Shown piece after piece: positions 1 to 64,000 of a stretch of 64,000 bases of DNA; positions within the stretch are counted from its first letter, which is position 1, and the number at the start of each line of letters is the position of its first letter. Below the pieces are notes generated by a model. The model had not been told where the DNA came from. It did not search any database and saw only the letters and a program-made list of their open reading frames with translations. The stretch comes from Paenibacillaceae bacterium GAS479 (lineage in GTDB: Bacteria > Bacillota > Bacilli > Paenibacillales > Paenibacillaceae), in contig LT629764.1 of the NCBI GenBank assembly GCA_900105225.1, positions 322,098 through 386,097 of the forward strand, read 5' to 3'. The position numbers were made by a program, and so were the translations under genes.

Positions 1-1
1 T

Positions 2-877
2 AACGGTAACGTTGATACGTTCAAGGTTACCAATAACCTCGTCCATGACAACGATAATATCGGAATCGACATCATCGGCTTCGAGGGCACCGCTCCCCAA
101 AACGATCAGGCTCGCAACGGTCTTGTTAGCGGCAATACCGTCTACAACACTACCGCTACGAAAAACCCGTCCTACGGTCCTGTTCCGAATGATCAGTATT
201 CCGCCGGTGGAATCTATGTTGATGGCGGTAAAAACGTTGTCATTGAGCGCAACAAAAGCTACAACAATGACATCGGCGTTGAGCTCGCCAGCGAGCATCA
301 AGGCAAATCCACCAGCGGCATTACGCTGCGCAACAATCTGATCTATGGAAACAGCTATACTGGCATTGCCATCGGCGGTTATGATACGGAACGCGGCTCT
401 ACCGTCGACAGCAAAATCGTCAACAATACGCTCGTTCAGAACGACACGATTGGGTATGAAGGCGGCCAAATTCTGCTTCAATACGATACCAAAAACAACA
501 TCATCAAAAACAACATCCTGGTTGCAAGCTCTTCGAACATTATGATTCAGAACCAATATGCAAAAAACAGCGGCAACGTGGTGAATTATAACCTCTACTA
601 CGGAACTGGCGGAGCAAATGGATCGCAATGGACATGGAAAAACAGTACTTACAAAAACTTTGCCGCCTATAAAAAGGCTACTAAAAACGATGCAAACTCC
701 GTATTTGCCAATCCGCTCTTCGTGAACGCGGGCACTCGCGATTACCGTCTGAACGCTTCTTCTCCAGCTGTAAACAAAGGGGAGAAGCTTACGACAATCA
801 TTGGCGCAACCGATCTGGCTGGTAAAACGCGGGTTGTTGGTTCCTCGGTTGATATCGGGGCTTATGAGCTGAAATAG
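2..877 (+). CDS. Right-handed parallel beta-helix protein, C-terminal part (5' truncated by window)
   Basis: The frame is open from the first complete codon at base 2 to a TAG at 875-877, giving about 291 residues with no start, so the gene begins outside the window. The protein is a run of Asn-rich rungs such as NNLVHDND, RNNLIYGNS, VNNTLVQND and KNNIIKNNIL, the typical coil pattern of right-handed parallel beta-helix (pectate lyase/DUF1565-like) folds. It ends with DYRLNASSPAVNKG and SSVDIGAYE, a C-terminal cap commonly seen in secreted beta-helix polysaccharide-binding or lyase proteins. Substrate and catalytic status cannot be judged because the N-terminal two thirds are missing. It is likely exported, as family members are. 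A strong terminator follows directly, so it is the last gene of its transcript. Confidence 0.8.
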   Translation, partial: NGNVDTFKVTNNLVHDNDNIGIDIIGFEGTAPQNDQARNGLVSGNTVYNTTATKNPSYGPVPNDQYSAGGIYVDGGKNVVIERNKSYNNDIGVELASEHQGKSTSGITLRNNLIYGNSYTGIAIGGYDTERGSTVDSKIVNNTLVQNDTIGYEGGQILLQYDTKNNIIKNNILVASSSNIMIQNQYAKNSGNVVNYNLYYGTGGANGSQWTWKNSTYKNFAAYKKATKNDANSVFANPLFVNAGTRDYRLNASSPAVNKGEKLTTIIGATDLAGKTRVVGSSVDIGAYELK

Positions 878-888
878 CCGTAACTAAA

Positions 889-942
889 AAAAAGGCCATA
901 GTGCTGCAGCAGATGTTTAAGCTGCGCCGCTATGGCTTTTTG
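889..942 (+). terminator. Intrinsic terminator after the beta-helix gene
   Basis: The stem GCCATAG/CTATGGC, extended inward by a TGCAGC/GCTGCG-like pairing, is followed by CTTTTTG. It starts a few bases after the stop codon of the beta-helix gene. Confidence 0.8.
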
Positions 943-1302
943 TACGAAAATTGTGATTCAACTACCGCTGTAGCAACTTAGGGGTTGAATTGAAGTCGAA
1001 GGTTCCAGTAAAATGGCGCAAAAAGACCCACCCTATTTGTTTTTAAATACCAATTTTCTAGTCAAGCAGCCTGAGTGATTCTTTAGTTGCTGTTCCCAAG
1101 GTTTAAATCTCTTGCTTCGCTTTCTTGTCCAAAGGCCCTGTCAGTATACAAGCTACAATTGTTTCTTGATGTACGTCGAGCTCTGCACATCATTTCAAAA
1201 TAGCATCCATCTTCCTCCCCTTCCTTGTGTTCCATTCAGCAAATCATTCAGCAAAGAGAAGTGTACTTTTGTACACGTGCTCAGGGCAACAATCGGCGCT
1301 GC
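943..1302. other. Intergenic stretch with no recognisable gene
   Basis: This region lies between the terminator of the beta-helix gene and the transposase remnant. The one open frame here (1112-1366 +) has no ribosome binding site and no familiar protein pattern. It may contain decayed insertion-sequence DNA, but no inverted repeat was found by eye. Confidence 0.5.
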
Positions 1303-1578
1303 TCAAATCTGGGGTAGGCCCGTTTTCTGTACGGGATCGAAATGCTTGAGTACCGTATGGAGTTGATTCACCCCTTTCCAAATCACCTTAGCTCCGGGTT
1401 CATCGTCCCCCTTCCGTCTCAAAAAACCTCCAAGTTGCACCAAATAAGAAACGACCTCTTTAATCGTTGAAGGGCTAGAGGGAGCAGTTCTCGTTCGATT
1501 GGAGATGCAATATAATACTCTCCACTCCTCTTCCTCTAGAAACGTGGTGCATGGTTCGTCGGGATGCTGCCTAGCCAA
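1303..1578 (-). pseudogene. IS4-family (Tn5-type) transposase C-terminal remnant
   Basis: The minus-strand frame encodes LARQHPDEPCTTF, EEEEWRVLYC, STIKEVVSYLVQLGGFLRRK and GAKVIWKGVNQLH. This is the pattern of the C-terminal dimerisation region of Tn5-like IS4 transposases, whose intact forms carry QLGGFLGRKGDGEPGVKVIWRGLQRL or similar. A stop codon lies in frame just upstream (1585-1587), and the sequence after the VNQLH motif no longer looks like the family, so only about 80 of over 400 residues remain. No catalytic DDE residues and no flanking inverted repeats are visible. It is a dead fragment left by an old insertion or recombination, beside the tandem small-protein genes. Confidence 0.72.
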
Positions 1579-1683
1579 GTTATGCTACGTTTTCTTCTTT
1601 GAAACAAGAAATAGTTTTCAGACACGCCTTGGAATCTTTCAATTCATAGGGACATTTGATTGAGTCCGTCAGTTTTTCTTTTT

Positions 1684-1731
1684 CATATTATGAGAAAAGT
1701 AGTCAATAATCACTACTATTTTTCTCATAAT
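1684..1731 (+). promoter_or_regulatory. CATA-N3-T element and inverted repeat in front of the first small-protein paralogue
   Basis: CATATTAT at 1684-1691 fits the CATA-N3-T pattern of sporulation sigma -10 boxes. Overlapping it is an inverted repeat: ATTATGAGAAAA at 1687-1698 and its exact complement at 1720-1731, with an inner GTAGT/ACTAC pairing. The right arm ends two bases before the GAGGAGG ribosome binding site. The repeat could be an operator or an mRNA hairpin near the ribosome binding site. Confidence 0.45.
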
Positions 1732-1747
1732 TGAGGAGGCCGATATA

Positions 1748-2236
1748 ATGAATCAGGAATTCGTAACTATCAGCAACTACAGTAAGTCAGGTATTGGGGT
1801 CATTTTGGTACTGTTCATTCTGCTTGTAATCGTCGTTCAAACATTTTGCGACTCGCCAGGAAACAGGTGGCCTGCTGGTTTGACGGATAATGGAACCGTG
1901 TCTCCTGCAGCGACAAAAAGTTTTTATGTTGTCAATAGGACTCCCTACTGGTTGACGATTACATCGCTTACAGGAAACTCTTCGCTTCCTTCACCTAGAA
2001 TCATCGAACCAGAACCAAGCACCCCGGCTCGATTTGAAGTGACTAATTATGGTATTGCTAATTCTTCCGCTACCGCGACTTATATTGTAAACGACTCTGC
2101 CGGGCAACTTGTTGGCGGGTTCAGATTTACTATGAGGGTTCCGGCATTTGGACGTGACACCAGAATCTCAAACATTGAAGTAACGGGAGCGTTGGTAGTC
2201 GCTGCTATTGGAACCACATTGTACGTTGAACGTTGA
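1748..2236 (+). CDS. Small membrane-anchored protein with YjcZ-like segment, paralogue 1 of 5
   Basis: The gene encodes 162 residues; ATG at 1748 follows GAGGAGG with good spacing. Residues 1-12 are a short polar head containing FVTISN. Residues 13-32 (GVILVLFILLVIVV) form one very hydrophobic segment resembling the GF-LIVVLFILLIIVG motif of YjcZ-type sporulation proteins. The remaining 130 residues are Ser/Thr/Asn-rich and look beta-rich, with SFYVVNRTPYWLTI, ARFEVTNYG, ATATYIVND and a terminal GTTLYV. Four more genes in this window share the same plan: polar head, VLFILLVI segment, an F-x-L/V-N-N/R-S strand, a Pro-rich turn, and a GTTLT-like final strand. The outer domain was not recognised. 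Placement outside the membrane and a role in the spore are inferences from the YjcZ-like segment and the upstream element. Confidence 0.75.
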   Translation: MNQEFVTISNYSKSGIGVILVLFILLVIVVQTFCDSPGNRWPAGLTDNGTVSPAATKSFYVVNRTPYWLTITSLTGNSSLPSPRIIEPEPSTPARFEVTNYGIANSSATATYIVNDSAGQLVGGFRFTMRVPAFGRDTRISNIEVTGALVVAAIGTTLYVER

Positions 2237-2640
2237 CCCGTATTCCCCACATTAACGAAGCCCACCAGAATAATCCTTTGAAGAAAGCCGAGAATTCCTC
2301 CCCCAGTTATGGTTGTGGAATTCGCTGTTTCCCACACAATTATGCTTGACCCACATCGAATACAATAAACGGATGTTTTCACCAATAGCATTCATCCTAC
2401 TCTTCTATGCTACGAAACATTAGCGGACCGCCCCCTAATTATGGAGAGTTCCGGGCGAAAAAGGCTTGTTTCAGAGTGTAGCTTCATTTTCTCATCTATA
2501 CGCTCACACAGTCCGTTTGTACTTGGATACATCAAGATTTGGCTCGGCAATCCATTGAATGAATAATTAATTACACTACTCTTACATTGAGAGACGCATC
2601 ACGCAACCTGCAATATGCCCGAACCATTTTGTCCATTCCT
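2237..2640. other. Gap between paralogues 1 and 2
   Basis: About 400 bases without a credible gene. The minus-strand frame here is only the reverse of the paralogue 1 coding region running on. No clear terminator hairpin with a T-run was found after paralogue 1. Confidence 0.5.
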
Positions 2641-2648
2641 CATACTAT
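2641..2648 (+). promoter_or_regulatory. CATACTAT, sporulation-sigma-like -10 box for paralogue 2
   Basis: CATACTAT (CATA-N3-T) ends 31 bases before the ATG. The following block ATGATGATAGAACA is repeated in front of paralogue 3, showing that promoter and gene were duplicated together. A candidate upstream ACC lies at 2623-2625. Confidence 0.45.
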
Positions 2649-2679
2649 GATGATAGAACATCATTAGGAGGATTATAGA

Positions 2680-3168
2680 ATGAACAATGAACGGGCAGTT
2701 GTGAGCAATTTTAACGGCTCAAGCATGGGAGTAATTCTTGTTTTATTTATTTTGCTAGTTATTGTCGTTAGCGTATTTTGCGCATCTTCATTCAATAATA
2801 TTATCGACGAGGTTCCCTCCATTACAGCTTCAAGAAATTTTAGACTTATAAACAATTCCGGTTCCTCTGTAGTGTTGACGAGTAGCAGAGGGGATTTTGA
2901 ACCGCCAGGTCCACCGTCAATCGTAGTCATCTCACCTTCCACTTATTATAGCTTTGAGGTACTTTCTGTTGTGGCAGCAACACGTAGGGCATATGCCTCA
3001 TTTGGCATCGTGCGAGAACAAGGTGTCGGTGTTATGGAAACAACGCTGGTATCAGGCAGAGTGGGAACATCCTCAGAATGGATCATGGACAGGTTTGTTT
3101 CTAGCGTAGTGACCTATAGAATCAGCGGAACAACGCTTACTATTACAGACGCCGCCCCATTATTATAA
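2680..3168 (+). CDS. Small membrane-anchored protein with YjcZ-like segment, paralogue 2 of 5
   Basis: This 162-residue protein starts at ATG 2680, seven bases after TAGGAGG. The head reads NNERAVVSNFNGSSMG, then comes the hydrophobic segment GVILVLFILLVIVVSVF, then a domain containing NFRLINNSGSSVVLTS, FEPPGPPSIVVI, YYSFEVLS, RAYASFGIV and the closing VTYRISGTTLTI. It is most similar to the next gene (shared AVxSNFxGSS head, EPPGPP turn and GTTLTI end), so the two are a recent tandem duplication. The domain is unrecognised; its alternating hydrophobic strands suggest a small beta-sandwich. No catalytic signature is visible, which favours a structural or surface role. It is probably transcribed alone from the element just upstream. 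Confidence 0.75.
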   Translation: MNNERAVVSNFNGSSMGVILVLFILLVIVVSVFCASSFNNIIDEVPSITASRNFRLINNSGSSVVLTSSRGDFEPPGPPSIVVISPSTYYSFEVLSVVAATRRAYASFGIVREQGVGVMETTLVSGRVGTSSEWIMDRFVSSVVTYRISGTTLTITDAAPLL

Positions 3169-3196
3169 CAAATCCTGAACCCTTCAATTCGTTCCT

Positions 3197-3204
3197 TATA
3201 CTAT
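3197..3204 (+). promoter_or_regulatory. TATACTAT, -10-like box for paralogue 3
   Basis: The block TTCCTTATACTATGATGAT is nearly identical to the one at 2636-2653 before paralogue 2. The first base of the CATA motif is T here. Spacing to the start codon is the same as in paralogue 2. Confidence 0.4.
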
Positions 3205-3235
3205 GATGATAGAACAGTCTTGGGAGGAATATAGA

Positions 3236-3724
3236 ATGAACGCTGAACGGGCGGTTATAAGCAATTTCAAAGGGTCAAGTATCGGAATGATTCTCGTTTT
3301 ATTTATTTTGCTGGTTATAGTAACAAGCTTTTTTTCTGCATCTTCAATTGACAGCAGTACCAACCCAGACTTCTCGATTACAAGCTCAAGAGCATTTCGC
3401 TTAGTTAATGAATCTAGCTTTTCATTAAAATTAACAGCAAAAAATAACCAATTCGAACCGCCAGGTCCGCCGCTCAACACGATTATTTCTGAAGGAAGTT
3501 CCTACGGCTTTGAAGTTCAGCGCTCTCTAGGCTCATCTCATGCAGCCACAGCAACCTTTGAAGTGATTTTGGGACCGTATGTTAGTTATGGCACTTTTGA
3601 CACTAGATTGTACTCTGCGTCAGATTCGAACGGCGGTTCAAATTGGTCCGTTACACGATCTAATGCTATAACAGTAACGTATGATATCAATGGCACAACA
3701 CTTACGATTAGAAATAGCTTTTAA
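3236..3724 (+). CDS. Small membrane-anchored protein with YjcZ-like segment, paralogue 3 of 5
   Basis: ATG 3236 is chosen over an upstream in-frame ATG at 3203. The upstream codons overlap the duplicated promoter block, the TTGGGAGG ribosome binding site precedes 3236, and the MNAERAVISNFKGSS start then aligns with MNNERAVVSNFNGSS of paralogue 2. The protein has 162 residues. The hydrophobic segment is GMILVLFILLVIVTSFF. The outer domain has AFRLVNESSFSLKLT, FEPPGPPLNTII, SYGFEVQ, ATATFEVIL and VTYDINGTTLTI. Paralogue 2 lies directly upstream, and a strong bidirectional terminator follows. Function is unknown; see paralogue 1 for the shared plan. Confidence 0.75.
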   Translation: MNAERAVISNFKGSSIGMILVLFILLVIVTSFFSASSIDSSTNPDFSITSSRAFRLVNESSFSLKLTAKNNQFEPPGPPLNTIISEGSSYGFEVQRSLGSSHAATATFEVILGPYVSYGTFDTRLYSASDSNGGSNWSVTRSNAITVTYDINGTTLTIRNSF

Positions 3725-3780
3725 CCAACGCTTCTGGAATGACATAACCAGACGCAAAATCTTCCATTGATAAAAAGTGA

Positions 3781-3820
3781 GGCCGTGCCTTCGTTATCAT
3801 TAGAAAACGAAGGCACGGCC
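3781..3820. terminator. Bidirectional terminator between paralogue 3 and the sugar operon
   Basis: The perfect 15-base stem GGCCGTGCCTTCGTT/AACGAAGGCACGGCC has a T-rich tail on the plus side (TATTGTTATTT) and an A-run before it that gives a T-run on the minus side. It separates convergent genes. Confidence 0.9.
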
Positions 3821-3840
3821 TATTGTTATTTCTGTTCATT

Positions 3841-4794
3841 CTACCAACGATCCACCTGCGTCAATGCGGAAAGTTTAGCCGTGTCTACGATACTGATCTT
3901 GCCCGTACTGTGGGAAATTGCATTGGCGGCCCCTGCTGCCGTCGCCAGGCGCAGAGACTGGGCGATATCGAACCCTCGCGCATTCGCCACGGTCCATCCG
4001 GCGACAAAACAGTCGCCACTGCCAACGGCATTAACGGCATTGATCGCCGGAGGCATAGCGCGCCACAGTTCGCCCTCCGCCGTTGCTGCGATACAGCCTT
4101 CCTTGCCAAGCGAAACAATCAGCACTTTAACTCCCTTAAGGATAAGCTCGGACATAAGCTGCTGCACAGCGGCCCTATTGCGCGGATCAGCTCCGGTCCA
4201 CTGCCTGAACTCCTCTTCGTTCGGCTTGATCGTATGCGGTCCCGCCTCTATTCCTCGAATTAGCGCCGCACCGCTCGTATCCAGGACGATGTTGGCTCCT
4301 TTGGATCGGGATACGGCGATCAACTCGGCATAATAATTATCATCTAGCCCTTTCGGCAAACTCCCCGACAGCGTCATCCATTCGCCCGGCGTACTGAGCG
4401 CCCTCCAACGACCGATAAACTCCTGCGCCTCTTCTTCCTTTACAACAGGCCCGGATTCCAAAATCTCGGTCGATGTGCCGCTGGAATCGTCGATAATATT
4501 CAAACACATTCTAGTAAGTCCTTGAACGTACAGCCATTCCTGCTCGATTCTGGATTCGTAAAGAGAGGTTTGAATCCACTCTCCGTTGTCTCCTCCCAAA
4601 AACCCGGTCGCTATGACCTGTGCGCCAAGGGAGACGGCAGCCCTGGAAACGTTCAGCCCTTTGCCTCCGGGTGTCGACTCCTGGATGGTCGCTCTTTGCA
4701 CATTGCCAATGGATAGCTTGGGAACATGGATCCTCTTGTCCACAGCGGGATTCAGAGCTCCGCACACAACGGAAGACTTAAGCTCAGGATACAT
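3841..4794 (-). CDS. PfkB-family sugar-phosphate kinase, tagatose-6-phosphate kinase/1-phosphofructokinase type
   Basis: Predicted to phosphorylate a ketose phosphate (tagatose-6-phosphate or fructose-1-phosphate type) with ATP in the cytoplasm. The N-terminus has GALNPAVDK and the GGKGLNVSRA signature of the LacC/FruK branch; the ATP/anion-hole motif NAVGSGDCFVAGW near residue 260 carries the catalytic Asp. The length of 317 residues is normal. ATG 4794 is preferred; a TTG at 4812 in the same frame is an alternative. The start overlaps the end of the aldolase gene by 11 bases, which implies translational coupling. As the last gene of the operon, directly after a ketose-bisphosphate aldolase, it probably makes that enzyme's bisphosphate substrate. 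The exact sugar is not settled. Confidence 0.8.
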   Translation of the reverse strand: MYPELKSSVVCGALNPAVDKRIHVPKLSIGNVQRATIQESTPGGKGLNVSRAAVSLGAQVIATGFLGGDNGEWIQTSLYESRIEQEWLYVQGLTRMCLNIIDDSSGTSTEILESGPVVKEEEAQEFIGRWRALSTPGEWMTLSGSLPKGLDDNYYAELIAVSRSKGANIVLDTSGAALIRGIEAGPHTIKPNEEEFRQWTGADPRNRAAVQQLMSELILKGVKVLIVSLGKEGCIAATAEGELWRAMPPAINAVNAVGSGDCFVAGWTVANARGFDIAQSLRLATAAGAANAISHSTGKISIVDTAKLSALTQVDRW

Positions 4795-5653
4795 GATCCA
4801 CCGCGCGGCCAACTGCCCCGCACATACGGATTTTTTCTTTGGCGGCCTCGCGGAGCGCGTCTTTCGCCGGCTTCAAATAATGGCGAGGATCGTCCACAGC
4901 CGGATTGTCTGCAAACACCTTTTTGATCGCATCCGAAAAGACGATTCGCAGTTCGGTTGCTACGTTCATTTTAGCCATACCGAGCGCAATTGCCCGCTTC
5001 ACCTGCTCCTCCGGAATACCGGAGCCACCGTGCAGAACAAGCGGAACCCCGACGCGAGAAGCGATACGCCCAATCCGGTCAAAATCGATATTCGGCTCAC
5101 CTTTATAGATGCCATGCGCCGTGCCGATAGCAGGCGCCAGCGTTGCAACGCCGGTTGCCGCAACAAAACGTGCGCATTCCTCTGGATCGGCCAGCGTCGC
5201 TTCATGGTCCTCAACCGCAATGTCGTCCTCGACGCCACCGACTTTTCCAAGTTCAGCTTCCACATTGATGGCGATTGCCGTGGCCAACTCAACCACACGT
5301 TTTGTATCCGCCACGTTATCCGTGAACGGCTTCATGGATGCATCGATCATAATGGACGTATATCCAGCGCGGATACATTGAACGATCATGTCAAAATCAT
5401 GGCAATGATCCAGATGCAAAGCTACAGGAACATGCGTTTTCGAGGCAGCAACCTGAGCCGCAGCAACGATGAAGTCAGCGCCGAGATGTTTTACCGTTCC
5501 CATGGTGGACTGCAGAATGATAGGAGCGTCCAGCTCCGTAGCCGCTTCGACGACAGCTTGCAGCATTTCGAGCGTATGAACATTAAATGCGGTAACGGCA
5601 TAACCATTCGCGCGCGCGGCTTGAAGCAGCGGAGTGGATGATACGAGAGACAT
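4784..5653 (-). CDS. Class II ketose-bisphosphate aldolase (tagatose-/fructose-1,6-bisphosphate type)
   Basis: This zinc enzyme is expected to cleave tagatose-1,6- or fructose-1,6-bisphosphate into dihydroxyacetone phosphate and glyceraldehyde-3-phosphate. Family signatures are clear: FNVHTLEMLQ near the start, the LHLDHCHD block with catalytic Asp and zinc His, VEAELGKVGGVEDD, the GTAHGIYKGEP loop with a zinc His, and LHGGSGIP for phosphate binding. At 289 residues it fits the KbaY/GatY/FbaA-like family. It starts at ATG 5653 behind CAGGAGG and lies 19 bases downstream of the SIS isomerase gene. The neighbouring kinase and SIS isomerase favour a tagatose-6-phosphate type route, but fructose-bisphosphate cannot be excluded. 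Confidence 0.85.
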   Translation of the reverse strand: MSLVSSTPLLQAARANGYAVTAFNVHTLEMLQAVVEAATELDAPIILQSTMGTVKHLGADFIVAAAQVAASKTHVPVALHLDHCHDFDMIVQCIRAGYTSIMIDASMKPFTDNVADTKRVVELATAIAINVEAELGKVGGVEDDIAVEDHEATLADPEECARFVAATGVATLAPAIGTAHGIYKGEPNIDFDRIGRIASRVGVPLVLHGGSGIPEEQVKRAIALGMAKMNVATELRIVFSDAIKKVFADNPAVDDPRHYLKPAKDALREAAKEKIRMCGAVGRAVDHVS

Positions 5654-5672
5654 CGGTTATTCCTCCTGATGA

Positions 5673-6734
5673 TCAGATAATGACAACTTGGGAAAGATTG
5701 CGAGGTTCGTCGGGATTGTTGCCGCGCTTCAGCGCTGTAAAATAACCGTAGTATTGAAGGAATGGAAGCGCCGCGACGGCGCGAGCTTCGTCAGAACCGC
5801 CTACCAGACCTGTTTCCACAAACGAATCAGCGAAAGCAGTGTCTTCTCCCGTCGCGGAGGCAGCTACGATAACATACGCTCCATAGTCCTGCATTTCGCG
5901 CGCAACCTTAAGCTCCGCTTCGCGGGATTGATCGGATACAAGCACGATCACGCAGGTGTGCTGATCTACGATCGACTTTGGACCATGCCGGAATTCCAGC
6001 GTTCCGAAGCTCTCCGTCCACGTATTGGACATTTCTTTGAGCTTGAGACAGCCTTCCTCCGCGATGCCAAACATAGCTCCCATGCCGAGAAATACCGTGC
6101 GGTCGAAATTCCGGGCGGATACAGCCGCTTGCGCAAGCTGTTCCCCTTCCCGCACCCGCTCCTCTTGCGCCTGCACAAGCTGATCCAGCTCCTGCAAATG
6201 CTCATCGGCTCGATCGGACACTAGAGCAATTGCCGTTTGCATTCCGACGATCATGCTAGCGAGAGATTTGGTCATAACCGTGCTTTTCTCTGCACCGAGC
6301 TTGGACACAAGGCTGTCTCCAAGCTTGGCCATGGAGCTTTCCGCATAACAAGTCACACCTGCGAGCCGCCAGCCCGGCAGTTCCTTGACCGAATCAAGCG
6401 CTTTAACAACCTCGGTAGATTCACCCGATCGTGAAACGCCAATCGCTACCGTTCTAGATTGCTCAAGCACGGCCTGTTCCCGGATCAACAACAGATCGGA
6501 AGAAGGCAAAGCCGTTGCCGGCCGCTTCAGCCAGGAACGATAAGTCGCAGCCATCGTAATCGCTTGATAATAGGAAGAGCCCGATCCAAGAAACAAAGTT
6601 TGCTGAACCTCGGAATCACCTAAATAAGCTTCGGCCCAGGCCTTGCGGCGAATAGCCTCCTCATAGGCTTCTTTGAGCGCAATTGACTGTTCTGCAATTT
6701 CCCGGTATGTGTGGGCTCCTATCGTTTCCTTCAT
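5673..6734 (-). CDS. SIS-domain sugar-phosphate isomerase/deaminase, AgaS-like
   Basis: The 353-residue protein contains two SIS domains, as in the isomerase half of GlmS and in AgaS. Visible signatures are FLGSGSSYYQA and GVSRSGESTEV in the first domain, and FLGMGAMFGIAEEGCLKLKEM with ESFGTLEFRHGPKS in the second, including the C-terminal sugar-binding stretch. Such proteins interconvert aldose and ketose phosphates or deaminate amino-sugar phosphates. No N-acetyl-sugar-6-phosphate deacetylase is present nearby, so simple aldose-ketose isomerisation is as likely as deamination. It starts at ATG 6734 after GAGGAG and sits in the middle of a tightly packed five-gene operon. Confidence 0.78.
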   Translation of the reverse strand: MKETIGAHTYREIAEQSIALKEAYEEAIRRKAWAEAYLGDSEVQQTLFLGSGSSYYQAITMAATYRSWLKRPATALPSSDLLLIREQAVLEQSRTVAIGVSRSGESTEVVKALDSVKELPGWRLAGVTCYAESSMAKLGDSLVSKLGAEKSTVMTKSLASMIVGMQTAIALVSDRADEHLQELDQLVQAQEERVREGEQLAQAAVSARNFDRTVFLGMGAMFGIAEEGCLKLKEMSNTWTESFGTLEFRHGPKSIVDQHTCVIVLVSDQSREAELKVAREMQDYGAYVIVAASATGEDTAFADSFVETGLVGGSDEARAVAALPFLQYYGYFTALKRGNNPDEPRNLSQVVII

Positions 6735-6770
6735 CTCTAGTCACTCCTCGATATCATCATGCTGATGCTC

Positions 6771-7712
6771 CTATTCAGGCTGGAGCTCGGCCTCGCAAAA
6801 ACGATGCAATTCCTGCAAATTAAGACTGCCCGCGCCTCCGATGCGCAGCGTAGACAACGCCCCGCAAGCATTGGCATAAGACAGCGACTCGCTCTCCGAC
6901 TTACCCGACAGACGGGCTGTTATCCAGCCGGCGTTGAAAGAATCCCCGGCTCCGGTCGTGTCGACCGGCACGATCTTAACTGCTTTGCCTTCCGTCACAC
7001 TGCCGTCCGGGCCGATAACTAGAGCTCCGGCTGAGCCTCTTTTCACCGCTACATATCCACGACGTTCGGGCAAATGCTCCGCTAGCTCCTTAACATCGTT
7101 GCATTGGAATATAGCTAACGCCTCTTCTTCGCTCGGCAGGAACCAATCGGTCCATGCCAGCAGCTCCTTGAGCCGCTCCCGGTCCCACTGCTCATTCGGG
7201 TCCCAGCCGACGTCAAAGGAAGTTGTCAGCCCCGCCTCCTTCGCCCTGCGAAACAGTTCCGCCCAGTGCGGACGCATGCTCTCTTGCAAATAAAAAGAGC
7301 CAAAATGGACATGAGATGCTCCTTCAAACAGGGATGCTGGAATGAGATCGGGAGTAACGGAAGCGATGGAGCCAAGGTAAGTGAGCAGCGACCGGTCGCT
7401 TCCATCGGTTAAAGAAAGGGTCACGCCTGTGCGAAGGCTGGCGTCCAGCTTGATGTTGCCTACGCCGACTCCATAACCGGCGAGCTCATTGATGCAAAAT
7501 CTACCGAATTCATCGTCGCCGACGATCGACACCAGCTCTACTTCGAGGCCAAGCCCGGCCAGACCAGCCGCCGTAATGGCAGAGGAAGAGCCTAGCGCCA
7601 GACGGAACTCATCCACAAGCTTCTCGCGATTGGGCTCGGGACGGATTCCGGTTCCCGCAAAGATCAGATCTACGTTCAGCTCTCCGATAACAATGACTTT
7701 TGAACTTTTCAT
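6771..7712 (-). CDS. PfkB-family carbohydrate kinase (ribokinase-like)
   Basis: The start at 7712 gives a 313-residue protein beginning MKSSKVIVIGELNVDLIF, a normal ribokinase-fold start; the longer frame to 7766 would intrude into the preceding gene. Signatures include NREKLVDEFRLALGSSSA for sugar binding and DTTGAGDSFNAGW near the C-terminus, with the catalytic Asp and anion hole. It starts four bases after the stop of the GH4 gene, so translation is probably coupled. It likely phosphorylates the free monosaccharide released by the GH4 enzyme after ABC uptake; the second kinase of the operon would act later. Substrate specificity cannot be read from sequence alone. Confidence 0.8.
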   Translation of the reverse strand: MKSSKVIVIGELNVDLIFAGTGIRPEPNREKLVDEFRLALGSSSAITAAGLAGLGLEVELVSIVGDDEFGRFCINELAGYGVGVGNIKLDASLRTGVTLSLTDGSDRSLLTYLGSIASVTPDLIPASLFEGASHVHFGSFYLQESMRPHWAELFRRAKEAGLTTSFDVGWDPNEQWDRERLKELLAWTDWFLPSEEEALAIFQCNDVKELAEHLPERRGYVAVKRGSAGALVIGPDGSVTEGKAVKIVPVDTTGAGDSFNAGWITARLSGKSESESLSYANACGALSTLRIGGAGSLNLQELHRFCEAELQPE

Positions 7713-7716
7713 ATAT

Positions 7717-9024
7717 TCACTTCCAATCCGGCAAGTAGAGACGATCGGCTTCCCAAAGCTCTTCAAACATACTTTTTATTTCAGCTGGTGAACAAACTGC
7801 TGCTGTCAGGGGATCAATATATAGCGCTTGCAATGCTTTTTCGCGATCTTTCTCCAGTACGGCTTGCACAGCTAATTCAAAAAAGGCCATATTACTGCGG
7901 CAAAGCGCTGCCAAATGCTCTGGCAGACGACCGTATTGGGTAGGTTGAACCCCTTTTTTGTCCACAAGGCAAGCGACTTCCACAACCCCTTCAAAAGGAA
8001 GGTTTTCAATTAAGCCACGATTCGGCACGTTGCCATAAATGACATTCGGCTTCTCGTTAACGATGCTGTCGATAATGACCGCTGCGTACTCGTCGCTCTT
8101 CTCCAACTTGATCTCTTCCTCACCAGAAATCATCCGCTCGATTTCCTCGTCCGTCTCCTTGCGCCATACCGGCCACTCATTGGCGTAAAAGCCCGTTGCG
8201 CCGTTGTATCCGGCCGCACAGTAGCGGTCAATCAAATCCTGCCGTTTACGATAGTAAGGAATATATTCGGAGAAGTGGCCGCTCGATTCCGAGACAAACG
8301 CACCAAAATGGCGGGCAAAGTCAAAGCGCACCGGATCTTTGGCAAGGAAAGCTTCGTCGGACATTTTCTCAAACAACGCCGGATATTGATCTTGGCCGTC
8401 CACTTCCAGCTTCGTAAACCAGGACATGTGATTGATGCCGCCACAACGCCAGTCCAGCTTCTCATAGGGAACATTCAAATATTTGGCAAGCTGTTGGGAG
8501 GAATGTTGAATCGAATGGCAAAGTCCGACGACAGGAAGCTTGGTCACTCTGGAAGTGGCCAACGTAACAGCGGACATTGGGTTCGTATAATTAAGAATGA
8601 GGGCACCCGGACACAGCTCTTCTATATCCCGAACGATTTCCAGCCATACCGGCAACGTGCGTAGTGTTTTGAACAGTCCACCTGGGCCGAGGGTATCACC
8701 AATACATTGCTTGACGTTGTATCGAAGCGGAATTTCGAACTCATTGCGCACCGTCTCAAGTCCGGCCACTTCGATCTGATTGATGACAAAACGGGAGCCT
8801 GCTATCACTTCCCTGCGATCTGTCGACGCTTCGACAGTCCAGTTCTTACCGCTCAATTCGATTAGACGATGCACCAGTTTGACCGACAGCTCCAGCCTTC
8901 GGGCATCCACGTCGACTAGGGCAAACACGCCTTCTTCAAACCCTTGAATTTGCAAAATATCGGATGCCAAGTATTTGGTAAACATGCTTCCCGAACCAAT
9001 AATCGAGATTCGCGTCAACGTCAT
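7717..9024 (-). CDS. Family 4 glycoside hydrolase, alpha-galactosidase (MelA)-like
   Basis: GH4 enzymes use NAD+ and a divalent metal to cleave glycosides by an oxidation-elimination mechanism. The N-terminus ISIIGSGSMFTKYLASDIL is the dinucleotide-binding start, with Asp/Asp-Ala-Arg (VDVDARRLE) ending the second strand. ILNYTNPMSAVTLA, GLCHSIQHSSQQLA and CGGINHMSWFTKL are core GH4 motifs carrying the metal-binding Cys and His, as in MelA. Predicted length is 435 residues. The start is uncertain: ATG 9024 lies close to GGAGGG, a TTG at 9018 has better spacing, and an upstream ATG at 9060 lacks a ribosome binding site. It is the first gene of the operon and is divergent from the DeoR regulator. 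Related 6-phospho-glycosidases are possible alternatives. Confidence 0.82.
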   Translation of the reverse strand: MTLTRISIIGSGSMFTKYLASDILQIQGFEEGVFALVDVDARRLELSVKLVHRLIELSGKNWTVEASTDRREVIAGSRFVINQIEVAGLETVRNEFEIPLRYNVKQCIGDTLGPGGLFKTLRTLPVWLEIVRDIEELCPGALILNYTNPMSAVTLATSRVTKLPVVGLCHSIQHSSQQLAKYLNVPYEKLDWRCGGINHMSWFTKLEVDGQDQYPALFEKMSDEAFLAKDPVRFDFARHFGAFVSESSGHFSEYIPYYRKRQDLIDRYCAAGYNGATGFYANEWPVWRKETDEEIERMISGEEEIKLEKSDEYAAVIIDSIVNEKPNVIYGNVPNRGLIENLPFEGVVEVACLVDKKGVQPTQYGRLPEHLAALCRSNMAFFELAVQAVLEKDREKALQALYIDPLTAAVCSPAEIKSMFEELWEADRLYLPDWK

Positions 9025-9065
9025 ACCCTCCATTGAATGAAATTGATTGCTCAAGTTCATTATTT

Positions 9066-9171
9066 ATCATAATTATGATCGAGTCAATTCATTTTTGAAG
9101 AATTAATATCGAATACGCTCATTATTTTGATCGTTTTCACTCTTTTTATGGACGCCGATGATCGTTTATGA
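9066..9171. promoter_or_regulatory. Candidate DeoR operator region between the GH4 operon and the DeoR gene
   Basis: The divergent intergenic region holds a perfect 14-base palindrome ATCATAATTATGAT at 9066-9079. It also holds three TGATCG-starting direct repeats (TGATCGAGTCAA at 9076, TGATCGTTTTCA at 9128, TGATCGTTTATGA at 9159). Direct repeats of this size are common in DeoR-family operators. Confidence 0.45.
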
Positions 9172-9173
9172 TA

Positions 9174-9241
9174 TTCTGAGATTACGAGTAAATACGATAT
9201 AATGGTAAAGAAACCCGAGCCGCTTTTAGCGAAATCTCGGG
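9174..9241 (+). promoter_or_regulatory. Promoter and leader hairpin of the DeoR gene
   Basis: A TATAAT box lies at 9198-9203, with a weak -35 (TTCTGA, 9174-9179) 18 bases upstream. The leader carries the hairpin CCCGAG(9214-9219)/CTCGGG(9236-9241), with an inner GCT/AGC pairing, just before the AAGGAG site. Confidence 0.55.
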
Positions 9242-9260
9242 TATGAAGGAGATATACTGC

Positions 9261-10022
9261 ATGAGCAAGATTAGTGCACGCCGTGATGGAATCATTGCTC
9301 TTCTTAAAGAACAAGGATCTATTACGGCAACGGAGATCATGGAAATATTCGGAGTATCCGAAGCAACAGCTAGACGGGATCTGGAGACGCTCGAACAGGA
9401 GAAAAGGCTTGTCCGGATGTTCGGCGGAGCCGTTTTGGAGAGCATCCGCAAGGAGATTCCATTTTATCGCAAGATGGAAATGAACCCGGAAGAGAAGAAG
9501 GAAATCGCTGACAAAGCTTATTCCCTCATCCAGGAAGGGGATGTAATCGGACTTACTGGCGGCACGACATGTATGTTTGTAGCTCGCCGGATCATTCAAC
9601 AGCCGTTTGAACGCTTGACGGTCGTCACTAATGCGCTCAATATCGGCTTTGAGCTTGCAGGCGTACCAGGCCTGGAGCTGATCCTGACTGGCGGTGTCAA
9701 CCGTACGCACAGCTACGAGCTGTCGGGTCCGCTTGCCGATACAATTTTGGAACGAATTACGATTCAGAAGACTTTTCTCGGAGCAGACGGCGTTGATCCC
9801 GTGCGGGGACTCACGACGTTTAACGAGCTGGAAGCCAATACGAATCGCAAGATGATTCAGCAATCTCTTGAAACCTACGCCTTAGCTGATAACAGCAAGC
9901 TTGGACGCAGTTCTCTCTTTTTGATCGACAAATGGCGTGCCATAACAGGATTGGTTACCGACAAGGGAGCCGCTCGCGAAATGCTGGAGCCTTTTAAAGA
10001 TGCAGGCATCCGGATTTTGTAA
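9261..10022 (+). CDS. DeoR-family transcriptional regulator
   Basis: ATG 9261 is preferred because GAAGGAG sits at the right distance; an in-frame ATG at 9243 overlaps that ribosome binding site. The 253-residue protein begins with the DeoR helix-turn-helix (SARRDGIIALLKEQGSITATEIMEIFGVSEATARRDLETLEQ). It continues with the DeoRC sensor domain: IGLTGGTTCMFVARRI, VVTNALNIGFEL, LILTGGVN, FLGADGVDP and LADNSKLGRSS. DeoRC domains bind phosphorylated sugars, so it should respond to an intermediate of the divergent GH4-kinase-isomerase-aldolase operon and probably represses it. It ends 22 bases from the convergent LacI gene, with no clear terminator between them. Confidence 0.88.
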   Translation: MSKISARRDGIIALLKEQGSITATEIMEIFGVSEATARRDLETLEQEKRLVRMFGGAVLESIRKEIPFYRKMEMNPEEKKEIADKAYSLIQEGDVIGLTGGTTCMFVARRIIQQPFERLTVVTNALNIGFELAGVPGLELILTGGVNRTHSYELSGPLADTILERITIQKTFLGADGVDPVRGLTTFNELEANTNRKMIQQSLETYALADNSKLGRSSLFLIDKWRAITGLVTDKGAAREMLEPFKDAGIRIL

Positions 10023-10043
10023 AGCAAAACTACAGGTTTGGAA

Positions 10044-11087
10044 TTAGCTTTCTCGGGGCTCCTTGACCGAAGATTGACGGATCTTCAGCTCAAATGGAAC
10101 CGAGATTTTAACGGGAACGGGATAACGTCCCCCAATGTAATCAATCAGCGTTTTGGCGGCAATATTACCGATCTCAAGCTTCGGAATATGAACGGTCGTA
10201 AGCGGCGGCGAGCTATAAGCGGACATCTCGATGTTATCAATGCCGGCAAAGGCAATATCGTCGGGTATCTGCATACCGCTTTCGTTCGCTGCCCGCATAG
10301 CCGAGATTGCGATCATATCGCTGGCGGCAAATATTGCTGTTGGGCGATTTTCTTTATTTTTCAACAGTTCTTTGGTCCGTTGATAGCTTTTTTCTACATC
10401 CCAGCCGCAATCAATAACCCAATCGGGATCGACTGAAATATCGGCCTCCCACAGCGCCTCCCGATACCCTCTGTATCGTTTTTCCTTTTCGATTGCATGT
10501 GATAACCCCGATCCGCCGATAAAGGCGATTCGACGATGACCTTGCTGCAGCAAATGCTGAACGACGACCTTCGCCGCCTCCACCCGATCATAGGTGATAC
10601 GCGGAATTCCAGGATCGCTTACATCAACGCCAATCAGATGCGGAATCCTCTTTTTAAGCTGGGCGTACAAGTCTGGCTCTAACCCTTCCACGAGAATCAG
10701 CCCGTCCGGTGTGTTTTCATATAGAATGCGGTTCATTACGGCCGGATTGCGAAGATCGTCCACCGTTTGCACAAACGCAAGCTCATACCCCATCTCAGCA
10801 ATTCCTTTTTCAATCCCTTCCAGAATGCCTGAAAAATAAGGATGATTGTACTTGTTCTGAGTTACGGCCAAGATGCAGCCAACTGGTGATCCCACAGCTG
10901 GATTTTTTTTGTCGCTTTCCTGATTTTTAGCAGACTTGGTAGGTTGATATCCAAGTTCAGTCACGGCATCCCAGATCTTTTTGCGTGTTTCCGACCGGAC
11001 AGAATGAGAAGCTTCATTATTAACAACTCTCGACACCGTTGATATGGAAACCCCAACGCGCTCAGCTACATCCTTCAGCGTTGTCAC
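10044..11087 (-). CDS. LacI-family transcriptional regulator
   Basis: The start is GTG 11087 behind AAAGGAG. Residues 2-24 are the LacI helix-turn-helix (TTLKDVAERVGVSISTVSRVVNN), followed by the hinge region and a periplasmic-binding-like domain with ILAVTQNKYNHPYFSGILEGIEKG, RIAFIGGSG and TAIFAASDMIAISAMRAANESG. Length is 347 residues, normal for the family. A 14-base palindrome TATTTGCGCAAATA lies just upstream of its own start, and the same core recurs in the promoter of the neighbouring ABC importer. It therefore probably represses itself and the importer, released by the imported sugar. It lies downstream of the importer genes in the same orientation, behind its own regulatory region. 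Confidence 0.9.
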   Translation of the reverse strand: MTTLKDVAERVGVSISTVSRVVNNEASHSVRSETRKKIWDAVTELGYQPTKSAKNQESDKKNPAVGSPVGCILAVTQNKYNHPYFSGILEGIEKGIAEMGYELAFVQTVDDLRNPAVMNRILYENTPDGLILVEGLEPDLYAQLKKRIPHLIGVDVSDPGIPRITYDRVEAAKVVVQHLLQQGHRRIAFIGGSGLSHAIEKEKRYRGYREALWEADISVDPDWVIDCGWDVEKSYQRTKELLKNKENRPTAIFAASDMIAISAMRAANESGMQIPDDIAFAGIDNIEMSAYSSPPLTTVHIPKLEIGNIAAKTLIDYIGGRYPVPVKISVPFELKIRQSSVKEPRES

Positions 11088-11120
11088 TTTTTTTGCACTC
11101 CTTTGTCTAGTGAGAGTAAA

Positions 11121-11134
11121 TATTTGCGCAAATA
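11121..11134. promoter_or_regulatory. LacI-type operator upstream of the LacI gene
   Basis: TATTTGCGCAAATA is a perfect 14-base palindrome 34 bases upstream of the GTG start. The ATTTGCGCAAAT core recurs at 14409-14420 in the ABC importer promoter. Confidence 0.7.
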
Positions 11135-11227
11135 ATAATTAATAAATCCATCATACGGGCTATATTTAAGCGCTGTCAACTTAGGGCGAGAGATATAGTT
11201 TCTTTGCGTCTTAAGACATATAATGCG

Positions 11228-11270
11228 GCAACGGCATCGAGCCCAAGAAGCAGGATCGATGCCTGGTTGC
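11228..11270 (-). other. Stem-loop just after the ABC importer operon, no T-run
   Basis: GGCATCGA (11233-11240) pairs with TCGATGCC (11256-11263), and outer GCAAC pairs with GTTGC across a two-base bulge. It lies 7 bases beyond the stop of the binding-protein gene. Without a T-tract it is more likely an mRNA-end stabiliser or attenuator than an efficient terminator. Confidence 0.5.
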
Positions 11271-11276
11271 CAGATT

Positions 11277-12626
11277 CTACTTCCCGTAAGCTTTTTTAAT
11301 ATCTTGGACCGCTTTCTCGATATCCCCTTTTCCGGACATCGGATTGGAGAGTTTTTGAGGGATGATTTCCCACAGCAATTTCTCTTTTCCATCAAAGAAC
11401 GGTACCGGAATAGCATATTTCTGAGAATCGATAAATACCTGTTTGTTGTAACCGTCATCCTGTGCGAGGAAAGCCTCTGCTGCATTTTTATTGGCCGGTA
11501 TGGACTGTCCCTGCTTAGCTAGAGCGATTTGCCCCTCTGATCCAGACATCCATTCGACGAGTGTCCAGGCCGCCTTTTCTTTTTTGGTTGTAGGACTAAT
11601 AGCGTTACCCGTTACCTGAACAACCGTTTTTTCTTCCTTGAACTTTGGCGGGAGCAGTGTTTCGAAATCAATGCCAGCCTGTTTGTACTCCGTCGCGTTC
11701 CAGCTTCCTCCAAAGCTAATTGCGACCTTGCCGGTAGACAGGGACAGGAATGGATCTTTGGAAAGTGTTTGCGACTGGCCATAGTTAGGTACGGCATACA
11801 GCTCCGTAATATAGCTGCTGAATGTATTCAGCACCTCCATCGCCTCTGGAGATTCCATTGCAAATGATTGGTCATCATTGACCAGCTTGGCTCCGTTGGA
11901 CCAGAGCTGGGATTCCAGCACGGAGTCCGCCGATAAGGCAGCATCCATAACAAGTCCCCATTGAACGATGTTTTTCTTATCAAAACCCGCTTCATCCGCC
12001 GTTTTACCCGATTTATCCACGGTCATTTTTTGCGCTATCTTGATGAACTCATCCCATGTCATTTCGCCAATTGGCGGCTTAACGCCTGACGGGTTCGTTT
12101 TTGCATCGGCGAATATCCCTCTGTTGTAATACATGATGATCGTGTTCGCGTCACGTGGAAGAGCATACTGCTTGCCGTCTGTTTGCAGCTTTTTGAGCAC
12201 ATTCGGTTCGAACTGGCTGGTATCAAAAGCGTTATCAGCCGTCAGACTAGTCAAATCCCTCATTGCGCCTAGCTTGGCGTACTTATCCAAGTAGGCCTCA
12301 TCCATTTTGAACACATCTGGAAGTGTTTTGGCGGCAGCCTGAGCTGTTATCGCCGTCCAATACGTCTCCCAATCCTTGGATGTTACTTCAACTTCAATAT
12401 CGGGATATTTCGCGTTGAACTGCTTCAGCAGCTCCTTCGTCTGATTGATTTCTTCCTGAGTGCCCCATTGCATGTACGTAATTTTCGTTTTCTCTGGAGT
12501 ATTGCCGCCGGAATTCGTAGAAGATGGAGTCTCGCCGGAGTTGTTCCCGCATGCTGACATGACCAGAGGAATACCTAGCAATGGAATAAGCCATTTGGAT
12601 TTGTTTGCCGACCCTCTTTTAACCAT
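11277..12626 (-). CDS. Sugar ABC transporter substrate-binding lipoprotein
   Basis: ATG 12626 is preferred because AGGGAG lies 8 bases upstream; a GTG at 12635 overlaps that site. The 449-residue precursor has a lipoprotein signal ending IPLVMSACGNNSG with the acylated Cys, then a typical family-1 extracellular solute-binding fold (ITYMQWGTQEEINQTKELLKQFNAKYPDIEVEV, KVAISFGGSWN, AAWTLVEWMSGSEGQ). It captures a sugar at the cell surface and delivers it to the permease pair encoded upstream in the operon. As in many Gram-positive sugar importers, no ATPase gene is present; a shared MsmX-type ATPase encoded elsewhere is likely. The ligand is unknown but is probably the glycoside consumed by the adjacent GH4 operon. 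Confidence 0.88.
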   Translation of the reverse strand: MVKRGSANKSKWLIPLLGIPLVMSACGNNSGETPSSTNSGGNTPEKTKITYMQWGTQEEINQTKELLKQFNAKYPDIEVEVTSKDWETYWTAITAQAAAKTLPDVFKMDEAYLDKYAKLGAMRDLTSLTADNAFDTSQFEPNVLKKLQTDGKQYALPRDANTIIMYYNRGIFADAKTNPSGVKPPIGEMTWDEFIKIAQKMTVDKSGKTADEAGFDKKNIVQWGLVMDAALSADSVLESQLWSNGAKLVNDDQSFAMESPEAMEVLNTFSSYITELYAVPNYGQSQTLSKDPFLSLSTGKVAISFGGSWNATEYKQAGIDFETLLPPKFKEEKTVVQVTGNAISPTTKKEKAAWTLVEWMSGSEGQIALAKQGQSIPANKNAAEAFLAQDDGYNKQVFIDSQKYAIPVPFFDGKEKLLWEIIPQKLSNPMSGKGDIEKAVQDIKKAYGK

Positions 12627-12643
12627 GAAACACACTCCCTTTT

Positions 12644-13474
12644 TTATTTGATTCCCGACATGACCACGCCTTCAACGAAGTATTTTTGTGCGGAGAAATA
12701 TATAACGGCGATTGGCAGCAAGGCGAGGAACGAGCCTGCGGCCATCATCGGGAGATCTTGAGCGTTTTTGCCCATAATCAATTGCAATCCGACACTCATC
12801 ATTTGCAGCTTTTCGGATTGAATGAAAATAAGCGGGGTGAAATAATCGGTCCAGGTGAAAACAAAGGAAAAGATAAAACCTGAGATCAGAATAGGCCCGG
12901 AGAGCGGCAGAATGACCCGGCTGTAAATCGTCCAATAGTTTCCGCCATCAACATAAGTTGCTTCATCAAGTTCTCTAGGCAAAGTGAGAAAATATTGACG
13001 GAATAAAAAGATAAAGTATGGACTTGCCAGCAGCACTGGAATTGTGAGCGGGAGCCAAGTATCGTACCAGCCGATCTTGCTAAACAAGATGTACATGGGA
13101 ATGAGTGTGACCTGGGACGGAATCATCAGTGTAGCGAGCACAATCACAAACAATGGTGCGCGCAAACGGGACTTTGTCCTGGCAAACCCAAACGCGATGA
13201 GCGAGCTGGAAATAATCGTGCCAAGCCCGTTTATCGACGCTACGATAAAGGAATTCATAATCCAACGAGGCATTAATGTCATCGTTTCGAACAAACGACT
13301 GAACGAGCCCAACGTAAACGGATCCGGCAGCAGCTCTGGAGGGAAAACATAGGTCTGTGCCTGAGTTTTGAGCATTGTAGAAATGAGCCATAAGAGAGGA
13401 CCGATGAAAATAAGCAGCCCGATAACTAGAAAAATATAGGAATAAGCTCGGGATAATAACTTTGTGGCGTGCAT
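12644..13474 (-). CDS. Sugar ABC transporter permease, MalG-type
   Basis: The 276-residue membrane protein has about six transmembrane helices and the EAA loop PRELDEATYVDGGNYWTIYSRVILPLSGP, which docks the ATPase. The N-terminal YIFLVIGLLIFIGPLLWLISTMLK and the C-terminal KYFVEGVVMSGIK are standard for the MalG/LacG family. The start overlaps the previous gene's stop by one base (TGATG) and has GGAGGT upstream, so translation is coupled. With the preceding gene it forms the membrane channel of the importer. Confidence 0.9.
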   Translation of the reverse strand: MHATKLLSRAYSYIFLVIGLLIFIGPLLWLISTMLKTQAQTYVFPPELLPDPFTLGSFSRLFETMTLMPRWIMNSFIVASINGLGTIISSSLIAFGFARTKSRLRAPLFVIVLATLMIPSQVTLIPMYILFSKIGWYDTWLPLTIPVLLASPYFIFLFRQYFLTLPRELDEATYVDGGNYWTIYSRVILPLSGPILISGFIFSFVFTWTDYFTPLIFIQSEKLQMMSVGLQLIMGKNAQDLPMMAAGSFLALLPIAVIYFSAQKYFVEGVVMSGIK

Positions 13475-14373
13475 CAGGGCTTACCTCCCTTTTTCTCGTC
13501 ACCTTCGTAGTAAACCCAGCGGTTGGAGGATTTCATCAGAACTACAGTAATGACCAGAATGATCAGGAACAGAACCCATGACTGCGCCATAGCGTAGCCG
13601 AAGTTCAGATCGCGGAAGGCAACCTGATACGTATTCATCATGTAGGTTTGCGAAGCATAATCGGGACCGCCTCTGCTTAGCAGCATGGCTTCCGTAAACA
13701 TCTGGAAGTAATAAATGACCTGCATAACGACGGTAAACAAGATGGAGGGTGTCAACATCGGCAGCGTAATCGTAAAAAAGGTACGAACTTTGCCGGAGCC
13801 GTCTATACGAGCCGCCTCATACAGCGAGGTCGGAATGCCCTTGAGCCCCGCGAGAAATATGAGCACCGATCCGCCGGACATCCACATGCCAATCGTAATG
13901 ATGACCGGTTTGATCAACGCTTCGCTGTTCATCCAATCCACACGACCGCCGCCAAGAGCTTGAATAAGTGTGTTTACGACACCGTCTCCAGAACCAAACA
14001 AGATCATCCAAATGACAACGGTTGCAACAGGTGGAACGAGGTAAGGAAGATAATACAGGGTACGGAAATATCGAATTCCAGGTAGTTCAATATTAAGGAG
14101 CAGCGCCAGCAAAATTTGGAATGTAACGGTAATTGGAACACCTACAAACACGAAATACAACGTATTGCGCAAACTTTCCAAGTAAACTTCATCCGTCCAA
14201 AGCCGGGTATAGTTGTCGAACCCGATCCAATCTGGAGCGGTGATGGCGTTGTAATCTGCAAAGCTGTACGTCAGACTTGCCGCCGCCGGACCGACGAAGA
14301 AACATAAAAAGCCAATTACCCAGGGGATTATGAATAATAGGAACGCTCCGTCTTCCTTCCATTTCTTGGCCAC
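13474..14373 (-). CDS. Sugar ABC transporter permease, MalF-type
   Basis: This 299-residue membrane protein is the first gene of the importer operon and starts at GTG 14373 after AAAGGAG. Helices such as FLLFIIPWVIGFLCFFVGPAAASL and WVLFLIILVITVVLMKSSNRW are visible, and the EAA loop LYEAARIDGSGKVRTFFTITLPMLTP fits the MalF/LacF family. It pairs with the MalG-type permease to carry the sugar delivered by the lipoprotein. Control is likely by the adjacent LacI regulator through the two operators in the promoter directly upstream. Confidence 0.9.
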   Translation of the reverse strand: MAKKWKEDGAFLLFIIPWVIGFLCFFVGPAAASLTYSFADYNAITAPDWIGFDNYTRLWTDEVYLESLRNTLYFVFVGVPITVTFQILLALLLNIELPGIRYFRTLYYLPYLVPPVATVVIWMILFGSGDGVVNTLIQALGGGRVDWMNSEALIKPVIITIGMWMSGGSVLIFLAGLKGIPTSLYEAARIDGSGKVRTFFTITLPMLTPSILFTVVMQVIYYFQMFTEAMLLSRGGPDYASQTYMMNTYQVAFRDLNFGYAMAQSWVLFLIILVITVVLMKSSNRWVYYEGDEKKGGKP

Positions 14374-14408
14374 TTATTCGCTCACTCCTTTGCCAATCGG
14401 AACTGATT

Positions 14409-14447
14409 ATTTGCGCAAATTATAACTATAATTTACGCAAAAATTAA
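14409..14447 (-). promoter_or_regulatory. Promoter of the sugar importer with two LacI-type operators
   Basis: On the minus strand a TATAAT box (14419-14424) lies 17 bases from a weak -35 TTAATT (14442-14447). Operator ATTTGCGCAAAT (14409-14420) overlaps the -10, and a second, less perfect site (14431-14442) lies between -35 and -10. Bound repressor would block polymerase directly. Confidence 0.65.
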
Positions 14448-14533
14448 CTATCCGTCAATGAATTTGCTGAAATATTTCTTTCTAGATTGTGGAGGGTTAT
14501 AGGATATATGCCGTTCCCTTTCGGAATCTTTCT

Positions 14534-14542
14534 CATAACCTA
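14534..14542 (+). promoter_or_regulatory. CATAACCTA, sporulation-sigma-like -10 box for paralogue 4
   Basis: It matches CATA-N3-TA fully and lies 46 bases upstream of the start codon. The -35 region is not clear. Confidence 0.4.
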
Positions 14543-14588
14543 GTATTAACAACTCCATGATGAGTGCACAAATGAAAGGAAGATTAGA

Positions 14589-15071
14589 ATGGAACGCCTT
14601 GTAAAAGAAGCAAAGATTTCAGGCAACTGCCCCACCTCCAGTGTAGGCATCATTCTTGTCCTGTTTATTCTTCTTGTTATCATTCTTTCCGTCTTTACCC
14701 AACCTTCGGCGGCATGCGATGATCCGCTAGGCGCCCTCTCGACAGTAACCTTTACCATTATTAACAACTCAAGTTATGCGTTTGAGCTAGACTCCCAAAC
14801 TAGGAGCGGCTGCGTAACGGCTGCTCCTTCTAGCATCGATGCAAATGGCGGCTCAGCTTCCATTGGAGTAAAAAAATCATTTCCTAACATCTATTATTGT
14901 GAAACTTATTGGGCAATTTTGGATCAAGCAGGAAATGCCGTGGATGAAATTAAAATTACAATGGTGACAGATGGGAAGCTTTTTGGCAGTGACTCTTTTG
15001 ACATCGTAAACATCGACACTCCGCTCAGGTACAGTACAAATGGCACAACAGCAACATTTACGAATAGATAA
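14589..15071 (+). CDS. Small membrane-anchored protein with YjcZ-like segment, paralogue 4 of 5
   Basis: The 160-residue protein starts at ATG 14589 after AAAGGAAG. The polar head MERLVKEAKISGNCPTSS precedes the hydrophobic segment VGIILVLFILLVIILSVF. The outer domain has VTFTIINNSSYAFELDS, SGCVTAAPSSIDANGGSASIGV, ETYWAILDQAGNAVDEIKITM and the end YSTNGTTATFTN. It is the only paralogue with several Cys residues in the outer domain (near residues 43, 77 and 105), so disulphides are possible. It stands alone between the sugar importer promoter and the kdp operon, more than 10 kb from paralogues 1-3. A good terminator follows. Confidence 0.72.
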   Translation: MERLVKEAKISGNCPTSSVGIILVLFILLVIILSVFTQPSAACDDPLGALSTVTFTIINNSSYAFELDSQTRSGCVTAAPSSIDANGGSASIGVKKSFPNIYYCETYWAILDQAGNAVDEIKITMVTDGKLFGSDSFDIVNIDTPLRYSTNGTTATFTNR

Positions 15072-15083
15072 GAAACAACGTCA

Positions 15084-15119
15084 AACAAGCCTTAGAAGCG
15101 ATTCTGAAGGCTTGTTTTT
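15084..15119. terminator. Terminator between paralogue 4 and the kdp operon
   Basis: The stem AACAAGCCTT/AAGGCTTGTT, with inner AGAA/TTCT pairing, is followed by TTTC. It separates convergent genes. Confidence 0.85.
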
Positions 15120-15154
15120 CTTTGTATATTCAGTTTTGTATATCACTGGAAATT

Positions 15155-17470
15155 TTAATGGACAGGACCGTAATCGGCGACGACGAGCACATCAAGATGT
15201 CTGGCGCCGCGTAGCAAGGCGGGCACAAAAGCCCGCTGCATCAATTTCAGCAGCCCCATGTTCCCTGGCTGGCCTACAATAATTTGAGTCGCTTTTTTCT
15301 CCACAGCATAGGAGAGCAGCAACGAAGCCGGTGTTTCGCCTCCCGACGAGTGTATAATCTGAAACGATCCTCCAAGCCGTTCGGCGAGCTGGCAAAGCTT
15401 ATCTAACCTTGCTTCAGTTTCGGCATCCTTATTCTGTCCTTTTTGCACAAACACGACGTACCAATCGGCCTTCAGCCGATAGGCGATGCGAAAGCCGCGT
15501 CGGATGAGCCGCTCCGCGCTCGGTCCGGCCGTCACCGAAACAAAGATGACCTCTTCCCGGCGCCAAGGTCCGCGCAGAGAGTCACGTCTATTCCAAGCCT
15601 CAAGGCGCTCATCTACATCATCGGCAAGCTCCCGGAGCGCCAGCTCTCTAAGCGCAATGAGATTGCCTAGCTTGAAAAACCTGCCCAGTGCTTCCTCTAC
15701 TTTATCCGCGGCATAAACTTTCCCTGCTTTCATGCGCTCTTGCAGCGCTCGCGGAGCCACATCAATCAGCTGCACCTCATCGGCCTGGCGCAAAATGCGG
15801 TCCGGCACGGTCTCTCTAACAACAACGCCTGCGATTTGCTCCACGGCATCGTTCAGACTTTCCAGATGTTGAACATTCATCGTTGAGATGACGGAAATTC
15901 CGGCTTCCAATAGAACGAGCACATCTTCATAACGCTTTTTTCGGACACTTCCCGGAATATTCGTATGAGCCAGCTCATCGACCAGCACAACCTCGGGTTT
16001 ACGTAGCAGGATAGCCTCAACGTCCATTTCCTCCAACAATGCCCCCCGATACCGGGTTTGCAGCCTTGGAATGGTTGAAAGCGATCCGACTTGCGCAAGC
16101 GTGCCCGCTCGCCCATGCGTCTCCAGCAAGCCGATGACGACGTCGACTCCCTTTTTCAGCAGCTCATTGCCTTCCCGAAGCATCGTATAGGTTTTGCCGA
16201 CTCCTGGCGCTGCTCCGATATAAATTTTGAAGCTGCCTCGGCGTATCTGACCAATCTCTTCCTTTATCTCAAAATCCGTCAATCGCCGATAGCGGTTTTT
16301 CGGCAGCCTGCTTGGGCTGCGCGTAGGCAGAATACGCTCTCCTTCCAGGTCCGTGCGGTCCGCGACAAAAAGAAGATCGATATTTCGCGTAATTTTCAGC
16401 AAACGATTAACGACAGAGCCCTTCCACAGATCCTGCCATAGGCTCTGCCGGGAATGACCGAGCACAACCCGTGTAACCTTATGCTGCACCGCATAACGCA
16501 TAAGTCTGCCTGGCAGCTGCCTGCGAGAGCTGATGGGCAGCTCCTCAAAAAATCCGCCGACTTTTTTGACGAGCAGGATGAGTGACTTGCGGAAAGTCTC
16601 AGCCTCGATAGGGAGTCGTTTGCCCGTTTGAACAAATGAAACAACTTTCAAATCTCCGCCCAGCCGCTTGGCTACCTGCTGGCCTCGCCGCACTAGAATG
16701 GACCCATTCCAATGATATTGGACAGACACCAGAATCCGCTCCGCAATGCCGGATGAACCAACCAGCCCAAGCTCCTCGCGATGCCTCTCCAGCGTGCCGT
16801 TTACACCCTCGGCCACCATCCGCAAGGCCAGCTCCCTAAGCTTGGCCATGTTTCCGCGATGCACCCACTCCGGAGAGAGCGGCTGCAGCAGCCCAACCGC
16901 CGCTCTTTCCAACAGCGTATCCGGCGTCACGTCGATCAGCCTCACTTCATCGGCCAGCTCCAGAGTATGCGAAGGCACCGGATGAGGAACCGTAATGCCC
17001 ATCCAGCTGTGAGCCATAGCAGCAGCGCCCTCCAGCTCGTAGATGTTGACCGTGGTGATAACGCTGATTCCGCGGCCCAGCAGCATCTCGATTTCCTCGA
17101 GACGAGTCGGGAAACGCGCCCATTCCCGGTTGCGATGAGCCAGATCATCAACGAGCACAACCTCAGGATTACGCTTCAGCAGCAGCTCCAGGTCAAGATC
17201 CATACGAGCCGTCCCCTGACTGCTCCATGATATACCGGGCACCGTTTCCAAATCTCCGATTTGAGAAGCGGTTTCCGTTCTCTCCCAGCCGGTGAGAGCA
17301 CCGATGACGGTGTCCAGCCCTTGCTGTTTGAGCTCATGTCCTTCTCGCAACATATGATACGTTTTGCCAGACCCGCTGAACGCCCCTACCAAAATATTCA
17401 ACCTGCCCCGATGCAGTTTCATGATCGAAGCTAGAATTTCATCCGCTGACTTGCGCTTGAACGGCTCCAT
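15155..17470 (-). CDS. Tandemly duplicated KdpD-like sensor domains with USP, no histidine kinase
   Basis: The protein has 771 residues from ATG 17470 (GGGAGG upstream; a TTG at 17488 is less likely). Two similar halves each contain a KdpD N-terminal nucleotide-binding domain and a USP domain. Half one has Walker A GAFSGSGKTYH (residues 29-39), Walker B VVLVDDLAH and a USP near 244-371. Half two has Walker A GAAPGVGKTYT (419-429), the canonical VVLVDELAHTN, MNVQHLESLND and a USP near 640-771. The four transmembrane helices, GAF and histidine kinase parts of full KdpD are absent, and no kdpE lies nearby. It is the last gene of the kdp operon. KdpD USP domains are known in Staphylococcus to bind c-di-AMP, so it may modulate the pump or the signal without phosphotransfer; that is inference. 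Confidence 0.85.
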   Translation of the reverse strand: MEPFKRKSADEILASIMKLHRGRLNILVGAFSGSGKTYHMLREGHELKQQGLDTVIGALTGWERTETASQIGDLETVPGISWSSQGTARMDLDLELLLKRNPEVVLVDDLAHRNREWARFPTRLEEIEMLLGRGISVITTVNIYELEGAAAMAHSWMGITVPHPVPSHTLELADEVRLIDVTPDTLLERAAVGLLQPLSPEWVHRGNMAKLRELALRMVAEGVNGTLERHREELGLVGSSGIAERILVSVQYHWNGSILVRRGQQVAKRLGGDLKVVSFVQTGKRLPIEAETFRKSLILLVKKVGGFFEELPISSRRQLPGRLMRYAVQHKVTRVVLGHSRQSLWQDLWKGSVVNRLLKITRNIDLLFVADRTDLEGERILPTRSPSRLPKNRYRRLTDFEIKEEIGQIRRGSFKIYIGAAPGVGKTYTMLREGNELLKKGVDVVIGLLETHGRAGTLAQVGSLSTIPRLQTRYRGALLEEMDVEAILLRKPEVVLVDELAHTNIPGSVRKKRYEDVLVLLEAGISVISTMNVQHLESLNDAVEQIAGVVVRETVPDRILRQADEVQLIDVAPRALQERMKAGKVYAADKVEEALGRFFKLGNLIALRELALRELADDVDERLEAWNRRDSLRGPWRREEVIFVSVTAGPSAERLIRRGFRIAYRLKADWYVVFVQKGQNKDAETEARLDKLCQLAERLGGSFQIIHSSGGETPASLLLSYAVEKKATQIIVGQPGNMGLLKLMQRAFVPALLRGARHLDVLVVADYGPVH

Positions 17471-17536
17471 GCCGGTTCCTCCCAGCAACAGCGATGCCCC
17501 GCCTCATCACAAAAGGATGAGCGGGGACACCGACCA

Positions 17537-18109
17537 TTATTTCTGCGTCGCCTGCTGCAACGCTAGATTAAGCTTTAATACATTGACAGTCGGCTCTCCG
17601 AAAATGCCAAGCTGCCTGGAAGCAGTATGTTTACTGACCAAAGCTTCCAGTTCGGAAACGGACAATCCGGTCAATTTGCTAATGCGAGGTATTTGCGCCT
17701 GAGCTCCTTTTGGGCTGATATGGGGGTCAAGGCCCGAGCCGGAGTTCGTAATCAGATCCATCGTTAAATTGCTGACAGGAACATCCGGATTCGCAGTTTG
17801 CCAATCTTGAACGGATTGATTAGCTCTGGCCAGCAGATCCGGGTTGGATGGAGCGTAGTTCGGCGTGCCGGAACCGTTCGCAGTGTAACTGATACTCGAC
17901 AACCTACCGTGGAACCATTTTGGGTCAGTAAAGTTTTGGCCGATTAACTCCGAGCCGATCAGTTGGCCTTCCTTGTTGTAAATCAGGCTTCCGTCTGCCT
18001 TTTTGGGCAGCAGCGCCTGAGCAATTCCTGTTACAGCCATATTGTAGATCAGACCCGTAAGCACCATCAGCACCAAGCTGAGCCGCAAACTTATCGTTAA
18101 AATATTCAT
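17537..18109 (-). CDS. kdpC: Potassium-transporting ATPase subunit C
   Basis: The 190-residue protein has one N-terminal membrane helix (LRLSLVLMVLTGLIYNMAVTGIAQ) and the soluble KdpC domain with NFTDPKWFHGRLSS, NLTMDLITNSGSGLDPHISPKGA and a C-terminal GEPTVNVLKLNLAL. KdpC stabilises the KdpFABC complex and raises its ATP affinity. The start at ATG 18109 has AAGGAAG upstream and lies 31 bases after kdpB. Length and motifs are normal. Confidence 0.95.
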   Translation of the reverse strand: MNILTISLRLSLVLMVLTGLIYNMAVTGIAQALLPKKADGSLIYNKEGQLIGSELIGQNFTDPKWFHGRLSSISYTANGSGTPNYAPSNPDLLARANQSVQDWQTANPDVPVSNLTMDLITNSGSGLDPHISPKGAQAQIPRISKLTGLSVSELEALVSKHTASRQLGIFGEPTVNVLKLNLALQQATQK

Positions 18110-18140
18110 TCTATTGACTTCCTTCCTTGCGAGATGGATG

Positions 18141-20168
18141 TTATACCCATATCTGCACCATAAGATCGATCAGCTTAATTCCGGCAAAAGGAATAATGAC
18201 GCCGCCCAACCCATAAACGAGCAAGTTGCGCTGCAGCAGCTTCGCGGAGCTCGTCGGCTTGTATGCGATCCCTTTCATCGCGAGTGGAATAAGTAGTGGA
18301 ATAATAATTGCGTTGAAAATAAGTGCAGACAGGATAGCCGACATCGGCGAATCGAGTCTCATTACGTTCAGCGCCTCCATCTGCGGAATGGCGGCCATGA
18401 ACATTGCCGGAATGATCGCAAAGTACTTGGCCACATCATTGGAAATGCTGAACGTCGTGAGCGCGCCGCGCGTCATCAAAAGCTGCTTGCCAATCGCGAC
18501 CACCTCAATAATTTTGGACGGATCGGAATCCAGATCGACCATATTCGCCGCTTCCTTCGCCGCCGTAGTACCGCTGTTCATCGCAATACCGACATCGGCT
18601 TGGGCGAGCGCCGGTGCATCATTCGTACCGTCGCCGGTCATCGCGACCAGCTTGCCAGCGGCTTGTTCCCGCTTGATAACGGCAATTTTGTCCTCCGGTT
18701 TACTTTCCGCGATGAAGTCGTCGACTCCAGCTTCTCTTGCAATCGTCTGTGCGGTAAGCGGATTGTCTCCCGTACACATGATCGTTTTGATGCCCATTTG
18801 CCGCATCTGTTCGAACCGTTCCTTCATGCCGGGTTTAACGGTGTCCTTTAAATAAATGATGCCGAGCAGCCGCTCATCCACGGCCACAGCAAGCGGCGTT
18901 CCGCCTGCTGAAGCTACTTTGTCGCTTTTAACATCGAGGTCGCTCGGAATCGCTCCCCCCTGCTCAGTCACCCACTTTTTGATCGCGTCCACAGAGCCTT
19001 TGCGCACCTTGCGTCCGTCCGTTAGATTGATGCCGCTCATCCGCGTCTCTGCTCGGAATTCTACCCATTCTCCATCCGCCGCAAGCGACTGATTGTCGCT
19101 TAAGCCCATCTTTTTAGCCAGCTCAACCACGGAGCGACCTTCTGGCGTTCCGTCCTTCAGAGAACTGACAACAGCCCATTCGGCCACTGCTGTTTCATTC
19201 GTCCCGCCAACCGAGATGAATTCGCTGGCCATCCGGTTGCCGTACGTGATCGTTCCTGTTTTATCCAAAATAATCGTGTTAATATCGCCCGCAGCTTCAA
19301 CCGCCTTGCCCGACATGGCAATGACATTGAACTGGGTTACCCGATCCATGCCGGCGATGCCGATAGCGGATAGCAGACCGCCGATTGTCGTTGGAATCAG
19401 GCAGACGAGCAGCGCAATAAGTACTGGAACTTCCAGTGTGACGTCAAGATAATTGCCGAAGAAAGGAAGCGTCACGACTACAATGAGGAAAATAATCGTT
19501 AAACATGTCAGCACCGTATTAAGCGCGATTTCATTTGGCGTCTTCTGCCGTTTAGCACCCTCGACCAGCGAGATCATACGGTCCAGGAAAGACTCGCCGG
19601 GATCACTCGTAATCCGCACCTTAATCCAGTCGCTGAGCACCTTAGTGCCCCCAGTTACCGAGCTGAAGTCGCCTCCGGCTTCTTTGATGACAGGAGCAGA
19701 CTCACCCGTAATGGCAGATTCGTCGACGGAAGCAAGACCTTCCACAACTTCACCATCACCGGGAACCCATTGCCCGGCTTCGATCTGAACGATATCTCCT
19801 CTGCGCAGCTCGCTTGACGAAACTTCGCGCAGCGTGCCTCCAGTTTCCTTATAAGCAACGATATCTTTTTTGGAGTGTTTGAGCGAATCCGCCTGAGCTT
19901 TGCCCCGTCCCTCCGCTAATGCTTCAGCAAAGTTTGCGAACAACAACGTAATCAAGAGAATAATAGCGACCGTAATATTGAACCAAGCCGGCGTGTCTCC
20001 ACCGAAAGCATTCGGAGCAAACGACAGGAACAAAGTAATGACAAAACCGATCTCCACCACAAACATGATCGGATTGCGGAACATAACTCGTGGATCTAAC
20101 TTCAGTACGGACTCCTTCAGCGCTTGCCGGATGATGTCTCCGTTAAGCGCCTTTTTTCGATGGCTCAT
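18141..20168 (-). CDS. kdpB: Potassium-transporting ATPase ATP-binding subunit
   Basis: This P-type ATPase catalytic subunit has 675 residues and powers high-affinity potassium uptake. It contains TGES at residues 154-157, the phosphorylation motif DKTGTIT with Asp302, and the hinge [25 protein letters not shown]. Ser157 in TGES corresponds to the serine whose phosphorylation inhibits E. coli KdpB at high potassium, so that switch may be retained. ATG 20168 follows GAGGAG. It lies between kdpA and kdpC in the usual order. Confidence 0.97.
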
Positions 20169-20199
20169 CGTTCTTGTCTCCTCTTCTATGCCTTTGCCA

Positions 20200-21870
20200 T
20201 TACGGCTTCAGGGTCAATTGCTCTGCGATCGGTCCCAGCACCAGGCTTGGGAAAAACGTGAGCGCTCCTACGATGAGCACTGTTCCGAGGAATACAACAC
20301 CGAAAAGTGCGCTATCCGTACGGAACGTTCCGATCGTTTCCGGCACCGCTTTTTTGGCAGCCAATGAGCCGCCAACAGCTAACAGCGTAATCACGGAAAG
20401 ATAGCGGCCGAAGTACATCACAAGACCGGTGCTAATATTCCAGAACGGGGTATTGTCCCCAAGTCCTTCAAATCCGGAGCCATTGTTGGCGGCCGATGAC
20501 GTGAATTCATACATCGCCTGAGTCAAGCCGTGGAAGCCGGGATTGGAGATCGTTTCTGGATAAGCAAATACGGCGATCGCCGTTGGCACCAAAATAAGAA
20601 TGGGATGAATGAGCAGCGTTAAAGCGATTAGCATCATTTCTTTGCCTTCCAGCTTTTTACCGAGGAATTCAGGCGTACGGCCGACCATCAGGCCTGACAA
20701 GAAAACGGCGACTAGCGCATAGAGCAGCACGTTCATGAATCCAGCGCCAACACCGCCAAATACGGTATTCAGCATCATGTTTACCAGCGGCACCATGCCG
20801 CCAATCGGTGTAAGCGAGTCATGCATACCATTGACGGCGCCTGTTTCTGAAGCGGTCGTCACCACCGAATACAGCGAGGTTTGTGTGACACCAAAGCGCG
20901 TTTCCTTGCCTTCCATACTGCCCTGCTGATGATCAACGCCAAGCGCATTGAGAGCAGGGTTGCCCGCATTTTCGGCGGTAAGTGAAGTTCCGAGCATGAC
21001 TATGAACAGCACAGCCATCGAAACGAATAATACGCGGCCTTGTTTTGCATTTCCGACCATTTTTCCATACACAAAAGGCAATGAGGTCGTGACGAGCAGC
21101 ATTAAAATCATCTGTAGCAAGTTGCTGATCGCCCCTGGATTCTCGAATGGATGCGCGGAGTTCACGCCCATGAATCCACCACCATTGTTGCCAAGCTCCT
21201 TGATCGCTAGGAATGAAGCCATCGGCCCCCTCGCGATGGATTGCTCCTCGCCTTGCAGCGTCTGAGCAACTGTCGTTGAATCCAACGTTTGCGGTACGCC
21301 AAGCGCGACGAAGATCAGCGCTGACACAATGGCGATTGGCAGGAATATTCGAGTGATGGAGCGAGTCAGGTCGACAAAAAAGTTACCCATCGGCTTGCCG
21401 GAGAGCGCCCGCATGAACGCCATGACGACACCAAGCAAGGTGGCCGGGGAGGCAAACATCATGAACACTATCGCAATCATTTGCGAAAGATAGGACAATC
21501 CGCTTTCGCCGCTATAATGCTGCAGATTCGTGTTAGCCATGAAGCTGATCGCAGTATTGAATGCTAATCGCGGCTCCATATTGGCGATGCCGCTCGGATT
21601 AAACGGAAGATACGCTTGCGTCCGGAACACCGTGTAGACGAGCAACATCATTAACCCGTTACTAATGACGACGGCGGCTGCGTATGTTTTCCAGGTTTGA
21701 TTTTCCGGTCGAATGCCGCTCAGACGATAGATTAATCTTTCAACAGGTCCAAAAAATCGATCAAGTTTTGTTTTTTCAGCGCTGAACGCGCTATACACAT
21801 ACATGCCTGTGGGCCGTGCTAGCAGCACAACAAGCAGCAAAGTAATTCCGATTGAAATCCATGCGATCAT
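20200..21870 (-). CDS. kdpA: Potassium-transporting ATPase potassium-binding subunit
   Basis: The 556-residue polytopic membrane protein forms the selectivity filter of the KdpFABC complex. Filter-type repeats are visible: [62 protein letters not shown] and [27 protein letters not shown] 21870 has AAGGAG upstream. Length agrees with the family, and it follows kdpF directly. Confidence 0.97.
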
Positions 21871-21892
21871 GAATGAGAGCTCCTTCTATACG

Positions 21893-21973
21893 TCAGAATT
21901 TTTCGGGGTGAAGCAGCACGTATGTCAGATAAATGAACACAGCAGCAATGATAACGCCAAGGGTCCACATCAT
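21893..21973 (-). CDS. kdpF: KdpF microprotein
   Basis: The 26-residue peptide MMWTLGVIIAAVFIYLTYVL followed by LHPEKF has one membrane helix and a C-terminal P-E-K-F resembling the N-A-E-x-F end of E. coli KdpF. KdpF stabilises the Kdp complex. Its ATG overlaps the stop of the preceding microprotein (ATGA), and AAGGAAGGG lies upstream. The position directly before kdpA supports the call. Confidence 0.82.
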   Translation of the reverse strand: MMWTLGVIIAAVFIYLTYVLLHPEKF

Positions 21974-22077
21974 TTCTTTTCCCTTCCTTCCACAACCTGC
22001 TTGTCGACCCAGTGCAAAAATCCAATCAGGCCGGCACTCAATGCGACCACAAGTCCAACCATCAGTACATCCATCAT
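21970..22077 (-). CDS. Single-helix microprotein in the kdp operon
   Basis: The 35-residue peptide starts at ATG 22077 behind GGAAGGGGAAG. It is MMDVLMVGLVVALSAGLIG followed by FLHWVDKQVVEGREKK: one membrane helix and a short charged tail. The stop overlaps the kdpF start by four bases, so the two are translationally coupled. It is not classic KdpF in sequence, but its size and position suggest a second small Kdp partner. A second start codon three bases downstream is also possible. Function is unknown. Confidence 0.6.
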   Translation of the reverse strand: MMDVLMVGLVVALSAGLIGFLHWVDKQVVEGREKK

Positions 22078-22109
22078 TGATGCTCTTCCCCTTCCAACTG
22101 AGCAAGCCG

Positions 22110-22532
22110 TTAATTGGCCTCGTCCAGGATCAAATATGAAACGTCGCCGCCATTCGTGTGAATGACATAATCCGCTCCAACGCCTCGGAAAATCAGCCTT
22201 GAATGCTGAGCTTGAGTAATCACGTAAATACTTCTTCCTGTCCAGGAACGGCATAGTTGAAGATACCGACAACATAACGCCAAGCTGCTTTCAAACAGAA
22301 ATACTTTACCCACTGGAAATTCTGGTAAAACTAAGTTTTGCTTGTCAGACGTATTAACTTGAACGATATGATCGATGCCGAGTTGCAGCATGCTCTCTCG
22401 CTCTCGATCATTGTTGACCAGAGCGGCACAGGGGAGCTTGCGCAGGTTAAGCATGATAAGAAACTTCACACCGGCTGCCGTCGCCGGCGATACTAGAATA
22501 CGTTCTTCATCTCGTTCCTCGGACTGGTACAT
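22110..22532 (-). CDS. Uncharacterised Rossmann-like protein, first gene of the kdp operon
   Basis: ATG 22532 follows GGAGGGG and gives 140 residues; the longer frame to 22613 would start inside the riboswitch terminator. The pattern has alternating strands and helices: RILVSPATAAGVKFLIM, CAALVNN, MLQLGIDHIVQV, VFLFESSLALCCRYLQ, SIYVITQ and RLIFRGVGADYVIHT. The last motif resembles the GADYVI strand of RCK/TrkA-N nucleotide-binding domains found in potassium channel regulators. A complete GxGxxG loop is not evident, so this could be a degenerate regulatory domain. It lies directly after two c-di-AMP riboswitches and before the Kdp microproteins, suggesting a potassium-related regulatory role, but it is not recognised. 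Confidence 0.6.
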   Translation of the reverse strand: MYQSEERDEERILVSPATAAGVKFLIMLNLRKLPCAALVNNDRERESMLQLGIDHIVQVNTSDKQNLVLPEFPVGKVFLFESSLALCCRYLQLCRSWTGRSIYVITQAQHSRLIFRGVGADYVIHTNGGDVSYLILDEAN

Positions 22533-22560
22533 GCATGATCCCCTCCACCTTTTGCGGGCA

Positions 22561-22605
22561 ACAAAAAGAAGCTGTACGAAAAGAAGAGGTCCTTTCGCCA
22601 GCTTC
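22561..22605 (-). terminator. Riboswitch-controlled terminator of the proximal c-di-AMP riboswitch
   Basis: On the minus strand GAAGCTG and CGAAA pair with TTTTCG and CAGCTTC, followed by TTTTTGTT. It lies between the proximal aptamer and the first gene of the kdp operon, as expected for a transcription-terminating expression platform. Confidence 0.75.
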
Positions 22606-22660
22606 ATAGGCACAGGAAAACAAGCTGTGTCTAAAGCGACAATTGTTGCCTCTCTTACAG

Positions 22661-22833
22661 GACGCTTACGAGGTTAGCTGTCGGATTCGGGCGGAAGAGT
22701 CGCCCTACGAGCCCCGCTCATCACGGCTGCGGCTCGATTCACCCCTGAAGCGGAATTCGAAATTCCTCTCCGTTGGATCCCCCGTTCCCAGGAAAACGAT
22801 CTGCTGTGGCAGATGTTTCCTGGCATTCAGCGG
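22661..22833 (-). ncRNA. c-di-AMP riboswitch (ydaO-yuaA class), proximal copy
   Basis: Read on the minus strand, this region holds the conserved blocks ACGGGGGATCC, GGGGTGAATC and AGGGCGACTCTTCCGCC, then CCGAATCCGACAGCTAACC and CGTAAGCG. The ends CGCT and AGCG can form the closing stem. These are the hallmarks of ydaO riboswitches, which bind c-di-AMP and in known cases switch off potassium and osmolyte uptake genes. A T-tailed terminator follows 56 bases downstream, then the kdp operon. Confidence 0.92.
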
Positions 22834-22839
22834 CTAGAT

Positions 22840-22859
22840 GTCTGAATCGCAATTCAGAC
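22840..22859 (-). other. Short perfect stem-loop between the two riboswitch units
   Basis: GTCTGAAT and ATTCAGAC enclose a four-base loop. It lies between the distal terminator and the proximal aptamer and may insulate their folding. Confidence 0.5.
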
Positions 22860-22873
22860 GTTATAAATAAGTC

Positions 22874-22902
22874 AAAAACCACAGAGGCAGAGGCCCCTGT
22901 GG
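22874..22902 (-). terminator. Terminator of the distal c-di-AMP riboswitch
   Basis: On the minus strand CCACAGGGGC pairs with GCCTCTGTGG (one G-U pair, CTCT loop), followed by TTTTT. It sits between the two aptamers, so transcription must pass two conditional stops before the kdp genes. Confidence 0.85.
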
Positions 22903-22945
22903 TCGCAAGCGATCACAAGCGTCATCATCCTCTCTCTATCTAGGT

Positions 22946-22967
22946 CAGGTCTTGTACCCAAGACCTG
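22946..22967 (-). other. Stem-loop after the distal aptamer, possible part of its expression platform
   Basis: CAGGTCTTG and CAAGACCTG form a perfect 9-base stem with a 4-base loop, directly downstream of the distal aptamer. No T-run follows, so it is not itself a terminator. Confidence 0.5.
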
Positions 22968-22974
22968 GCCTACC

Positions 22975-23157
22975 TACGCTTACGAAGTTAGCTGTCGGAT
23001 TCGGGCGGTGAGAGTCGCCCTACTAACAGAAATGGATGTCCATGGCTCCATTTCTGCTAGATTCACCCCGGATGGAAGAGCTCCGACTCTCACATCGGAT
23101 TCTAGCCATCTTGTGGTTCCCCCGTTTTCCAGTTGGAAATTTAGCGTTGTAAAATGC
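22975..23157 (-). ncRNA. c-di-AMP riboswitch (ydaO-yuaA class), distal copy
   Basis: On the minus strand the region carries ACGGGGGAACCAC, CGGGGTGAATC and AGGGCGACTCTCACCGCC, then CCGAATCCGACAGCTAACTT and CGTAAGCG. ACGCT and AGCGT can close the first stem. A long variable arm contains the paired CAGAAATGGA/TCCATTTCTG-like arms. It lies 141 bases upstream of the second ydaO aptamer in the same orientation, so the two are in tandem on one leader RNA. Confidence 0.92.
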
Positions 23158-23523
23158 TGGTCAACTGACTTGAGACGAATCTTACGCCCGCAGGCTTGTA
23201 ATTGTAAAGGTCGACATACGCTCAAATTTAATCCTGCAAGCCTGCCGCACCTGAAAAAGGATGATCAAACTCGAATTTTCTCTCCCATTCTCTCGAATTC
23301 TCTTATTATCGCTGGAACATCGTAATCACGAGCTATGCAAAGGGATCTCATTCCCTAGTCTCAAACAACATTATTGTATCCGCTACCATACCGTGAATTT
23401 GCTTATATATGGCCGTTTTTCCATTAGTGGCTCGTTTTACATCCTTCGCAAGCGGCTCGTATGATGATGGCGTGAATGTTGCATTTAATAATTTTTAAGT
23501 ACATGGCTGGATTCCCAACCAGA
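23158..23523. other. Divergent promoter region between kdp leader and USP gene
   Basis: No gene is seen. A 9-base inverted repeat GCAGGCTTG (23190-23198)/CAAGCCTGC (23237-23245) frames 38 bases just upstream of the distal aptamer and could be an operator or leader fold. No unambiguous -35/-10 pair was found for either direction. Confidence 0.5.
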
Positions 23524-23540
23524 GAGGAGGAGTTCAATTT

Positions 23541-24206
23541 ATGACGACCAAGGAAAAAATCATGGTCTGTGTCTATTATGGACCGCATGGCGAACGGCTT
23601 ATTCGACGCGGCGTTGAACTGGCTGCAAGGCTGAACTGCCCCCTCCATGTGCTGAGTGTCATTCCGGTCAGCATGGAGGAGCTCAGTCAGAAACAGGAAG
23701 CCTATTTGAACCTTTGGCGGATTCGCTGCGCGGAATCAGGCGCTTTATTTTTCGTAGAGCATGCCAGCTCCCGCCCTGCTGTTGCTGTCATTGCAGAGAT
23801 CGCTCGAAAGCGGCAAATTACAGGGATCATCGTGGGACAATCCGCGCAATCCCGCTGGCAAGAGCTTATTCGCGGCTCTTTCACCAATGAGCTGCTGCGC
23901 CGGGTTGGCAAGATTGACCTGCATATTGTTGCTGTTCAGCGTATGGATAACGATCTGGAAGAGACGCATGAGCGGGGAATTCATGTGACGGTTAGGCGGG
24001 CGGGAGCGGAATATGAGCTTAGCCATTCACTTCCGGACAATGGCACAGTAGCAATGGGCATCTTTTTCAAAAACCTGAATACGGAGTTTGACAGCGGACT
24101 GCTCAAGCTCAAAAATGGCGATGGTTTTGCTTATTTTAAGATCCGCAAAGGGGTTGTCGCTGACGCTGCCTTCCCACCTTTTTTGGAAAAGTCGAAAAAG
24201 AAATAA
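23541..24206 (+). CDS. Solitary KdpD-type universal stress (USP) domain protein
   Basis: The 221-residue protein starts at ATG 23541 after GAGAGGAGGAG. Residues 5-135 form a USP fold as found in KdpD: KIMVCVYYGPHGERLIRRGVELAARLNCPLHVLSV, then ITGIIVGQSAQSRWQELIRGSFTNELLRR and DLHIVAV. The remaining 85 residues are unlike KdpD and unrecognised. It is divergent from the kdp operon, with the two c-di-AMP riboswitches in between on the other strand. No Walker motifs, membrane helices or kinase parts are present. A potassium or c-di-AMP sensing role is inferred from its KdpD resemblance and position only. Confidence 0.75.
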   Translation: MTTKEKIMVCVYYGPHGERLIRRGVELAARLNCPLHVLSVIPVSMEELSQKQEAYLNLWRIRCAESGALFFVEHASSRPAVAVIAEIARKRQITGIIVGQSAQSRWQELIRGSFTNELLRRVGKIDLHIVAVQRMDNDLEETHERGIHVTVRRAGAEYELSHSLPDNGTVAMGIFFKNLNTEFDSGLLKLKNGDGFAYFKIRKGVVADAAFPPFLEKSKKK

Positions 24207-24333
24207 GTTAATTTTTACGACATTTTTATTTGTTCTTTACAATGGCGGGAGTTACGATTGGGTTGTAGCCGAAAAAACATCTACCAAGATCAAATAGAGA
24301 GATATATGTCCGTGTCATCCTAACCTCCTTCAT

Positions 24334-24342
24334 CATACTCTA
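24334..24342 (+). promoter_or_regulatory. CATACTCTA, sporulation-sigma-like -10 box for paralogue 5
   Basis: A full match to CATA-N3-TA, 33 bases before the GTG start. Confidence 0.42.
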
Positions 24343-24375
24343 TACTAAAATACGAGTAGAGTTGGAGTGACTGGG

Positions 24376-24858
24376 GTGACTAATGAATCGGTAACGATCA
24401 GCAACTGGGGAGCAGGCTCGAATTCGGCCGTAGTTTTAGTCCTGTTTATATTGCTCGTTATCATAACAAGTTTCGTATGCATTGGCGGATCGAACGGAAA
24501 CAGCCCGGACGAGGTAAATGCGTCGATTTATGAAACGTTTAATCTTAATAACAACTCAAGCTATTTGCTTCGTTACTATGCTGCTTTAAGAGGTTATCTC
24601 GCGGAAATTACACCTAATATACCTCCATTAAGCGAGGGGATAGTGACTATATACAGCCGTTCATACCCAGCTGAAACCGAAGTTGTGTACAGAGTTCTCG
24701 ATCCGAACAACAATAACGCTGAAGTAGGCCGAATTCAATTTACGCTTCGTGCAGAGCGTATCAATCTTAACGTGCGTTACGCAGTCTTGAATATATCCTC
24801 CACTGCGCCGATTCTATGGAATAGCTCAGGCAACACCCTCACCGTTTTTAATTTCTAG
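24376..24858 (+). CDS. Small membrane-anchored protein with YjcZ-like segment, paralogue 5 of 5
   Basis: The start is taken as GTG 24376, because GAGTTGGAG lies 8 bases upstream and the start VTNESVTISNWG then aligns with MNQEFVTISNYS of paralogue 1; an in-frame GTG at 24367 overlaps the ribosome binding site. The 160-residue protein has the hydrophobic segment AVVLVLFILLVIITSFV, then TFNLNNNSSYLLRYY, a Pro turn (ITPNIPPLSEG), EVVYRVLDPNNNNAEVGRIQFTLR and the end SSGNTLTVFNF. Its middle matches paralogue 4 (TFTIINNSSYAFEL) and paralogue 1 (FRFTMR). A bidirectional terminator follows. The gene is alone, at the downstream edge of the potassium module. Confidence 0.72.
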   Translation: MTNESVTISNWGAGSNSAVVLVLFILLVIITSFVCIGGSNGNSPDEVNASIYETFNLNNNSSYLLRYYAALRGYLAEITPNIPPLSEGIVTIYSRSYPAETEVVYRVLDPNNNNAEVGRIQFTLRAERINLNVRYAVLNISSTAPILWNSSGNTLTVFNF

Positions 24859-24880
24859 AGAGTCTGTTGTAGCTCATAGA

Positions 24881-24929
24881 AATAACGAAGGTCTGGCAAG
24901 AGTTCATCTCCTGCCAGACCTTTGTTATT
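24881..24929. terminator. Bidirectional terminator between paralogue 5 and the GH2 gene
   Basis: AATAACGAAGGTCTGGCA pairs almost perfectly with TGCCAGACCTTTGTTATT around a 13-base loop. It lies between convergent genes. Confidence 0.88.
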
Positions 24930-24954
24930 CAGGCTTATCAATAAAGCGGATGTT

Positions 24955-27900
24955 TCAGTTCTCCTTAATTCTCAGCTGATCCAGATTGGTTCCGCTCGAA
25001 CCGCTCGTGACAAGACGAATCTTATGCGTGCCTTTGGACAAATCCACCGTAAACGTCACCTCCGCCCAATTCTGGTTCCAGTGGCCGGTGCCAGGGAAAG
25101 CAAGTGAGGCGCTAACTTCCTTACCGTCGATAAGCAGCTTCATCGGGCGGTTCGTGCTTCCGTTTGCATATCGGAAACGAAGCGTGTAGTTGGACTCCGG
25201 AACATCGGCTGTCCATTCCACATACCCTTCTCCGCCCGAGAAATTGATAAATCCGGTGCCGTTCCAGCCAGTGCCTGCCGAACCGATTGTTCCAACGGAT
25301 CGAGCTGCCGTTTCCGCTTGAAGCGACGCATCAAAAAGCTGAGGCGTCGGCGGAACCGTAACTTCCGTAGCCGTAATACTGTCCAAATTCACATAGTAGC
25401 TGCCGACCGTCTCCAGCTTGATCGTATGGGCTCCGGCAGTTAGCGGTACAGTCACCTGGGCTTTGCCCCAAGATGTATTCCAGTTGCCCGTCGACGGGAA
25501 GCTGATGTCTGGATTCACGGCAATCCCGTCAATGATTAGTTTCGCGGTCGTTGAGCCGCCGCTTCCGTAAGCATAGGCGATATCGATCAAATAATCGCCG
25601 GTCTTTGGAATCGTTGTGTTCCACTCTACATAACCGGGCGCATTGTTAAAATTCACAAAACCACTGCCCGTCCAGCCGGAACCAAGATTTTTGACGCTAG
25701 CACCCGTACTAAACGTTCCATTTTCCGCCTGCAGGACAACTTGCTGCGGCGTTGGAGCAGCAGGCGGCTGAGGCAAGCCAAGCACTTCAAGCTGATCGAT
25801 AAGGGCGGTGCTGGTTCCGACAGACGCCAGCCGAATTTTGTTAAGACCTGCCTTCAAATATTGCGTCGTCGTTACGACTCCCCAAGGAGAATCGCCCGCT
25901 CCAGCCGTTCCGGTCTCCATAAAGGACATCTTGGCGGCAACAACGCTGCCGTTAACGGATATATCCGCTTTACGGTCGACGCCAGTGTTCTTGTAGCGGA
26001 ATTGCAGCGGATAACGGCCCGATTGGGTTACTGGAACCGTCCATTCTACGTATCCCTGCGTACCTTTCATGTCGACATACCCAGTACCCGTAAAACCCGT
26101 TTCCGTAGTTGCGATAACAGCACCTGCCGAACGGGATGCTTGCTCAGCCTGGAATACGACGGAAGCAGAGAACACTTCCGCTTTTGGCGCTCCGGCTGCC
26201 GGTCTTGGCACGGTCGTTTCGCTCATAGGAGCTGAATTCAACTGAATCTCATTGGAAACGAGCTCGTATTGCCCATCCATAATTTTAACGCGGTCGATGT
26301 TGATGCCCGCTCCGGTAGGAGTCGGCTCTTTTCCAGAGAGTTGCGCCGTACTGGTATGCTTTTGGCCCGTGTAACTGATTCTAATCGTATGCGTGCCATA
26401 CGGCATCTCGGGGCTGGTATAGACCAATTGGCTTGGTACTTCACCATAGGCGCTATAATAATCAATGGTTCCCGCCGCCTGGCCGTCGATCATAACCGAA
26501 GCTATACCCATATTTATCGCTCTCGTGCCATAAACGCGGATTTGAGTCCCCGTGAATTTCATTTCCGCATAGGTTTGTCCCACTACTCCATTGGATACGA
26601 CATGTTCGTCACCGTTGAAACGGCCCGTTTTGCCCGTTTGCACCGTCCAGCCGCTGCCGGCGAATGTGAACTGACCCGTACCTGAGCCATATACATTGTT
26701 ATTGATCGTTGTGCCAAGATCGGCTTCAACTTTAACTTTTACCGTTCCGGTCTGACGCAGCTTGGAACGAACGTAAAATCCGGTCAGGCCGTCTGTCATT
26801 TGCAGCGTGGCGCTTCTGCTCGGAGTTGTAAAGATCGTCTCGCCCGGGCCTGTAATCTCTTTGATCCGTAAATTGGCATCGCCGTAATATGCGCGTTGGC
26901 CATTAGCATCTAGAAGCTCGGGAATAATCCACGCCACATCAGAGCCGTCTGCAACTATTCCGTTGCCGGTCGAAGCGTTCAGCTTAAGCGAGACAGCTCC
27001 GTCGTAGGAAGATGCAAACCGCTGGTACGTTTTGATGAGATTATTATTGTTGTCGTACGATCTCGCCTCTAGCACGGAGCCTGCCGACCAATCGACATTC
27101 GTAAATTTGAACATTCCCTGCTTCGCGTTTGTCACATAGTTTGGCGCAATTGTGCCCAGAGACTGGCTGTTCTTCAGCAGTTCCACTTTGGCCGCATTGC
27201 TGATGACGTAAACATCTTTACCGGAATCCGACTTCCACTCGCTTGCGATGTGCAGCACATCGCCTACTACGGATGGAGCCATCTGCGATTGGTAGAAATA
27301 ACCGAGCCAGTACTTGTTAAGCGAGTCACGGTAAGGTCCGGTAACACCTGCTGCCCGATAATTGTTTACGCTTTTGCCAAATTGATCATATACCAAAGGC
27401 GTGATATATCCGAAAGACTCCCAGTGCAGTAGTCCGGCTATTTTCGGCGAACTGTAAAACGTCTGGAATTTGGTCGCATCGTCGAGCAGTTGCTTCAGCT
27501 TGCGAGCTTCCGAATCGCCGGGCACGACAAAAGAGGAGCCAAGCGAATTGTTGTACTCGCCAATCCAGTGCGGGAATTTATCCGTGTTGAACCCAGCGCT
27601 CGGCGGGGAGTAGTCATGAGAAGAGTAAACATCGGCAACTTGTTCATAACCCCCGCCTACCATTTCTTGAACGGTCGGACGGGACGGATCGATGCTTTTG
27701 ACCAGCGCATTTAATTGCGAATGCCAAGGGCCAATAGTTAGCGTTTCATTCGGCACCACGCTCCACATGAAAATACTGGCGTGGTTGCGGTCACGATAAA
27801 CCATTGAGCTGAGCGATTGTTCAAAAAGCGGCTTTTGTACATCATTTAAAGTATTCATTCCAAAAGCTTCTTCTTCCACAAGCAGCCCGATTTTATCCGC

Positions 27901-29034
27901 CTCATCCAAAAACTCCGGATCGGTTGTATAGTGTGAGGTGCGGACGACATTCGCTCCAAGCTCGTACTTCAGCATGCGAGCATCCTTGCGCTGCAGCCGG
28001 TTCGGTCCGGAGTTGCCAAGGTACGGCTGCTGATTATGCTTGTTGTAGCCGATCAGCTTAGTTTCCACACCGTTCAGGAAAAACTTGCTCGTCTGGCTTG
28101 TGCTGTCCCCTGTAATGGCAACCCATTTCAAGCCGATATTGGTTGACAATTCATCGACGTATGCAGAACCGATCCGAGTCTGCACTTTCATTTGATACAG
28201 ATACGGATCATCGATGGTCCACAGCCGAGGGTTAGCGATATTCTGAACAAAATCAACCTTCGTCTCGACGCGCGCGCCCACCGTTACCGTTTGCTCCGAT
28301 ACGGCGACTACTTGACCAGCCGCATCCACCAAGGATGCTTTGACAACCGCATCGCGACTGGACGGATTTTCGTTGCGGATGTTAACCGAGCCGGTTACTT
28401 TCACGCCGCCGCCGCTATTTGGAGTTGTAACATAATAAGGTAGCGTGGCATAAACCGGATCGTTCATCTGAAGCTTGACGTCTCCGTGGATGCCGCCGAA
28501 GGAATAAAAATCCCCTTGATACGGCATCGTGTTTTCGTGAGGCTGGTTGTCCACCTGCACCGCGATAACGTTGTCGTAATTGCCGAACTTTACATAATCC
28601 GTAATGTCGACGGTGAACGAAGTATGGATGCCTCTGCCTTCTCCGGCAAGCTTGCCGTTGACATAAACTTTGTTGATCTGCCCTGCTCCTTGAAACTCAA
28701 TGGACACCCGGCGGCCCGCATATGTATCGGCGAGCGAAAAATGTCTCCGGTACCAGTTGACCGTCTGCCATTCCGATGGCGTAACATCAAACAATTCCAG
28801 TTCAGAATTAGAGTGAGGCAAATTGACTTGAGCCGCACCGCTCTCATCCAGATTAGGCGATTGGCCGTTCGGCATGTTGCTGTTAAAAAACAGCCAATCC
28901 GTATTGAAGTTCCACTCTACTCGATTGTTGTTCTCGTTTTGATACGGCGCTGCTTCTGCTTTTGGAGCTATTACTGGAATCGCGAGTGAAGCCAGTAACC
29001 CGGTAATCAGTATTTTCCCCATCCATTTCTTCAT
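24955..29034 (-). CDS. Secreted family 2 glycoside hydrolase (beta-galactosidase-like) with three C-terminal carbohydrate-binding modules
   Basis: This large secreted enzyme has 1359 residues. A signal peptide (GKILITGLLASLAIP...APKAEAA) is followed by a GH2 sugar-binding domain (WYRRHFSLADTYAGRRVSIEF, VYVNGKLAGEGRG), an immunoglobulin-like domain and the barrel. The acid/base Glu is in VVPNETL (about residue 430) and the candidate nucleophile Glu in HWIGEYNN (about 490). Near residue 780-940 is a GBD-like region. Three homologous CBM6/35-like modules start with FQAEQAS (about 963), LQAENGT (about 1103) and LQAETAA (about 1238). It is probably used outside the cell on plant or host galactosides. 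No transporter is adjacent. The promoter has a near-consensus CcpA site. Confidence 0.85.
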   Translation of the reverse strand: MKKWMGKILITGLLASLAIPVIAPKAEAAPYQNENNNRVEWNFNTDWLFFNSNMPNGQSPNLDESGAAQVNLPHSNSELELFDVTPSEWQTVNWYRRHFSLADTYAGRRVSIEFQGAGQINKVYVNGKLAGEGRGIHTSFTVDITDYVKFGNYDNVIAVQVDNQPHENTMPYQGDFYSFGGIHGDVKLQMNDPVYATLPYYVTTPNSGGGVKVTGSVNIRNENPSSRDAVVKASLVDAAGQVVAVSEQTVTVGARVETKVDFVQNIANPRLWTIDDPYLYQMKVQTRIGSAYVDELSTNIGLKWVAITGDSTSQTSKFFLNGVETKLIGYNKHNQQPYLGNSGPNRLQRKDARMLKYELGANVVRTSHYTTDPEFLDEADKIGLLVEEEAFGMNTLNDVQKPLFEQSLSSMVYRDRNHASIFMWSVVPNETLTIGPWHSQLNALVKSIDPSRPTVQEMVGGGYEQVADVYSSHDYSPPSAGFNTDKFPHWIGEYNNSLGSSFVVPGDSEARKLKQLLDDATKFQTFYSSPKIAGLLHWESFGYITPLVYDQFGKSVNNYRAAGVTGPYRDSLNKYWLGYFYQSQMAPSVVGDVLHIASEWKSDSGKDVYVISNAAKVELLKNSQSLGTIAPNYVTNAKQGMFKFTNVDWSAGSVLEARSYDNNNNLIKTYQRFASSYDGAVSLKLNASTGNGIVADGSDVAWIIPELLDANGQRAYYGDANLRIKEITGPGETIFTTPSRSATLQMTDGLTGFYVRSKLRQTGTVKVKVEADLGTTINNNVYGSGTGQFTFAGSGWTVQTGKTGRFNGDEHVVSNGVVGQTYAEMKFTGTQIRVYGTRAINMGIASVMIDGQAAGTIDYYSAYGEVPSQLVYTSPEMPYGTHTIRISYTGQKHTSTAQLSGKEPTPTGAGINIDRVKIMDGQYELVSNEIQLNSAPMSETTVPRPAAGAPKAEVFSASVVFQAEQASRSAGAVIATTETGFTGTGYVDMKGTQGYVEWTVPVTQSGRYPLQFRYKNTGVDRKADISVNGSVVAAKMSFMETGTAGAGDSPWGVVTTTQYLKAGLNKIRLASVGTSTALIDQLEVLGLPQPPAAPTPQQVVLQAENGTFSTGASVKNLGSGWTGSGFVNFNNAPGYVEWNTTIPKTGDYLIDIAYAYGSGGSTTAKLIIDGIAVNPDISFPSTGNWNTSWGKAQVTVPLTAGAHTIKLETVGSYYVNLDSITATEVTVPPTPQLFDASLQAETAARSVGTIGSAGTGWNGTGFINFSGGEGYVEWTADVPESNYTLRFRYANGSTNRPMKLLIDGKEVSASLAFPGTGHWNQNWAEVTFTVDLSKGTHKIRLVTSGSSGTNLDQLRIKEN

Positions 29035-29093
29035 TTTTCAATCCCCCTCGTCCCAATCCATTTGATCATGCTAAATCACTCCTCCTCTTTAGT

Positions 29094-29122
29094 TAAATAT
29101 GATAGCGCCTTCATTTTGTCAA
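29094..29122 (-). promoter_or_regulatory. Promoter of the GH2 gene with overlapping cre (CcpA) site
   Basis: On the minus strand TTGACA (29117-29122) and TATTTA (29094-29099) are 17 bases apart. TGAAGGCGCTATCA at 29100-29113 in the spacer matches the cre consensus TGWAARCGYTWNCA at all but one position, suggesting glucose repression. Confidence 0.65.
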
Positions 29123-29365
29123 AAAAAAGGGCTGGATCATATATTCAATATCTGACATTCATCTATTTAATCTAACTTTGAGAACGGACTACTACATAAG
29201 ACTACAGAGCTTAGTACAATTCCTTAAAGTCATACCTTAAACTACGATACCAATATTATAAAGCACACTTACAGTGCCCACATGGATTCTTGATGCATAA
29301 AACGAAATCTTGCATGAATGTTGTAGGATTAAAGGTGAAAGGAAAAAAATAAGGAGGAAATCTTA

Positions 29366-30052
29366 TTGGAAAAGAGAAATCTTGCTTTCACATCGAACCG
29401 GAGCTTAAAGCCCGGCGAAATCATCACTTTTGGTATGTATCCTCAAACAAGGGACGGTAAACAACTGCCGATAAAATGGCGTGTTCTTCAAAATTCAGAA
29501 AGTGAATTATTTGTTTTGAGCGAGTACATTCTTGACTGCAAGCGGTATCACGGCAAGAGCGCGGCTATTACGTGGCATGACTCCGTAGATATTACGTGGC
29601 GTGATTGTGATTTACGCGAGTGGCTGAACGTTGAATTCTATAACACCGCATTTAAAGCCGCCGAAAAAGAAATTATAAAGACGACCCATTGCACTGACAA
29701 CGGAGAAAATAGCCCAGATACGGAGGACAAGGTTTTTTTGCCCAGTGTTTCTGAGATAAAACAATTATCTGATCTACACAGTAAGGATTTGCGGCGCAGC
29801 GTTGGAACGGATTTTGCTAAAACGAAAAAACCAGATGGATGCAACCTATACGTATATGATAAAACGGACAAAGATAACTATATCATCAGAGATGGCGAAG
29901 AAGCAGGCTGCTCCTGGTGGTGGCTGCGGACACAAGGAAACAAGCCTTCACGCGCATGTTTTATCGGTCCAGGCAGCAGTATTCGCAGCTATGCGAATGT
30001 CAGCTTAGCTCGCGACGGCGTGCGTCCCGCTTTAATAATTAATCTTCATTGA
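29366..30052 (+). CDS. DUF6273-like domain protein
   Basis: The 228-residue soluble protein starts at TTG 29366 behind AAGGAGG. The pattern GEIITFGMYPQTRDGKQLPIKWRVLQ, CDLREWLNVEFYNTAF, FLPSVSEIKQL, WWWLRTQG and GVRPALIINL is typical of DUF6273 domains, often found in phage-related or surface-associated Firmicutes proteins. No signal peptide or catalytic motif is visible. It stands alone between the GH2 promoter and a bidirectional terminator. Function is unknown. Confidence 0.7.
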   Translation: MEKRNLAFTSNRSLKPGEIITFGMYPQTRDGKQLPIKWRVLQNSESELFVLSEYILDCKRYHGKSAAITWHDSVDITWRDCDLREWLNVEFYNTAFKAAEKEIIKTTHCTDNGENSPDTEDKVFLPSVSEIKQLSDLHSKDLRRSVGTDFAKTKKPDGCNLYVYDKTDKDNYIIRDGEEAGCSWWWLRTQGNKPSRACFIGPGSSIRSYANVSLARDGVRPALIINLH

Positions 30053-30084
30053 TAAACATTTCTTTCAAACCGATTACCCAAAAA

Positions 30085-30121
30085 AATAAGAACGTGCTGC
30101 ATGAGCAGCACGCTCTTATTT
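30085..30121. terminator. Bidirectional terminator between the DUF6273 gene and metQ
   Basis: AATAAGAACGTGCTGC pairs with GCAGCACGCTCTTATT around ATGA, followed by TTTC; the A-run before it serves the minus strand. Confidence 0.9.
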
Positions 30122-30130
30122 TTCATTCTA

Positions 30131-30973
30131 TTATTTCGTCATCCATTCCGGTTTCGAGAAGCCTTGGAATTGCTCATCCATCGTTTTCTCGAATGCTGCA
30201 GATTCAATAACTTCCTTCAGATCCTTGGCCATTTGGCCCTCAGCATCTTTAGTTCTTACAGCTACAACGTTACGGTAGTTCTCAGCCATGTTCTCAAGCT
30301 GCAGGGCGCTTGTCAGTTTCATACCCGCTGCCAGAGCAAAGTTACCCGCAACAACGGCTAGATCGGAGCTGTCCAGCGTCCGCGGAAGCTGAGCAGCCTC
30401 GAGCGATGTTATTTTAAGATTTTTTACATTGGTTTCGATATCCTTTTCGGAAATCGTGGCCGGGTCTGCATCTTTTTTAATTGTGACGAGCCCAATATCC
30501 TGAAGCAGCAGAAGCGAGCGTGCCAGGTTAGCAGGGTCGTTTGCAATCGTAAGAGTACTTCCTTCTTTAATATCATCAATGGATTTGATTTTATTCGAGT
30601 AAAGACCCATTGGTGCAGTTGGGACACTAGTAACAGCACTTAGTTCAAGCTTATTATCCTTAGAAAACTTGTTCAAATAGATAATGTGTTGAAATAGGTT
30701 AGCATCAATCGATCCGTTATCCAGCGATTTGTTCGGCTGAACATAATCGTTGAACTCAACAACTTCGATCTTGTAACCTTTCTCCTCCATCAGAGGCGTA
30801 ATCGCTTTGCTAACCATATCACTATATGGGCCAGCAGTCGCTCCAATTTTGATCGTTTTGCTCTGCTCGGCTGTTCCTCCATTAGAAGCTGATTCCTTAT
30901 TGTTGCTGCTGCATGCAACCAGCACCGTCATCACCAGGATGCACAATGTAACAACCTTCAATTGCTTTTTCAA
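30131..30973 (-). CDS. metQ: Methionine ABC transporter substrate-binding lipoprotein
   Basis: The 280-residue NlpA/MetQ family lipoprotein has lipobox VLVACSS (Cys21). Family blocks include IKIGATAGPYSDMV, VEFNDYVQPNKSLDNGSIDANLFQHIIYLNKF, TIANDPANLARSLLLLQDIGLV and DLAVVAGNFALAAGM. It captures methionine at the surface for the MetNP importer encoded just upstream. It is the last gene of the operon and is followed by a terminator. Confidence 0.92.
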   Translation of the reverse strand: MKKQLKVVTLCILVMTVLVACSSNNKESASNGGTAEQSKTIKIGATAGPYSDMVSKAITPLMEEKGYKIEVVEFNDYVQPNKSLDNGSIDANLFQHIIYLNKFSKDNKLELSAVTSVPTAPMGLYSNKIKSIDDIKEGSTLTIANDPANLARSLLLLQDIGLVTIKKDADPATISEKDIETNVKNLKITSLEAAQLPRTLDSSDLAVVAGNFALAAGMKLTSALQLENMAENYRNVVAVRTKDAEGQMAKDLKEVIESAAFEKTMDEQFQGFSKPEWMTK

Positions 30974-31006
30974 TGATAGGATCCCCTTTTCTAAGTTGTT
31001 TTTATC

Positions 31007-31675
31007 TTAACGTTTATCTACTTTACGAGAAGCCCAATCTCCAATAAATTGAATAATTTGGACAACGACGATAAGTAAAATAACCGTTGTGAACAGAACT
31101 TCATTATCATAACGATAATAACCATAACGAATAGCGAGATCTCCGATACCGCCGCCGCCAACCGTACCCGCCATTGCAGAGAAGCCGAGCAAGCTGATCG
31201 CCGTTATCGTAAGACCCGATATCATACCTGACTTTGCTTCTGGCAGCAGTACCTTGCGGATAATAAGCCATGGTCTTGCGCCCATTGCGATCGCTGCTTC
31301 AATGATTCCTTTATTCACTTCTCTAAGTGAATTTTCTACCAAACGCGCGTAGAAAGGAATGGCCGCGATCGAGAGTGGAACAGCTGCTGCTGCTGGTCCA
31401 ATCGTAGTTCCTAGTAGAAATTGAGTAAATTTCAGCAGAAGCACGAGTAAAATTAAGAATGGAATCGAACGTACCATATTCGAAATCACACCCAAAATCA
31501 CATTCAGAACACGGTTCTCAGAGAACAATCCCTTACTGCTAATAAACAACAATACACCAAGCGGCAAACCCAATACAAAAGCAACTAGCAGTGATATACC
31601 AACCATGTAGAGCGTTTCGTTAAACGCTTTTATCATATCGGGAAGTATTTCCATAAAGGAGTTAAGCATGCTCAA
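31007..31675 (-). CDS. metP: Methionine ABC transporter permease
   Basis: The 222-residue membrane protein has five helices and the family motifs RSIPFLILLVLLLKFTQF and GIIEAAIAMGARPWLIIRKVLLPEA (EAA loop), followed by TAISLLGFSAMAGTVGGGGIGDLAIRYGYYR. Its start overlaps the end of metN by 14 bases. In E. coli the equivalent is MetI; metP is the B. subtilis name. Confidence 0.92.
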   Translation of the reverse strand: MSMLNSFMEILPDMIKAFNETLYMVGISLLVAFVLGLPLGVLLFISSKGLFSENRVLNVILGVISNMVRSIPFLILLVLLLKFTQFLLGTTIGPAAAAVPLSIAAIPFYARLVENSLREVNKGIIEAAIAMGARPWLIIRKVLLPEAKSGMISGLTITAISLLGFSAMAGTVGGGGIGDLAIRYGYYRYDNEVLFTTVILLIVVVQIIQFIGDWASRKVDKR

Positions 31676-32678
31676 TCACCTCCACAATACAAGAACGATC
31701 AATCAAGTAACGGATGGCTGAATCAACTTCCTCATTTGTTCCGGTCACTTCCATAATGAACGTTCCGAGAGGTTTTTCACCGATATAATCGATTTTTCCG
31801 TGTAAAATATTCGCTTGAATGCCGCTCTTTTTCAGCAAATCCGAAATAATGGCTTGTTCTGCCGCATCGTCACGGAACAAAATCTTTAACACCTTACTGG
31901 ATGGATTAAGCTTATCCCATAATTTCATCGGCAGTTTAAATTCCAGCACACTATTAATAAATTCCTTAGTCAAAGGCTGTACCGGATTGGCGAAAATCTC
32001 ATAAACACTGCCATCCTCAATCACTTTGCCATCCTGCATAATAGCAACTCGGTGGCATAGCTCCTTCACAACTTCCATCTCATGTGTGATAAGTACTATC
32101 GTAAGCCCGAGCTTACGATTTATCTCTCGAAGCAGTGACAGAATAGATTGTGTGGTCGTCGGGTCAAGTGCTGACGTGGCTTCATCGCATAATAACACTT
32201 GAGGATTATTGGCCAAAGCGCGAGCAATACCGACACGTTGTTTTTGACCTCCGCTCAATTGAGCAGGATAACTATCCCTCTTATCCGCAAGACCAACGAG
32301 CTTAAGCAGCTCCGTCACTTTGCTCTGAATAGCTGATTGTGGAGTGTCAGCCGCTTCCAGTGCAAACGCAACGTTCTCGAATACCGTTTTGCTTCCAATA
32401 AGATAGAAATGTTGAAAAATCATACCGATCTTCTGACGAGCCAATCTCAGTCCGTTTTTACCCAAAGCGGTGAGGTCAACACCGTTCACCAGCACTTTGC
32501 CAGAGGTTGGTTTCTCAAGCAGGTTGATACAACGCAACACCGAGCTTTTGCCCGCGCCGCTATAACCGACGATTCCAAATATTTCACCTTTGGCGATATG
32601 AAGATTGACGTGGTCAACGCCAGTGACTGTGCCTTTACTCGTTTTGTACTGCTTGTGTAAATTAATGAGTTTAATCAA
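31662..32678 (-). CDS. metN: Methionine ABC transporter ATP-binding protein
   Basis: The 338-residue ATPase has Walker A GYSGAGKSS, signature LSGGQKQR, Walker B VLLCDEATSALD and the H-loop ITHEMEVV. The C-terminal NIL domain (about residues 265-338; AIISDLLKKSGIQANILHGKIDYIGEKPLG) senses intracellular methionine in known members. ATG 32678 follows CAGGAGGG. It is first in the metNPQ operon. No S-box or T-box is seen upstream; instead a palindrome overlaps the promoter. Confidence 0.95.
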   Translation of the reverse strand: MIKLINLHKQYKTSKGTVTGVDHVNLHIAKGEIFGIVGYSGAGKSSVLRCINLLEKPTSGKVLVNGVDLTALGKNGLRLARQKIGMIFQHFYLIGSKTVFENVAFALEAADTPQSAIQSKVTELLKLVGLADKRDSYPAQLSGGQKQRVGIARALANNPQVLLCDEATSALDPTTTQSILSLLREINRKLGLTIVLITHEMEVVKELCHRVAIMQDGKVIEDGSVYEIFANPVQPLTKEFINSVLEFKLPMKLWDKLNPSSKVLKILFRDDAAEQAIISDLLKKSGIQANILHGKIDYIGEKPLGTFIMEVTGTNEEVDSAIRYLIDRSCIVEVIEHA

Positions 32679-32736
32679 TCTTGACCCTCCTGAAACTCTA
32701 GTTGCCTATTTCTAAATATAGCTATTTATATTTCCG

Positions 32737-32784
32737 ATTAATTCACTGTGAATTAATATAACAAATAAATAAGGTGCATGCCAA
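32737..32784 (-). promoter_or_regulatory. metNPQ promoter with 21-bp palindromic operator
   Basis: On the minus strand TTGGCA (32779-32784) and TTATAT (32756-32761) are 17 bases apart. Directly downstream, overlapping two bases of the -10, lies a perfect palindrome at 32737-32757: arms ATTAATTCAC and GTGAATTAAT around one central base. This is the position expected for a repressor site. Confidence 0.7.
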
Positions 32785-32897
32785 TTATATTTTCCCTTTT
32801 TCTATTTCTTTTGGACTCATCCCTTCTCTCTTGCTAGTTTATCCATTTCCTGGGGATCGCTATATGGTATATTCATTACATGACAAGGAGGGTTATC

Positions 32898-33512
32898 ATG
32901 AAATTTCTAATCATTCAACCTAAGCTTGAAAAGAACATTGAACAGCTCGAAAGCGAATTGTTAACGCATCCTTCCGTTGATGCTGTCATTTTTCCAGAGG
33001 GTTACTTGAATGAAAATGTGGAACAAGCTTGTCATCTAGCAAAAAGCCATCAAAAGATATTAATCGGTGGACACAGAAGGTTGAGCGACAGCCCCAAGGA
33101 TAGAGCTATTATTATTAATCGCTCGGGTGAAATCGTTTTGGATCGCGCAAAGTACAGCCAAACGTCTTTTGTAATAATAGAGGGCCTCAAAATAGGGCAT
33201 ATCCTTTGTGATGAATTGGTGGTCCAAGGAGTAAAAAATGAAGATACCAGCATGGTTGACTTGATTGTTCATCCTATCGGCGTCGGTATGTTCAGCGAAG
33301 AACAATTCGAGGAATGGATAAGCGAAGCCAAAAAGATAGCGTTGACTTATAACACGATGATTATTGGCACGAGCCATGCAGACGGCTCTTTTCGAGGTAA
33401 CGATGTCTCTATTCCTATCGCTTACTGCATAGATAAAAAGGGAGAACCTATTTTCATTTCCAAAAACGATGTCCGAGCAAGGATTTTTGACAGTAAGACA
33501 CTAGACGTCTAG
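32898..33512 (+). CDS. Short nitrilase-superfamily (carbon-nitrogen hydrolase) protein
   Basis: ATG 32898 follows AAGGAGGG; an upstream in-frame ATG at 32880 overlaps that site. In the 204-residue protein the catalytic triad is apparent: Glu34 in IFPEGYL, Lys85 in DRAKYSQ and Cys104 in GHILCDEL. Strand patterns IIIGTSHADGSF and ISIPIAYCIDKKGEPI also fit the fold. Members hydrolyse amides or nitriles in the cytoplasm. It is shorter than the usual 260-280 residues, and the segment between Glu and Lys is compact. It is divergent from metNPQ and has no other partner. The substrate is unknown. Confidence 0.72.
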   Translation: MKFLIIQPKLEKNIEQLESELLTHPSVDAVIFPEGYLNENVEQACHLAKSHQKILIGGHRRLSDSPKDRAIIINRSGEIVLDRAKYSQTSFVIIEGLKIGHILCDELVVQGVKNEDTSMVDLIVHPIGVGMFSEEQFEEWISEAKKIALTYNTMIIGTSHADGSFRGNDVSIPIAYCIDKKGEPIFISKNDVRARIFDSKTLDV

Positions 33513-33904
33513 GAGAGTGTACACTATGAACCCTATCCAATATTCTAATGAAAATAATTTCAATGCCTACAAATAGGATAGTCAAATAGCCTATGTTTCG
33601 AATTATGGTAGGCAAGTTATCGATGTACTTCAGCCATGATTTTTCACTCAACATGCATTCGTGCCGTGCTGATATTTTGGATATTGTATGATAAATCATT
33701 CAAAATGGCTGGGTATAGACGACGAAAGCTGGGCTTTGTATGTTTTATCACACAAAGTGTTGAAAAGAGGCGGCTGTAAACCGAATTTTATACGATAAAT
33801 CGCACAAAAAAGTTGCATTGCCCTCGAAAACCGAGTTCCAACCCTATTCAATTCAAATCGAGAGCGAAGCACGCCCCGATGATCCTGCACAGCGCAGGAT
33901 TATT
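33513..33904. other. Gap between the nitrilase-like gene and the GNAT gene
   Basis: About 390 bases without a supported gene. A perfect 12-base palindrome CTAGACGTCTAG (33501-33512) covers the end of the nitrilase-like gene, and a small stem ATCCTGC/GCAGGAT lies near 33890-33910. Confidence 0.5.
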
Positions 33905-33931
33905 TAGAAAAAGCAAGCCGCAAGGACTTGC
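33905..33931 (-). terminator. Terminator of the GNAT gene
   Basis: Minus strand: GGCAAG and CTTGC pair around TCCTTGCGG, followed by TTTTTCT, directly after the stop codon. Confidence 0.65.
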
Positions 33932-33932
33932 C

Positions 33933-34418
33933 TTATACTTTCAATGCCATACGAACTGTTTTCCGAATATGCCCGTCATAGTTATCATCAAACTCTGTGA
34001 CAACCTCAAATTTCTTTGCTTCGTAGAACGTTCTGCCGGTTACATTTTCTTTTTTTACATTTATAAAGACTTGTTTCACCCCGTGGGAGTTGTTAATACC
34101 TTCTTGAAGTAGCGCTGAACCTATACCTTTACCTTGATTTTCTGGATAAAGATAAATAGCCGACAATTCCACTTCCCCTTCTTCACTTACAAAGGAGAAA
34201 TTGGCGAATCCGACTATTTTCCCGTTCATTTCGGCAACGTAAAGATACGAGCGTTCTAAGCGTTTAAGCATCATTTCATCACTGTAAGCAGACTGAAGGA
34301 AACGCTCTTGGAAATCAATTGGTATTATGCCATCGTAGGTGGCGTTCCAGCTCACTATTGCCACATTTTGAACTTGTTGAATATCTCCTGCTCCCATCTT
34401 GCGAACCGTTAGCTCCAT
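33933..34418 (-). CDS. GNAT-family N-acetyltransferase
   Basis: The 161-residue protein has the GNAT core: LTVRKMGAGDIQQV at the start, IVGFANFSFVSEEGEVELSAIYLYPENQGKGIGSALLQEG (acetyl-CoA loop Q/R-x-x-G-x-G/A) and VFINVKKENVTGRTFYEAKKFEVVTE. It transfers an acetyl group from acetyl-CoA to an unknown amine. ATG 34418 follows CTGGAGG. It is a single-gene transcript with no informative neighbours. Confidence 0.85.
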   Translation of the reverse strand: MELTVRKMGAGDIQQVQNVAIVSWNATYDGIIPIDFQERFLQSAYSDEMMLKRLERSYLYVAEMNGKIVGFANFSFVSEEGEVELSAIYLYPENQGKGIGSALLQEGINNSHGVKQVFINVKKENVTGRTFYEAKKFEVVTEFDDNYDGHIRKTVRMALKV

Positions 34419-34512
34419 TTCACAGAAAACCTCCAGTATATGGAATTTTCATTGATTATAACTTGAAACGAGCCTTTTGTCTCGAACGATTCGGCTTAAT
34501 CCGTGTAAAAAA

Positions 34513-34544
34513 TAACCCGATGTCTTAAAGCAGACATCGGGTTA
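34513..34544 (-). terminator. Terminator after the GH78 gene
   Basis: The stem TAACCCGATGTC/GACATCGGGTTA with an eight-base loop is followed by TTTTTTA on the minus strand. Confidence 0.88.
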
Positions 34545-34549
34545 ACCAA

Positions 34550-36979
34550 TTAAGACGATATCGTTAAGGTATGTTTGCCAGCTTCGTACGCTTTGCCATA
34601 GATAAGCCCCTTATAACCGGAAGGAATCGAAACTTCCAATTGCCAGCTTCCGGCATCTATATTCTCCAAGCTCATTCCGATTTCGCCGCCGCTGACCGGA
34701 AGCGTCGTGTTGATGCTTTCTATTCCACAGGGTTCAGGGTTCATAGAGAAGCTGCGATAGCCATTCTCAAGCGGCTTGATTCCGAATATACCCTCGTATA
34801 CAAATACAATCGGGGCTCCCCCCCAAGCATGGCTTGCACTGGAGTAAGAAACGGAACCATTCGCCTCTTCATGGAACAAAGTCCAGCGCTCCCAAAGCGT
34901 GTCTGATCCAGCATCAAGGAAAATCCCGTAACGTTCCCGGATCAGCTCAAGCGCACGCCGTGTTTCTCCCAGCTTGATCAAAGCCCTGCAGACGACCAGC
35001 ATGAAATACGGGCTTCCTTTGATGACGCTGCCGCTGGCAGCTTGCGAAAAGACACCTTTACTGATCTGCTGCAATCGCTCCCCATCCCCATGAAGCAGAA
35101 GAACTGCCAGTGCATTAGTCGGTTCGCTGATACTATCGCTCAGCACACCATCGACCATGCAATCGGCATAAGCTCCTACGCGATCATTCCAAAGCAAGGA
35201 GACAATCGACTCCTTCAACCTGGAGGCTATTTTCGTATAATACGTTTCCGCCTCTTGATCATTCAACCGCCTAGCATAACGAGCGGCCGCCTCAAGCGCC
35301 TCTACATATTGAATATTCAGGGCCGTTACGACACCGCCCCGCTGGTCATCCGGAATTGGTCCCTCCGGGCCCTCTCCCCAGTCGATGAATGGCCAGTAAG
35401 GCACGTTTTCAAGCAATCCGTCCTCATTCGTATAAGCAGAAAACCAGCGAAGCGCCTGCATAAGATTCGGCCACCACTGAGGCAGCAAGCTGCGATCCTC
35501 TGAATACAGCTCATATTCGCCGAAGGAGCTGACCCATGCCAGACAGAAGGAAGGAATCGGCGGATAGTTATGATGCCCATCCGGGTATCTCGCTTTTGTC
35601 ATTCCCATCCAATCCTGAGATTGGCCAATCTGTTCCAGCAGCTTGCGGTGCATGCTTGATTCACCCGAATAATGATAGTTAAATATCGCCTGCCAGCGGC
35701 CATCGCCCATCCATTGCTGCTGCTCTCGGCTAGACGAATCGAGGAATCCATCCTGCATGCACAGGCGCAGCGTATGGACGGAAATATCCCAAATCTGACG
35801 GAGTTTATCATCATTACAATGAAAATCAGCTACGGTTGTTAGCGGGGATCTTCTCGTCCGCAGGCCAACCCGTTCAATCGTGACAGGGCCGCTGGAGTTG
35901 CGCACCGTGAGCTGGATAAAGCGACAAGCACGCCAAACGAAAGCTGATTCTAGCTCCTGAACGCCTCCAGCTAAAATAAAGCGGTCGATCGACCGGTTGT
36001 TTGAAAGATTGATCAACGCTTTGCCTTTCCATAGTTGCTCGGCGTATACGACATCCACGACATCACCTTCCGAGCCGGACACGCGAAGCTGCAAATATCC
36101 CGCATCCATGCCGCCCATGTCGAACGTAATAACTGAAGCTCTCCCTTCCGGCGACGTTTCCAAAACAACCTCATCGCGGAACGGTTCAGCCGTTATGCTC
36201 ATCTCCATACTGGATTGTTCCGCTAAAATTTGATGATGCAGCTTGTCCACCGGCCTGCTATGCTCCGCAAGCTCTCCTCTCGCCGCTATCGCAACAGCGT
36301 TTTTTTTACCTTCTTCGAGCAGTGGAATGCTGCGCGGAATCCAGTTCCAAAATGGAGACAATTGAATCCCCCGGCCTTTTGCATTTTGCCAATCGCTGTC
36401 GTTGTATTCCAGCCCTTCCCATCCCGAGAGCGCCAGTCTCGAATCATAGACTTCTATCGGTCCCTGGCATCCATTGATTCGCGGCGCTGCACTGTCGTAA
36501 GCATCGGCATGTTTGCACCTCCAGCTCTCATCGCTTGAAATAACACTATGTTCACCGCTCGCGAACGCCAAATTCGCTTCCACAACGAGTGCAGGAATCC
36601 GGTGAATCGACTGGCCTGTTCCATATCCATAGTGCAGAGCGTGCACGGCAATTATATTTTTACCCGATTGAATAAACGACGTTATATCAATTTCGTCCAC
36701 ATACTGCCACCTTGGATCGCTGCGGCCTGGTCCTCTTCCCGCGTATTCGCCATTTACGAATAGCTGGTACTTGGAGTCGGCAAAGATTCGAATACGAGCT
36801 TCTTCCAGCCCTTCGGATGCGTCGAACGTCTTCCGAAAATAACAAAAGGCGTTTTTGGGCTGCTCGAAGTGGGTCTCCACATCTTTAGGATGCCAAATGA
36901 TTTTTGTCGAGTTTGACCATACAATCCTCTCCGAGTAGTCCTTGGCAGCTTCAAATCTCGGAAATGTAACGCTTTTCAT
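34550..36979 (-). CDS. Family 78 glycoside hydrolase, alpha-L-rhamnosidase-like
   Basis: This 809-residue enzyme lacks a signal peptide and probably acts in the cytoplasm on small rhamnosides. The N-terminal beta domains include FCYFRKTFD and FVNGEYAGRGPGRSDPRWQYVDEIDIT. The catalytic (alpha/alpha)6 barrel contains DGFLDSSSREQQQWMGDGRW (Asp414, Glu419, Asp426), matching the D-x-x-R-E-R-x-G-W-x-G-D signature with Gln at two positions. SHAWGGAPIVFVYEGIFGIKP and the C-terminal beta sheet domain also fit. ATG 36979 follows GGAGGGAAG. No transporter or regulator is adjacent. Other GH78-like specificities are possible. Confidence 0.82.
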   Translation of the reverse strand: MKSVTFPRFEAAKDYSERIVWSNSTKIIWHPKDVETHFEQPKNAFCYFRKTFDASEGLEEARIRIFADSKYQLFVNGEYAGRGPGRSDPRWQYVDEIDITSFIQSGKNIIAVHALHYGYGTGQSIHRIPALVVEANLAFASGEHSVISSDESWRCKHADAYDSAAPRINGCQGPIEVYDSRLALSGWEGLEYNDSDWQNAKGRGIQLSPFWNWIPRSIPLLEEGKKNAVAIAARGELAEHSRPVDKLHHQILAEQSSMEMSITAEPFRDEVVLETSPEGRASVITFDMGGMDAGYLQLRVSGSEGDVVDVVYAEQLWKGKALINLSNNRSIDRFILAGGVQELESAFVWRACRFIQLTVRNSSGPVTIERVGLRTRRSPLTTVADFHCNDDKLRQIWDISVHTLRLCMQDGFLDSSSREQQQWMGDGRWQAIFNYHYSGESSMHRKLLEQIGQSQDWMGMTKARYPDGHHNYPPIPSFCLAWVSSFGEYELYSEDRSLLPQWWPNLMQALRWFSAYTNEDGLLENVPYWPFIDWGEGPEGPIPDDQRGGVVTALNIQYVEALEAAARYARRLNDQEAETYYTKIASRLKESIVSLLWNDRVGAYADCMVDGVLSDSISEPTNALAVLLLHGDGERLQQISKGVFSQAASGSVIKGSPYFMLVVCRALIKLGETRRALELIRERYGIFLDAGSDTLWERWTLFHEEANGSVSYSSASHAWGGAPIVFVYEGIFGIKPLENGYRSFSMNPEPCGIESINTTLPVSGGEIGMSLENIDAGSWQLEVSIPSGYKGLIYGKAYEAGKHTLTISS

Positions 36980-37395
36980 TTTGCTCTTCCCTCCGTGGAA
37001 ACAGCCGGCTGCTAGCCGGCCCGTTAAATTGTCAGTTCAAGGTTTTTAAACAATAGGGAATCCATCAGCCCTTTATGAGAATGGCTTCGGCTAATTTCTT
37101 AATGTATTTTAACAATAAACCCACTCTAGCGCTCGACATTTTTTGAGCTTTTCCGATGTTTTTTGTCTGTCGTTGTTCATACCGTTATTATACCGCGATG
37201 GAATATTACCTTTTTTCATATCTTTGAAAGTTAGTCCAAAATCTTTGGGGATCGAGGAAATAAGGAATTTTAGTTCAGCGTATCCCTTGCGTACACATGC
37301 CTAAAATTGAAAACTCTAGATATTTGCCCTTCCTGGATACCGTCCCATGGAATATATCAAATAATATCCATCCCAGTAACACAGGAGGTGCAGCT
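36980..37395. other. Divergent intergenic region between GH78 and the surface protein
   Basis: No gene is supported. An AGCCGGCTGCTAGCCGGC hairpin lies at about 37003-37020 in the GH78 leader. The in-frame extension of the surface protein from 37297 lacks a ribosome binding site and is treated as untranslated. Confidence 0.5.
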
Positions 37396-40788
<3,393 letters not shown>

Positions 40789-40806
40789 GCTATGTAAAGT
40801 GTTCCT

Positions 40807-40853
40807 AACGGTACGGTCTGGCGGAAGCCAGTTCGTACCGTTTGTTTTCTTTT
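40807..40853 (+). terminator. Terminator after the surface protein gene
   Basis: AACGGTACG pairs with CGTACCGTT and inner CTGGC with GCCAG around GGAA, followed by TGTTTTCTTTT. Confidence 0.9.
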
Positions 40854-41069
40854 CTCATTTGTTTAAACGACTAAAATTGCTCAGTCTGGTACGGTCATTT
40901 TTCCTGGCTCCGTTACAGTCATTTTTTTGGAATGACACCCTGTTCGTCCATGAAGTCCATTCGCAGATGGATTTTAATTCCTGCAAAGTAAGTCGGCGCA
41001 AGCCATTTACCAAATCAAAAAAGAAAGTTATGAAAATTCAGTTAATAATAACGAAACGCAAGTGAGAAA

Positions 41070-42293
41070 TTAAGTATATGATTCTTCACTAGCCCCATCA
41101 ATGAACCTAAAATAAGGAATAATGATTCCGATTAAAGATACTATAGCTATAATCATACCAATAATAATATATAAGATTCGAATATCCCATAGTTCACTCA
41201 AAAGCCCTCCCGCTAATACACCAATTGGCATTACTCCTCGAGTAATCAATGAACGAACAGAAAATATTTTACCCATCAAATGATTAGGAACCGTTTCCTG
41301 AAGAATAGATATATTGTGATTATTAAAAAAGGCCATGGCTATTCCAGCAATTATCTCCGTCAACACAGCTAGATAAATAGAGTTAGTGATACCGAGATTG
41401 ATGTAGGTTAATCCTCCGACCGTTAAAGATCCCAACATAAAAAGCCTTCTATTTCCGCTCTTCAATTTTATTTGTCCTACAAGCAAACTGCCTAATACAT
41501 AACCTAATGGGAATGAAGCCATAAAATATCCATAAACAGCATAATCTTGATTCAACACTTCATTTATGTAAGGTAGATTTATGACCATAGCAACACCAAC
41601 ACCAAACTGTACAAACGCTAAAAATATACCTAGCCACACAATAGTTTTATTTTTAAAAAAGTAGCTGATTCCCTCTACAAACTGCTCAGCCCAACTTTTT
41701 CTAATTGGTTGTATATTTCTTTCTTCCTTTACCCCCAAGATTAAAAGTCCACTCGAGCTAAGTAATACGCAAATTAAACCTAATGTTAAGTCAATGCCTA
41801 TATAATTAATTATAATTCCGGCAACAACGGGAGCCAAAAAGGTCATCAAACGATTCATGCCATCTACATAAGCATATGCATGAATCAATTGTTCTTTAGG
41901 AACAATGGTTGGTAAAATGGCTTGATTGGCCGGTACGTATAAAGGTGTTATTAAACCTATGCTAACTTGAACAATATAAATATGCCATGGAGCGATTGAA
42001 CTTGTCATATATCCAACTAACGGGATAAGAAATATTAAAACTCGACTCCACAATGTAAAAACCATGATCCATTTTCTACTCCATTTATCTATATACGGTC
42101 CTATAAACAATTGAAGGGCTAAAGAAGGTAAAAAGTATAATAACCACATACTACTCAGTGCCAGAGGAGATCCGGTTAATTGATAGACAATCAAAGAATT
42201 GCAAAATGTACCAAATGCACCTCCTAATTCAGATGTTGCGTTACCAAGCCATATAGCTATAAAAGATTTATTTTTAAAAAGGTTCACCCTCAT
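41070..42293 (-). CDS. Major facilitator superfamily exporter (macrolide-efflux-like)
   Basis: The 407-residue protein has about 12 membrane helices. The start FKNKSFIAIWLGNATSELGGAFGTFCNSLIVYQLTGSPLALSS and FIGPYIDKWSRKWIMVFTLWSRV are typical of the MefA/multidrug MFS group. It probably exports a small toxic compound. It lies 18 bases downstream of the ArsR-type regulator gene and is strongly AT-rich compared with the region before 40.8 kb, a sign of horizontal acquisition. The substrate is unknown. Confidence 0.8.
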   Translation of the reverse strand: MRVNLFKNKSFIAIWLGNATSELGGAFGTFCNSLIVYQLTGSPLALSSMWLLYFLPSLALQLFIGPYIDKWSRKWIMVFTLWSRVLIFLIPLVGYMTSSIAPWHIYIVQVSIGLITPLYVPANQAILPTIVPKEQLIHAYAYVDGMNRLMTFLAPVVAGIIINYIGIDLTLGLICVLLSSSGLLILGVKEERNIQPIRKSWAEQFVEGISYFFKNKTIVWLGIFLAFVQFGVGVAMVINLPYINEVLNQDYAVYGYFMASFPLGYVLGSLLVGQIKLKSGNRRLFMLGSLTVGGLTYINLGITNSIYLAVLTEIIAGIAMAFFNNHNISILQETVPNHLMGKIFSVRSLITRGVMPIGVLAGGLLSELWDIRILYIIIGMIIAIVSLIGIIIPYFRFIDGASEESYT

Positions 42294-42311
42294 CCCATTC
42301 CCCCAATCATA

Positions 42312-43358
42312 TTATTTATTTTCTAAATACAACTCCAGATCAGTTGTTAACGCTTTAACTGCCCCACTATTCAAAGCGTACTTTGAATCCTGGATACGAA
42401 CTAATTGTGCTGATCTCAAAATCTTCAAGTGATGATGAATCGTTGATTTCCCTAATTCCAATCTATCTGTGATTTCTTGTAGCGAAGCGTTATTACCAGA
42501 TAATATTTTAATTATTTTTAATCTCACTTCATCACCAAGCGCTTTATATTTCAAAACTAAAAAGTTACTTGGCATAAGCTTGTCTGAAGGTGATAAACTT
42601 TCATTAGAAACGGGGTAGTAAAATACTTTGCAACCTTCGATATCTGCGGTTAAATTCCATGGCCTATAAATATAATGAGGAATTAAAAGAACTTTGAATA
42701 CACTTGGCTCTGGCACATAGTTAATACCTGAAGTCGCCCATTCCACAAACTCTTCCGGATGCATTTTTTCTTGCAGGGATTGTTTATTGGATATATCCGT
42801 TTTCAAAATAGTATTAATTAATTCTATTTCAGGCTCGATTACTTCTATAAACCACGCCTCGATAAGATCAGTTAGATGTTGTTTTAATAGTGCCGAATCT
42901 GCATGACAGATAAATTGAATGTAAGCTGGAAAAAAAGCATTTTCTTGGCTTAGTTCTATCAACTGAAGGATTGCTTCTTCGTCCCATTGTGAAGCTTTTT
43001 CTCTTAATTTTTGATTATCATGACCTGTAAAAGGAATGCAAATATATTTCAATTGTTTTGGAGAGAGATGTTTAATAAAATCCTTGAACTCGCCAATCGA
43101 CGAAAAGTCACTTTCATGCAACAGTTGGAGTAAAGCTTTCCAAGTATTATTTTTCTCTACAAACTCTAGTTCCAATAGTAGATTTTCTGATAAGCTTTGC
43201 TTCAACTCGTTCCAATATGACAGAGGTCTTTCCAAAGAATCCAGCAAAGAAGTATTGGTTATCGCTGCAATACCTAACGCACACTCCCATAGCGGAGAGC
43301 CCTTTATTTCCACCTTATAAGTTTCACTCTTTTTGCTTGAAGTCGAGTAAATGTTCAT
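42312..43358 (-). CDS. ArsR-type winged-helix regulator with long N-terminal domain
   Basis: ATG 43358 follows AAGGAGG; an in-frame start at 43379 overlaps it. In this 348-residue protein the last 80 residues form an ArsR helix-turn-helix (FLVLKYKALGDEVRLKIIKILSGNNASLQEITDRLELGKSTIHHHLKILRSAQLV). The first 260 residues are a helical domain of unknown ligand, not seen in small ArsR proteins but found in larger DUF5937/ArsR-like regulators. It shares an operon with the MFS exporter and probably controls it. The AT-rich composition matches the exporter. Confidence 0.78.
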   Translation of the reverse strand: MNIYSTSSKKSETYKVEIKGSPLWECALGIAAITNTSLLDSLERPLSYWNELKQSLSENLLLELEFVEKNNTWKALLQLLHESDFSSIGEFKDFIKHLSPKQLKYICIPFTGHDNQKLREKASQWDEEAILQLIELSQENAFFPAYIQFICHADSALLKQHLTDLIEAWFIEVIEPEIELINTILKTDISNKQSLQEKMHPEEFVEWATSGINYVPEPSVFKVLLIPHYIYRPWNLTADIEGCKVFYYPVSNESLSPSDKLMPSNFLVLKYKALGDEVRLKIIKILSGNNASLQEITDRLELGKSTIHHHLKILRSAQLVRIQDSKYALNSGAVKALTTDLELYLENK

Positions 43359-43701
43359 GATCAACCTCCTTAGAGGCATTCTATAATATTAGAATATAAA
43401 ATTCAATATTTTTCGAATCATAGCTCTCGACTGAAAATGCTGAAGATCTATTCAGGCGGACAATCGTTGAGCCTAGATTTATTCAAAGTTTGTCAGAAGT
43501 ATTTAGAGGATCCGGAAAAACTTCGCATATGTACAAAACAATCGCTAATTCCCACATTAGAGATAAACACAGATGAAGCAGACTTGGATTGTTATGCAAA
43601 AAAAATCCTTAATTTCGATTCCGTTCTTTACCGGGTCTGATCTTATTCGCTGCACGAACACAGCCGTGACCCCGTTCCTTACGGAGCGAAGCCACGGCCG
43701 T
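43359..43701. other. Gap upstream of the ArsR-type gene
   Basis: The AT-rich part (to about 43640) probably holds the regulator promoter. The imperfect GC-rich hairpin near 43660-43705 (GCCGTG/CACGGC arms) may terminate the isomerase transcript. The 43437-43640 frame has no good ribosome binding site. Confidence 0.45.
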
Positions 43702-44609
43702 TTATTCATTAACACGCTTCCATAATGATCGAGCAAGCCTTGCAAACAGCAGAGACTGCGACCAGCGGTCGCTTGCTTCCCGCTTCGCTCCGTCTTGACC
43801 GCGCAGCGTAATCGCATACGGCGGCGGACCGAGCTCGCATACAAACGGCAGCATGTCGCCAGCCCGCGCCGACTGGCGCCAGTTGCGCATTCCGCAGAGC
43901 CACCAGTTCAGGAAATGGCTTAACATCGGCTCTTCTGCCTCGCTTCTGGCCACTTTTCAACGATGTTCTCATCCAATGGTATCTCGATCTGCACCTGCTC
44001 CCCGTTCGATACTCGCGCGTGAATGCTCTTCGTCCGTGTGAGCAAACTTTGCAGCAGCAGCTCAGCTTCGTCCGATACGCTGCACATTTCTCCTGCAACG
44101 ACATAATGGGAGAAGTCGATCGTGAGCTCCAGCTCGGGAAGGCTGCGCACATACTCCACCGTTCGCAGCAGATCCTGCGTAATCGTTCCGCGATGCGTTT
44201 CAATATACGTCGGCATCGCCGCAGTCCGCGACAGCTTCACCATGTCACCAAGCATCCGCTCTGCCGGCTCATCAGTCAAAAACGGCTTCAAAACCTGAAC
44301 ATTCACAAAGTCGACCTTGCCGAAGCTTTTCGCTTTATGCAGAAATTCGCTCAGTTCCTTCGCCGATCTCAAATGAGCGGTAACGCTAAAAGAAAGACCG
44401 TATCGTTCCAGCAAACGGTGCCAGAGCTCATTCTCTTCACCTTCCGGGAGCATGCCGTGAATGCCGTCATAACCCGCTTCGGCGATGCGCCGCATCTTTT
44501 CCTCGATACTCCGTTCGCCGCCGCCCTCGTCGCCCAATCCTGTCATTCCCCACCAGGACATCAACACCTCAAGCCGCGGTTCAGACTTAGTGCGCATATG
44601 GCGACTCAT
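43702..44609 (-). pseudogene. Sugar phosphate isomerase/epimerase (TIM barrel), frameshifted
   Basis: The reading frame from ATG 44609 (GTGGAG upstream) encodes a xylose-isomerase-like TIM barrel: EVLMSWWGMTGLGD, EEKMRRIAEAGYDGIHGML, PTYIETHRGTITQDLLRT and LTIDFSHYVVAGEM. It stops at about 43920 with WPEARQKSRC. The natural continuation is in another frame: EAEEPMLSHFLNWWLCGMRNW, PFVCELGPPPYAITLRGQDG and SDRWSQSLLFARLARSLWKRV, ending at 43702. The shift lies between about 43925 and 43965 and fits loss of one base. It may be a real mutation or a sequencing error. It overlaps the end of the PhyH gene by 23 bases, so both belong to one operon. Confidence 0.8.
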
Positions 44610-45396
44610 GTTCCACTCCGCAAGGGCCACCATCGGGATTGGACTCCAGTTCTAAGGTGGTCCCATCGCCACGATAAAGCGGGTTGTAATGCGATCCTAT
44701 GCGGGTAGCCGAAGCGTTTGCATAGTGGCATATAAAAGATCGGCGAAAACGATCCTTTGTTTTATTGCGGTAGGAGCCGTGAATCAGATTACCATTGAAA
44801 AAGAGCACATCCCCACGCTCCAGCACCGCTGGAACCGCCTTTTGCTCCTTTGGCGGCTTTACATAATGCTTCGTGAATGACTCTTTATCGTCCGATTCAT
44901 CAGGACAAACGATGTCGTATGTGCTCGTTTTGGGCACGACTAGCAGCCCGCCGTTCTCTTCATCCGCCCGATCAACCGCCGTCCATGCGGCGATACAGTT
45001 GCCCGGCTCAACCTTTAAATAAAAATTATCCTGATGTAATGCCTGCCCGCGCGCGCCGGGAGGTTTATAGTAAAACATGCTCTGAGCTGCCAGAGGCTCC
45101 TCTTCATATAAATCGGTTAATACCTCCAGCACCGGCTGGTGCAGCATATACCGCTTCGCGGTATTATTGAAACGATGCGGATGCATCACCCGAGGATAAC
45201 GCCTCAAAGGATCGCCCGATTCCTGCTGCAACTCTGGCTCAAAGTACCCTGGAACTACCTGTTGGCTGATGTCCTCAAAGGTCCGTTCCAACTCCGAGAG
45301 ATCTTCCTCCGTAAACAAGTTTTTGACAATCACATAACCTTCCGTTGCAAACATCTGCTTCTGCTCGTCTGTCAGCACACGAAGCTTATAGCTCAT
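44587..45396 (-). CDS. Phytanoyl-CoA dioxygenase (PhyH) family Fe(II)/2-oxoglutarate oxygenase
   Basis: In this 269-residue protein the iron-binding facial triad is visible: His121 and Asp123 in ALHQDNFYL, and His206 in NGNLIHGSYRN, with Arg218/219 nearby for 2-oxoglutarate. The N-terminal EGYVIVKNLFTEEDLSELE is also typical. It would hydroxylate an unknown small molecule. ATG 45396 follows GGGAGGG. The neighbouring sugar-phosphate isomerase-like gene and divergent AraC regulator suggest a carbohydrate-related pathway; Paenibacillus genomes often carry such PhyH-isomerase pairs. Confidence 0.85.
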   Translation of the reverse strand: MSYKLRVLTDEQKQMFATEGYVIVKNLFTEEDLSELERTFEDISQQVVPGYFEPELQQESGDPLRRYPRVMHPHRFNNTAKRYMLHQPVLEVLTDLYEEEPLAAQSMFYYKPPGARGQALHQDNFYLKVEPGNCIAAWTAVDRADEENGGLLVVPKTSTYDIVCPDESDDKESFTKHYVKPPKEQKAVPAVLERGDVLFFNGNLIHGSYRNKTKDRFRRSFICHYANASATRIGSHYNPLYRGDGTTLELESNPDGGPCGVEHESPYAH

Positions 45397-45577
45397 ATGC
45401 GAGCCCTCCCTATCCTGCGGTATAACCTCAGTATACGGCTGTCAGGCCGTATTGCAGAAGGAAGAATGCTGCTGATTATTCATACGATTCTGCTATTTTT
45501 GCAAAATGTACTTGTGCGCACCAGACCCTTCAAATAAGCTAATCTTAACCATCTCAAAGTTAAAAAGGATGAATGCC

Positions 45578-46387
45578 ATGAAGCTGGACCGCGCCTCCAA
45601 TTTTGATAAACAGGCCAGCGGAGTCGTTATTGCCGGACATTTTAACGAATCCGACACCTATGAAACGATCCGTCCAAACGGAATGAGTGATTGGCTAATT
45701 ACCTTCACGCTGGACGGTAAAGGTTATTTCTTCGTTGAAGGCCGTGAGCAGAGCGTCAAAGCCGGAGATGTCACACTGCTGAAGCCCGGAACGCCTCATA
45801 AATACGGCACGCCAAAAGGCGGGAACTGGCATTTTGTCTGGGCTCATTTTGTCGGCGGGCATATGGATATAAACCTGCTTCCAAGCGGAGCGCTGACCAA
45901 TCGTGCAATCGAACAGCAGGCGGTTCGGAACCGCATTTATGATGCATTCCGCCGAGTTATCTCCGACTCCCGGGAGCGTGGGGCTTATTGGCATGAGTTA
46001 TGTTTGGGGGCGCTGCGGGAGGTTTTGATGCTGCTCGCCAAACAGCAAACGAGCGGGTTGGATTCGCGAATCGAAGATACGCTTCATTTGCTTGCTCAGC
46101 GGATGCAAGAGCCAGTTCGAATCGAGGAGTTGGCCCGCAGCGTCGGGCTGTCCGAATCGCGGCTGTCGCATCTTTTTAAAGATAATACTGGAGAGTCTAT
46201 AGTGGAGGCTTTAAACCGAATGCGAATTAAGCAGGCTGCGCTGCTGATCGCCCATATGAATCGAACCGCCGCCGAAGCGGCTCATCTCGTAGGCTTTCAG
46301 AATTATAACCATTTTACCCGGCAGTTTCGCAAGTATATGTCCGTGACTCCAAGCGCTTATGGCAAAAGCTTTCGGGTTAAGGAATGA
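45578..46387 (+). CDS. AraC-family transcriptional regulator
   Basis: ATG 45578 is preferred, 8 bases after AAAAAGGA; an ATG at 45569 abuts that site. In this 269-residue protein an N-terminal cupin domain (DGKGYFFVEGREQSVKAGDVTLLKPGTPHKYG) binds an effector, and the C-terminal double helix-turn-helix (PVRIEELARSVGLSESRLSHLFKDNTGESIVEALNRMRIKQAALLI, AAHLVGFQNYNHFTRQFRKYMSVTPSAY) binds DNA. It is divergent from the PhyH/isomerase operon and likely activates it. Confidence 0.88.
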   Translation: MKLDRASNFDKQASGVVIAGHFNESDTYETIRPNGMSDWLITFTLDGKGYFFVEGREQSVKAGDVTLLKPGTPHKYGTPKGGNWHFVWAHFVGGHMDINLLPSGALTNRAIEQQAVRNRIYDAFRRVISDSRERGAYWHELCLGALREVLMLLAKQQTSGLDSRIEDTLHLLAQRMQEPVRIEELARSVGLSESRLSHLFKDNTGESIVEALNRMRIKQAALLIAHMNRTAAEAAHLVGFQNYNHFTRQFRKYMSVTPSAYGKSFRVKE

Positions 46388-46441
46388 AGTAAGGGATATG
46401 CACAATGGATTAGGTGCAGCTTTTCTACGGAGGCGAAAACT

Positions 46442-46942
46442 ATGGATATTTTTATTGAAAAATCACTATCCATCCTTGATGTTCAGCTAGAGCGTATAAA
46501 CAAATGTTTTGATCGGCTGACGGATGATTTAATTTTTTATCGCCCACGAGTTGATTTGAATTCAGTTGCAAATTTGTGTATTCATATTACAGAAAATGAA
46601 TATCATCATATCGTAAACGCAATTGGCGGAACTCCTTATGTAAGGAATAGATCTTCGGAATTTACGCAAACCTATGGCCTATCCATTAGGGAATTAAGAG
46701 AAAAAATGAGCACTACCAGAGAGGAATCTCGCCGTGTTTTGCAGGGATTAAGTTCTGCTGACTTATCACGAGAAGTTCAAATTATCTTTTCTGAAGAGAC
46801 TAACATCCCAGCTACGACCACTTCGGTGCTCGATTGCATCTATAAGACCGTCGAACATTATTCCTATCACACAGGCCAAATCATCTTGTTGACCAAAATC
46901 ACTCAAAACGGAACCGATCGTCTGTTTAAATTGGGCCATTAA
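46442..46942 (+). CDS. DinB-superfamily protein (DUF1572-like)
   Basis: The 166-residue protein starts at ATG 46442 after ACGGAGG. A four-helix DinB-like pattern is visible, with metal-ligand histidines in NLCIHITENEYHHI and TVEHYSYHTGQIILL. Related proteins include bacillithiol-dependent YfiT-like enzymes and stress-induced DinB proteins. It is AT-richer than its neighbours and ends in a strong terminator. Confidence 0.75.
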   Translation: MDIFIEKSLSILDVQLERINKCFDRLTDDLIFYRPRVDLNSVANLCIHITENEYHHIVNAIGGTPYVRNRSSEFTQTYGLSIRELREKMSTTREESRRVLQGLSSADLSREVQIIFSEETNIPATTTSVLDCIYKTVEHYSYHTGQIILLTKITQNGTDRLFKLGH

Positions 46943-46947
46943 AAAAA

Positions 46948-46983
46948 ATGCAGCTCGCATCCTGACGGATACGAGCTGCATCT
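46948..46983. terminator. Terminator after the DinB-like gene
   Basis: The perfect stem ATGCAGCTCG/CGAGCTGCAT is extended by GCATCC/GGATAC-like pairing. An A-run precedes it and CTTTTC follows. Confidence 0.88.
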
Positions 46984-47032
46984 TTTCTATTAGTTAGCCG
47001 CTTGTGCTAGTAAAATGACGGATTGTAATATG

Positions 47033-47856
47033 AAGTGCGACACCTAGAAAACAAAAAGGCCCATGCTCGTTTCGTGTAAAATGAAAGTTACCAGACCACC
47101 ATTTTCTACAGGAGAACCCAACATGAGCTACTCCCATTTTAGCATAATTGAACGTGGACAATTAGAAGCCCTGCACCGGCTAGGTTGGTCAACCCGAGCT
47201 ATCGCCAGCCACCTAGGCCGTCACCATTCCACCATCGCCCGAGAAGTTCATCGCGGACGGGCTTGTTGTAGCCGGCAAGATGAAGGTGCTGCGGCATAAA
47301 GGAAAACGTCAAAAGCCAGTGGAGACGCGTGGCCGCTTCCGGATTGGAAGCTCCATCAGCCAACGTCCAAAAGAGGTTCGCACACGCACTTCTTTTGGCC
47401 ATTGGGAGCTGGATACGGTGGTTTCAAGCCGTGGAAAAAGCCGTGCCTGCGCAGCGACCTTCATCGAACGGAAGACGCGCCTTTACGTAGCCGTCAACAT
47501 GCCCGATCGAACGGCTCATTCTATGGAAGTCGCCTTCGGTGTAGTCGCGAGCCAGTACCCGCAGGGAACATTTCAAACGGCGACAACCGATCGAGGCAAA
47601 GAGTTCGCTTGCTACAAGAATATGGAGGCTTTTCACGATGTGAAGGTCTACTTTGCAGACCCCTATTCTTCTTGGCAGCGTGGCTCTAATGAGAATGCAA
47701 ACGGCCTTCTCCGAGAGTTTTTTCCTAAAGGACACGACTTTGCGGATGTCACCGATGAACATCTCGCGGACGCGGTCCGGTTGATTAATAATCGCCCCCG
47801 CAAATGCCTCGGCTGGAAGTCAGCTCACGAAGCTTTCATGGAGAGGTGTCGCACTT
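47033..47856 (+). mobile_element. IS30-family insertion sequence, internally deleted
   Basis: Matching ends AAGTGCGACACCT (47033-47045) and AGGTGTCGCACTT (47844-47856) form a 13-base perfect inverted repeat around a broken IS30-type transposase. The element is about 824 bp, shorter than the usual 1-1.1 kb. No target duplication is obvious. Confidence 0.7.
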
Positions 47857-47858
47857 AG
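47123..47858 (+). pseudogene. IS30-family transposase, deleted and out of frame
   Basis: The N-terminal part (ATG 47123: SYSHFSIIERGQLEALHRLGWSTRAIASHLGRHHSTIAREVHRGR) is the IS30 helix-turn-helix. It then runs out of frame. The C-terminal part is in another frame from about 47262: VVAGKMKVLRHKGKRQKPVETRGRFRIG, FGHWELDTVVSSRG with the first Asp, TTDRGKEFACY with the second Asp and SWQRGSNENANGLLREFFPKG with the Glu. About 60-80 residues between them are missing, and the junction near 47255-47268 changes the frame. The catalytic triad is intact in the second part, but the whole cannot be translated as one protein. The stop lies inside the right inverted repeat. Confidence 0.8.
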
Positions 47859-47873
47859 CTTGACAATCCATGC

Positions 47874-47898
47874 AAAAAACCTGTCATTTCGACAGGTT
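47874..47898 (-). terminator. Terminator downstream of the stalk-domain gene
   Basis: Minus strand: AACCTGTC/GACAGGTT with a five-base loop, followed by TTTTTG. It lies about 175 bases after the stop of the stalk-domain gene, next to the IS30 remnant. Confidence 0.65.
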
Positions 47899-48073
47899 AA
47901 GTAATCATTAAATGTGCAGCGCCAAAAACATGGAGTGCCTCATTTCTGTTAAAGAAGTCCAGGAGGATGTCCTGCCCTCCAAACCTATTCTGGGCGGTTG
48001 TAAAGGTATTTTTGCACGTTGCTCAAAAATGGTAAAAGCCTATTTATTGAACTAACGTTCCTCGTTAGCGTAC

Positions 48074-48898
48074 TTATGGATTCGTATCACTGATCGTCGT
48101 CAGAAAACCGTTCTGTCCGGCATTATCAATGAACTGATAAATCGATTGAACTGATGAATACGTAAACAAATACCATTGGTTTTCAGTCGCATCATATAAC
48201 AAAACATCGGGATTGCCCTTGGAATGAGATAAAGTATAGAGATCAAATCGTTTAATACTTTTCCCTTTTTGATCCAAAAAATCAAACTGTCCACTCATGT
48301 AATAGTCCCCTGGTGTAAGTTCTATAACACTCGATGTGTACCCAGCAGGGGCATTCACCTTACTTCCTTTGTTGTCAAAAATATGATAAATCGCTTCGTT
48401 ATAGGCACTCCCACTAATTTGTTTTACTATGCTTCCCATTGTATAGTAAACTTCGTGTTGCAATGCTTTCACTTTCACGCCGTCTAGTACAAATGGGGCA
48501 GATTCAACAGATACTGTCGAATTTTTGAATTCGACACTACAGTTAAACGTTTCTGCAATAAAGCGAAGCGGAACCATGATGCGATTATTCTTGATATATG
48601 GTGTTGCTTCGAGTAGTGCGGGCTTACCATTTTTAACCGCTGTATTGCTCTTCAATTTTAAGATGACCTGTATATCGCTTTTTGCGAGCGTAACTTCCGA
48701 ACCCGACCAGTTGACCTTGGCACCTAAATTTTCACTGATAAAACGCAAAGGCACCATCGTTCGATTGTTCTTAATTTCGGGCTTCACATCGGAGGAAATA
48801 GTAATACCTTCAACTTTTATTTGCATATCTGCCGCATGTGCAGGTGAAGAGATAGATAAAATTAATGCAGCGAAAATTCCCGTGAGAACCTTTTTCAT
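48074..48898 (-). CDS. Exported protein with copper amine oxidase-like N-terminal (stalk) domain
   Basis: In this 274-residue protein the signal peptide ends SISSPAHAA. Two stalk repeats follow: VKPEIKNNRTMVPLRFISENLGAKVNWSGSEVTL and ATPYIKNNRIMVPLRFIAETFNCSVEFKNSTVSV, the standard pattern of copper-amine-oxidase N-terminal-like domains in Bacillales surface proteins. The rest (about residues 135-274) is unrecognised. It probably sits in the cell envelope. ATG 48898 follows AAAGGAA. Confidence 0.82.
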   Translation of the reverse strand: MKKVLTGIFAALILSISSPAHAADMQIKVEGITISSDVKPEIKNNRTMVPLRFISENLGAKVNWSGSEVTLAKSDIQVILKLKSNTAVKNGKPALLEATPYIKNNRIMVPLRFIAETFNCSVEFKNSTVSVESAPFVLDGVKVKALQHEVYYTMGSIVKQISGSAYNEAIYHIFDNKGSKVNAPAGYTSSVIELTPGDYYMSGQFDFLDQKGKSIKRFDLYTLSHSKGNPDVLLYDATENQWYLFTYSSVQSIYQFIDNAGQNGFLTTISDTNP

Positions 48899-48970
48899 AA
48901 TATTTTATTCCTTTCTTATCCTATTTTGGATAATTCATAGTATAGACGAGAACTATGAAGCTATGTTGCG

Positions 48971-50746
48971 CTATTCAAGTACTGCCTTTATCCTCCTTAC
49001 GCTAGAAGACGAGCTCTCTTCCTTAACAATTTTAAAAGTACCAAGGTCAGCCGTATTCACTGCGTGAGGACCGCCGCATATCTCTTTGGAGAATTTGCCC
49101 ATCGTATATACTTTTACCATCTGGCCATACTTGCTCTCGAATAGACCAATAGCCCCTGTTCTACGTGCATCTTCAAGCGTCATCTCTTCGAACGTAATCC
49201 CCACGCCTTCGGCAATCGCTTCATTGACCAGCCGCTCGGTTGCCACGATCTCTTCTTCAGTCATTTTACGATGGAACGAAAAATCAAAGCGCAGTCTCTC
49301 AGCCGTTATATTGCTGCCCTTTTGCGCCACCTCATCTCCGAGAACCTTTCGTAGTGCAGCATGCAGAAGATGAGTTGCCGTATGCAGATTTGCCGTCTGT
49401 GCAGAATTGTCTGCTAAACCGCCTTTAAACTTTTGGGCTGCTCCGGCTTGAGATAACTCTCTATGCTTCTGAAATTTCTCTAGATATCCTTCCAGATCGA
49501 TGTCGATGGAACGCTCTGTTGCCAGTTCCATGGTCAATTCGATGGGAAACCCATACGTATCATAAAGTTTGAATGCAGCTGCACCGTCTATTTGACCATT
49601 TACTAATGAAATCGAAAGCTTATCGAATTCACGAAGTCCCTGCGCAAGCGTTTTTTGAAAACGAGCTTCTTCCGCCTGGAGTTCCCTAATAATTTTATCG
49701 CGATTGCTCTGCAGCTCTGGGTATATTAGCTCGTACTTGTCAATCACAGCGCAAGCGATATCCGCTAGACCGCCTTCTTGAATATTCAATTGCATTGCGA
49801 ATCTAACAGCTCGGCGAATCAATCTTCGCAGCACATAGCCTTGGTCGAAATTAGACGGAGTAATGCCGTAATTATCACCAAGGATAAATACTGCCGTGCG
49901 GGTATGATCCGCAACAACTCGATACGCTTTGGGTTGATTTTCGTATGCCGTCTCCGACAGTTCTGCAATTCGTGAGAATATCGTAGTAAACAGGTCGCTA
50001 TCATAGACTGTTCCTCCATTCAAAGCGACTAGCACTCTCTCTAAGCCCATTCCCGTATCGACGTTTTTTTGATCAAGCGGTTCAAACTTTCCCTCCGCCG
50101 TTTTGTTATATTTCATAAATACATTATTCCAGAATTCAACATAGCGCCCACATCCACATGCTGGCGAACATGTAGGACCGCAACGTTCTTTATCCGAGAT
50201 AATGAAAATTTCCGTATCGGGACCGCAAGGACCTGTTTGACCTGCCGGCCCCCACCAATTATCAGCTTTAGGCAAGAAGAAGATCTCTTCCTCACATTGA
50301 CCTAATGCACACCATATCTCGTACGACTCCTGATCACGGGGAGCATCATCATCTCCTTCGAATACAGTAACCGCAATTTTATGCTTGGGTATATCGAGCC
50401 AGTTCGGCGAAGTGACGAACTCCCAACTCCACGATATGGATTCATGTTTGAAATAATCGCCAAGTGACCAGTTGCCCATCATCTCAAAAAAGGTGCAATG
50501 GGTATCGTCACCGACTTCATCTATATCCACAGTACGTATACACTTCTGAACATTGGTTAACCTCGTTCCAGATGGATGCTTCTCTCCAAGTAAATAAGGC
50601 ACCAGCGGGTGCATGCCCGCTGTCGTAAACAATACGGTGGGATCGTTATCGGGTATAACGGAAGCGCTAGAAATGACGGCATGACCTTTTTCTTGAAAAA
50701 ACTGAATATACTTCGCTCTAATCTCTTCAGATGTATACAGTTTCAT
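48971..50746 (-). CDS. Short alanyl-tRNA synthetase lacking the C-terminal C-Ala domain
   Basis: The 591-residue protein charges tRNA(Ala) with alanine. Class II motifs are present: TNVQKCIRTVDIDEVGDDTHCTFFEMMGNWSLGDYF, WGPAGQTGPCGPDTEIF and NVDTGMGLERV. The tRNA-recognition helices (GYVLRRLIRRAVRFA) are also present, as is the editing domain with HTATHLLHAAL and CGGPHAVNTADLGTFKIVKE. It ends about 280 residues earlier than the usual 875, directly after the editing domain, so the coiled-coil and DHHA1/C-Ala part is missing. A Cys-rich insert (CGPTCSPACGCG, near residue 190) is unusual. It is probably a second AlaRS; a full-length copy should exist elsewhere. The T-box leader shows control by uncharged tRNA. 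Confidence 0.88.
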   Translation of the reverse strand: MKLYTSEEIRAKYIQFFQEKGHAVISSASVIPDNDPTVLFTTAGMHPLVPYLLGEKHPSGTRLTNVQKCIRTVDIDEVGDDTHCTFFEMMGNWSLGDYFKHESISWSWEFVTSPNWLDIPKHKIAVTVFEGDDDAPRDQESYEIWCALGQCEEEIFFLPKADNWWGPAGQTGPCGPDTEIFIISDKERCGPTCSPACGCGRYVEFWNNVFMKYNKTAEGKFEPLDQKNVDTGMGLERVLVALNGGTVYDSDLFTTIFSRIAELSETAYENQPKAYRVVADHTRTAVFILGDNYGITPSNFDQGYVLRRLIRRAVRFAMQLNIQEGGLADIACAVIDKYELIYPELQSNRDKIIRELQAEEARFQKTLAQGLREFDKLSISLVNGQIDGAAAFKLYDTYGFPIELTMELATERSIDIDLEGYLEKFQKHRELSQAGAAQKFKGGLADNSAQTANLHTATHLLHAALRKVLGDEVAQKGSNITAERLRFDFSFHRKMTEEEIVATERLVNEAIAEGVGITFEEMTLEDARRTGAIGLFESKYGQMVKVYTMGKFSKEICGGPHAVNTADLGTFKIVKEESSSSSVRRIKAVLE

Positions 50747-50780
50747 CGATATTTCTCCTTTTACTCTATTTTAGACAACA

Positions 50781-50965
50781 AAAAAACGCCCCAAGATTGG
50801 GACGAATTAATCGCGGTACCACCCAAGTTATTGTCTTCGCATTTAGCGATACAATCAGCTCAATTGACTATAACGAGTCAAACCGGCGGGCATTAACCGC
50901 ACTCCTGAACCGGCAACATACTAAGTTTCGTAGGATTTCACACCAAAACATCCCTCTCTGAACGA
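50781..50965 (-). ncRNA. T-box leader of the short alanyl-tRNA synthetase gene
   Basis: The minus strand has AGAGAGGGATG at the 5' end of stem I, the T-box sequence GGGTGGTACCGCG (50812-50824), and the terminator CGTCCCAA/TTGGGGCG followed by a T-run (50781-50804). The specifier codon was not identified by eye. Uncharged tRNA should stabilise the antiterminator and allow readthrough. Confidence 0.9.
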
Positions 50966-51023
50966 AATATAGCATATTTTGTTCATTCATTGATTTCATT
51001 TATATTATTTCCTAATTATTGTT

Positions 51024-51052
51024 ATTGTAGCCAGTTAGAATTCAGATGTCAA
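51024..51052 (-). promoter_or_regulatory. Promoter of the T-box/AlaRS transcript
   Basis: Minus strand: TTGACA (51047-51052) and TACAAT (51024-51029) separated by 17 bases, giving a leader of about 270 bases to the start codon. Confidence 0.8.
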
Positions 51053-51430
51053 TCGTGTATATTAGCAACCTGCATAATACTCGAAAACCCACTCGTAATT
51101 AACGTAAACTGCCCGTTAGTTCAATAAAAAGAACGCTCCCGCGCCTTCGCTTTGGCTACGTGCTCTCATTATATTCCATTTCCAATTACCTATTTAAGAA
51201 CGTACGCGGGTAGCATGTCTTGCTTAAACAGTGGGACTTATATTAACCTAAGCACTAAGAAATACTTTATTTTCTTCGCACAGTAGAACGTGTCCCCCGG
51301 GAAGGACGAGATGGGACGCCGGAAGTTTAACCTAGGAATACTAACCGGTATTAATAGGTCGCAAATGCTCTCCCAATTCATTGTACATCGTTATCTAGTC
51401 TTAATTCGATAGATTGGATGGTGGGTTTAT
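51053..51430. other. Gap between the AlaRS promoter and the methyltransferase gene
   Basis: No gene is supported. The stretch CTAACCGGTATTAATAGGTCG (51339-51360 region) resembles the last bases of 23S rRNA, but the sequence around it does not. It may be a decayed rRNA-operon end or chance. Confidence 0.4.
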
Positions 51431-51982
51431 ATGAAAGTGGTCATTGGAGCTGGGCTGACAAAGTTTGAAGGTTGGATCAGTACCCAAGAAGATGAGTTCA
51501 ATTTACTATCTTTAGAAAGTTGGAACGAATTATCGGAACCAGCAAGTATTGATGCGCTTTTGGCTGAACATGTATGGGAGCATTTAACTTACGAGGAAGG
51601 GACTATGGCTGCCGAGCATTGTTATCAATTTTTAAAACCTGGTGGATACATTCGTTGTGCCGTTCCTGATAAAAACTTCCGTAACGATTGGTATCAACAG
51701 CTGGTCCAAGTCGGTGGTCCTGGACCAGCAGATCATCCCGCGGCATCTCATAAAATAGTTTATGATTCAGAAGCTTTCGTATCCGTATTTGAAAAGGCAG
51801 GGTTTAAAGTAACGTTGTTGGAGTATTGCGATAAAAATGGAGATTTCCACTATACATACTGGAATGAAATGGATGGAAGGATAGGAAGATCGTATCGGTT
51901 CGATACAAGGAACTCTATTAAAGAATTAGGGATGGTATCCATTATTATAGATGCAAAAAAGCCCTTAATAATAGAGCCATAA
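51431..51982 (+). CDS. SAM-dependent methyltransferase-like protein
   Basis: The 183-residue protein starts at ATG 51431 after GGATGGTGGG. The visible parts are IDALLAEHVWEHLTYEEG, which fits motif III/IV of class I methyltransferases, FLKPGGYIRCAVPD (the post-IV strand and loop), and AFVSVFEKAGFKVTLLEY. The N-terminal glycine-rich loop is reduced to KVVIGAGLTKFEGW, so SAM binding may be altered. The acceptor is unknown. A strong terminator follows. Confidence 0.75.
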   Translation: MKVVIGAGLTKFEGWISTQEDEFNLLSLESWNELSEPASIDALLAEHVWEHLTYEEGTMAAEHCYQFLKPGGYIRCAVPDKNFRNDWYQQLVQVGGPGPADHPAASHKIVYDSEAFVSVFEKAGFKVTLLEYCDKNGDFHYTYWNEMDGRIGRSYRFDTRNSIKELGMVSIIIDAKKPLIIEP

Positions 51983-52021
51983 GAAAGCAACAATCTATCG
52001 AAAAACAGCGTAATTAAAACA

Positions 52022-52075
52022 AAACAAGCGATCATTGAGCAGGTTTACACCCCCTCTCAATCATCGCTTGTTTAA
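52022..52075. terminator. Bidirectional terminator between the methyltransferase gene and nrdJ
   Basis: AACAAGCGATCATTGAG pairs with CTCAATCATCGCTTGTT, with T-rich tails on both sides. Confidence 0.88.
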
Positions 52076-52099
52076 GTTAACATCTTGTTTATCCCAAAA

Positions 52100-54919
52100 C
52101 TACCCGCATCTACTATACCCGCAGTTGCCGCAGGTTTTGCAGCCTTCCACGTTCAGCAGAGCTGCGCTGCCGCAGGAAGGACATAAATCCAGCGAGCCGG
52201 TTGCGTCTTTATGAGCATGTCCTGCGGTTGCACCATGTGATAATCCGATCGAACCGCTTTCATACCCCAGGGCAGGCTCGTCAGCCAAAGCCGGAGCCTC
52301 CTGAGCAGCGGCAAGTCCGGCTTCATTCGCGTATGTCGCCGCAGCATCCTCGCGCGAGAAGCTGACATGCATCTCCAGCGCTTTGGCTACAGCGTCCGCG
52401 ATGGATTCCACGCGGTTCGCACCGAAGCCGATTGCGCCGGAGCCGCCAATGCCTTTGAGATGTTTGGTCAGCAGCTCAACCTTCTGGCCGTGATCACCGT
52501 AACGCAGGAACAGCGAGCAGACGCGGCCGAGCGCTTCCGCCATTGCGAACACATCGGAGCCGGCTTTGCCGACGTTGAGGAAAATTTCGCCCGGCGTGCC
52601 GTTCAGGTCGTTGATCGTAATGTACGCCATGCCGAATGGCGTGTTGATTTTGTACGTCGCTCCGCGCAAAATCTGCGGACGGCGCTTGTACTCATTATCG
52701 ATAACTTTGCCCGCTGCGGCAGTTGGAGCTAGAGTTGCTTGTTGCGCCGCCGCTGAGACAATTGCGTTAGTCTCCGACGAGGCAGAAGCAGACAATACCG
52801 CACCAGCAGATGTACCTGATGCTGCAAATGATGCGCCAGCTGCGTCTTCTGCTTTCACACCTGCTGCCGCTACCGAAGCTCCGTTCTCCGCTCCAAACGA
52901 GGCCCCTACTGATTCCGCCCCTGCTCGTTCCGCTCCTCCTGCTTTACCCGCTTGCCCCGCTCCGCTCTCCCCCGCTTCAGCGATCTTCTCTTCCTTCGCC
53001 GTACTCAGCACCTGTACATCCCGACTACCATCACGATAGATCGTGACGCCCTTACATCCTAAATCATAGGCCAGCTCATAAAGCCGTGTCGTCTCCTCGA
53101 TAGTGAAGTCAGCCGAGCAATTGGCCGTCTTCGAGATCGAGCTGTCTACCCAGCGCTGAATTGCAGCCTGCACACGGATATGATCCTCCGGCGACAGATC
53201 CATCGCGGTGACAAAATGCTCCGGAAGAGCTTCGCCCGGATGAGCATCCTTCCACTCCTGTGCAATCGGCACGAGCTGTTTGTCGAAGCCGAGCCGGCTT
53301 TGCCGGAAATATTCAAAAGCAAAGTAAGGCTCGATGCCGGTCGAGGTGCCGACCATCGTACCGGTGCTGCCTGTCGGAGCCTGCGTCAGCACGGTGACGT
53401 TGCGGATGCCTTTGGAGCGCACCGCTTCGCCAACTTCCGGGAAACGCTCCACTATATTTTTCATAAAGCCGCTCTGTAAATACAGTTCCGCATCAAACGC
53501 CGGGAATGCTTCCTTCTCCGCCGCGATTTCAGCCGAAGCCAGGTAGGACTCGCGTGCGATGAACGCATATAGACGGTCAAGGAATTCCAGTGATTCCGGG
53601 CTGCCATAACGAATACCAAGGTGGATCATTAGTTCGGCCAGCCCCATCGAACCGAGGCCAACGCGGCGTTCATTCTTCTGATTCCGCTCGTTTTCCTCAA
53701 AATGATACGGCGTTGTATCAATGACGTTATCGAGGAACCGTACCGACCAACGTGTTACGCGCCCGAGCTCTTCCCAATCGACGTCATGACGGCTCTCGTC
53801 GTAGAACTTAGACAGATTGATCGCTGACAGATTACAGACGCCCCACGCCGGAAGCCCCTGCTCGCCGCAAGGATTGGTGCAGATGATCGGATTAAAATAC
53901 CAGCTGTTAGACATGTCATTATAGTATTCCATGAACACTACGCCGGGCTCGGCCGATTTCCAGGCAGACTCCATGATTGTCGCCCACACCTCGCGCGCTT
54001 TGACCGTGTGATACGGCAGCACAGTTCCACCCAGCTTGCGCCATGCCGCTAGATCGCCATTCCAATGTTCATCGTACAGCGGATCTTTCGTATCCGGGAA
54101 AACCAGCTCCCACTCGCCGTCTTCCTTGACCGCCTTCATGAAACCGTTGCTGACGCAGACAGACAGGTTGGCATTAGTCACCTCGCCCATCTTCTGCTTC
54201 ACGGTAATGAAGTCCATTAGATCGGGATGCCAGTCATTTATCATCAGCATCAGCGCACCACGGCGGCTGCCGCCTTGTTCAATCAAGCCTGTTGTATAGC
54301 TGAAAAGCCCGCCCCAGCTCACCGAGCCGCTGGAAGAGCCGTTCACCCCGGCGACGACCGACCTGCGCGGACGAAGCGAGGATAGATTGATGCCAACTCC
54401 GCCGCCCCGCGCCATAATTTCGGTCATCTCGGCCAGCGTTTGCATAATGCCGCCCCGGCTGTCATGCGGAGATGGAATGACGTAACAATTGAAAAGCGTC
54501 AGCTCATCGCTTGCTCCCGCCCCAGCCGCGATGCGGCCGCCCGGTACGAGCTTCCAATCCTCCAATATGTAGCGGAAGCGCTCCTCCCACAGCTTTTGCC
54601 GCTCAGCATCCGGCTCTGCAGAGCTCATCGCTTTAGCGAGCCGGCTCCACATTTCCTCCGGTGTTTTTTCGGCTGTCAGCGTCAGCTTCTCCACATCCGA
54701 TTCCACGACAGCTCCGCTGCGCGTCCGTACTGTCGCTTTGTTGCCGCTGCGATTGATGACCTCACCGACTTCCTTGGTCGGGAATTTCGGATCATCCTTA
54801 GTGAGCACGAGAACCGTGTCGCCAATCTTAGTTTGTTTGGGATCAGCCTTTTTCCAGGCGTACCGATCAAGAAATATCTTTTCGCTGAGCCCTTCAAGGC
54901 TCGTAAGCTTTGTCGCCAT
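52100..54919 (-). CDS. nrdJ: Adenosylcobalamin-dependent (class II) ribonucleoside-diphosphate reductase
   Basis: This enzyme makes deoxyribonucleotides using vitamin B12, with or without oxygen. The length is 939 residues from ATG 54919; a GTG at 54931 sits too close to GGGAGA. Signatures are LFNCYVIPSP, GGGVGINLSSLRPR, NPCGEQGLPAWGVCNLSAINL (active-site Cys and Glu), LTQAPTGSTGTMVGTSTGIEP and the C-terminal zinc ribbon CPSCG/CKTCGNCGYSRCG. Residues about 636-740 are a long Ala/Gly/Ser-rich, low-complexity linker before the PQILRGATYKINTPFG domain; this is longer than usual. No cobalamin riboswitch or clear NrdR box is seen upstream. Confidence 0.93.
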   Translation of the reverse strand: MATKLTSLEGLSEKIFLDRYAWKKADPKQTKIGDTVLVLTKDDPKFPTKEVGEVINRSGNKATVRTRSGAVVESDVEKLTLTAEKTPEEMWSRLAKAMSSAEPDAERQKLWEERFRYILEDWKLVPGGRIAAGAGASDELTLFNCYVIPSPHDSRGGIMQTLAEMTEIMARGGGVGINLSSLRPRRSVVAGVNGSSSGSVSWGGLFSYTTGLIEQGGSRRGALMLMINDWHPDLMDFITVKQKMGEVTNANLSVCVSNGFMKAVKEDGEWELVFPDTKDPLYDEHWNGDLAAWRKLGGTVLPYHTVKAREVWATIMESAWKSAEPGVVFMEYYNDMSNSWYFNPIICTNPCGEQGLPAWGVCNLSAINLSKFYDESRHDVDWEELGRVTRWSVRFLDNVIDTTPYHFEENERNQKNERRVGLGSMGLAELMIHLGIRYGSPESLEFLDRLYAFIARESYLASAEIAAEKEAFPAFDAELYLQSGFMKNIVERFPEVGEAVRSKGIRNVTVLTQAPTGSTGTMVGTSTGIEPYFAFEYFRQSRLGFDKQLVPIAQEWKDAHPGEALPEHFVTAMDLSPEDHIRVQAAIQRWVDSSISKTANCSADFTIEETTRLYELAYDLGCKGVTIYRDGSRDVQVLSTAKEEKIAEAGESGAGQAGKAGGAERAGAESVGASFGAENGASVAAAGVKAEDAAGASFAASGTSAGAVLSASASSETNAIVSAAAQQATLAPTAAAGKVIDNEYKRRPQILRGATYKINTPFGMAYITINDLNGTPGEIFLNVGKAGSDVFAMAEALGRVCSLFLRYGDHGQKVELLTKHLKGIGGSGAIGFGANRVESIADAVAKALEMHVSFSREDAAATYANEAGLAAAQEAPALADEPALGYESGSIGLSHGATAGHAHKDATGSLDLCPSCGSAALLNVEGCKTCGNCGYSRCG

Positions 54920-54984
54920 CGTATAAGCCACTCTCCCTTGGTTATGCTGATTCTGATACTAGAATGTACAACCTATAAGAGGTT

Positions 54985-55151
54985 GTTCAAAAAGGCCACC
55001 ATTGATCACGAAGTGAAGCAGGAAGCGAACTCGACATCGAATCTTGTATTCACCTTCGAAGTCCGGTGCTCATGTAGGTTTGCCTACACTCCGCTCCTCC
55101 TTCTTCCCGTTCATACAACCTTCTCGGTGCCCAATGGCGACCTTTTTGAAC
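54985..55151. repeat. MITE-like repeat with 20-bp terminal inverted repeats
   Basis: The left end GTTCAAAAAGGCCACCATTG (54985-55004) and the complement of the right end (55132-55151) agree in 18 of 20 bases. The 167-bp body encodes nothing and contains an inner GTAGG/CCTAC pairing. It looks like a non-autonomous repeat of a kind I recall as common in Paenibacillus intergenic regions. Confidence 0.65.
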
Positions 55152-55337
55152 TCGCACTATAAGGACGTTGAAGCTGTATCTCTCGGATGAAAAGTCCATA
55201 TGTCGTGCCTATTCTTAAGTATACCCTACTAGATATTGATTTGCATGTTCTTATTAATCTGTATCTAGAATGCTTATTGAACCGCCTTTCTTGGGGCATA
55301 CTGGGAGCATTGAAGACAAAGAGAGGGGCCGATAGAG

Positions 55338-57185
55338 ATGACGCGAACCGTCAAAGAGGGCGGAATGGGACGGCTGCATCCGCTCGTCGACCTGCGTATG
55401 GATCGCTCCTGGTTCGAGGAGCTGCAAGCCCGTATTGACCGCAATGGGCCTTGGGATGATTGGACTTTATATCAGCTGGCTATGGAGGCCGAGCAGTCTC
55501 GCCGCATCGAGAGCTTCGAAGAACTTCAGTGTATTCGTTTCTTGAACGGGCTTGAGCCGATGAAACATCAGACCGAAACCGCTGTGCGCGTTTTGCATGA
55601 TATGGGTGGTAGAGCAATATTGGCGGATGAGGTCGGGCTTGGCAAAACGATCGAGGCCGGACTCATCCTCAAGGAATATCTCGTCCGGGGACTTGTGCGC
55701 AAAGCGCTTATTCTCGTGCCTGCATCGCTCGTTTTGCAGTGGGTACGCGAGCTCAATACCAAGTTCGGCATTACGGCTATTGCTCAAAAGCGGGCCCATA
55801 CATGGAACTATGATGTTGTCGTCGCCTCCATCGACACCGCCAAGCGCGAACCGCATCGCGAGCTGCTGCTAGGCACCGACTATGACATGCTGATCATCGA
55901 CGAGGCGCATAAGCTCAAAAACAAAAAAACGACCAACTACCAGTTCATCACGCAGCTGCGCAAAAAATACTGTCTGCTGCTCACCGCCACGCCGGTTCAG
56001 AATGATCTGGAGGAGCTGTACAATCTAATCACGCTGCTTAAACCGGGCCAGCTCGGCGGGCATGGCGAGTTTGCCTCCAACTTTGTCGTGGGCAAACGCA
56101 TGCCGAAAAATGAAGGCCAATTACAAGAAGCTCTATCTTCAGTCATGATTCGCAACCGCCGAGGCGAGGGCGACGTTAAATTCACCAAGCGGATTGTCCG
56201 CAATGTGCCGCTCCACCTTTCTAAGGAGGAGATGGATCTATACGAGGCCGTCACTGCCTTTGTTAAAGAACGCTACGAGGAGAGCGGCGGGAATTTGACA
56301 AGCATGCTTTCGCTCGTCACGCTGCAGCGCGAGGTATGCTCAAGCCGCGACTCCGTTTTCCTGACGCTCGTCAATATGTTCAAAAAAACAGCCGAGGACT
56401 CCCCCGTGCGCGGCAAGATTTGGGAGCTCATCGAGGTCATCAAGCAGATCAAGTCCAACACCAAAGCGGAAAAAGCGATGGAGCTCGTCCGCGAGAGCGA
56501 TGGCAAAGCCATTATTTTCACGGAATATCGGGCAACACAGGAGTATTTGCTGCAATTTTTCCGTGGCTCGGATATTACGGCTGTTCCGTACCGAGGTGGC
56601 ATGGGACGTGGCAAAAAAGACTGGATGATGGATCTGTTCCGCGGTCGCGCTCAGGTCATGATCGCCACAGAAGCCGGCGGCGAAGGCATCAATCTGCAGT
56701 TTTGCAGCCGCATCATCAACTTTGACCTGCCTTGGAATCCAATGCGGGTTGAGCAGCGAATCGGGCGCGTCCATCGTCTCGGCCAAACCGAGGATGTGCA
56801 GATTTACAATCTGTGCACGCTGGGCACAATCGAAGAACATATCGTAAACCTGCTGCATGAAAAAATCGATATGTTTGAGTCCGTCATTGGTGAGCTTGAT
56901 CATATTTTGGAAAAGTTCGAAAAAGAAGAAACAATGGAGGAACGGCTGGCCCGCGTTCTGCTTGAAGCCCGCGACGATCAGGGAATCGCACAGGGCATCG
57001 AGCATCTCGGCCATTCCATCCGCAAGCTGGCGGAAGAGCCGGAGGAAATGGCAAGCGAGTCGCTGCCGGAAAATGGCGAATCATCCCCCACGCCATCACG
57101 TAGAGGCTCACGCGCCGCCCGCCGTCATGCGATAAATCGGATGTTGGACGGTGCTTCAACGATCGTGGAGGTGGATTCACCGTGA
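55338..57185 (+). CDS. yqhH: SNF2-family DEAD/DEAH-box helicase, YqhH-like
   Basis: The 615-residue helicase/translocase has Walker A in LADEVGLGKTIEAG (about residue 96), the DEAH box in LIIDEAHKLKN, motif III LLTATPVQNDLEELYNLI, and the C-terminal helicase half IIFTEYRATQEYLLQFF, VMIATEAGGEGINLQFC and RIGRVHRLGQ. It would act on DNA- or RNA-bound proteins. The next gene matches YqhG, giving the B. subtilis yqhH-yqhG pair; in that organism it lies near gcvT and sinIR, whereas here a repeat and nrdJ are upstream. ATG 55338 has GAGAGGGG upstream. The biological role is poorly defined. Confidence 0.9.
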   Translation: MTRTVKEGGMGRLHPLVDLRMDRSWFEELQARIDRNGPWDDWTLYQLAMEAEQSRRIESFEELQCIRFLNGLEPMKHQTETAVRVLHDMGGRAILADEVGLGKTIEAGLILKEYLVRGLVRKALILVPASLVLQWVRELNTKFGITAIAQKRAHTWNYDVVVASIDTAKREPHRELLLGTDYDMLIIDEAHKLKNKKTTNYQFITQLRKKYCLLLTATPVQNDLEELYNLITLLKPGQLGGHGEFASNFVVGKRMPKNEGQLQEALSSVMIRNRRGEGDVKFTKRIVRNVPLHLSKEEMDLYEAVTAFVKERYEESGGNLTSMLSLVTLQREVCSSRDSVFLTLVNMFKKTAEDSPVRGKIWELIEVIKQIKSNTKAEKAMELVRESDGKAIIFTEYRATQEYLLQFFRGSDITAVPYRGGMGRGKKDWMMDLFRGRAQVMIATEAGGEGINLQFCSRIINFDLPWNPMRVEQRIGRVHRLGQTEDVQIYNLCTLGTIEEHIVNLLHEKIDMFESVIGELDHILEKFEKEETMEERLARVLLEARDDQGIAQGIEHLGHSIRKLAEEPEEMASESLPENGESSPTPSRRGSRAARRHAINRMLDGASTIVEVDSP

Positions 57186-58138
57186 ATGATAAGCAGGTAC
57201 AGCGTTTTTTAACTAAATATGTTGAAGCAACAGGATGTCATATCGTCGAAAAATCACCGTCCCACATGACCGTCAAGCTCTCCCCTGCCGCTGATCGGGA
57301 ACTAACGAACCGCCCTTACTATTGGAGCTACGTCGATCGGGCCGGCGTGGAGCCGGAGACGATGACGTATTTATTCGTTACCGACGGTCAGCGTTACGAC
57401 GAGCAGCAGCTTCGCCAAGCGGAAGCCGAAGCCGCGACAGAGGCGGCAGCTGAGCTTGGAGAAATGGAGCAGGCGGCGCAAAGCGCGCTGAGCCGCTCCA
57501 TCGGTTTTGTGCATGGCTCTATAACCGGAGTGCGTACGCCGCGCGAAGATCTTTATTTTGGCTCGCGCAAGCTGGATCAGCTGTTCGAAGCTGCCCGGGT
57601 CGGCGGAGGTTATGTGTATCTGTTCCAGGAACCGGAGCGCCGCTCGCTGAATCCGTTCGATTCCATAGCTTACACCGCGTGGTTAGGCGTGAATTTACGG
57701 GTGGAGTTCGCTTGCGACATGAAGCGCGAGGAAATTCACTCCTATGGCATCTCGCTCGCTACGGGCAATATTCAGGAAAATTTCCACGATCGCCTGTCTG
57801 CACTGCGACTGACTCCGAAGCTGCCTGCTAATGTGCATACAGCACGCAATGGCCTGACACTCGCCCGTGCGCTGTCCGTAGTCGAAACTCATCTGGAACG
57901 CAAGCTGCGGGCGGCGGACTTTAGCTGGGCTGAAGGAGCATCCCGCAGGCTCGACGAGGAGCTGGCGATTCTGGCCCATTACTACGAAAGAATGCTGGAA
58001 TCCGCCGAAGAGGAGCACCGGGAAGGTATAGCTGCTCAGTATGAGAATCGGAAAGAAGAGATTCGCTGGCAATACGAACCCCGGGTCACCGTATCGGCCA
58101 TCAACTGCGGAGTTTTTCATCTCGAAGGTATAGATTAG
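57182..58138 (+). CDS. yqhG: YqhG-family protein
   Basis: The 318-residue protein starts at GTG 57182, overlapping the helicase stop by four bases, so the two are translationally coupled. Features are FLTKYVEATGCHIVEKSPSHMTVKLSPAADRELTNRPYYWSYVDR at the N-terminus and a C-terminal helical part (EEELAILAHYYERMLESAEEEHREGIAAQYENRKEEIRWQYEPRVTV). It was recognised from gene order and size as YqhG, the conserved partner of YqhH in Bacillales. No enzymatic motif is visible. It probably works with the helicase. Confidence 0.8.
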   Translation: MNDKQVQRFLTKYVEATGCHIVEKSPSHMTVKLSPAADRELTNRPYYWSYVDRAGVEPETMTYLFVTDGQRYDEQQLRQAEAEAATEAAAELGEMEQAAQSALSRSIGFVHGSITGVRTPREDLYFGSRKLDQLFEAARVGGGYVYLFQEPERRSLNPFDSIAYTAWLGVNLRVEFACDMKREEIHSYGISLATGNIQENFHDRLSALRLTPKLPANVHTARNGLTLARALSVVETHLERKLRAADFSWAEGASRRLDEELAILAHYYERMLESAEEEHREGIAAQYENRKEEIRWQYEPRVTVSAINCGVFHLEGID

Positions 58139-58257
58139 ACCGTTTGGAGCGGAATCCGGGAAGATTCGTACTCAGCTACCGTTGTTACGAGTTTATGCGA
58201 TAGAGAGCGGCAAGAATAGGCAAGCAGCCACTGACAGCAAGCAACAGCCTTCGCCAG

Positions 58258-58288
58258 CAAGTCTGTTTACAATAAGAGAACAGACTTG
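58258..58288 (+). other. Stem-loop downstream of yqhG
   Basis: CAAGTCTGTT and AACAGACTTG form a 10-base stem with an 11-base loop. No T-run follows, so termination would be weak. Confidence 0.5.
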
Positions 58289-58366
58289 TCCCCGCTAAGC
58301 CACATCTGAGCCAGCTCCAGCAAAGGGACAGCATCGTCCGAGATTGTCAAGGAGGTCATACGAGGA

Positions 58367-59386
58367 ATGAACTTTCACACAAAAGCAGCTTTCGCTGCTG
58401 TGCTCGCTCTGCTCATTTGCAGCACGGCCACAACGACGGCTTCAGCTTCCGATACAACCGCTTCCCCAAGCCGCAATAGTATTCAGACTGCAGCACCGGA
58501 CAGCGAATCGTTGCAATTGTTGAAAAAACAAGCCGCAGCTTGGCAAGAAGAGCTTTCTGCTCAACCGGAATTCGCCAGCTGGAAGGGAGCTTCACTGGCG
58601 ATAGAGTCGCTTGGTCCCGGCGCCCATTCCTGGCTAGCTACTGTAAAAGAAGCCGGCAGTGGCCGTTCAGTTGGTTATATGATTGTACATGCGCAAGAAA
58701 ACGGAGGTTATGTTCTTGGTGAGTATGGTGCGGGCGACAGCCCGCTGTTTGATACGGCCAGAATGAAGGCTGGCATTCGTAAAGCCAAGCTGAGCTCAAT
58801 GGAGAGCATTAGCAAGCTTTACCTCTCTCCTGCTGCAGCTGTATGGCGACTAACCGATGCCAAAGGAAAACATTTCTATGCTGATGCATGGTCAGGCGAA
58901 ATCCTTCCTATCGATGATGGCCAATGGAAAAAAGCAGCTTCCACATGGGCCGCTACCGGTGAGACAATCAATTACGCACCTTCTAATGATAACGCTTCCA
59001 ATAAATCCAACAACAGTGCATCTAATTTCGCTATGAATTCTTCAACCTCCACCAGCTTGCCTCTTCCACAACTGAAGCAAGTCATATCTCTCCAGGCGGA
59101 TGAACCGCTAGAGCGACTTTCCTGGCTGCTGCAGCCTGGACTAACAAAGCCAACCGAACAGAAGCTGCTCTCTCTGCTGCGGAGCGGCAAACTGCTCGAC
59201 TATTCGGCTGAGTTGTATGGCGAGTCAGTCAGGCTGATCGGCCAAGCGGCCGGTTATCACTGCTGGTCGGACGGTCAAAACTATGGTGCGTTTACCCTGT
59301 CCGGCTCCCGGGGAGTTCGCTACTGGTCCCTAAGCGATGCAGCGGCGAATGGAACATTTTATCCCGTGCCACCTCCCTCAATCTAA
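58367..59386 (+). CDS. Exported protein of unknown function
   Basis: In this 339-residue protein the signal peptide ends TTTASAS. The mature part has KQAAAWQEELSAQPEFASWKGASL, a strand-rich middle (GYMIVHAQENGGYVLGEYGAGDSPLFD, YLSPAAAVWRLTDAKGKHFYADAWSGEILPI) and an Asn/Ser-rich linker (residues about 205-230). The middle recalls PepSY-like or cysteine-protease propeptide pieces, but no family is recognised with confidence. AAGGAGG precedes ATG 58367. Its end overlaps the convergent yqzE-like gene by four bases. Confidence 0.7.
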   Translation: MNFHTKAAFAAVLALLICSTATTTASASDTTASPSRNSIQTAAPDSESLQLLKKQAAAWQEELSAQPEFASWKGASLAIESLGPGAHSWLATVKEAGSGRSVGYMIVHAQENGGYVLGEYGAGDSPLFDTARMKAGIRKAKLSSMESISKLYLSPAAAVWRLTDAKGKHFYADAWSGEILPIDDGQWKKAASTWAATGETINYAPSNDNASNKSNNSASNFAMNSSTSTSLPLPQLKQVISLQADEPLERLSWLLQPGLTKPTEQKLLSLLRSGKLLDYSAELYGESVRLIGQAAGYHCWSDGQNYGAFTLSGSRGVRYWSLSDAAANGTFYPVPPPSI

Positions 59387-59565
59387 CGCTTGAATCCACG
59401 CAGCCAAAGACTTATTCCCATACCTGACATGCCGAACCAGCGAGTTAGCCAAGGCTCCCGTTTCTGCTTGCGCTGCTTGCGCTTCTGCTTGTGAACGGTA
59501 CGCGGTGTTTCCACGTAGGTAACGATTCTCACCGTCATATCCTTGATCCATTCCTGAGAATCCAT
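59383..59565 (-). CDS. yqzE: YqzE-family small protein
   Basis: The 60-residue protein starts at ATG 59565 after GAGGAGG. The plan matches YqzE: DSQEWIKDMTVRIVTYVETPR, a Lys/Arg-rich middle (KQKRKQRKQKRE), then PWLTRWFGMSGMGISLWLRG. The hydrophobic C-terminus may touch the membrane. In B. subtilis yqzE lies near the comG competence operon; none is seen here. Function is unknown. Confidence 0.78.
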   Translation of the reverse strand: MDSQEWIKDMTVRIVTYVETPRTVHKQKRKQRKQKREPWLTRWFGMSGMGISLWLRGFKR

Positions 59566-59698
59566 ATAAGTTTCCTCCTCTGGCGTTCTATCTTCTAAGC
59601 TTATTCTTTCCGCTAACGATGTCCTTCAAACGCGCATAGTTCTGCATCAATGTGGAAAAATAGGAAGGAATACACGATGCGGATGGAGGACTTATCAG

Positions 59699-60424
59699 AT
59701 GAAGGTATGGATGATGGCCGGAGCGGCCCTAACAGCTTGTCTCCTTACAGGCTCCACAGCTGCGGCGGCGGATCAGCCGGCTCCTATAATCGAAGCGCCG
59801 AGTGAAATGCGCGGACTCAGCTATCAGGGTGCTCTGCCTTATGCTGAAGTTCTGATCGATGCTGGACATGGTGGAATTGACGGTGGCACTTTTCATAAGG
59901 ATTTACTGGAGAAAAACATCAATCTGGCTGTATCCAAAAAACTGCTCGTTCGCCTGCAGCAGCTCGGGGTCAGCGCCGTGCTTAATCGCAGTGGAGATTA
60001 TGCTCTTAGCGATGACAATCGCTGGCTCGGCAGCCGCTCCAGACATCAAAAGGATCTATCGCAGCGGTCAGGCCTGACTCAGGAGATCAACACAGGCATG
60101 CTGGTCAGCCTGCATGTGAACTTCTCCAAACGCAGTGCAGCACACGGACCCGTCGTTCTTCACCAGAAAAATCGTGGAGAAAGCGTCCTGCTTGCTCTTT
60201 GCATTCAAGATTCACTCAATCAGCAGCAAAAAACAAACGAGCTGCCAAGAGCCGGCAACCCGTTTTATTTACTGAATACAGTTAAGCAACCTGCTGTCAT
60301 TGTAGAGATGGGGTTCATCAGCAATGAGAATGACCGCGACATGCTTACGTCTGAACAGGGCCAGACGCAAATTGCCGAAGCCATCGCCTCAGGACTGCGG
60401 CAATATAAGCTTCTCTTCCGCTGA
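59699..60424 (+). CDS. N-acetylmuramoyl-L-alanine amidase (Amidase_3, CwlD-like)
   Basis: The 241-residue protein has a signal peptide ending STAAAA. The zinc amidase motifs are VLIDAGHGGIDGGT (His57), LLEKNIN (Glu71), LVSLHVNF (His139) and VIVEMGFISNE (Glu203). It cleaves the bond between muramic acid and the peptide in peptidoglycan. CwlD, a close relative, makes muramic-lactam in spore cortex. ATG 59699 follows GATGGAGG. The last 36 bases overlap the end of the convergent deacetylase gene. Confidence 0.87.
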   Translation: MKVWMMAGAALTACLLTGSTAAAADQPAPIIEAPSEMRGLSYQGALPYAEVLIDAGHGGIDGGTFHKDLLEKNINLAVSKKLLVRLQQLGVSAVLNRSGDYALSDDNRWLGSRSRHQKDLSQRSGLTQEINTGMLVSLHVNFSKRSAAHGPVVLHQKNRGESVLLALCIQDSLNQQQKTNELPRAGNPFYLLNTVKQPAVIVEMGFISNENDRDMLTSEQGQTQIAEAIASGLRQYKLLFR

Positions 60425-61279
60425 AATTGGCAGCAGCTCCGATGCCCGCACAAAGCGGATTCCGTCCATCGAAGAAGCCGCTTGGCGCAGCGCCGCTGAA
60501 GTCAGCAGCCCGGAAACGCCAACATGGCCGATTGTAATGCAGTCCCCCTGCTCCTTTGTAAGTCTTTTGAGAACAGCGAGTTGCCCCGAAATATGGCTTG
60601 CCGAATAGACATCATCGAGAAAAACGTCATTATGCAGTATCGGTAAACCAAGCTCTGAGGCCACTTTGGGCACAACCGTTTTGTACGTGGTACGGCTATC
60701 AAGGAAAAATAACCCCCGCTCCTTGCATACCGTGAGCACAACGCGCATGATGCGCTCGTCTGCTGTAATTTTACTGCCCATATGGTTGTTCATGCCCGTC
60801 GCATACGGTACCGAATCAATTGCTTTCTCGACAGCCTGCCTAACCTCGGCATCGGTCATCGTGCTGACAAGCGCTCCAGGTCCTAGCCACGATCGCTTGC
60901 CTTGGTTCGGCTCCATCGGCATATGAACAATGACGTCAAGTCCAAGACTATGAGCTTTCTCAGCATCCTCACGCGTTGTCACCAAGAAAGGCATGATCGC
61001 TGCTGTGATCGGCACCGGTAACCGGAACATTTCCTCGGTTCCCTTCATTTTGTTGCCAAAATCATCAATGACAATCGCTACCCGGCTGGCAGCAGGCGGC
61101 TTGGCTTTCTTCTCAGCATTCAGGGCTGCACTCTTCTCAACATGAGGAGCCGCACTCGTTGTCCCATGCAGGATGGCAGCTTCTGCGCTGGCGGTCTGAT
61201 AATGAGCTCCGTCCGGAAATGCCGTTAGCAACAAAGGCGCGACGAGCGTCGCAGTGAGCAAACGAGCCATGAATCGCAT
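60389..61279 (-). CDS. Divergent polysaccharide deacetylase family protein (YibQ/COG2861-like)
   Basis: The 296-residue protein has a signal peptide ending in the ASAEA region. The NodB-like fold shows VAIVIDDFGNKMKGTEEMFRLPVPITAAIMPF (catalytic Asp-Asp), DVIVHMPMEPNQGK (His) and YATGMNNHMGSKITAD, all signatures of the divergent polysaccharide deacetylase family. Together with the amidase it may remodel the wall or cortex in sporulation or germination. It is convergent with the amidase and overlaps it by 36 bases. Confidence 0.85.
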   Translation of the reverse strand: MRFMARLLTATLVAPLLLTAFPDGAHYQTASAEAAILHGTTSAAPHVEKSAALNAEKKAKPPAASRVAIVIDDFGNKMKGTEEMFRLPVPITAAIMPFLVTTREDAEKAHSLGLDVIVHMPMEPNQGKRSWLGPGALVSTMTDAEVRQAVEKAIDSVPYATGMNNHMGSKITADERIMRVVLTVCKERGLFFLDSRTTYKTVVPKVASELGLPILHNDVFLDDVYSASHISGQLAVLKRLTKEQGDCITIGHVGVSGLLTSAALRQAASSMDGIRFVRASELLPISAEEKLILPQS

Positions 61280-61315
61280 TATTGTCCCTCCCTGACCTCG
61301 TTATAAATTTGCCTA

Positions 61316-61663
61316 CTATTTCTTCTCAGCCAACCAAGCCGCCAAGTTGTCAATTTCCTCGGTGCTGAGCCGATCCTTAAAGCTCGGCATTCCGCCTCGT
61401 CCGTTCGTAATGATGGTGGCAAGCTGATCCTTCGTCAGCTTGGCGCCAGCTTTTTGCAAGCTGGGGCCCATTCCACCTTGAAGCTCGCCACCATGGCAGG
61501 ACATACAGTTCTCCTTGTAGGTTGTCGCCGGCTTCGAGTTCGATGTTCGATTCGTGTTTTCGTTGCCTACATTTCCTTCATTTTTCGATCCACCACCGCA
61601 TCCAGCCAGAGAGCCAACAACAATCAGAGTTAATCCTACATGCAACCATACTCGATTTTTCAA
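61316..61663 (-). CDS. cccB: Lipoprotein cytochrome c (c-551-like)
   Basis: The 115-residue protein starts at TTG 61663 with GGTGG upstream. Lipobox SLAGCGGG gives acylated Cys22; a low-complexity linker follows, then heme motif CMSCH (residues 53-57), GPSLQKAG and the distal ligand region NGRGGMPSFKDRL. This matches the small lipoprotein cytochrome c of Bacillales (CccB/c-551). It passes electrons outside the membrane to the terminal oxidases. It lies 36 bases upstream of the deacetylase gene in the same direction. Confidence 0.85.
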   Translation of the reverse strand: MKNRVWLHVGLTLIVVGSLAGCGGGSKNEGNVGNENTNRTSNSKPATTYKENCMSCHGGELQGGMGPSLQKAGAKLTKDQLATIITNGRGGMPSFKDRLSTEEIDNLAAWLAEKK

Positions 61664-61771
61664 CCGTTACCACCGCTTTCGTCAACGATAAGCGTATTAT
61701 TCCATTAGGCTCCTCTCCTATACCGCTTATCGGAAACAGCATGATGCTCTACATTTCGGATCTTTAAGCAA

Positions 61772-63190
61772 TCAGCTTTTTACCCTGGGCAGCAACGCCG
61801 CCGGAATAAGCGCCAGAGCTGTAAAACACAACGACCACAGGAACGTTTGATCAAAAGCAACTGCTCTTGCAGCAATATCTTGAGTCGGCTGTGCAGCAAG
61901 CTGATTTTGTAAAATAATGGCGATCATGGAGGCGCCAAAAGCTCCTCCAATTTGCTGCATAATACGGGTAGTGCTGCTCGCATGCGGGACTTGTTTAGTT
62001 GATAAGTCGAGGTACGCAGAAGCCATGACGGGCATGAAAATAGCCCCAAGCCCAGCACCTCTTATGATGAGAGCCACTGACAAATAAATTTGGTTTGTAT
62101 CGGTACCTGCTTGCAAAAAAGGCAACGTTCCCACTAGGACTAAAATAGTTCCAACCAGCACAACGGGGCGGGAACCGATTTGATCGGTCAATTTGCCCGC
62201 TAACGTGCGAGTGAGCAGCATGCCGATTCCTTGAGGAACGAGCAGCAATCCAGAAATAAGTACGGATTCACCGCGAATTTGCTGATAGTAAAGCGGCAGC
62301 AGCAGCATCGATCCATAGGTGGTAAGGCCGGATAAGAACAACAACATGGAGGACACCGTAAAGGAACGTACTTTAAATAGAGCTAAATCAATAAGAGCTG
62401 AGTTTGCTTTTCTCAAAGCGTGTAAAGCAAAAGCAATCAATAACAGCACACCTGCTATAAAGGGAACGAGGACGGCGGCATGGCCGAAACCGTTATTGGA
62501 GCCTACCTCTCCTAATCCATAAATAATCAGAACAATTGCCGGAGAAAGCAGCAGAAGCCCCAGCGTGTCTAGCTTCTGGGTGTTCGCTTCAGGCTCATCT
62601 TTAGGCAATCCTTTCCAAGCCATGATTATAGCTACGATGCAAATCGGGATATTCACAAAAAATATCCAGCGCCAGCTTAAATTACCAATAATTAAACCGC
62701 CCAATACCGGCCCGAGTATCGGCCCAAGCAGTGCAGGCAAGCCAGCAACCGCCATCGTTTTGCCCATTTTTTGTCCGCCGGAAGCGCGCACTCCCATCGT
62801 TTGCATAATAGGCATCAGTAGACCGCCGCCGATTCCTTGAATGATCCGGAAAAATATCAGGCTTTCTACATTCCACGCCAAGCTGCACAAAATGGAACCA
62901 AACAGAAACACGGTTAAAGAAAACAACCACATTTGTTTGCCGCCAAAGCGCTCTACCGCCCAACCTGTAAGCGGAATAACCATTCCAAGCGCAAGCAGAT
63001 AACTTGTCATGACCCATTGAATGGTCGACACCGTGGCATTTAGATCACGCCCCAATGTATCGATGGCAACATTCGTAATCGTCGTATCGAACAATGGCGC
63101 GAGAATACCGATGATGAGTATCCACATCATTTTTTTGGAAGCAGCCTCCTGCTCCTGCTGATGAAGAGCCACTCCATCCTGTTTCTCCAT
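61772..63190 (-). CDS. DHA2-family multidrug MFS exporter (EmrB/QacA-like)
   Basis: ATG 63190 is preferred, 9 bases after AAGGAG (GTG 63199 is too close). The 472-residue protein has about 14 helices. Motifs are LAPLFDTTITNVAIDTLGRDLNATVSTIQWVMTSYLLALGMVIPLTGW and GIGGGLLMPIMQTMG, followed by AGLPALLGPILGPVLGGLI (motif C of antiporters). It exports drugs or toxic compounds with protons. Its promoter region is shared with the divergent TetR gene, whose inverted repeats probably control both. Confidence 0.88.
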   Translation of the reverse strand: MEKQDGVALHQQEQEAASKKMMWILIIGILAPLFDTTITNVAIDTLGRDLNATVSTIQWVMTSYLLALGMVIPLTGWAVERFGGKQMWLFSLTVFLFGSILCSLAWNVESLIFFRIIQGIGGGLLMPIMQTMGVRASGGQKMGKTMAVAGLPALLGPILGPVLGGLIIGNLSWRWIFFVNIPICIVAIIMAWKGLPKDEPEANTQKLDTLGLLLLSPAIVLIIYGLGEVGSNNGFGHAAVLVPFIAGVLLLIAFALHALRKANSALIDLALFKVRSFTVSSMLLFLSGLTTYGSMLLLPLYYQQIRGESVLISGLLLVPQGIGMLLTRTLAGKLTDQIGSRPVVLVGTILVLVGTLPFLQAGTDTNQIYLSVALIIRGAGLGAIFMPVMASAYLDLSTKQVPHASSTTRIMQQIGGAFGASMIAIILQNQLAAQPTQDIAARAVAFDQTFLWSLCFTALALIPAALLPRVKS

Positions 63191-63220
63191 AATGCTCACT
63201 CCTTAAATTAAGATACTGTT

Positions 63221-63260
63221 CGTTTCTTATTTTTATGATATGCTATCGATATAAGAAACG
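63221..63260. promoter_or_regulatory. Divergent TetR operator region
   Basis: CGTTTCTTAT (63221-63230) and its exact complement ATAAGAAACG (63251-63260) lie 20 bases apart between the divergent exporter and TetR genes, with further matching GTT/AAC at the outer sides. Confidence 0.65.
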
Positions 63261-63291
63261 CAACGACTTTTATTTGAGGAGAATCAGATTG

Positions 63292-63888
63292 ATGAAAACT
63301 TCGGATGATCAACTCGTTGAAAGTACCAAGACAAGGCGTAGGGGCAAGGAGCTTGAGATCGCTATTTTAAAAGCGGTACAGGTGGAGCTTTCTACTGTGG
63401 GATATTCGAATCTCACGATGGAAGGAGTTGCGGAACGATCTGGGACAAGCAAAGCCGTCTTATATCGCCGCTGGCCGAATCGCGCAGAGCTTGTGCTGGC
63501 TGCAATTCACGCGCGAGTTCCTTTGCCTTTAGAGGAAGTCCCGGATACAGGGAATTTGCGGGATGACGTTTTGAGTGTGCTCAGATCGATGAATAAAAAT
63601 ATTTCGGAGATCGTTTGGGACGCTTTATTTGGACTTATGGCAGACATTGGGAACATTTCACTTGCTGAATTGCTCTTTCCTAATGGCCGGCAAAACAGAA
63701 CGATGACAATTGTGCTGCAGCGAGCTGTGGATCGAGGCGAAATTCGCCCAGACGCCATCAATTCGCGAATTTTGATACTGCCCATCGATCTCGCTCGGCA
63801 TGAAATACTGTTATATAGTAAACCGATGTCGGAAGAAACCATAGTTGAAATCGTGGATGAGGTGTTTTTGCCTCTTGTAGCGAAGTAA
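63292..63888 (+). CDS. TetR-family transcriptional regulator
   Basis: ATG 63292 follows GAGGAGA. In this 198-residue protein the helix-turn-helix is ELSTVGYSNLTMEGVAERSGTSKAVLYRRWPNRAELVLAAI; the C-terminal half (IVWDALFGLMADIG, VDRGEIRPDAINSRILILPIDL) is the ligand-binding part of AcrR-like regulators. It most likely represses the divergent exporter gene and itself. Confidence 0.9.
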   Translation: MKTSDDQLVESTKTRRRGKELEIAILKAVQVELSTVGYSNLTMEGVAERSGTSKAVLYRRWPNRAELVLAAIHARVPLPLEEVPDTGNLRDDVLSVLRSMNKNISEIVWDALFGLMADIGNISLAELLFPNGRQNRTMTIVLQRAVDRGEIRPDAINSRILILPIDLARHEILLYSKPMSEETIVEIVDEVFLPLVAK

Positions 63889-63911
63889 AAGAGGGTAAAA
63901 AAAACTCAATC

Positions 63912-63972
63912 AATTCTCAGTTGTGGGGAGAATTCATTAAACATAAAAAGCCCTCCTTGGATGGAGGACTTT
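63912..63972 (+). terminator. Two hairpins after the TetR gene, possible terminator
   Basis: AATTCTC/GAGAATT (63912-63934) is followed by AAAGCCCTCC/GGAGGACTTT (63946-63972). The second is flanked by A- and T-rich bases but has only a short T-run. Confidence 0.5.
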
Positions 63973-64000
63973 AAGGTGAAGAGAACTTTACTTTTACCAA

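Follow-up and report, generated by a model that had tools for sequence, protein, structure and literature searches.

Two c-di-AMP riboswitches of different type in series before a kdp operon in Paenibacillaceae

Introduction

The locus described here raises the question of what a second riboswitch for the same ligand adds to a leader that already carries one. In the window, by which we mean the whole analysed stretch of 64,000 nucleotides from the genome of Paenibacillaceae bacterium GAS479 (contig LT629764.1), two c-di-AMP (ydaO) riboswitches follow one another upstream of genes for potassium uptake. A sequence-only reading of the locus had noted that such switches shut off potassium uptake when c-di-AMP is high, a direction that has been shown for kdp with the single riboswitch before kdpFABC of Bacillus thuringiensis, an off-switch (PMC6488665, Commun Biol 2019), and had proposed that two of them in series make the response steeper or tighter. 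What that reading missed is that the two members are of different types, so that their set points need not match.

Results

Two complete switches in one leader

A cmscan search of the 64-kb window with Rfam 15 bore out the presence of two complete RF00379 (c-di-AMP/ydaO) aptamers on the minus strand (Table 1), which are the sole Rfam matches within the window above the gathering threshold (38 bits for RF00379); the whole genome holds seven RF00379 matches. Both aptamers contain the four sequence blocks that had been pointed out beforehand, and we take these conserved core blocks of RF00379 to line both binding pockets. The spacing of 141 bases given earlier becomes 153 nt (22809-22961) when counted between the aptamer matches, a difference that lies in the choice of boundaries, and no ORF among those listed, of at least 80 aa, falls in this gap. 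Each aptamer is followed by a terminator of its own, as had been claimed, the first found by a terminator scan and the second visible in folds only, the simple scans giving no match at 22605-22561.

A promoter that would split the two units was considered and rejected: a simple promoter scan listed none on the minus strand from terminator 1 to aptamer 2, and the aptamers lie 61-190 nt apart in 28 doublets from related loci (counted after de-duplication, which removed one L077 doublet member and the L045 single). We infer that both switches share one transcript. Also rejected was a recent duplication of the aptamer, which is ruled out by the 73% identity of aptamers 1 and 2 across 161 aligned columns, by their differing types and by the retention of these types across doublets. 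A leader peptide in platform 1 (AUGAUG...) was likewise dropped, since by eye the frame is open in some leaders and closed at once in others (AUGUGA), and the peptide is therefore not conserved.

Table 1. Positions, in window coordinates, of the switch elements and of the genes behind them.
Feature	Position	Strand	Basis or remark
c-di-AMP (ydaO) aptamer 1, upstream member	22962-23156	-	RF00379, 83.0 bits, E 8e-18, model 1-134 of 134
L3 hairpin in the variable insertion of aptamer 1: stem UCCGA/UCGGA, loop UGUGAGAG (L3, 23087-23094)	23082-23099	-	stem covariation
L5 hairpin of aptamer 1: GGGC-GACUCUCACC-GCCC, loop with CUCUCAC at 23008-23014	23003-23020	-	complementary to L3
3' tail GAGAGAGG of switch 1	22929-22936	-	possible partners: L5 (pseudoknot) or CCUCU of terminator 1 (antiterminator)
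Antiterminator hairpin candidate of switch 1, CUUGUGAUCG...CGACCACAGG	22896-22919	-	overlaps 5' arm of terminator 1
Intrinsic terminator 1, GACCACAGGGGC..GCCUCUGUGGUUUUU	22872-22904	-	terminator scan (22904-22877 plus T tail)
c-di-AMP (ydaO) aptamer 2, downstream member, without L3	22647-22808	-	RF00379, 69.5 bits, E 5e-14, model 1-134 of 134
3' tail AAGAGAGG of switch 2	22649-22656	-	complementary to own L5 loop (CUCUU)
Intrinsic terminator 2	22561-22605	-	folds: 16-bp stem, one bulge, then U5
First gene behind the switches, 140-aa protein, RCK_N (KTN/TrkA-N) fold	22110-22532	-	predicted structure; no Pfam or NCBIfam match
35-codon membrane-peptide ORF in the place of kdpF	21970-22077	-	inferred from size and position; containing ORF without Pfam match
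kdpA	20200-21870	-	PF03814, E 2.7e-226
kdpB	18141-20168	-	E1-E2_ATPase and hydrolase domains, operon position
kdpC	17537-18109	-	PF02669, E 2.2e-69
KdpD-like non-kinase sensor, 777 aa	15155-17488	-	NF038185, 694 bits, two stretches; PF02702, two stretches

Doublets at related kdpA loci

We collected the 80 loci with the best kdpA match, the best 80 of 332 relatives, and searched them with patterns of the conserved blocks as well as a covariance model derived from 40 aptamers. At least one c-di-AMP aptamer was found upstream, on the kdp strand, at 70 of these 80 loci, and such switches are thus common among the kdpA loci nearest to that of the window. With an adjacent doublet defined by a gap under 300 nt, and counting without de-duplication, 29 loci have an adjacent doublet, 4 a wider-spaced pair, 37 a single switch and 10 none, although one of these ten (L017) offers a single base of upstream sequence. 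Tandem ydaO elements are therefore not the rarity that had been supposed, given these 29 loci and the published class of 77 doublets, most of them with a terminator between the members (PMC9481103, RNA Biol 2022). Among the 29 doublets, a strict finder located a terminator between the aptamers in 21; inspection by eye, where that finder had no match, showed a longer-loop hairpin in L035, L055, L079 and L081 and a mismatch-bearing one in L010, and in three doublets (L060, L074, L086) no terminator is evident between the two members.

Closer to home, three of eight genomes of the window's genus have two RF00379 matches within 500 bases. Two of these doublets stand before kdp, in the window and in one other genome (G003, locus L088). 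The third (G002, locus L089) precedes an RCK_N gene that stands alone, its 12 kb containing neither a kdpA nor a kdpB match.

Further aptamers were observed around these operons. The opposite (minus) strand of the kdp neighbourhood carries additional c-di-AMP aptamers in L010, L014, L025, L026, L030, L061, L064, L065, L068, L070, L073, L074, L077 and L086, two of them about 30 nt apart in L025, and c-di-AMP may thus control further genes of this region. In Bacillus piscicola (L032), a weak third match (552-716, 26.8 bits) lies between the two kdp aptamers and is possibly what is left of a decayed triplet.

An extra hairpin that fits loop L5

The two members differ by a hairpin, L3, in the variable insertion that separates GGGGGA.CC from GGGGTGAATC, and the loop of this hairpin holds the heptamer GUGAGAG, always in the form UGUGAGAG. 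L3 is present in the upstream member of all 29 doublets and in the downstream member of none, and its loop has perfect 7-nt complementarity to CUCUCAC in the L5 loop of the same aptamer. In the set of kdp loci, whose choice took neither loop into account, CUCUCAC occurs in L5 of 35 of 35 distinct aptamers with L3 as opposed to 18 of 84 without it (Fisher 4e-17, kinship ignored; six aptamers with unparsed L5 were entered as lacking CUCUCAC). In a single sequence, an 8-nt loop and a 10-nt loop would fit over 7 nt by chance with a probability of about 0.0005. Duplex energies, loop costs left out, are -10.5 kcal/mol for L3:L5 and -8.0 kcal/mol for tail:L5 in aptamer 1, and -5.6 kcal/mol for tail:L5 in aptamer 2.

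The stem of L3 varies in a compensated manner, with changes on both sides at six of six pairs in 58 aligned upstream-type aptamers (58 of 83 with L3, part of the rows having been chosen by a pattern that fixes the loops but not the stem), and it is paired in 94.8% of cases as compared to 37-44% in slid controls. The contact between L3 and L5, on the other hand, shows no covariation, as its seven pairs never vary across the 58 aligned aptamers; for most of the rows from L090 onward, the pattern used to find them prescribed both loops and thereby imposed the invariance. A search with the upstream-type pattern matched 76 genomes in each of two overlapping samples, one of 295 genomes from the family and one of 296 from the order, and its reversed control gave zero matches. 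When two letters of L3 were freed (matches in 101 of 392 genomes), all but three of the listed matches still read UGUGAGAG. Two of the exceptions, L179 and L180, have a near copy of L3 together with an L5 and a platform of the downstream type; the remaining one, L181, looks like a chance match.

Within the kdpA loci, L3 is also found in 6 of the 37 single switches, four of which (L011, L062, L064, L068) were flagged as having a downstream-type platform, that of L011 as both types; L3 is thus not strictly tied to doublets or to platform 1. The singles L011, L062, L064, L068, L179 and L180 have the look of doublets reduced to one switch by recombination. Conversely, the upstream-type L5 loop (CUCUCACC) occurs without L3 in the L089 doublet and in the most upstream aptamer of L078.

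The association with kdp is close. Pattern searches made without reference to kdp (three of them, contributing 22, 23 and 3 aptamers from about 30 loci per search, some repeating the kdp-locus set) yielded 48 distinct L3 aptamers, of which 44 are followed on the same strand by a match to KdpA or KdpB. Three others are followed by just an RCK_N gene before the sequence stops 1.1 kb downstream, and one (L146, 1.5 kb) by neither. In line with this link, L3 is missing from the same-genus doublet L089, which precedes a lone RCK_N gene without kdp.

These observations bear on whether L3 does anything at all. The pair may be a plain pseudo-cooperative doublet, that is, two equivalent off-switches in which the extra hairpin is a variable peripheral stem without contact, an explanation that we consider possible, though on balance doubtful. 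It would agree with the tandem class and the interpretation of it that are already in print (PMC9481103), with the lack of covariation between L3 and L5, and with the two loci that keep the upstream-type L5 without L3; it does not, however, account for a GUGAGAG that is kept inside an otherwise hypervariable insertion, for the strict division of L3 between upstream and downstream members and its near restriction to aptamers before kdpA or kdpB, for an L5 that is constant where L3 is present and variable where it is absent, or for a loop fit of such low chance probability.

A contact with another partner also comes into question. If L3 paired with the L5 of the downstream aptamer, for which it matters that CUCUCAC is found in L5 of many downstream members, the doublet would be one cooperative four-ligand device (compare PMC9481103 on doublets without a terminator). 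As a general rule this is ruled out by downstream loops that do not fit: that of the window reads CUCUUCC, and those of L020, L021, L027, L028 and L035 have no fit to L3 either. The upstream aptamer's own L5, by contrast, fits L3 in every member, and L3 exists in singles, where there is no second aptamer to reach; we therefore hold a cross-aptamer contact to be highly unlikely.

A second peculiarity of upstream-type aptamers was observed in the arm between the two conserved blocks, whose apical loop in aptamer 1 holds the palindrome CCAUGG (23040-23045, minus strand). Self-complementary apical hexamers occur in 47 of 82 upstream-type aptamers as opposed to 7 of 141 others (kinship and arm length ignored), with CCAUGG in 35, CCUAGG in 5 and GCAUGC, GCUAGC and single others in the remaining 7. 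A dimer-type contact or a special loop may lie behind them.

Genes behind the switches

The switches do stand before a kdp operon, as had been stated, with kdpA, kdpC and a kdpB-type ATPase co-directional behind them according to Pfam, but the gene directly behind is not a kdp gene: a 140-codon ORF comes first, then a 35-codon kdpF-like ORF, and only then kdpA. The 140-aa product has no Pfam match and no NCBIfam match; its AlphaFold2 model (mean pLDDT 86.8) was matched by Foldseek best to 3llv (E 3.2e-5) and also to KtrA, MthK and TrkA-N domains, whereas in a profile search 3llv and TrkA domain chains reached only E 0.08-0.45 and ranked behind unrelated chains. A profile made from this protein and 32 relatives (E threshold 1e-3, kdp strand only) finds the RCK_N gene at 46 of the 80 kdpA loci in sum, not always adjoining kdpA: at 23 of the 29 doublets and all 4 far pairs, among the singles at 3 of the 6 with L3 and 13 of the 31 others, and at 3 of the 10 switchless loci, some of the weaker matches being away from kdpA. 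The conserved protein is 130-140 aa long, including the L089 copy (4101-4493), and in L029, L031 and L034 its ORF sits between the two switches. With the gene placed there, or alone behind the L089 doublet, it seems to be a c-di-AMP target itself.

A protein-binding role for L3 has to be weighed here, for instance as the site of the adjoining gene's RCK_N protein in a feedback on the operon. A conserved loop on a covarying stem that is nearly confined to kdp, and the frequency of the RCK_N gene at doublet loci, would suit such a role. The gene and the hairpin do not go together closely, however: no RCK_N gene could be detected at 6 of the 29 doublets, all of which carry L3, the gene is present at 13 of the 31 singles that lack L3, and the lone RCK_N gene of L089 follows a doublet without L3. 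The perfect fit of L3 to L5 would be left unexplained as well. RCK_N domains are not known to bind RNA, and we regard a protein-binding L3 as very improbable.

The last gene listed in Table 1 encodes a KdpD-like protein with the sensor part (KdpD N-terminal plus Usp-like) twice and no kinase. On the other side of the switches, a divergent gene (23541-24206, plus strand) encodes one universal-stress (KdpD/Usp-like) domain corresponding to positions 244-371 of NF038185, and is a stand-alone piece of the same KdpD-like sensor. About 19 kb outside the window in the same genome (L187 1577-3121, minus strand) lies the gene for a DUF4118 histidine kinase of 514 aa that lacks the KdpD N-terminal part, overlapped by a gene (L187 856-1584, minus strand) that by eye is response-regulator-like. 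This gene pair is possibly the other half of a split KdpDE.

Expression platforms

In each switch, L5 and the 3' tail offer pseudoknot strands of 5 pairs, and in switch 1 a further hairpin stands between P1 and the tail. The leader behind upstream-type aptamers commonly reads GAGAGAGGAUGAUGAAGCUUGUGAUCG..CGACCACAGGG..CCUCUGUGGUUUUU, with changes. Among the 57 platforms with a pattern-parsable terminator out of the 83 L3 aptamers, the CUUGUGAUCG:CGACCACAGG antiterminator helix has at least 7 pairs in 43 and just 3-4 pairs in six (L061, L084, L102, L106, L107, L146). Shuffles of the upstream strand match the observed helix length in a mean of 22% of trials (4% for the window), so that the helix is weak evidence in many single sequences.

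When the window transcript is ended in the 3' arm of terminator 1, the predicted fold has the antiterminator enclosed by AGAGG:CCUCU, with the tail as outer strand (-20.4 kcal/mol); with the complete transcript of platform 1, the terminator folds instead (-26.7 kcal/mol). In these folds antiterminator and terminator 1 are mutually exclusive, which suggests the order that a tail held on L5 leaves the terminator and a free tail the antiterminator. Platform 2, stopped before its 3' arm, folded without a tail:CCUCU antiterminator.

The same elements can be arranged to give the opposite sign. Should L3:L5 replace the tail in the bound state, the tail would be free for the antiterminator, and at high c-di-AMP switch 1 would be on and switch 2 off, making the leader a band-pass. 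The duplex of L3 with L5 is the longer one (7 pairs vs 5), the tail of platform 1 belongs to the predicted antiterminator, and in many upstream members P1 and the tail are set apart by extra sequence that is often a hairpin, all of which would fit. Yet most upstream members retain the complementarity of tail and L5, turning potassium uptake on at high c-di-AMP would go against the known role of c-di-AMP, and the one kdp c-di-AMP switch with a test in the literature searched is off (PMC6488665); such an arrangement is in our view most unlikely.

Discussion

Proposed working of the pair

The explanation that we prefer is that of two c-di-AMP termination riboswitches in series on one leader, which would control the RCK_N gene, kdpFABC and the KdpD-like sensor. 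At high c-di-AMP, when potassium is ample, each aptamer would bind c-di-AMP, two molecules of it, and its own L5 would hold the 3' tail (GAGAG); with the tail held, the antiterminator would be lost and the terminator would form, and polymerase would reach the genes only past both stops. In the upstream member, the L3 loop UGUGAGAG would act as a copy of the tail strand that can fit L5 with 7 pairs to the tail's 5, and by competing with the tail it would shift the set point of switch 1 relative to switch 2, such that more c-di-AMP is needed or release is faster. Ligand binding, the contact between L3 and L5 and its effect are inferred, and so is the off direction, which we take from the kdp switch of B. 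thuringiensis (PMC6488665). That the pair consists of c-di-AMP off-switches we consider very probable, and the explanation as a whole, an off-switch pair in series with the first retuned by L3, still probable; the competition at L5, taken by itself, is a plausible but tentative element. With similar caution we propose that the upstream member may form a kdp-dedicated subclass in which a kissing contact of L3 with L5 competes with the tail and gives the two members different set points, at the extreme opposite signs, with expression only at intermediate c-di-AMP.

The expectation that a series of two would be steeper or tighter holds mainly for its second half. In a toy calculation with two equal switches in series, EC90/EC10 falls from 81 to 40 at a Hill coefficient of 1 and from 15.6 to 10 at 1.6, so the gain in steepness would be modest; tightness is the larger expected gain, because leaks multiply. 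Two equal switches thus narrow the response only about twofold, and stacking identical sensors would mainly cut leak. The units of a pseudo-cooperative tandem are expected to act independently and to respond to similar ligand levels; the difference in L3 between the members argues against equal ligand sensitivity here. If our proposal is true, the stacking would be explained as two sensors of different set points rather than as copies of one, and if L3 works as proposed, it would be a natural case in which a riboswitch is tuned by a built-in mimic of the strand that regulates it.

Comparison with known systems

The kdp leader of B. thuringiensis shares with the window the aptamer class, the operon and the terminator-based off-switch, and differs in having one switch where the window has two (PMC6488665). 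The same work reports 12 species with a kdp riboswitch, to be set against the 70 of 80 nearest kdpA loci here, a KdpD truncated to its N-terminal part in genomes with the switch, and mutual exclusion of riboswitch and KdpDE. The present genome has, outside the window, the DUF4118 kinase and the response-regulator-like gene described above, and if these act on kdp the exclusion needs qualifying.

For the ydaO aptamer that has been crystallised, the construct sequence printed in PMC5393176 has an L5 loop complementary to the 3' tail, and we take the pseudoknot mentioned there to be this pairing of L5 with the tail. It is this complementarity that makes L3 a copy of the tail strand inside the aptamer. 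The upstream kdp aptamer has the core and the loop-tail complementarity in common with the construct, and differs from it by a second strand, L3, that fits the same loop.

The doublets of PMC9481103 resemble that of the window in having two complete units in a row with no ORF between them. The main text of that paper contains no occurrence of kdp or Paenibacillus, and the portion searched mentions neither a difference between members nor an L3-type loop. We found no L3-like kissing or loop-loop contact for the ydaO class in the literature searched, a body outside which lie the ydaO discovery and structure papers and supplements, and no paper that combines Paenibacillus, a c-di-AMP riboswitch and kdp in the same literature, again with supplements outside it. 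Within these bounds, the pairing of switches itself is already in print, and the differing types of its members, marked by L3, were not found there.

Tandem TPP and glycine riboswitches likewise place units for the same ligand in series, the TPP pairs with two platforms and the glycine pairs commonly with one (PMC9481103). Set beside them, the doublet of the window has a platform for each unit, and its units are of differing type.
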